A stretch of 21,098 nucleotides of DNA from a virus. The notes beneath the pieces were generated by a model, which saw only the letters and a list, made by a program, of their open reading frames with translations, had not been told where the DNA came from and searched no databases. The stretch is taken from positions 1-21,098 of IMG/VR virus record IMGVR_UViG_3300026116_000651. One strand, given 5' to 3'. Positions 1 to 21,098 of this stretch are shown here, in pieces. The translations under genes were made by a program, and so were the position numbers. Every line of letters begins with the position of its first letter. Position 1 is the first letter of the stretch.

Positions 1-2
1 TC

Positions 3-137
3 GCTGGTTTCGGCCGCGACCATTGCGGAACGCCGGACGCTTGCGTCGCTGAATGCGAACGGGTGCTGGCCACGCTCTACGCAAGCCTCGCGCCGCCACA
101 GCAGGGCAAGAAGCCTCGCACCAAAAGGGCCGCATGA
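3..137 (+). CDS. Partial hypothetical protein, C-terminal end only
   Basis: An open frame enters from the left edge and ends at a TGA at 135-137, giving about 44 residues with a Lys/Arg-rich tail ending KKPRTKRAA. The visible part has three cysteines (DHCGTPDAC and AEC) that could form a small metal site or disulfide, but this is not enough to assign a family. Its stop overlaps the next start in an ATGA, the same coupling used by the following genes, which supports it being a real gene end. The function is unknown. Confidence 0.55.
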   Translation, partial: AGFGRDHCGTPDACVAECERVLATLYASLAPPQQGKKPRTKRAA

Positions 138-289
138 GATTCGAAGCCGTCATCCTCTTCATGGTAATCGCGACGCTGCTCGCCTTCGCCGCGATCGTCT
201 CCTTCGACGCCGAGGACTGCCGTTCACGCGGCGGAATGCTGGTCAGCACCCCGTTTGGCGGGTGGGCCTGCTCGCGGGGGCTGCCGTGA
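134..289 (+). CDS. Small single-pass membrane protein
   Basis: A 51-residue protein starting MRFEAVILFMVIATLLAF. Residues about 4-24 form one hydrophobic segment, so it is probably anchored in the inner membrane with a short Cys-containing C-terminal tail (EDC and WAC). The ATG at 134 is preferred over an in-frame start further upstream because it overlaps the preceding stop by four bases and places the hydrophobic segment at the N-terminus. The next gene starts at a GTG overlapping this stop. No family is recognised. A role in membrane association of early phage functions is possible but unsupported. Confidence 0.55.
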   Translation: MRFEAVILFMVIATLLAFAAIVSFDAEDCRSRGGMLVSTPFGGWACSRGLP

Positions 290-483
290 GAGGGCTGACT
301 GCGCAGGAGCGGAACGCGATTCTCGCGAAACAAGGCGAGAACATCGATGGCAATTGCTGGCAGCAGATGGTCCGCGATGGCCGCCTCGCAGTGATTGGGC
401 ACCGCGAAGACGGCGATGAGATGTTGCGTGAGACCGACCTCGGTCTTCTCGCTCTCCGCGTCTGCCCACCAGAGGACGCATGA
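286..483 (+). CDS. Small hypothetical early phage protein
   Basis: A 65-residue soluble protein beginning VRGLTAQERNAILAKQGE. The GTG at 286 is chosen because it forms a GTGA overlap with the upstream stop; an in-frame ATG at 262 would give a longer overlap. The sequence has an N-terminal helix-like segment and an acidic C-terminal half ending in RVCPPEDA. I recognise no domain. The position in a chain of overlapping small genes is typical of phage early accessory proteins of unknown role. Its stop overlaps the next ATG in ATGA. Confidence 0.55.
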   Translation: MRGLTAQERNAILAKQGENIDGNCWQQMVRDGRLAVIGHREDGDEMLRETDLGLLALRVCPPEDA

Positions 484-785
484 AACCCATCATCCTCACC
501 GCCGGCATCACCCTCTCCCCTCAGACGGTGCTCGCGCTCGCCGCTGCGCACATCGCGCAGTTTGCGGAGCGGCTCGAGTTGAAGGCGGTCGGCACGCGGC
601 TCGACGACTGCCGGTACTACCTCCTGCTCTGGAAGGAGATCCGCACCCTGGTGATGCGTTCGCAGGAGCTCAGCAGCGAGCACGTCCAGGAGCTCTATGA
701 CGCTTGCACGTGCGGCGACCATGACTGCTATCTGACCGCGGACGAGTTTCGCGCTGTCAACAGACCGGCGAGGGCTGCGTCGTGA
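480..785 (+). CDS. Hypothetical early protein with C-terminal Cys/His/Asp cluster
   Basis: A 101-residue protein, largely helical in appearance through residue 75 (LALAAAHIAQFAERLELKAV, then LLLWKEIRTLVMR). Near residues 75-90 it has a compact CTCGDHDCYLTADEF stretch. The cysteines, histidine and aspartates could bind a metal. The DxD spacing followed by an acidic DEF loosely recalls an EF-hand loop but lacks the usual glutamate at position 12, so no EF-hand is claimed. The start is coupled to the gene before (ATGA), and the stop overlaps the GTG of the gene after. The function is unknown. Confidence 0.6.
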   Translation: MKPIILTAGITLSPQTVLALAAAHIAQFAERLELKAVGTRLDDCRYYLLLWKEIRTLVMRSQELSSEHVQELYDACTCGDHDCYLTADEFRAVNRPARAAS

Positions 786-1033
786 TCTCCTGGATTGCGC
801 GACTATTTAGCGGCGCTGATCGCTTGCCTGACCCACAAATCGGCCAGCGCTACGTATTGATCAACTCTTCGCCGTTCCCGCAGAGAACGATCACTTGCCG
901 CGTGACGGGCGTGCTGAACGGTTGGGTCCGTTACGCCCACGAGAACAGCCGTGGTGAGGTTTACCCGTTCGAGGAAAACGACAGCTCGTCTTCGATTCCG
1001 TCGTTTCTCCAAACCTGGAAAGCGATTCCATGA
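782..1033 (+). CDS. Small hypothetical phage protein with GWVRY motif
   Basis: An 83-residue protein starting at a GTG that overlaps the preceding stop (GTGA). After a short amphipathic N-terminus (MISWIARLF) the middle reads like a small beta-rich fold: QRYVLINSSPFPQ, then CRVTGVLNGWVRYAHEN, then EVYPFEEND. Short proteins with this 'Y-V-L...P-F...V...GWV-Y' pattern are common hypothetical genes in phage early regions, but I cannot name a function. The stop overlaps the next ATG in ATGA. Confidence 0.6.
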   Translation: MISWIARLFSGADRLPDPQIGQRYVLINSSPFPQRTITCRVTGVLNGWVRYAHENSRGEVYPFEENDSSSSIPSFLQTWKAIP

Positions 1034-1209
1034 TGGCAAAGACGATCGTGCTTCGCCTCCTCGACTGGGCGCTCGACCCATCCGTCGAATGCCTGCCGCT
1101 CGCCGTGCTGCAGGGGACGATCGTTCTCGCGGTCGGCGCGGGGATTGCCGTGCACGGCTACGTGCTGGCCGGGTTCAAATGGCCGAGCCAGAGAGGCGGG
1201 TGGGCGTGA
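1030..1209 (+). CDS. Small membrane protein
   Basis: A 59-residue protein (MMAKTIVLRLLDWALDPS...) with one hydrophobic segment over about residues 23-47 (LPLAVLQGTIVLAVGAGIAV) and a short basic-aromatic tail. A single transmembrane helix is likely. It is short but bounded on both sides by four-base overlaps: ATGA with the gene before, GTGA with the methylase after. Without it the chain would have a gap of about 170 bp. Hydrophobic small proteins in this position could be holin-like or membrane anchors, but nothing distinguishes these possibilities. Confidence 0.5.
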   Translation: MMAKTIVLRLLDWALDPSVECLPLAVLQGTIVLAVGAGIAVHGYVLAGFKWPSQRGGWA

Positions 1210-2183
1210 GGGACCTGCGTGCACCGTTCATTTGGTTCGGTGGCAAACGCCGCGTTGCGGACGTCGTCTGGCGAGCACTCGGCAACCCGCCGAACTACGT
1301 CGAGCCGTTTTGCGCGACGCTCGCTGTTCTGCTCGGCCGTCCCGGTGGCGCCGGAAAAATCGAGACGGTGAACGACCTCGATGCGGACATCGCGAATTTC
1401 TGGCGTGCGATGATCGCCAGCCCCGAAGCGCTTGCCGAAGCCGCCGATTGGCCCGTCAACGAGGCCGACCTGCACGCGCGCTCCGAGCGCATGCGCGTCA
1501 CGCTACCCGAGCACCGCGAACGCATGCACGGCGATCCCGACTACTTCGACGCCCAGCGCGCTGGCATCTGGGTCTGGGGCGTCTGTACCGCAATCGGTGG
1601 GAACTGGATGGAGTCCAAGGGCAAGAACGCGTCCCCGCGCCTCTGCGGCTGGGTCTCTGGCAATGGCCTGCACGCCGCCGGCACGATGCCAGCTCTTGGC
1701 CACTCAGGCCGCGGGATTCACCGTCCGGAGCGCGAGGCACTGGTGGACTGGTTCCGAGCACTGCAAGCACGGCTGCGGCGCGTACGGGTGGCTTGTGGCG
1801 ACTTTGAGCGCGTGCTCGCGGGCTCCGTTACGGGCGAGAGCAACTCACTCAAGAACATGGGGATGAGCCCGTGCGGTGTGTTCCTCGATCCGGCCTACGA
1901 CAAGCACGAGGACTGCTACATCGTCGACGGCGCCGGAGGAAGCGCGCGGGCTCGCAAATGGGCTCTCGAGCACGGCGATGATCCTCATTTTCGCATCGCG
2001 CTCTGTGGGTACGAGGGCGAGCACACGATGCCGTCCACGTGGACCGAACACGCTTGGAGAGCACAGGGCGGTCACGGTAACCGGTCAGCGGAGAACAAGA
2101 ATCGGCACCGCGAGCGCATTTGGTTCTCGCCGCATTGCCTGCCAATTGACGGGCAGGGATCGCTCTTCGGAGGCGCAGCGTGA
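1206..2183 (+). CDS. DNA adenine N6-methyltransferase, D12 class
   Basis: A 325-residue enzyme predicted to transfer a methyl group from S-adenosylmethionine to adenine N6 in DNA. The N-terminus carries the family motif APFIWFGGKRR (residues 6-16), which forms part of the AdoMet site. VEPFCATLAVLL and the acidic NDLDADIANFWRAM follow. The catalytic motif IV normally reads DPPY but here is DPAY, within FLDPAYDKHEDCYIVD at about residue 228. The GTG at 1206 is chosen because it overlaps the preceding stop and places the GGK motif close to the N-terminus as in the family; longer in-frame starts would add about 85 unrelated residues. Phage enzymes of this class usually protect phage DNA from restriction or mark it for replication or packaging control. 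The target sequence cannot be read from the protein. Confidence 0.85.
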   Translation: MRDLRAPFIWFGGKRRVADVVWRALGNPPNYVEPFCATLAVLLGRPGGAGKIETVNDLDADIANFWRAMIASPEALAEAADWPVNEADLHARSERMRVTLPEHRERMHGDPDYFDAQRAGIWVWGVCTAIGGNWMESKGKNASPRLCGWVSGNGLHAAGTMPALGHSGRGIHRPEREALVDWFRALQARLRRVRVACGDFERVLAGSVTGESNSLKNMGMSPCGVFLDPAYDKHEDCYIVDGAGGSARARKWALEHGDDPHFRIALCGYEGEHTMPSTWTEHAWRAQGGHGNRSAENKNRHRERIWFSPHCLPIDGQGSLFGGAA

Positions 2184-2374
2184 GCACATCATACCCCTGT
2201 AACTGCAACGACACCGCGCGCTGGAAGAAGCGCGCGCTCGCCGCCGAGCTGTCTTTGGCGTTCGCGCGTCGCCAACTCGAGGACGTGATCAAGGTGATGC
2301 CGGGCGACGTGACATTGGACTGCGGGCAGAGGACTACGGAGCTGGAGTCAGCAGAAAAAGGAGCAGCGGAGTGA
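2180..2374 (+). CDS. Small hypothetical protein
   Basis: A 64-residue protein starting at a GTG that overlaps the methylase stop. It begins STSYPCNCNDTARWKKRAL: a Cys-x-Cys near the N-terminus followed by a charged, probably alpha-helical segment (ALAAELSLAFARRQLEDVIKVM) and an acidic tail. The helix could be a short coiled coil. No family is recognised. Coupling on both sides (GTGA and GTGA) supports translation. Confidence 0.5.
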   Translation: MSTSYPCNCNDTARWKKRALAAELSLAFARRQLEDVIKVMPGDVTLDCGQRTTELESAEKGAAE

Positions 2375-2562
2375 AGGTTGCAGCAATAAGCCCAGCTGAA
2401 TTCACGATCAGTGTTCCGCCACGTCTTGTGGCGATGATCGATGAAGTCGTGCGCGTGCATGCCGAGCGGACTGGTGAAGCCGAGGGAGACGTTCGCCGAG
2501 GCGTCGAGATTGCGATCGTGACCGAGGGTGTGCGCGTGGTGAAAGAGGGGCTGGCGAGATGA
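2371..2562 (+). CDS. Possible ribbon-helix-helix DNA-binding protein
   Basis: A 63-residue protein starting at GTG 2371. Residues about 10-60 read as one strand (EFTISVPPRLVAMIDEVV) followed by two helices (VHAERTGEAEGDVRRGVEIA, then TEGVRVVKEG). That is the strand-helix-helix order and size of dimeric ribbon-helix-helix regulators such as Arc/CopG. The fit is by pattern only, and no signature residue clinches it. It sits just ahead of the replication initiator, so a role in autoregulation of the early operon or at the origin would make sense. Alternatively it is an unrelated small helical protein. Confidence 0.5.
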   Translation: MKVAAISPAEFTISVPPRLVAMIDEVVRVHAERTGEAEGDVRRGVEIAIVTEGVRVVKEGLAR

Positions 2563-3722
2563 GCGGACGCATCCCAGACGAGGGCAGATACTCGAAGATC
2601 TCGCGTCGAATGTGGAACGACGAGAAGTTCAGGGAGCTGTCCGCCGCAAAACCAAACGCTCAGACGCTCTTCCAGCGACTCTTGAGCGGACCCGAGCTCG
2701 GTTGCGTGCCGGGGCTCTTTCCGGCTCGCCTAAGCGGCCTTGCCGAGGCGCTGGGCTGGCCACTGAAGGCGACCGACAAGTGCTGGAAGGAGATCGCCGG
2801 GAAGAAGATGGCCGAGGCGGATTGGGTCGCTGGCCTGATTTGGGTTCCGAATTCGATCTTTCACAACTGGCCGCAAAGCATCAACGCCGTTCTCGGTTGG
2901 AAGATTGCGCTCAAGGAGATGCCCGAGTGTGCGCTCAAGCGAAAAGCTATCGAGGCACTCCGCGTTGCCCTTTCCGAACTCGGCCCACAATGGGTCGAGG
3001 CCTTCAGCAAGGCATCGGGTGTTACTTCCCGCAGGCCAAGCGGCATACCAAGCAACATACCAAGCAACATACCAAGCAACATACCAAGCAACATACCAAG
3101 CAACATACCAAGCAACAAGCCAAGCGCTAAGCCATCGCCTAAGGCATCCGGGATACCGTCCGACATCCAGGATACAGGATCAGGATCCAAGATCAGGATC
3201 TTAGCCGCTGACTCTCCCGAAGACCTGTCAGGTTCTGGGCGATCGGAGCCTCCCGAGGCCGCGGCAGCAGAGCTCGGAAATCGCCCAGAATATCAGCGAA
3301 AATATGAGCTTGCTGCGCGCAATTCGGGGGAATTCGCGTTGGCTGGTGGCGTTCGTTGGCCTGAATTCGTAGAGGTGTGGCGTGCCTGGGGAAAGCCGTT
3401 CGGGATCACCGAATTGCCCCATGTTAGCCAGCGAATCGACCGCGACATCAGCGCCGTCATCGAGGCTCTCGCGTCCGGAAGGACGGTCGCTGAGCTCGTC
3501 GAGGCCGGGAGATTGGCGGAGACCGACGACTACATCCGCGGTCTTTCGGGTGGTGGGCCGGCGAACTTCACCGCGGCGGTTCTGCGCCGCTTGCTCGCGC
3601 GTCGGAAGGTTGACCAGCCCGTGGCGCGACCCGCCGACGCTCCAGCGGTCTGGCGCGATCCTGACGCCGACAATCGGGAGAATTGGGTTCCACCGCCCGA
3701 AGACCTCGCGGGGGCCCTGTGA
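2559..3722 (+). CDS. Replication initiator, lambda O-like (origin-binding protein)
   Basis: A 387-residue protein directly upstream of the DnaB helicase. This is the position of phage initiators that bind the origin and recruit helicase. Residues about 1-155 look like a helical, winged-helix type domain (KISRRMWNDEKFRELSAAKP... LFPARLSGLAEALGW... IWVPNSIFHNWPQSINAVLGW), a start typical of phage replisome organiser proteins. Residues 163-186 are six tandem IPSN units in a low-complexity linker that runs to about 225. Residues about 235-345 are a second domain (WPEFVEVWRAWGKPFG... ISAVIEALASGRTVAELVEAG). The overall layout parallels lambda O, whose origin iterons lie inside the gene. The start overlaps the preceding stop (ATGA), and the stop overlaps the helicase GTG. 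Confidence 0.65.
   Translation: MSGRIPDEGRYSKISRRMWNDEKFRELSAAKPNAQTLFQRLLSGPELGCVPGLFPARLSGLAEALGWPLKATDKCWKEIAGKKMAEADWVAGLIWVPNSIFHNWPQSINAVLGWKIALKEMPECALKRKAIEALRVALSELGPQWVEAFSKASGVTSRRPSGIPSNIPSNIPSNIPSNIPSNIPSNKPSAKPSPKASGIPSDIQDTGSGSKIRILAADSPEDLSGSGRSEPPEAAAAELGNRPEYQRKYELAARNSGEFALAGGVRWPEFVEVWRAWGKPFGITELPHVSQRIDRDISAVIEALASGRTVAELVEAGRLAETDDYIRGLSGGGPANFTAAVLRRLLARRKVDQPVARPADAPAVWRDPDADNRENWVPPPEDLAGAL
3033..3320. other. Candidate intragenic replication origin
   Basis: Inside the initiator gene the sequence shows, in order: a degenerate 12-bp unit (3033-3044), six perfect 12-bp repeats (3045-3116), degenerate units with the same period to about 3164, then GATCAGGATC twice (3178-3187 and 3191-3200) giving four GATC sites in 23 bp. 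A locally A/T-richer patch follows around 3275-3320. Iterons inside an O-type gene next to an A/T-rich unwinding region are the established lambda origin design. That this copy works as an origin is inference. Confidence 0.5.
3045..3116 (+). repeat. Six perfect tandem 12-bp repeats (ATACCAAGCAAC)
   Basis: Six identical copies of ATACCAAGCAAC are directly abutted, starting at 3045, 3057, 3069, 3081, 3093 and 3105. Each encodes Ile-Pro-Ser-Asn in frame. Flanking units (for example 3117-3128 and 3129-3140) keep the 12-bp period but have diverged. Identity at the DNA level, including synonymous positions, points either to recent slippage expansion or to selection on the DNA itself as protein-binding iterons. 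Confidence 0.95.
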
Positions 3723-5176
3723 GCGCTGCCGTGGCGGTTGGCTCGACGTCGTTGGCGCCGATTCAGGGTCGTGTGCCAGCGTGCGACCTCGATGCGGAGG
3801 CGGCCGTGTTGTCAGCGTGCATGGTCGACCAGATGGCGTGCGACGAAGCGCTCGCGATCCTGAAGCCAGAGCACTTCTATTCCGACGCGAACCGGCGGAT
3901 CTTCGACGCGATCCTTGAGCTGATTCAGGAGCGAACGGCACCGGACTTGGTTTCGGTTGCCGCGGTCTTGCGAAACCGGAAGCGCCTCGACCAGGTGGGC
4001 GGAACTCCGTACCTAGCCCAGATTTCAGATGCGACGCCGGCGGTTGCTAACGTCGGCCACCATGCGCGGCTCGTCCTGAACGCGGCTCGCATCCGTCGAG
4101 CTTGCGCGCTGTTTCAGCAGCTCGCCGCCGAGTCGTACTCTTCGATCACGGACCCGGCGGCATGGTTGCAGCGCTGCGAAGCGGCTGTGTACCTGGCGAC
4201 GCTTGACGACAGCGAGAAGCGCTCGACCGCCGCGACGTACCGTCAAATCGCCAACGAGACCTATCAGATGTCGGTGGAGGCGGCGCGGGCGAAGACCACG
4301 ACGACCGGGTACCGGACTGGCTTCCGCGAACTGGATGAGCATGTAGGTGGGTGGGCCGCCGGTGATCTTTGGTTCGTCGCTGGTCGGCCCGGCCAGGGCA
4401 AGACGGCGTGGAGCCTTCAGTCAGGAGAAACGGTCGCGCGCGAGAACGGCGTGGGCGTGATCATGCTCTCCGCGGAGATGGCACGGCACAGCCTGATGCA
4501 GCGCTCGCTGTCGCGAGATGCGGCGATCCCGAATCGGAACGTGCGCCTTGGGCGCATGGATCGCGAGCAGTGGACGAGCCTTGCGAAGCAGGCCAAGTCT
4601 ATTGCCGACCTGCCGATGGTCGTCGACGACGACCGGAATCTCACGCCGATGCGCGTCCGAAGCAAGGTGCGGCGCCGCCTAGCCGAGCTCCGTGCGGAGT
4701 ACGGCCAAGGTATCAAGTTAGGCGCGGTGATCATCGACTACGTGCAACTGATGTCTGCCGATCAGCAGTACGACACGCGCGCCACGGAGCTCGGGGCGAT
4801 CTCGCGTGCACTGAAGATCATGGCCGGTGAATTCGAGTGCGCGTTCATCGTGCTCTCGCAGCTGAAGCGAGGTGAGAAAGGAAAGTCGAAGCGCCCTGAG
4901 CTCTCGGATCTGCGCGATTCAGGATCGCTAGAGGCGGATGCGGACGTGGTGATGGCGATCCACCGGGAGGACGCCTATCGACAGCCGAAAGAAGAGCGCG
5001 ACGGGCTTGCCGAGTTGCTCGTGCTCAAGGGCCGCAACTCCGGAGAGGGTTGCCACGTGGTCGAGTTCGATGGCCGCTACACCGGGTTCTACGAGCGTTC
5101 GAAGTCGCAACCCGAGGCAGCCGACTTCAGCGATTACGGCGACCCGCCCGGCGGCGACGATTGGAGGAACCGGTGA
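3719..5176 (+). CDS. dnaB: Replicative DNA helicase, DnaB family
   Basis: A 485-residue hexameric 5'-3' helicase that would unwind the phage replication fork. The N-terminal domain has the DnaB signature CDLDAEAAVLSACMVD (about residues 22-37) and the HFYSDANRRIFDAI helix pair. The RecA-like C-terminal domain carries Walker A GRPGQGKT at 222-229, Walker B VIIDYVQLM at 337-345 with the Asp at 340, and the later VLSQLKRGEK and DLRDSGSLEADADVVM motifs. Length is close to bacterial DnaB (about 450-470), with a slightly longer C-terminus. GTG 3719 is preferred because it overlaps the initiator stop by four bases. No separate helicase-loader gene is visible, so the initiator may load it directly or the host loader may be used. 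Confidence 0.93.
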   Translation: MSAAVAVGSTSLAPIQGRVPACDLDAEAAVLSACMVDQMACDEALAILKPEHFYSDANRRIFDAILELIQERTAPDLVSVAAVLRNRKRLDQVGGTPYLAQISDATPAVANVGHHARLVLNAARIRRACALFQQLAAESYSSITDPAAWLQRCEAAVYLATLDDSEKRSTAATYRQIANETYQMSVEAARAKTTTTGYRTGFRELDEHVGGWAAGDLWFVAGRPGQGKTAWSLQSGETVARENGVGVIMLSAEMARHSLMQRSLSRDAAIPNRNVRLGRMDREQWTSLAKQAKSIADLPMVVDDDRNLTPMRVRSKVRRRLAELRAEYGQGIKLGAVIIDYVQLMSADQQYDTRATELGAISRALKIMAGEFECAFIVLSQLKRGEKGKSKRPELSDLRDSGSLEADADVVMAIHREDAYRQPKEERDGLAELLVLKGRNSGEGCHVVEFDGRYTGFYERSKSQPEAADFSDYGDPPGGDDWRNR

Positions 5177-5253
5177 GCCTGAACCGCACGATGTTGCCCG
5201 CGCTCCGCGAGTTCGGGCGGGCGCTGCAGGAGTTGAAGAGGAACCCGAAGTGA
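5173..5253 (+). CDS. Possible 26-residue micro-protein
   Basis: The GTG at 5173 overlaps the helicase stop (GTGA) and opens a 26-codon frame. It reads VSLNRTMLPALREFGRALQE and continues to LKRNPK, a basic amphipathic helix. It ends at TGA 5251-5253, again in a GTGA. Support is only the unbroken overlap pattern and the helix-like composition. It could instead be a short coupling spacer between the helicase and the next gene. Confidence 0.35.
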   Translation: MSLNRTMLPALREFGRALQELKRNPK

Positions 5254-5264
5254 AGGAGAACGCG

Positions 5265-5492
5265 ATGGCGAAGTGCAATCCGGGGCTCCTGATGCGCCGC
5301 ATTCGTTACGACATGACCTGGCACTACTTCAGCGGACAGCCTGGAACACCCGAGCACCCGCAGATCGAAATCAGGAAGGTGTTCCCGGACGCGACGGAAT
5401 TCGAGTGCTTTCCGATCGGGGACTGTTGGGTGTTCAGCACGGAGTCGGAGCTGAGTCCGCTGCCGGAGGCGTTCAAAGAGATCTCGCGCTGA
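5265..5492 (+). CDS. Small hypothetical protein
   Basis: A 75-residue protein, MAKCNPGLLMRRIRYDMTWHY and onward, rich in aromatic residues and ending PLPEAFKEISR. The ATG at 5265 has a good Shine-Dalgarno AAGGAG at 5253-5258. An alternative GTG at 5250 would add five residues, would keep the four-base overlap pattern, and has GAGGA at 5238-5242. The sequence reads as a small mixed alpha/beta fold (IEIRKVFPDATEFECFPIGDCWVFS). It is the last gene of the coupled early chain. No family is recognised. Confidence 0.6.
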   Translation: MAKCNPGLLMRRIRYDMTWHYFSGQPGTPEHPQIEIRKVFPDATEFECFPIGDCWVFSTESELSPLPEAFKEISR

Positions 5493-5502
5493 AAACAGGA
5501 AA

Positions 5503-5534
5503 ACCCGGCTCGCGTCGCCAAACGCAAGCCGGGT
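5503..5534. terminator. Inverted repeat, possible terminator or mRNA hairpin
   Basis: ACCCGGCT (5503-5510) pairs with AGCCGGGT (5527-5534). One mismatch and three more G/C pairs inside leave a loop of about 8 bases. It lies in the 90-bp gap after the early gene chain. On the + strand no T-run follows, so it would not be a classical terminator for the early transcript. On the - strand it is followed by TTTCCTGTTTT, which looks more like a leftward terminator. A structured leader for the next gene is also possible. Confidence 0.4.
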
Positions 5535-5582
5535 CCGTCGCGCTGCTCGCTCGGTTGCCGACCCAACCAGGAGTAGCCAAAA

Positions 5583-6578
5583 ATGCCACAATACGCAAGC
5601 GTCGCCGAGCGGGTCTCGACGGCGAAGACACTCGAGCTGGTGCCGCACGCGTTCTCGCTCCCGGACATCCCGCAGCTGCGCCACGTTGGCAAGCGCATCG
5701 GCGACGAAGACGAGGCGGAGATTCGCTGGTACGTGCGAGACCCAGCGGTGGCCGCGATCTCGAGCTCGAGTGGAGCGTTTGGCAACCAACTCGAGATCGC
5801 TAGCGAATTCGGCTTCGGCAGCCTCCCGTGTCGACGCTGCGGCGGGCGGTACCGCACCAGAAAGCGTGGTGGGAAGGACACGATCGTGGACTGGCGCGAC
5901 GGGACGGGCATGGCTCCGAAGGACCACTTTGGGCACCGTGTATCCTACTCGGCCGCGCTCGCCGATCACCGGAAGCGCATGCAGCAGAAGCACCGGATCG
6001 TGCTCATGTCGAAACCAACGCCTCGGCCGGGGTCCGGTGTCGACCCAGAGAACGCGTGGGCGGCCATCGGTAAGGCCTTCGCGGCTCAAGGCAAGCGGCT
6101 TATGACCGACGCCGCGTTCCGCGCGCTGTTCGACCGCCTGCCCGACGAGCTGTGCCAGCCCTGCCGCGGGTGCCAGGGGATCGGCGTGGTGCCGCGCCGC
6201 GCCGCCGCCCACGTCGAGGTGACGGCCTACCCGACAGGGTCAAGCAAGCACGGCGTCGGCAAGTCGGACGACGCGATGGGCAGCCTCAAATCGAAGAACG
6301 GCCGCACCTGGCTCACGGAGGGCCCAGTCACGGTGAGCTTCACCGAACTCGACCGGTACCAGGACGTGCACACCATTTTCGCCGACATTGCCGGCATGAG
6401 CGCGCTCGCGCTCGAATCGCTGGAGGAGTACTACATTGGCGACAACGGGCAGGCTGCGCTCGAGCGGATGGTGAGCGACCGGTTCGGGCTCAAGGGCGCC
6501 GCACGTGTGCGCGCAGCAAGCGAGCTCCGTGACTTCCAGTGCGGCTGCTGGAACGTCGCGGCCTACGGGGCGCAATGA
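5583..6578 (+). CDS. Zinc-motif protein, candidate Q-like late regulator
   Basis: A 331-residue protein with a clear AGGAG ribosome site at 5569-5573. Cysteines are grouped as C83-x2-C86 (PCRRCGG) and C191-x2-C194-x2-C197. C194-C197 lie in CRGCQGIG, a match to the CxxCxGxG zinc element found in DnaJ and in the lambda antiterminator Q. A further CGC lies near the C-terminus (DFQCGCWNVAAYG). The C-terminal third is helical (MSALALESLEEYY, then AALERMVSDRFGL). It sits between the replication genes and the terminase region, where lambdoid phages keep Q, and this together with the zinc motif suggests a late-gene activator or antiterminator. That assignment is inference. The protein is longer than lambda Q (about 207 residues) and overall similarity could not be tested. 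Confidence 0.45.
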   Translation: MPQYASVAERVSTAKTLELVPHAFSLPDIPQLRHVGKRIGDEDEAEIRWYVRDPAVAAISSSSGAFGNQLEIASEFGFGSLPCRRCGGRYRTRKRGGKDTIVDWRDGTGMAPKDHFGHRVSYSAALADHRKRMQQKHRIVLMSKPTPRPGSGVDPENAWAAIGKAFAAQGKRLMTDAAFRALFDRLPDELCQPCRGCQGIGVVPRRAAAHVEVTAYPTGSSKHGVGKSDDAMGSLKSKNGRTWLTEGPVTVSFTELDRYQDVHTIFADIAGMSALALESLEEYYIGDNGQAALERMVSDRFGLKGAARVRAASELRDFQCGCWNVAAYGAQ

Positions 6579-7009
6579 AGGGGCGGCTGGACGAGGAGCT
6601 CAGCTTTTCGGCGGCCGCGCGCGAGCTCCAGCGGCATCGAGATCCCAAGGGCCGAAAGCTGCGTAACATGGTCGTGGCCCGCGAGCGCCAGACCGGAAAG
6701 CAGATCGCGATCCGCCTCGCGGGCCAAAAGGAGCCGAAGCTGCGGATCACCATCGGCGCCCTGTACCGGGCGTTCCCTGAGCTCGCGCCGGCGAAGATCG
6801 ACGATATCGCCCGACTCATGAAACCGATGCTGGAACGGTCCGAGGCGCGGACACGCGTCGTCGTCCGTGAAGAAATCGCAAAAGACGTCCTGCCGCGCAT
6901 CGTTTACCTCGAAGAAGAAAGCGGAATCGTGCGCCGTTGCCTCGAGGAGCTTGAGCAGCTAAAGCGCCGCGAACTGACCGGAACTGCCAGCCCCAGGCCG
7001 TCTCGTTGA
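6575..7009 (+). CDS. Putative DNA-binding protein with C-terminal coiled coil
   Basis: A 144-residue highly charged protein, MKGRLDEELSFSAAARELQR at the start. Residues about 9-65 contain helices and basic strands (RKLRNMVVARERQTGKQIAIR, then LRITIGALYRAF) compatible with a helix-turn-helix or other nucleic-acid-binding fold. Residues about 95-137 are a heptad-like acidic/basic helix (REEIAKDVLPRIVYLEEESG, then RRCLEELEQLKRREL), suggesting dimerisation. The ATG overlaps the upstream stop (ATGA), so it is coupled to the zinc-motif protein. It lies immediately before the region holding the dyad and phased repeats, so it is a natural candidate to bind there. No family is recognised with certainty. 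Confidence 0.5.
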   Translation: MKGRLDEELSFSAAARELQRHRDPKGRKLRNMVVARERQTGKQIAIRLAGQKEPKLRITIGALYRAFPELAPAKIDDIARLMKPMLERSEARTRVVVREEIAKDVLPRIVYLEEESGIVRRCLEELEQLKRRELTGTASPRPSR

Positions 7010-7132
7010 CAGCTCCGAACCTGGAGAGTTTCCCAGATGCCCTGACCGATTCCCCGCGCGCCCCGAGCCCATAAGAGGCGACCGGCGAGCGTGGGTGATG
7101 GGCGAGCCGAGGGACGTGGCCGAGCGCAAAGC

Positions 7133-7176
7133 GGTTCCGGTTTTCGGCTCACGATCGTGGGAGCAAAACAGGAACC
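7133..7176. promoter_or_regulatory. 44-bp dyad symmetric site, candidate operator
   Basis: Three symmetric blocks share one axis at 7154/7155. GGTTCC (7133-7138) pairs with GGAACC (7171-7176), GTTTT (7140-7144) with AAAAC (7165-7169), and the centre is the perfect 8-bp palindrome ACGATCGT (7151-7158). The segments between blocks are not symmetric, as expected for a multi-contact protein-binding site rather than a terminator stem. No T-run follows. Confidence 0.6.
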
Positions 7177-7190
7177 GAAACGCCTAAACG

Positions 7191-7246
7191 GGCGAAAGTG
7201 TCACCCTGTTTGCCAAAGTGTAAACCACTTGGCGAAAACGTAAACC
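7191..7246 (+). repeat. Three direct repeats at exact 20-bp spacing
   Basis: GCGAAAGTGTCACC (from 7192), GCCAAAGTGTAAACC (from 7212) and GCGAAAACGTAAACC (from 7232) share the consensus GCSAAARYGTMAMCC. They repeat every 20 bp, close to two helical turns, so all copies face the same side of the helix. Possible roles are terminase or activator binding sites. Alternatively, the TGTCACC start at 7199 and the GTGTAAACC repeats resemble a solitary IS21-family transposon end, but no transposase gene follows. Confidence 0.75.
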
Positions 7247-7267
7247 AAGCGACGGCTGAGGGGCCAA

Positions 7268-7462
7268 GTGCACGGAGTCACAAGACGAATCGCCGAGCGC
7301 GGCACGCGGAATAATTCCGACGACGCGGCGGACGCAAGGGCCATCGCGGCGCTGCTCGCAGGACCGCAGCCGGAACCGGTCGAGCGGTCGCTGACGGGGC
7401 TCGCGTATGAGGTTCGGGCGGAGTTCGTCGAGGCACAGAGGAAGCGGTCGTGGGGACGGTAG
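7268..7462 (+). CDS. Possible small protein upstream of small terminase
   Basis: A 64-residue frame starting at GTG 7268 with GAGGGG at 7258-7263, four bases ahead. Third positions are mostly G or C, as in neighbouring genes. The sequence has an Ala-rich helix (DDAADARAIAALLAG) and a second helix (LAYEVRAEFVEAQRKR). It is not coupled to the genes on either side, and its stop lies in the loop of a short hairpin. It resembles nothing I recognise, so it could be a genuine small late-leader protein or chance. Confidence 0.4.
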   Translation: MHGVTRRIAERGTRNNSDDAADARAIAALLAGPQPEPVERSLTGLAYEVRAEFVEAQRKRSWGR

Positions 7463-7499
7463 CCGTCTCGGTGTGTAGGTAAATCAGCGCGAAAGCGCT
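7455..7499 (+). promoter_or_regulatory. Two short hairpins in the terminase leader
   Basis: GACGG (7455-7459) pairs with CCGTC (7463-7467) around a 3-base loop. AGCGC (7486-7490) pairs with GCGCT (7495-7499) around a GAAA tetraloop, which is a stable GNRA type. They lie in the 89-bp leader between the small frame ending at 7462 and the small terminase. They may structure the late mRNA leader. No poly-T follows either one. Confidence 0.35.
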
Positions 7500-7551
7500 C
7501 CCAACGTCGGACGCGACGGCAAAAACACGGACAAGGGAGCACGTAGCGATC

Positions 7552-8025
7552 ATGCGCAGGACGCCTCGGCGTCGGCCCAAAGGTACGCTCAGCGAATTCT
7601 TCATCCCGCTGGTGGATCACGGTCCGAAGCCCAAGAACAAGGCTGCGCGCATCCTGCACATCGTCCGGCTGATGGCTGGCAACCTGTGGGTGAGCGGGGT
7701 CACAATCCACGACCTGTCCGAGCAGTGGGGGATCGGGGTTGAGGCACTGAAGAAGGATTCCGCGGAAGCGTCTCGGACGTTCACGGCCGATCCGATCGAA
7801 CTGGCTGAGCTCCGAGCGCGATGGCGAGCCAACCTTGAGACGGCGAAATCGCTTGCGCTGAAGATGGGCAAGCCCCAGGCGCTGAGCGCGATCCTTAAGG
7901 TCGAGAGCCGGTACCTTGAACGGCTTGAGTCCCCTGACGACATCCCGCCGCCGGCACCGATCGAAGTCGACCGCAGTGTGACGATCAACTTCGTGCCGAC
8001 GAGCACGCTCGAGCCGGTGCCGTGA
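7552..8025 (+). CDS. terS: Putative small terminase subunit
   Basis: A 157-residue protein immediately upstream of, and coupled by GTGA to, the large terminase. Small terminases recognise the packaging site and stimulate the ATPase. The basic N-terminus (MRRTPRRRPKGT) is followed at about residues 45-77 by a segment that reads as a helix-turn-helix (VSGVTIHDLSEQWGIGVEAL KKD), the usual DNA-binding element. Residues about 82-125 form helices suited to oligomerisation (ELAELRARWRANLETAKSLA). A Pro-rich tail ends the protein. AAGGGAG at 7533-7539 is 12 bases upstream of the ATG, a slightly long spacing. The assignment rests on position, length and layout. Confidence 0.65.
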   Translation: MRRTPRRRPKGTLSEFFIPLVDHGPKPKNKAARILHIVRLMAGNLWVSGVTIHDLSEQWGIGVEALKKDSAEASRTFTADPIELAELRARWRANLETAKSLALKMGKPQALSAILKVESRYLERLESPDDIPPPAPIEVDRSVTINFVPTSTLEPVP

Positions 8026-9389
8026 GCACTGCGCGCACGCTGACGATCCCGATCAACAACCCGCAGCAGAAGGCGTTCGCTGCCCTGCTCCGTGGCAACA
8101 CGGTGTTCCTGGGTTGGGGTCGAGGGGTCGGCAAATCAAAATTCATCCAGCTCGCCTGGTGGAAGCTCGTCGCCGAATGGGATGGAAAGCTACGCAGCGA
8201 GGCGCTGACGCCGTTCCGAGGCGTGCGCATCACCGTGCTGATGCCGACCTTGAAGCAGTTCAAGGATGTGCATTGGTCGGGGATTGTCGAGGCGCTGATT
8301 GGTGGCGAGTGGGCGTGGCTCGGCGCGCGGCTCGACCGGCAAAGCGGGCAGATCAGGTTCCCGGGCGGCTCAAGCATTCGGCCGTTTCCGGCGAACGAGT
8401 ACAACGCGCGCACGGCGCTCGGTCTTCGTACCGATGTGCTCGTCATCGACGAGTGCGACGACGTTCCGGCGCATGTTTACGATGCGGTCGCGATGCCCTG
8501 GCTTTCCGAGCCGTGGTCGCTCGCGATGCAGATCATTGCGGGCACGCCGAACAAGGGCCGGCACGGGCTCTGGTGGCGCACGCATCAACAAGGTGTGCTC
8601 GGCGCCAAGATCCGACGCGGCGAGCCGAATGAGCTCGACGGCGATCCCGACGGGCAGCGGGCGCTCGCGACCGTCTACACCTTCCGCGCGACGTACAAGG
8701 ACGCACCTGAGAACGTCGGCCCTGCTGCAGTAGCGAAGGCGAAAGCCACCACGCTGCCAGCCACGTTTCGGCGTGAGTGGGAAGCCGACCCCGACGCAGG
8801 CGAAGGCCTGATCTATCCGTTCGACGAAACGTTTCACGTTCGTCAGCCGCCGCCGCTCAGCAGCTTTCGAGAGTTCATCGTCGGGCAGGATCACGGCTGG
8901 GTTGACGCGGCCGTCTTACTCCTCGGTGGCATCCAAGGGCACGGCAACGACGCGACGCTCTGGATCCTCAACGAGTGGTACGAGTCGGAGTGCCCGAATC
9001 ACATCTGGAACGAACGCGCGATCGAGTGGCGGTTCGCCAAGTTTTGGCCCGACCCCTCGCGCCCAGATCGAATCAATGACCTGCGCAGCGCGGGCCTGAG
9101 CGTCGGCGAGACGGACAACGACATCGCGGGTGGGATATCGCGAGTCGCCGATCTGCTGTTCATTCGACCGCTCGAGAGCGACGAGCGCTACGCGCGGCTC
9201 TATGTTGCGCCGGGTTGCCTCAACACCATCCGAGAGTTCGGACTCTATCGCCGCAAGAAGAATCCCGACGGGACCTTCAGTGAGACGCCGGAGGACAAGA
9301 ACAATCACGCGATGGACGCGCTGCGCTACATGGCCGTGGGTCGATTCGGGCGCGGCCCCAGCTACCGCACGACGGTCTCCGGCAGGTAA
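8022..9389 (+). CDS. terL: Terminase large subunit (packaging ATPase/nuclease)
   Basis: A 455-residue motor protein that translocates and cuts concatemeric DNA into proheads. The ATPase domain has Walker A GWGRGVGKS at residues 31-39 and Walker B VLVIDECDD with D143/E144. The RNase H-like nuclease domain begins at IVGQDHGW with D290. The C-terminal catalytic aspartate cluster is DKNNHAMDALRYM with D425, H429 and D432. All expected elements are present and the length is normal. It starts at GTG 8022 overlapping the small terminase stop, and its TAA shares one base with the portal ATG. Confidence 0.93.
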   Translation: MSTARTLTIPINNPQQKAFAALLRGNTVFLGWGRGVGKSKFIQLAWWKLVAEWDGKLRSEALTPFRGVRITVLMPTLKQFKDVHWSGIVEALIGGEWAWLGARLDRQSGQIRFPGGSSIRPFPANEYNARTALGLRTDVLVIDECDDVPAHVYDAVAMPWLSEPWSLAMQIIAGTPNKGRHGLWWRTHQQGVLGAKIRRGEPNELDGDPDGQRALATVYTFRATYKDAPENVGPAAVAKAKATTLPATFRREWEADPDAGEGLIYPFDETFHVRQPPPLSSFREFIVGQDHGWVDAAVLLLGGIQGHGNDATLWILNEWYESECPNHIWNERAIEWRFAKFWPDPSRPDRINDLRSAGLSVGETDNDIAGGISRVADLLFIRPLESDERYARLYVAPGCLNTIREFGLYRRKKNPDGTFSETPEDKNNHAMDALRYMAVGRFGRGPSYRTTVSGR

Positions 9390-10789
9390 TGCACAACTCA
9401 ATCACCTTCGAAGGCCAAGAGCAGGCGAATGCAGCCGCGCTGGCCAACATGTCGCCGCGGTATCGGCGGCTCGAAGATCTCGAGCGCTGGGTAGCCGGGC
9501 GCCAGTACGAGGGCAAGCCGAATTGGTGGGAAGACAAGGTTCCGCTTTGGGAGCGCGAGCCCTGCATTGTCTATCCGCTCGTTCAGATCGCAATTCAATC
9601 CAACGTCGACCTCGTGCTCGGCGAGGGGCGCGCGCCGAGTTTCACCAGCAACCCGGGTGAAGACGAAGGCGAAGAGGAAAGCGGTCTACCTGAGCAGCAG
9701 AGTCAAGAACTCGACCGCTTCATCGGCCAGTACCACAAGATTTGCCGCTTCCGCGCGCACTGTCGTGACGCGTTCGCCGCTGCGCAGGGCTGCGGAACTG
9801 CCGTAACGATTCACGGCGTGCGAGCGGGCAAACCTTTCGCCGATCTGATTCCGGCCAAGTGGTGCAAGCCGAAGTTCGACATCTCAGGTGCCGTCACTGA
9901 GCTCGAGATTCGATATCCGTTCTTCGAGGAGTACCGACTTCAGAGCGGGCAGTGGGCGGTGCGTTGCAAACTGTATCGCCGAGTCCTGACGGCAACGACA
10001 GACACCACCTACCTGCCGGCTGACGCACAGGTCAGCGGACGTGAACCGGATTGGCAGGCTGATCCAGAGCGGACGGTCGCGCACAACCTCGGATTCGCCC
10101 CGGTGATCTGGTACCCGCTCCTGCGGGGCGCGCAAGCAACCAACGTCATCGACGGGCAAGCGCTGCACGCGCTGCTCACCAACGAGATCCACGGGCACGA
10201 CCTCGCACTGAGTCAGCGGCATCGCTGCGCGCTCCTGAGCGAGCCCCAGATTGTCGAGATCGGTGTCGACCCCGATCACAATCCGACGGAGCCGGGCCGC
10301 GCCGCGGTTGTTTCGGCGTCCGAGCACGGTGGCCGGATCACGGCAACGAATCCGCAAAAGGGCTCGTTCGATACGGGCGCGAGCTCGGGCGGGCCAGTAC
10401 GCAAAAAGGGTCCGGGCTACGTCTGGCGTTACCCGAACACCGAGACGACCGTCGAAGTCCTGGAGACATCAGGCGAAGCCCTCAAGGCGCTCGATGACAA
10501 CGCGAAGGATCTGCGCTTCAAGCTTCAAGAGGCGCTCGCGGTCGTCTTGCTTGGCCCAGACGAGATCAGCGGCGTTCGCCAACTGAGCGGCAAGGCGCTC
10601 GAGGCGATGAAGCAGAAGCAGCTCGATCGGTGCGATCAGTACCGCGACGATCTGCGCGACAACTTCCTGCTGCCGAGCGTCGATATGCAGTTGCGAATTG
10701 CATACAAGCTCGGAAAAGGCTTGCGCGTATCCGGCTCAGATAAGGTCGCTGCGATTCTGAAGAAGTTCGACCAGCCGGCGGTGCCCTGA
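9389..10789 (+). CDS. Portal protein, main part (SPP1 gp6-like)
   Basis: A 466-residue protein following terL. Portals form the dodecameric ring through which DNA enters the head. Recognisable portal features are the N-terminal 'RYRRLEDLERWVAGRQYEG' segment, CIVYPLVQIAIQSNVDLVLGEG, the QGCGTAVTIHGV strand, AHNLGFAPVIWYPL, and the long helical stem region with DDNAKDLRFKLQEALAVVLL, LSGKALEAMKQKQLDRCDQY. It ends abruptly at KKFDQPAVP, before the 'W-x-P' C-terminal section expected of these portals. That section appears at the start of the next frame (TGATG junction). The portal therefore seems to be split, or interrupted by a frameshift. Confidence 0.8.
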   Translation: MHNSITFEGQEQANAAALANMSPRYRRLEDLERWVAGRQYEGKPNWWEDKVPLWEREPCIVYPLVQIAIQSNVDLVLGEGRAPSFTSNPGEDEGEEESGLPEQQSQELDRFIGQYHKICRFRAHCRDAFAAAQGCGTAVTIHGVRAGKPFADLIPAKWCKPKFDISGAVTELEIRYPFFEEYRLQSGQWAVRCKLYRRVLTATTDTTYLPADAQVSGREPDWQADPERTVAHNLGFAPVIWYPLLRGAQATNVIDGQALHALLTNEIHGHDLALSQRHRCALLSEPQIVEIGVDPDHNPTEPGRAAVVSASEHGGRITATNPQKGSFDTGASSGGPVRKKGPGYVWRYPNTETTVEVLETSGEALKALDDNAKDLRFKLQEALAVVLLGPDEISGVRQLSGKALEAMKQKQLDRCDQYRDDLRDNFLLPSVDMQLRIAYKLGKGLRVSGSDKVAAILKKFDQPAVP

Positions 10790-11160
10790 TGGCCTGGATG
10801 GCTCCGACGCTCCAAGTCAAGTGGGGCCCGTACTTCAAGCCCGATCCCGCCGAGCAACAGCAGGTAGTTGCCATGGTGCAGCTCGCCCTCGGGGGCGGAC
10901 CGAATGCGGCCGAGCCGCTCATCACTCGGCGCGCAGCAGTGGAGAAGATCGCAAGCGTCTTCAACATCGAGAACGTGGATGCCTCACTCGAGCAGCTCGA
11001 CAAGGAAGCCGACGAGCGAGCGCAGCGAGAGCTCGATGCTGCAACTGCCGCGATCAGCGCGCAAAACGGAGCTGAAGGGGCTGGCCAGAATGCTGGCGGC
11101 AAGCCTGCCGGACCGCCTGATAATAGCGGGCGGCCCGCGAGCGGGAAAGACGACGCTTAG
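10789..11160 (+). CDS. Portal C-terminal segment as a separate coupled ORF
   Basis: A 123-residue frame whose ATG shares a base with the portal stop (TGATG). It begins MAWMAPTLQVKWGPYFKPDP and continues with AAVEKIASVFNIENVDASLE. This is the pattern found at the C-terminus of SPP1-type portals: a W-G-P strand, a helix after 'DPAEQQQ', a 'serine/threonine-R-x-A' turn, and a final helix with an acidic pair. Residues after about 85 are a disordered Gly/Ala/Pro-rich tail. Either the phage makes the portal from two polypeptides, or a frameshift (programmed, mutational or a sequence error) separates one gene. Confidence 0.55.
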   Translation: MAWMAPTLQVKWGPYFKPDPAEQQQVVAMVQLALGGGPNAAEPLITRRAAVEKIASVFNIENVDASLEQLDKEADERAQRELDAATAAISAQNGAEGAGQNAGGKPAGPPDNSGRPASGKDDA

Positions 11161-11488
11161 CGAGGCTGCGTCGATCCTCAGTCCGCGCACGGTGCGCGGT
11201 ACAGATCAGTTGATCGGGCTTGAATGGTCCGAATCATCATTGGTCGCGTCTTACTGGTTCGACGCTCCCGGTCCCTGGATCTGCGAAGGCGTAGTGATGC
11301 CGCGCGCGCTGCGCAAGTGGCTGATGCATAATCCTTCGGGCGCGCCGGCCGACCTCATCGTCTGGGTGAACGAGCCCGTCGTAGCGCGCTCACGCGGCCA
11401 GCACGTGATGGCAGTCGGCTGCCAAACCGTCTGGAACGAGATCAAGCCCGAGCTCAAGCGGCGCGGGCAATCAATCCTAGAATTCTGA
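11090..11488 (+). CDS. P-loop kinase-like protein
   Basis: A 132-residue protein with a strand-P-loop start, LIIAGGPRAGKTTLSEAAS. The GGPRAGKT Walker A motif is at residues 14-21, followed by DQLIGLEWSESS, WICEGVVMPRALRKWL and the strand DLIVWVNEPV. The 'x-EG-x-x-xPRAL' segment after a hydrophobic strand is typical of small nucleotide or metabolite kinases. No classical lid arginines are clear. The ATG at 11090 is chosen because AAGGGG (11075-11080) lies nine bases upstream and the P-loop falls at the usual distance from it. It overlaps the previous frame by 71 bp. The substrate is unknown, and its place between portal and capsid genes is unusual for metabolism. Confidence 0.6.
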   Translation: MLAASLPDRLIIAGGPRAGKTTLSEAASILSPRTVRGTDQLIGLEWSESSLVASYWFDAPGPWICEGVVMPRALRKWLMHNPSGAPADLIVWVNEPVVARSRGQHVMAVGCQTVWNEIKPELKRRGQSILEF

Positions 11489-11492
11489 CCCA

Positions 11493-11669
11493 ATGAAAAC
11501 CTGCCTTCACTGCCAAGCGAACAACGAAGACGAGAGCCTCACGTGCTCGGCGTGCGGCGAGGGATCCTTCAGCGCTGCCGAGGCGGAAGCGGGCAAGACT
11601 GAGGCCGAGCCTGAGGCGCCTGCCGAGGCGGAAGCGGGCAAGCCGCGCACGCGTCGAGGCCGCCAATGA
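11493..11669 (+). CDS. Small zinc-ribbon protein
   Basis: A 58-residue protein with CLHCQANNEDESLTCSACGE at residues 4-23. The paired CxxC knuckles (C4/C7 and C18/C21) are diagnostic of a zinc ribbon. The rest is an Ala/Glu-rich tail made of two copies of a short AEAEAGK unit, ending in basic PRTRRGRQ. It is too short for most ORF cut-offs, but the start lies four bases after the kinase-like gene and the stop overlaps the next ATG (ATGA). Zinc ribbons of this size usually bind nucleic acid or protein. The specific role is unknown. Confidence 0.65.
   Translation: MKTCLHCQANNEDESLTCSACGEGSFSAAEAEAGKTEAEPEAPAEAEAGKPRTRRGRQ
11575..11642 (+). repeat. Direct repeat, 23 bp, two copies 45 bp apart
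   Basis: An identical 23-bp block occurs at 11575-11597 and 11620-11642, inside the tail of the zinc-ribbon gene. The 45-bp period equals 15 codons and keeps the AEAEAGK repeat in frame. The exact DNA identity suggests a recent in-frame duplication. Confidence 0.9.
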
Positions 11670-12103
11670 CGGTCAAGCTCTTCTCGCTCGCTGATACCAG
11701 CCCGGCGTCGGCATCGACCGTGGCAGGGTCCATCATTCGTGGGCTCGATCAATTCGACTGGTTCACCATCGACGCCGACCTCGTTGGGGCGACCGGTGGC
11801 ACGCTCGACGTGTACCTGCAACGGCTCATCGGTGACCCGTCCACGAGTACGACGTGGCGCGACTGGTTGCATTTCCCGCAGCTGGCCGCCGGCGCCTCGG
11901 CCATCAAGTACACGGCAGGCACTGGCCCCAATTCCGGGATTGTTGTCGTCGGAACGAATACGTCGCCAGCGCTCGCAGCAAACACCGCTGTGGCGGGTCA
12001 CCCGGGCTATGCTTTGCGCGCCTTGTACGTTGCCGGCGCGAGCACTTCCGCCGGCGCGGGCGTGGCGATTTCACTCACCGGTTGGCGCTCCACTCACTCG
12101 TAG
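11666..12103 (+). CDS. Probable virion protein (beta-rich, unknown)
   Basis: A 145-residue protein, MTVKLFSLADTSPASASTVA and onward, rich in Thr/Ala/Gly/Ser with alternating hydrophobic strands (FDWFTIDADLVGATGGTLDV, IKYTAG, GIVVVGTN, VAISLTGW). It contains TTWRDWLHFPQL, comparable to TTWYDL in the gene after the capsid (15200-15625). Such beta-sandwich proteins beside head genes are usually head decoration or minor structural proteins, but this is inferred from composition and place. The start overlaps the zinc-ribbon stop (ATGA). No signal peptide or membrane segment. Confidence 0.55.
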   Translation: MTVKLFSLADTSPASASTVAGSIIRGLDQFDWFTIDADLVGATGGTLDVYLQRLIGDPSTSTTWRDWLHFPQLAAGASAIKYTAGTGPNSGIVVVGTNTSPALAANTAVAGHPGYALRALYVAGASTSAGAGVAISLTGWRSTHS

Positions 12104-12109
12104 GATCCG

Positions 12110-12478
12110 ATGCGCGGCAGTGTCCAGCAAGTGCGCGATGAAAGCGGCGCGCCCGATCCGCACGTGTTCGAGATCGGTGGGTTTGCTTCAGCGCCCACGC
12201 CACCGGTCGCCGAGATCAGCCTCCACGCGGCTCAACCGGCTCAGGTACAGGCGCCCCCGTCTGCCACCGCTACGCAGCAAGCTGCGGACCCGGGTGCCGA
12301 GGTTCGGCCACTCACGACGCGGCAGCTCTTGACTCAGCTCAATGCTCGCCTTCGGGTCGTCGAGCGAGAGATCAAGCTGCGCAAGGCGCTCGAAGCTGAG
12401 CGCTCCCAAATCCAGCGGCTAATTGCCGCAGCGAAAATCGAACGTAACAACGTGCGCGCTATCCGCGCCGCCGGCTGA
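12110..12478 (+). CDS. Hypothetical protein with C-terminal coiled coil
   Basis: A 122-residue protein with AGGA at 12102-12105, just ahead of the ATG. The first 65 residues are Pro/Ala/Gln-rich and probably disordered. Residues about 67-118 form one strongly charged helix (QLLTQLNARLRVVEREIKLR and onward) with heptad spacing, likely a coiled coil. It lies in the head gene cluster. It could be a minor scaffold or internal head protein, but no family is recognised. Confidence 0.5.
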   Translation: MRGSVQQVRDESGAPDPHVFEIGGFASAPTPPVAEISLHAAQPAQVQAPPSATATQQAADPGAEVRPLTTRQLLTQLNARLRVVEREIKLRKALEAERSQIQRLIAAAKIERNNVRAIRAAG

Positions 12479-12492
12479 ACGAGGAATCACCC

Positions 12493-12906
12493 ATGTCAGT
12501 AGTCGCAGGAACGATCCGAAGCGCAAACCTCAAGAGCAAAGCCAACGAGGGAGCCGGCACCACGACTCGCGATCTCACTGAGGTCTGGGAGGTAACGGCG
12601 GACTTCGGCGCCTATACTGGCTCGACCGACACCGCGACCATTCTCGCGGTCGGTGCCGCGATCAGCGCTCGAGTGCGTGATGGCCGCACGCGCACCATTC
12701 TTTGCGCCATGCCCGCCTACTGCGGCGCCGAGGTCACCACGAACCAACCCGTGCTGTTCGGCGGGACTTCCGTTGCCGCGCTGACCGTGTCGACGGACGA
12801 CCTCACCGGCCAGCTGAACACGATCAACACGGCCGCGACCGAGATCACCTCGACTGCGGGAACGACGTTCGGCGTTGGGATCTTCGTGACTGTCGCGGTG
12901 ACCTGA
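12493..12906 (+). CDS. Probable virion protein (beta-rich, unknown)
   Basis: A 137-residue protein with a good GAGGA site at 12481-12485. It is rich in Thr, Ala, Val and Gly with repeated strand-like segments (LTEVWEVTADFGAYTG, TATILAVGAAISARVRDG, TTFGVGIFVTVAVT). It has two cysteines (LCAMPAYCG) in the middle. Composition and location between portal and capsid suggest a structural or decoration protein. Length and style are similar to the genes at 11666 and 15200, but clear homology cannot be shown by eye. Confidence 0.5.
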   Translation: MSVVAGTIRSANLKSKANEGAGTTTRDLTEVWEVTADFGAYTGSTDTATILAVGAAISARVRDGRTRTILCAMPAYCGAEVTTNQPVLFGGTSVAALTVSTDDLTGQLNTINTAATEITSTAGTTFGVGIFVTVAVT

Positions 12907-12910
12907 GCCA

Positions 12911-13225
12911 ATGGCCCTCGACATCACGCCCGTCGAGGGCATGGTCGCTCTCCAAATCGTCGACGACGAGGACGAAACGGAGCGAGAGCAGCGGTTGGCG
13001 TCGCGTAACACCAACGCGCCCAGTGACTCGTACAACGAGGCCATCGTCGCCATCGTGGTTGCGCTCGGTCCGAATTCCAAGAGCGCAATGGGCCCGAAGA
13101 TCCCCACAGGGGTCAAAAAGGGATCGACTGTTTTGGTGCGCAAGTACGCCCGCGACGGCCTGCGCATCGACGACGACACCGTGCTCGTCGAAACGTACTG
13201 CATCGTGGCCCTGGTCGGCGGCTAG
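12911..13225 (+). CDS. GroES-like co-chaperonin-fold protein
   Basis: A 104-residue protein matching the GroES (Cpn10) layout. It has an N-terminal 'P-x-x-G-x-V' strand (ITPVEGMVALQIVDD), a polar loop at about residues 18-40 where GroES has its mobile loop, then EAIVAIVVALGP corresponding to 'GkVvAVGpG'. VKKGSTVLVRKYARDGLRID and a final VLVETYCIVALV correspond to the VkvGD...Y-G...D...IlAv end of GroES. Length equals bacterial GroES (about 97). T4 gp31 is the established example of a phage GroES substitute that folds the capsid protein with GroEL. Placement beside scaffold and capsid genes fits such a role. The loop lacks an obvious Ile-Val-Leu GroEL-binding triplet, so activity with GroEL is uncertain. 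Confidence 0.65.
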   Translation: MALDITPVEGMVALQIVDDEDETEREQRLASRNTNAPSDSYNEAIVAIVVALGPNSKSAMGPKIPTGVKKGSTVLVRKYARDGLRIDDDTVLVETYCIVALVGG

Positions 13226-13275
13226 TCGACTCTCCAATACGGGACGCCGCCGGTAACGGGCGATCGGAGGAACGC

Positions 13276-14016
13276 ATGTTTCGAAGGAATGGTCCGCTTT
13301 TCAACGCGGAAGGCACCGCCGCACCGAGTGGTGCGCAACCGGCAGTCGCCGCACCCGTCACGGCAACGGCCGCCCCCGCAGTGACGGCCAAAGTAGACGC
13401 GCCACCGATTGGCGCCGATGGCACGGTCGATCCCGCCTGGCTCAATACTCGCCTCGAGCGCGAGCGGAGCAAAGAGCGCAGCAAGCTGCTCAAAGAGATC
13501 GGGGCGGCAGACACGGATTCAGCGAAAGCTGCGGTCACCGCGGCCCAAACGGCGGCCGACGCCAAAAAAAGCGCTGAAGAGCGTGCGCTCGAAGCGGGCA
13601 ATGCCCTTGCCGCAGAACGCGCGCGCCTCGCCGAAGCCTCGGCCCTGGTATCCCAGCAGGTGACCGAGCAAATGTCCTTGCTCAGTGCTGAACAGCAGGC
13701 CGCGATCCGCGCTATCGCACCCGACAGCGACCCGATCGCACAACTGAAGCAGCTCCGCGTCGCGGCGGCTTTCCGAGCGGGAGCTCAGCCGGCTGCGGCC
13801 GCGACTGCGACGGCGGCAACCGCACCGGCAACTCCTGCAGCCGCAGCCAGCGCAGCGATCCCCGCTACCACGGCCCCCGCGCCCGCAGCGCCGCCCGCTG
13901 CAGCCGGATCCCCGCCCGACTACAAGGCGGAGTACCAGCGACTCAAGGCCACCAATCCCGTCAAGGCGGCGGCCTACATGAACGAGCACGCGAACAAGAT
14001 TTATCCGCCAGCGTGA
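13276..14016 (+). CDS. Capsid scaffold protein
   Basis: A 246-residue protein directly before the major capsid gene, with a strong GGAGG at 13266-13270. After an Ala/Pro-rich N-terminus, residues about 53-125 form a long charged helix (LNTRLERERSKERSKLLKEI, then AAQTAADAKKSAEERALEAG) of coiled-coil type. Residues about 170-215 are an Ala/Pro/Thr-rich linker. The end is a short basic helix (YKAEYQRLKATNPVKAAAYM). Long helix plus disordered linker plus C-terminal basic capsid-binding helix is the scaffold layout of several tailed phages. No protease motif is visible in it or nearby. Confidence 0.75.
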   Translation: MFRRNGPLFNAEGTAAPSGAQPAVAAPVTATAAPAVTAKVDAPPIGADGTVDPAWLNTRLERERSKERSKLLKEIGAADTDSAKAAVTAAQTAADAKKSAEERALEAGNALAAERARLAEASALVSQQVTEQMSLLSAEQQAAIRAIAPDSDPIAQLKQLRVAAAFRAGAQPAAAATATAATAPATPAAAASAAIPATTAPAPAAPPAAAGSPPDYKAEYQRLKATNPVKAAAYMNEHANKIYPPA

Positions 14017-14114
14017 CGCCAATCAGGGCGCCCGCAGAGCGGCGTGACTGAGAACACCAAGCCGGCAACACGCCGGGCCGCCGGGGTGCGCCCGGATTTC
14101 AACAAGGAAAAGAC
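14017..14114 (+). promoter_or_regulatory. Gap before capsid gene with a short hairpin
   Basis: A 98-bp G/C-rich gap separates scaffold and capsid. CCGGC (14062-14066) pairs with GCCGG (14072-14076) over a 5-base loop, and the 8-bp palindrome GGGCGCCC lies at 14026-14033. The capsid ribosome site AAGGA is at 14104-14108. The gap could boost or buffer capsid mRNA, but no promoter or terminator is evident. Confidence 0.3.
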
Positions 14115-15200
14115 ATGCCCATCTCACGAGCGGAGCTCTCCGAAGAGTTCTTCGACCGCACCTCGGCCATCCTGCTACGCCAGCCGGAGCCCCAATACCT
14201 GTACGCGATGCTCTTCAAGCGCGCGCTCGGGATCGCGCTGAACATCCCGTCGATGATCGGTCGCCAGCCCTACGAGATCGGCGGGCAGGGCGCGCCGTAC
14301 AGCGCACCGGAACGCGATCGACTCATGCTGTCGGCAGACCTGGGCGCGGAGCTCTTCGCGGCGCAGGTGAACTTCACCGGCGAGCCCGGCCACACGATGA
14401 AGTTCAATCGGCCGCGCTTCACCGATTCGACCTACACGCAGGCCGCACGCGAGATCGGCGTCAACCAGTCGATCTCGACCACGCCGCTGGTCGCCGGATC
14501 CGAGCAAGCGCTGCTCACGATCAAGCGCTTCGCGGGCCCGTACGGCGCGACGTCCGTGCAGCCGTATGGTTTGGACGCCTTCGATTCGACGATGGGCGTG
14601 CACAACTTGTCTCAATTCGTCGGGACGCATCTCGGTCGCGACTTCGACAAGACGCTCGACTCGTTCTGGGTCACCTTGGCGGATCTCGCGTCGACAACCG
14701 TCTATCCGCTCGGGTACGCGGCGGACAACGACATCACTGCCAAGGGCCAAGCGCCCTTCACGTACGAGCAGCAATCGCGCGTCAGCAAGATCCAAGACGA
14801 AGCGAACTTGCCCACGCTCGGCGACGGCCGCCGCATCATGGTGGTGTCACCCACTGGCAAGAAGCAGCTCAAGGACGACCCGCAGTTCGCGCGCTACTGC
14901 GAGTTCCACAAGGAGCTCAACCCGATGTTCCCGGGTTGGTTCGGCTCGACCGCCGAATACCACTACTTCATGAGCAACACGCTCACGAAGAGCTCGAACA
15001 GCTCGAGCGTGAACATCCACAAGGCTCACGCCATCGCGCCCGGCGTGTTCCTCGGCGGCATCGGCAAGACGATCGGCGTCCGCGCCGCGAGCGACGACAA
15101 CTATGGCGAGACGGCCAAGGTCATCTGGCTCGCGTATCTCGCGCTTGGCCTCGCCGACAACCGCTTCGTCACGAAGGTGGCGTACTCGGAGGACGTGTAA
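14115..15200 (+). CDS. Major capsid protein
   Basis: A 361-residue protein after the scaffold gene, with an AAGGA site six bases ahead of the ATG. The sequence has capsid-type features: a long E-loop/strand region (FTGEPGHTMKFNRPRFTDST), a central A-domain with many strands and helices (LDSFWVTLADLASTTVYPLG), RRIMVVSPTGKKQLKDDPQF, and a C-terminal stretch KAHAIAPGVFLGGIGKTIGV, RAASDDNYGETAKVIWLAYL, ending in a typical strand LGLADNRFVTKVAYSEDV. Position, length and the conserved C-terminal pattern support an HK97-fold shell protein. No N-terminal protease-cleaved domain is evident. Its stop shares a base with the next start (TAATG). Confidence 0.82.
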   Translation: MPISRAELSEEFFDRTSAILLRQPEPQYLYAMLFKRALGIALNIPSMIGRQPYEIGGQGAPYSAPERDRLMLSADLGAELFAAQVNFTGEPGHTMKFNRPRFTDSTYTQAAREIGVNQSISTTPLVAGSEQALLTIKRFAGPYGATSVQPYGLDAFDSTMGVHNLSQFVGTHLGRDFDKTLDSFWVTLADLASTTVYPLGYAADNDITAKGQAPFTYEQQSRVSKIQDEANLPTLGDGRRIMVVSPTGKKQLKDDPQFARYCEFHKELNPMFPGWFGSTAEYHYFMSNTLTKSSNSSSVNIHKAHAIAPGVFLGGIGKTIGVRAASDDNYGETAKVIWLAYLALGLADNRFVTKVAYSEDV

Positions 15201-15625
15201 TGAGCTTCCCGGCTCAATGGGTCACCGCGCCGGGCGGCACGGGCGACTTTACGTCGGCTCCCGTCGCAGGCACCACGACCCCAGGCACCGCCCTATCGAC
15301 GGCCAACATCGCGCACGGCACGCTCTCGTGCCTGTTCGTGCTGCTCGCCGATACCAACACGCTGACCATGACCGCGAAGTTCCAGGTCAGCGACGACCAG
15401 ACGACCTGGTACGACCTCGCGGGCGACGCGCAGAACCCGGCCAACGTCGCGCAAGCGACCGGGACGGCCGGCGCAGATACCGCGGTCAGCCGCGTTCTTC
15501 CAGTTCCGACCGCGGCGATCGGCTGGAAATACATTCGCGCTGCGGTCGTCAACGGCGTCGCGACCGGTGCTTCGATCGACACCTACGCGATGACGTTCCA
15601 CTACCGCCGCTTCACGGGCTTCTGA
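15200..15625 (+). CDS. Probable head decoration or minor head protein
   Basis: A 141-residue Thr/Ala-rich beta protein coupled to the capsid gene through TAATG. Segments LSCLFVLLADTNTLTMTAKF, VSDDQTTWYDLAGDAQNP, AIGWKYIRAAVVNGV and YAMTFHYRRF look like strands of a small sandwich fold. The 'D-x-T-T-W-Y-D-L' motif is common in phage structural proteins. Immediate position after the capsid suggests a shell-stabilising decoration protein. That is inference from context. Confidence 0.55.
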   Translation: MSFPAQWVTAPGGTGDFTSAPVAGTTTPGTALSTANIAHGTLSCLFVLLADTNTLTMTAKFQVSDDQTTWYDLAGDAQNPANVAQATGTAGADTAVSRVLPVPTAAIGWKYIRAAVVNGVATGASIDTYAMTFHYRRFTGF

Positions 15626-15639
15626 TCGAGGTGCGCTGA

Positions 15640-16254
15640 ATGGCGCTTTCAACAGCCGAGCTCGCACGAATAAAAGCCGAGCTCGGCTGGAACGTGCTGT
15701 CGACGGGCGCCGAGCCGTTCATCGGCGTCGCGATGATCTTCGAACAGGTCATTGCGCAGTACCTGACGACCGGAGCAAGCACAACCTCCGCAACGTCGGT
15801 CACAGCGTCGGCAAACGGTGCGGCGCAACCGATCTCCGTGACGCTCGCCAGCGCGACGGGCTTTGCCCAGGGCAATCTCGTTTGGATCGACGTGGACGAC
15901 CGACAAGAGTCTGCGACCATTCAGAGCCTTTCGGGTTCGTCTGCAGTAGTCGCGCTGCGGAACGCCCACAGCGGCACGTACCCCGTGTACGTGGACAGCG
16001 GCGAGGCGATCGTTCGTGAGCTCCTCGCTCGCATCCGCGCTGTCAAGCTCGAGCTCGCCGGCATCTTCGGCGAGGGCGCGCTGAAGAAAGCTGACGAAGT
16101 CGAATTCTACGAGACTGGAATGGCCCTATTCGGGTCCACGTCCAAGGTGCTGATGTTCTGGCGTGACGAGCTCGCCAGCGCCATCGGCGACATCAGCTTG
16201 AACCGCTGGCGTCAGCGGAGCGGCGGAGGCGGCGGATCGGTATCGGTTTACTGA
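15640..16254 (+). CDS. Head-tail connector-like protein
   Basis: A 204-residue protein with GAGGTG at 15628-15633. Two helical parts (LSTAELARIKAELGW at the N-terminus, AIVRELLARIRAVKLELAGI in the C-terminal half) flank a Thr/Ser/Ala-rich strand-like insert at about residues 45-115. Proteins in this position after the capsid gene usually sit at the portal-neck junction. The C-terminus ends in a flexible Gly/Ser tail. The stop shares a base with the next ATG. The specific adaptor family is not certain. Confidence 0.45.
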   Translation: MALSTAELARIKAELGWNVLSTGAEPFIGVAMIFEQVIAQYLTTGASTTSATSVTASANGAAQPISVTLASATGFAQGNLVWIDVDDRQESATIQSLSGSSAVVALRNAHSGTYPVYVDSGEAIVRELLARIRAVKLELAGIFGEGALKKADEVEFYETGMALFGSTSKVLMFWRDELASAIGDISLNRWRQRSGGGGGSVSVY

Positions 16255-16706
16255 TGACACCGCGAGATCGACTGCGTCGGATTGCGCACCGTGCCCGCGC
16301 GATCCCGAACCGTTACGGCCTCCGGCCCTACACGGTGTCCGTCGTTGTCACGACATGGCCCGGCGCAAACACTGGCCGTGGCACCGAGTCGCGCGTGGCC
16401 ACGCCGATCACCGAGGCCGGCGGCGCTCCACCCAAGGTCCGGGAGCTGAATGCCGAAGAGCTAGCACTGAACAACATGGGCAGCGGGTCCGTCCGCGTTG
16501 GCCCGATCACCCCGAGTTTCCCGGGCGGTGGCACGGACATCTCCGTGATCAAGCCCCTGCTCACGGCAGGTCAAACGGTGCACTTGCTCCTCGAAGGCCC
16601 CGGCTTCCCGGCGCGCGGGTACTACGAGATCAAAGACGTACAGACCGACCACGGACTGCACTGGACGATCATAGCTAGCCCGGTCCAGAGCGCGAGCGCC
16701 CCGTGA
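16254..16706 (+). CDS. Probable neck/head-closure protein
   Basis: A 150-residue protein beginning with a basic helix (MTPRDRLRRIAHRARAIPNR), then strands (YTVSVVVTTWPG, ISVIKPLLTAGQTVHLLLEG, GYYEIKDVQTDHGLHWTIIA). A strand-rich body at this position in the operon, between connector and tail genes, is typical of head-closure or neck proteins. I cannot match it to a named family. The start is coupled to the previous stop (TGATG-type) and the stop overlaps the next GTG. Confidence 0.45.
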   Translation: MTPRDRLRRIAHRARAIPNRYGLRPYTVSVVVTTWPGANTGRGTESRVATPITEAGGAPPKVRELNAEELALNNMGSGSVRVGPITPSFPGGGTDISVIKPLLTAGQTVHLLLEGPGFPARGYYEIKDVQTDHGLHWTIIASPVQSASAP

Positions 16707-17473
16707 GCAACCCGAACACGCTGAACAGCTCGTGGGGCTCGCTCAGCATGCCCATCGCGGCAGGCTCAGGCAGCGACCTCACTGCGCTCGACACGGCGCG
16801 CGATATTCTGCTCGGGCTGCTCTCCGCAGCGCTCACGAGCGAACTCGGTGATGCCTGGGCGGCTGTAGCTGCGCAGTCACCAAATCTGCCCATCCCAACA
16901 CCCGTTGGATCGGCTCTGCCGGCACTCGACGACCTGGACACGATGCGGCAGCGGAAGGCCGCCTTCCCGTTGCTTTCGGTCAGCCGAAGCGTCGAGCCGC
17001 AGCAAGAAGACGAATTCACGATCTGGCAGAACCGAATAACGAGCAAGTGGACGATCGACTACGTCCTCGGCCCACTCGAGATCGGCAACCAGATGAAGAT
17101 GGCCGACGCGCTCACCGCGGCCGGCAAAATCATTGCAGCGACCATTCGCCGCGGCGGCCACAAGGCTTACGCGACCACGGTGATCGACGCGCCGAGCGGC
17201 GCAGTCACCGCCAAGCAAGTGCTCGGCGTTGGCTACTGCGGATTCTCGACCGTCGGAATTACTGGGTTCATCCAGGGTGCCGCGTCCTTCTCCCAGGGCG
17301 GCGCAAAGTACCACGCGCTGACGATGACGCTCCAGACGACGGAGCTCGATTCGATTGCCGATGACGGCAGCTCGTATGCCGGCGCAGGCATCACGCTCGG
17401 GAACCCAAGCAACGTAAGCAAGACCGATGCTGATGTCGCGCTGGATACCGCAGTCCCGCTGAAGCCTCAGTGA
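16703..17473 (+). CDS. Hypothetical neck/tail protein, possible tail terminator
   Basis: A 256-residue protein starting at GTG 16703 (GTGA overlap). The N-terminal part has a helix (LTALDTARDILLGLLSAALT) and the middle has PLLSVSRSVEPQQEDEFTIW, WTIDYVLGPLEIGNQMKMAD and a helix into HKAYATTVID. The C-terminal third is strand-rich (ITGFIQGAASFSQGGAKYHA, then LTMTLQTTEL). Its place between a neck protein and an HK97 gp10-like protein fits a tail terminator or completion role, but no motif settles this. Confidence 0.4.
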   Translation: MSNPNTLNSSWGSLSMPIAAGSGSDLTALDTARDILLGLLSAALTSELGDAWAAVAAQSPNLPIPTPVGSALPALDDLDTMRQRKAAFPLLSVSRSVEPQQEDEFTIWQNRITSKWTIDYVLGPLEIGNQMKMADALTAAGKIIAATIRRGGHKAYATTVIDAPSGAVTAKQVLGVGYCGFSTVGITGFIQGAASFSQGGAKYHALTMTLQTTELDSIADDGSSYAGAGITLGNPSNVSKTDADVALDTAVPLKPQ

Positions 17474-17480
17474 GCAACCA

Positions 17481-17966
17481 GTGATCATCGCCAACTTCGA
17501 CGAAGTGCGTCGCGGACATGAGCATTTCCTTGCGGGCAATGAGCGGTTGTTCGTTCAGGCCGAGGACACGGCGGGGCGCCACGCTCTGGCCTACGTGCAG
17601 AGCAACTCCGACTTCAAGCGACGCAGCGGCAAGCTGCAGGACAGCACGACCTACCGGATCGTTCGCACGAGCGGCGGTCGCCTCCTGCGCATTGCCAATC
17701 CGGTCGCGTACGCCGCAACCATCGACACGGGCTCGCGCGCTCATTGGATCGCGCCAAAGCAAAGCACCTCGCGAGTGACTGGTCTCACGAGGCGCGGATC
17801 TGTGCTCGCGTTCATGGGCCGCGCAGGCGTGATGCTGTTCCGCCGCCGCGTGTGGCACCCAGGCACGCGCCCCTACCGATTCCTCTACAACGCTGCTGAT
17901 TCCGCGTATCGCGTGCTCGGTCAAGAGCTGACGCGCGGCATGGCCGATCTCGCGAAGCGTTTCTGA
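17481..17966 (+). CDS. HK97 gp10-like tail/neck protein
   Basis: A 161-residue protein starting at GTG 17481. It shows the HK97 gp10 family pattern: a helix with 'AEDTAGRHALAYVQ', then FKRRSGKLQDSTTYRIVRTS, RIANPVAYAATIDTGSRAHW ('Y-A-x-x-I-D-x-G-S-x-x-H' in place of the usual Y-A-x-x-x-E-x-G-T), IAPKQ, LAFMGRAG, and the diagnostic RRRVWHPGTRPYRFLYNAAD. This family acts at the head-tail interface or tail completion. No obvious ribosome site precedes the GTG. The spacing of seven bases from the previous stop implies coupling. Confidence 0.75.
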   Translation: MIIANFDEVRRGHEHFLAGNERLFVQAEDTAGRHALAYVQSNSDFKRRSGKLQDSTTYRIVRTSGGRLLRIANPVAYAATIDTGSRAHWIAPKQSTSRVTGLTRRGSVLAFMGRAGVMLFRRRVWHPGTRPYRFLYNAADSAYRVLGQELTRGMADLAKRF

Positions 17967-18013
17967 TTCTCACTCACTGCTGCGCATCGCGCGCACGCGA
18001 GGGACCGATCCAA

Positions 18014-18373
18014 ATGAAGCTCAAGTTTTTCGCCAAAGCCGAGCACGTCGTGCATTTCCCGGCGCCCCGCCGAGCCGGGCAGCTCCACAACTACGTGGGG
18101 CGCCAATTCGTGGCGCACGAAGAAGACAAAGCCGCGCGCGAATCACGCGTCGCCGGTCAGAATCGCGCGACCAAAGACGGCCTCGAGATCGAGGCGGGCA
18201 CGCCCGAGGCGGAGATCTTGTGTCAGTACGCGCGCCAGGGCGGATTGTGGTGCGCAGACAAGGCCACCGCCGAAGCCGTCGGCGTCGAGTTCACGCCCGT
18301 CAAATATGACGAGGCCGCGTTCGAATTCATCCCCGACGCCGCAAAGCCGTCGAAGCCCCCGAAAGCGGAGTGA
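18014..18373 (+). CDS. Small protein preceding tail sheath
   Basis: A 119-residue protein with GAGGGA at 17999-18004, upstream of the ATG. Text such as VVHFPAPRRAGQLHNYVGRQ, LCQYARQGGLWCADKATAEA and VGVEFTPV gives two small strand clusters. The C-terminal tail is Lys/Pro-rich and disordered. Mu-like phages carry a small gene in the same place before the sheath, but I see no firm sequence match, so only the positional analogy is offered. Confidence 0.55.
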   Translation: MKLKFFAKAEHVVHFPAPRRAGQLHNYVGRQFVAHEEDKAARESRVAGQNRATKDGLEIEAGTPEAEILCQYARQGGLWCADKATAEAVGVEFTPVKYDEAAFEFIPDAAKPSKPPKAE

Positions 18374-18378
18374 TCTGA

Positions 18379-19938
18379 ATGACCTCATTCGTCGGCTACC
18401 CGAGCAGCTACCGCGCGCCCTTCACCGCGCTGCAACTTCTCTTCGGCCAAGGCCCGTCCAACGCACCGAGCGGCCCGCGTACCGCCATGTACATGGGCCC
18501 CAAGACCTCTGCGGGCTCGGCGACCGTCAACACGGCCTACCCGATCACCTCCGAGGCCGACGCCATCACGCTTTTCGGCACTGGCTCGCCCGTGCATCGC
18601 GCGATCCGGCGTCACCTGCTGGCGAGCACGCTCGGCAACATCGTCGGGATCTGTTACGCCGCCTCGTCTGGCGGCAGCCCCGTTGCGGCGGCCGCGACGA
18701 TCACGATCACGTTCACCAGCGGATCGAATCCGACCGCTACGGGAAACGTTCGGACCTGGGTTTGCGGCGAGATCATCGACGTAGCGTTCAACACCGCCGA
18801 CACAGCGACCACGATCGCGGCCAACATCGCGGCCGGCATCAACGCCAAGCCATGGCTGCCCTGCACGGCGTCTCCGGCTGTCGGCGTGGTCACCATCACC
18901 GCGCGCGTCGCTGGCGCCTCTCAGGGTGACGGCACGGTCGGCGTGATCCGAATCCGAAGCATCCCCGACGCCGGCAAGAACGTCATTTCGACCACGAGCG
19001 GCGCGGCGCTCGGACTCGGCACGGGCGCCGCAGGCGCGGACGGGTCGACCACGGAAGCCACCAACCTCGCGGCGGCGCTCGCGACGATCACGAACACCCG
19101 CTACTACTACATGGGCTTCACCGTGTGGGCTGCGACGCCGCTCGCGTCCATCACAACGCACGTCAACACCAAGAGCCAGGCCAACCCGGGTCTCCGCTGT
19201 CGAGCGTTCACCGCCTACACCGGCACGCTGACCGCATGCGAAACGATCGCGCTCACCGTCAACTACGAGCGGCAGCACGTCGTCCACCAGGCGAACAGCG
19301 AGTGGGATACGGCCGACCTCGTGGGCAACGCGGTCGCCATCCACCAGAGCCAAGAGGCGGCGGTCGGTGGATTCGTGCCGGACCTGTACCGCGGCAAAGA
19401 TTGGATGTGCCCACCCGCGTACGCGAACTCCGACTGGCCCACGTCGACCAACATCAACGACGCCGTGACGGACGGAATCATCGAGGTCGCGTCCGATCAA
19501 TTCGGCTCATTCATGGTGATGAGCGTGAACACGCGATCGCGTGACTCCGGCGGCACGCTGGCGGACTTCCGCGCGACGGAGACGCACCGGATCTCCTTCC
19601 TGGATGCGCTCGGGGATCGCTGGATGCAGCGCGACCAGGCAACGTACGCCGGCTTCAAGCTGATGCCGGATCAGCTGATGCCGGACGGATCGGTGAACTT
19701 CAACCAGAAGGTTCCGCCGAAGACGCTCACCCCGTCGCTTTACAAGCCGTTCGCCGCCAAGCAGATCGAAGAGGGTGGCGACAACGGCGAGATCCAAAAC
19801 GTGCCCGGCTGGCTCGCCTCACTGAACATCACGATCGATCCGAACAACGTGAGCCGCAACGTCATCACGGCCAGCGGTCGCACGATCGATATTCGGCACC
19901 AGACCGCGATCCAACTCTCCGAGACGACCCCCGGCTGA
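18379..19938 (+). CDS. Tail sheath protein (contractile tail)
   Basis: A 519-residue protein with the overall features of Mu gpL-type sheaths. It has an N-terminal 'P-S-S-Y-R-A-P' and 'TAMYMGPKTSAGSATVNTAY, PITSEADAITLFGTGSPVHR' entry, where cargo-loading sheath proteins have 'iG...G....n....v.S...a...FG.gS...'. An Ala/Thr-rich inserted domain lies between about residues 105 and 225, and the subtilisin-like fold region follows. The C-terminal strands carry FKLMPDQLMPDG, PSLYKPFAAKQIEEGGDNGE and a final 'VITASGRTIDIRHQTAIQL'. GGAG at 18367-18370 is eight bases ahead of the ATG. The next gene is the tube protein, the usual sheath-tube order. The family call is from overall pattern and order. 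Confidence 0.8.
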   Translation: MTSFVGYPSSYRAPFTALQLLFGQGPSNAPSGPRTAMYMGPKTSAGSATVNTAYPITSEADAITLFGTGSPVHRAIRRHLLASTLGNIVGICYAASSGGSPVAAAATITITFTSGSNPTATGNVRTWVCGEIIDVAFNTADTATTIAANIAAGINAKPWLPCTASPAVGVVTITARVAGASQGDGTVGVIRIRSIPDAGKNVISTTSGAALGLGTGAAGADGSTTEATNLAAALATITNTRYYYMGFTVWAATPLASITTHVNTKSQANPGLRCRAFTAYTGTLTACETIALTVNYERQHVVHQANSEWDTADLVGNAVAIHQSQEAAVGGFVPDLYRGKDWMCPPAYANSDWPTSTNINDAVTDGIIEVASDQFGSFMVMSVNTRSRDSGGTLADFRATETHRISFLDALGDRWMQRDQATYAGFKLMPDQLMPDGSVNFNQKVPPKTLTPSLYKPFAAKQIEEGGDNGEIQNVPGWLASLNITIDPNNVSRNVITASGRTIDIRHQTAIQLSETTPG

Positions 19939-19955
19939 GCTGAAGGAAAACGATC

Positions 19956-20327
19956 ATGCCCGCATTAAGCGACCACCTACGGCTCAAGCTCCTCATCGAC
20001 GGCATCTTCCAAGTCAAGCCATCGAGCATTCGCGTCTCCGTCGACAACGGCGCGCAAGAAGTTGACACGCTCGAAGGCCTCGCCGGCAAGACGCCCGGAT
20101 CCGGCAAGTGCAAGATCACTGGCACCTGCGCGGTGCCCTTGGGCGGCCCCGAGTTCGACTTTTTCACGGCGTGCGTCGAAGGCTCGTACCATACGTGCCA
20201 GGTGCCGTTCGGCGTGAAGTCGTACATCGGGAACGGCTGGTTCAAGACGGCCGAGCTCGGCCAGTCGACGAACCAAAACACCGAGTTTCAGTTCGAGTGG
20301 TCCGGCGAATTCGCGCTGCCCAAGTGA
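19956..20327 (+). CDS. Tail tube protein
   Basis: A 123-residue protein 17 bases after the sheath, with AAGGA at 19943-19947 and an ATG eight bases further. Mu gpM-like tube subunits are about this size and strand-rich. Here: LKLLIDGIFQVKPSSIRVSV, KCKITGTCAVPLGGPEFDFF, SYHTCQVPFGVKSYIGNGWF and TEFQFEWSGEFALPK. The order sheath-tube-chaperone supports the call. A strong terminator follows in the 135-bp gap. Confidence 0.72.
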   Translation: MPALSDHLRLKLLIDGIFQVKPSSIRVSVDNGAQEVDTLEGLAGKTPGSGKCKITGTCAVPLGGPEFDFFTACVEGSYHTCQVPFGVKSYIGNGWFKTAELGQSTNQNTEFQFEWSGEFALPK

Positions 20328-20406
20328 CGACGACATAGCGGGCTGGTCTCGCTGCTGACTGTGAGGGCTCCGTTTTGAGGCGGACCGGGCCCGCACGTTT
20401 GAATAG

Positions 20407-20442
20407 GCCTCTGGGACTCCTTACGGGGCCTGGAGGCTTTTT
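20407..20442 (+). terminator. Intrinsic terminator after tail tube gene
   Basis: GCCTCTGGGACTC (from 20407) pairs with GGGGCCTGGAGGC (to 20437), with one mismatch, three wobble pairs and a loop of about five bases. Five T residues (20438-20442) follow at once. The hairpin plus T-run is the classical Rho-independent form on the + strand. It sits between the tube gene and the next tail gene, so it would lower read-through into downstream tail genes. Confidence 0.75.
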
Positions 20443-20462
20443 CGCCGTTTCTGAGGGGAAGC

Positions 20463-21098
20463 ATGAGAGAAATCCCGGCGTCCGAGCTCATCAAGACACT
20501 GCTCGATGGCGCGCCGACCAAGGTTTTCGACTTCACGAAGGTGCTGCCGAGCGGCGAGCGAGTCACTGCGAAGATCCGGCTGCGCTTCTTACGCGTCGAG
20601 GAGAATCACGTCGCCCTGCGCGCTGCCCAGGAGTACGCGAAGAACAGCGGTGAGCTCCAGGGCTACAACGACATGTACCGGGAGGCTCAGGCCGTCGAGG
20701 TGCTGACGTTGGCTCTGTGCCATGTCGATCTGTTCACGCGGCCCGACGGGACCACGTTCTATCCGCCGCAATTCACTGACTCGCGCCAGTTTCGCGCCTC
20801 GTTCAACGAGGTCGAAATGTCGGTGCTCCTCAACTGCTACCAAATCCTCAAGAGCGAATACGGTGCGCTCGAGACGCTCGACGAGCAGGATTCAGACACC
20901 TGGACTGCGAGGCTGAGTGATGAGCTCAGAGGCCCTTTTTGGCTGTCGCAGTTGGACTCGCTTCACTGGCCCGGCCAGATCTTGCACCTGGCGAAGCAAA
21001 ATCGCGCTCTCCGCTCCGAGCTTGGACGACCGCTACCGAGCTTGGATCCTATCTCGGGATCCGCCCTCGCGAGCTCTACCTCGGACATTGGCGACTCC
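20463..21098 (+). CDS. Probable tail assembly chaperone, partial at right edge
   Basis: An open frame of 212 codons from ATG 20463 to the edge, with no stop, so the C-terminus is missing. GAGGGG at 20453-20458 lies four bases ahead. It begins MREIPASELIKTLLDGAPTK, with a strand pair around VFDFTKVLPSGERVTAKIRL. It continues as helices (LRAAQEYAKNSGELQGYNDM, EVEMSVLLNCYQILKSEYGA) and IGPF-like LRGPFWLSQLDSLHWPG. It sits after the tail tube, the usual slot for tail assembly chaperones that guide tape-measure assembly. No tape measure is inside the window. The frame contains a candidate -1 slip site at 20933-20939. Confidence 0.6.
   Translation, partial: MREIPASELIKTLLDGAPTKVFDFTKVLPSGERVTAKIRLRFLRVEENHVALRAAQEYAKNSGELQGYNDMYREAQAVEVLTLALCHVDLFTRPDGTTFYPPQFTDSRQFRASFNEVEMSVLLNCYQILKSEYGALETLDEQDSDTWTARLSDELRGPFWLSQLDSLHWPGQILHLAKQNRALRSELGRPLPSLDPISGSALASSTSDIGDS
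20933..20939 (+). other. Candidate -1 frameshift heptamer CCCTTTT
   Basis: In the reading frame this reads C CCT TTT, an X-XXY-YYZ heptamer (CCC, TTT, T). Slipping back one base gives CCC TTT and enters a frame that has its last stop at 20921-20923 and then stays open to the window edge. Tail assembly chaperone genes of many phages use a -1 shift at this kind of site. Confidence 0.4.

Follow-up and report, generated by a model that had tools for sequence, protein, structure and literature searches.

Introduction

The iterons of phage lambda are 18-bp inverted repeats. In lambdoid phages, the origin of replication is found in the middle of gene O, where iterons are combined with an AT-rich, easily melted tract, and the location of an origin within the initiator gene is well established (PMC7466680). 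Stx phages carry six iterons and have an O protein that is 13 residues longer than that of lambda, which has four iterons (PMC7466680). In the plasmid pSK41, for which an origin within the initiator gene is likewise established, four Rep boxes occupy the central part of rep, and the linker encoded there is dispensable as protein; the RepA_N initiator of this plasmid contains a winged-helix N-terminal domain, and both of its domains are DnaD-like (PMC5703833). In bacterial oriC, DnaA boxes, which are double-strand sites, lie beside DnaA-trios, short repeats that guide unwinding (PMC10797057).

Here we describe an initiator gene in a 21,098-nucleotide stretch of viral DNA (IMG/VR record IMGVR_UViG_3300026116_000651), hereafter the window. 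Judged from its sequence, the linker-coding part of this gene very probably contains the replication origin of the phage, made up of an array of 12-bp repeats and a tract of CARGAT hexamers. The window covers only a fragment of the genome, so the rest could contain another origin. The features of the locus are as follows.

2559..3722, plus strand: initiator gene (387 aa) with winged-helix N-domain, disordered linker and helical C-domain
2586..3014, plus strand: N-terminal winged-helix domain, predicted to bind DNA (AF2 model, structure matches)
3009..3044, plus strand: decayed units (KASG, VTSR, RPSG) that precede the array and share its phase
3033..3203, no strand assigned: predicted core of the origin, with the lowest duplex stability (nearest-neighbour energies) and the highest A+C content in the window
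3045..3116, plus strand: six perfect 12-bp iterons ATACCAAGCAAC (repeat analysis, lag-12 run)
3117..3164, plus strand: four decayed downstream units (KPSA, KPSP, KASG, IPSD)
3168..3199, plus strand: five CARGAT hexamers with spacings of 7, 6, 7 and 6 in frames 0, 1, 1, 2 and 2, candidate unwinding element
3285..3597, plus strand: C-terminal helical domain, about residues 243-346 (model of low to middling confidence)
3719..5176, plus strand: DnaB-like replicative helicase (Pfam DnaB_C, E 1e-69; DnaB N, E 1e-27)

Two further genes of the window, a D12-class adenine methyltransferase-like gene (951-2183) and a tail sheath gene (18379-19938), suggest a contractile-tail phage. A short Glu/Ala/Lys-rich ORF at 11493-11669 contains a run of 23 bases that match exactly at lag 45.

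Results and Discussion

The repeat array and the hexamer tract

Between positions 3045 and 3116, the unit ATACCAAGCAAC is repeated six times, head to tail and with zero mismatches, and encodes IPSN six times. The lag-12 exact run spans 62 consecutive bases; the longest such run among 200 order-2 Markov sequences was 13. Tandem Repeats Finder gave 3036-3125 a score of 152; the runner-up in the window, at 52, was the adjoining hexamer tract. Decayed units continue the phase on both sides, with AGGCCAAGCGGC at 3033-3044 and AAGCCAAGCGCT, AAGCCATCGCCT, AAGGCATCCGGG and ATACCGTCCGAC at 3117-3164. Since AAGGCATCGGG at 3009 reappears as AAGGCATCCGG at 3141, a distance of exactly 11 x 12 bp, the phase begins near 3009, earlier than first noted, and can be traced to 3164. 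The exact copies and the in-phase units around them bear out the original prediction of six identical 12-bp repeats with decayed flanks. The extent that it gave, 3033-3164 (the codons for residues 159-202), follows the phase correctly but starts too late and misses the hexamers at 3168-3199.

Recent tandem expansion accounts best for the perfect copies. Isoleucine is encoded by ATA at 7/7 positions in the array compared with 5/277 elsewhere in the window, an excess that needs no selection because duplicating one copy suffices. The original prediction had proposed comparing copy number and sequence among related phages: the sister phage L001 carries 12 degenerate units of a different sequence, showing that arrays differ between sisters, and an exact search of other viral contigs returned no copy of the window's unit. 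No inverted repeats were found in 2950-3260, and the unit lacks the dyad core that is common in relatives.

Directly 3′ of the array, the five hexamers (CAGGAT or CAAGAT; ATCCAGGATACAGGATCAGGATCCAAGATCAGGATC) run through all three reading frames and encode QD, then GSGS, then KIRI. L001 likewise has five such hexamers, with spacings of 6, 6, 7 and 6, which encode QDQDQD and then TRSRS. When the printed sequences of the two tracts are compared, the bases are identical at 27 of 30 positions and the residues at only 3 of 12; by this measure the DNA is retained between the two phages and the peptide is not. The hexamer is not diagnostic alone, because a search of viral contigs for pure hexamers gave many unrelated genes.

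The array and the hexamers together coincide with the least stable DNA of the window. The segment 3033-3203 ranks first for low stability among about 2,100 stretches of the 21-kb window, at lengths of 60, 120 and 150 bp, and local GC drops to 0.50, as against roughly 0.57-0.72 across most of the surrounding 3 kb. An easily melted region thus adjoins the tandem repeats, as in known origins located within initiator genes. GC-skew of the window revealed no informative switch at the array.

The initiator protein and its neighbour

The N-domain was modelled by AF2 from 39 sequences with a mean pLDDT of 88.8 (mostly above 85) and adopts a winged-helix arrangement. The full-length model, for which only ten sequences were available, predicts disorder for residues 158-245, followed by a helical C-domain that is modelled with low to middling confidence and presumably contacts helicase or primase. 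The 12-bp array is located between the two domains, inside the residues predicted to be disordered. The start of dnaB overlaps the stop codon of the initiator gene; we infer its exact start codon.

The best viral structure match of the N-domain in BFVD is a replisome organizer (E 3e-11, TM 0.81). Re-alignment of PDB matches placed the initiators 5kbj, 4pql, 4pt7 and 4pta, which we take to be RepA_N proteins, at Z 5.9-6.5; because they stand among many winged-helix regulators, this similarity reflects a common fold, not kinship. The Foldseek PDB list for the N-domain contained nothing below E 0.001, and a PDB sequence search gave no convincing match. In Pfam, the window's N-domain matched no family at E 0.1, that of lambda O included, and no replication family was matched over the 39 N-domain members. 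Among PHROG families, the window gene matches 25711 (E 1.3e-6) and, weakly, 3171 and 186. Its relatives match 25711 strongly (E 5e-36 for L228), as well as 1701 (‘DnaD-like helicase loader’) and 6251; some of their C-domains match O-like families, and annotations include ‘DNA replication protein O’ and ‘primosomal protein’. By these profile matches, the window's N-domain belongs with the phage replisome organizer/PHROG 25711 group, and its modelled fold is a winged helix near those of phage replisome organizers and RepA_N-type initiators. The designation ‘O-like initiator’ in the original prediction is apt for organisation and function but not for family membership, given the lack of a Pfam match to the lambda-O N-domain. 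A candidate from the C-domain search, a secreted-protein-like ORF, was rejected as a false match.

Conservation of the two-part element among relatives

N-domain profile scans yielded 57 homologs below 90% identity, which we used as a non-redundant set; sampling genomes of two phyla gave few homologs. At the equivalent place in most of the 57 genes we found a two-part element consisting of 11-12-bp iterons and then CARGAR hexamers. At least three chained CARGAR/T hexamers were present in 45/57 linkers, compared with 1/1100 control segments from the same loci. Upstream of the hexamers, the best self-match lag was 12 in 22 homologs, 24 in 18, 11 in eight and 22-23 in three (51/57 altogether). 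The lag was not used alone as proof because control coding DNA, too, most often has its best match at lag 12 (131/889); repeats of at least 0.75, which counted as strong, were seen in 32/57 homologs and in 21/889 controls. L250 has a perfect five-copy 12-bp array (KPTR x5) parallel to that of the window. In 45 homologs, duplex stability within the gene typically reaches its minimum at the corresponding segment, with a median of only 1.3% of locus stretches being less stable. A dyad test across the homologs showed a mild excess (173 vs 129.8 ± 9.1) and no dyad in the window's unit. Where its family was recognised, the 3′ neighbour gene in several loci encodes DnaB or an AAA+ loader-like ATPase. 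The lambdoid relatives of the initiator lack CARGAR hexamers.

Several individual loci deserve mention. Citrobacter phage Chris1 is among the relatives. In L254 (2501-3574), GAAACCTTCCCC repeats lie upstream of a hexamer array that uses every reading frame (GAGIRSRNQEQEQEQEQE). By inspection, the replication-protein linkers of three Firmicute phages, those of Exiguobacterium (L293), Geobacillus (E2; L294) and Psychrobacillus (L296), contain GTATCGATA-type repeats of about 11 bp, with purine-rich GAAAAA-type repeats after them, at the same place. A hypothetical gene of Proteus mirabilis pR997 (L295; NZ_KY433363.1, 1386-2255) is a distant initiator homolog (28%); the genes before it encode a LexA-family regulator and a small HTH protein, a context like that of SXT/R391-type elements. 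The E. coli record p727A3-47K (L291; CP100067.1) is a circular 47.7-kb plasmid that carries a lambdoid-type initiator member and replication protein P and may be a phage-plasmid.

Apparent iterons within codons of the presumed recognition helix

In the clade comprising L091, L092 and L228-L284, the codons for the presumed recognition helix (EAFREAF) themselves form GAAGCCTT units with 12-bp spacing, at about nt 160-200 of the N-domain match. The motif [AG]AAG[CG]CTT forms two clusters per gene, and its density outside the gene is only 0.11 per kb. Codon identity in the recognition helix is 0.77 (p 1.4e-4). These phages appear to possess a second iteron cluster within the codons of the DNA-binding domain itself. 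A comparison of EAF codons between N-domain and linker failed as a control, the N-domain codons being iteron-like too. The recognition region reads KATDKC in the window and EAFREAF in most relatives, and the N-domain codons of the window contain no copy of its unit.

Linker cores of the type AANNNTT occur in 40/46 members with F in the recognition helix and in 2/10 others (p 7.5e-5, kinship ignored), an association that is partly confounded by peptide content. It hints that recognition helix and iteron change together.

Selection on DNA or on the encoded peptide

The original prediction took identity of the copies at synonymous positions as a sign that the DNA is the selected entity. We set this argument aside, as recent duplication gives the same result; the hexamers, the stability minimum and the homology of position carry the DNA-level case for the window. 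The proposal itself is favoured by other evidence from the family. Arrays with an 11-bp period exceed a synonymous-codon null (z 6.8 for L255, 6.0 for L097 and 5.0 for L260), which favours the DNA because such a period cannot encode a peptide repeat of equal period. Hexamers in a non-zero frame occur in seven cases: the window, L001, L244, L248, L254 (all three frames), L255 and L288. A quick N-domain tree with many weak forks implies at least six changes of hexamer frame and five of period. In frame-shifted hexamer tracts, 49/57 four-fold sites end in A, compared with 9-28% in the rest of each gene, a descriptive figure since the tracts were chosen for the motif. Within the L091 clade (21 members), codon identity at conserved residues reaches 0.80 for the linker, compared with 0.46 for the remainder of the N-domain (p 5e-7), and linker leucine is encoded by TTA at 13/14 sites although TTA is rare in N-domains. 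On these sequence comparisons, the two-part element is kept as DNA across the family, even where the encoded protein changes.

The repeats could instead matter as protein only, as a flexible Pro/Ser-rich linker that was expanded by replication slippage and whose DNA has no role. The linker is predicted to be disordered, Pfam ‘PT disordered repeat’ matches weakly, under the family's cut-off, and the perfect copies look recent. The window and L001 also have an xPSx peptide repeat in common, retained in L001 with other codons, while their DNA units differ, as expected of a protein-level repeat; variation in frame-0 hexamers, too, falls mostly on third codon positions, as would be expected if a QE peptide were conserved. 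We nevertheless regard this explanation as unlikely, for it leaves the 11-bp arrays, the three-frame hexamers, the codon conservation in relatives and the stability minimum unexplained. Neutral low-complexity DNA, in which slippage repeats in an unconstrained linker are inherited with frame changes, would fit the tolerance of disordered linkers for repeats and the differences between sister arrays. Slippage alone would not, however, keep the CARGAR/T hexamer and the 11-12-bp period across N-domains with as little as about 25-30% identity, nor four-fold sites at A, and we consider such neutrality highly improbable.

A DNA role other than that of an origin, namely an initiator binding site for autoregulation or copy control, deserves consideration because initiators often bind their own gene, and the second iteron cluster within the N-domain codons of the L091 clade could be read in its favour. 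The adjoining hexamer tract and the stability minimum fit an unwinding element, and lambda and pSK41 provide parallels that speak for an origin, which makes a purely regulatory site very unlikely.

A model for initiation

If the linker-coding segment is the origin, as we think very probable, the winged-helix N-domain would bind the tandem iterons as a cooperative assembly, which would open the neighbouring least-stable stretch. The strand-asymmetric hexamers may serve in unwinding or as a repeated single-strand signal, and the C-domain would recruit the DnaB encoded by the next gene, which would then be loaded. As the linker peptide is disordered and tolerant, the DNA is free to change in copy number, unit sequence and reading frame.

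We further entertain, as a possibility short of probable, a combined reading: a large uncharacterised group of phage initiators would share an origin of contiguous 11-12-bp iterons and CARGAR/T hexamers retained as DNA in any frame, the latter acting as a DnaA-trio-like, sequence-specific single-strand element; in one clade the recognition-helix codons would be iteron copies, with helix and iteron changing together (in the window, KATDKC with CATACC units). If so, the gene encodes its own DNA reader using its own target sequence.

The analysis turns a linker repeat into a predicted replication origin and provides a recipe for locating origins in many uncultivated phages, namely to look inside winged-helix initiator genes for an 11-12-bp array with hexamers after it. 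One DNA element in three reading frames forms a natural series in which selection on DNA can be told apart from selection on protein, and initiators with differing iterons offer a set for working out recognition.

Comparison with known systems

We found no description of the two-part layout of contiguous 11-12-bp units and hexamers in the open-access literature searched, and we know of no experiment on the replisome organizer/DnaD-like initiator subgroup of the window. By inspection, the phage replisome organizers of Geobacillus virus E2 and Psychrobacillus PVJ1 resemble it in having repeats of about 11 bp and purine repeats at the same place; the window's own protein is divergent (E 1.3e-6 to PHROG 25711). 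With bacterial oriC the resemblance is one of layout only, as the initiator is unrelated and the repeats are hexamers, not trinucleotides.

Like the RepA_N plasmids pSK41 and pSK1, the window combines a modelled winged-helix N-domain (fold similarity Z 5.9-6.5) with repeats in the centre of the gene; unlike them, it has no Pfam match to PF06970 and carries a contiguous 12-bp array instead of four Rep boxes. With lambda and lambdoid O genes it has in common the position of repeats in the middle of the initiator gene, the easily melted tract that follows them and a copy number that varies between relatives. No Pfam match joins the N-domains, and contiguous, dyad-free 12-bp units followed by a hexamer tract take the place of lambda's arrangement with its AT-rich tract, in agreement with the original suggestion of a design distinct from that of lambda. 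Taken together, the window fits the organisational class of origins located inside their own initiator gene, which does not imply membership of the lambda O or RepA_N families.
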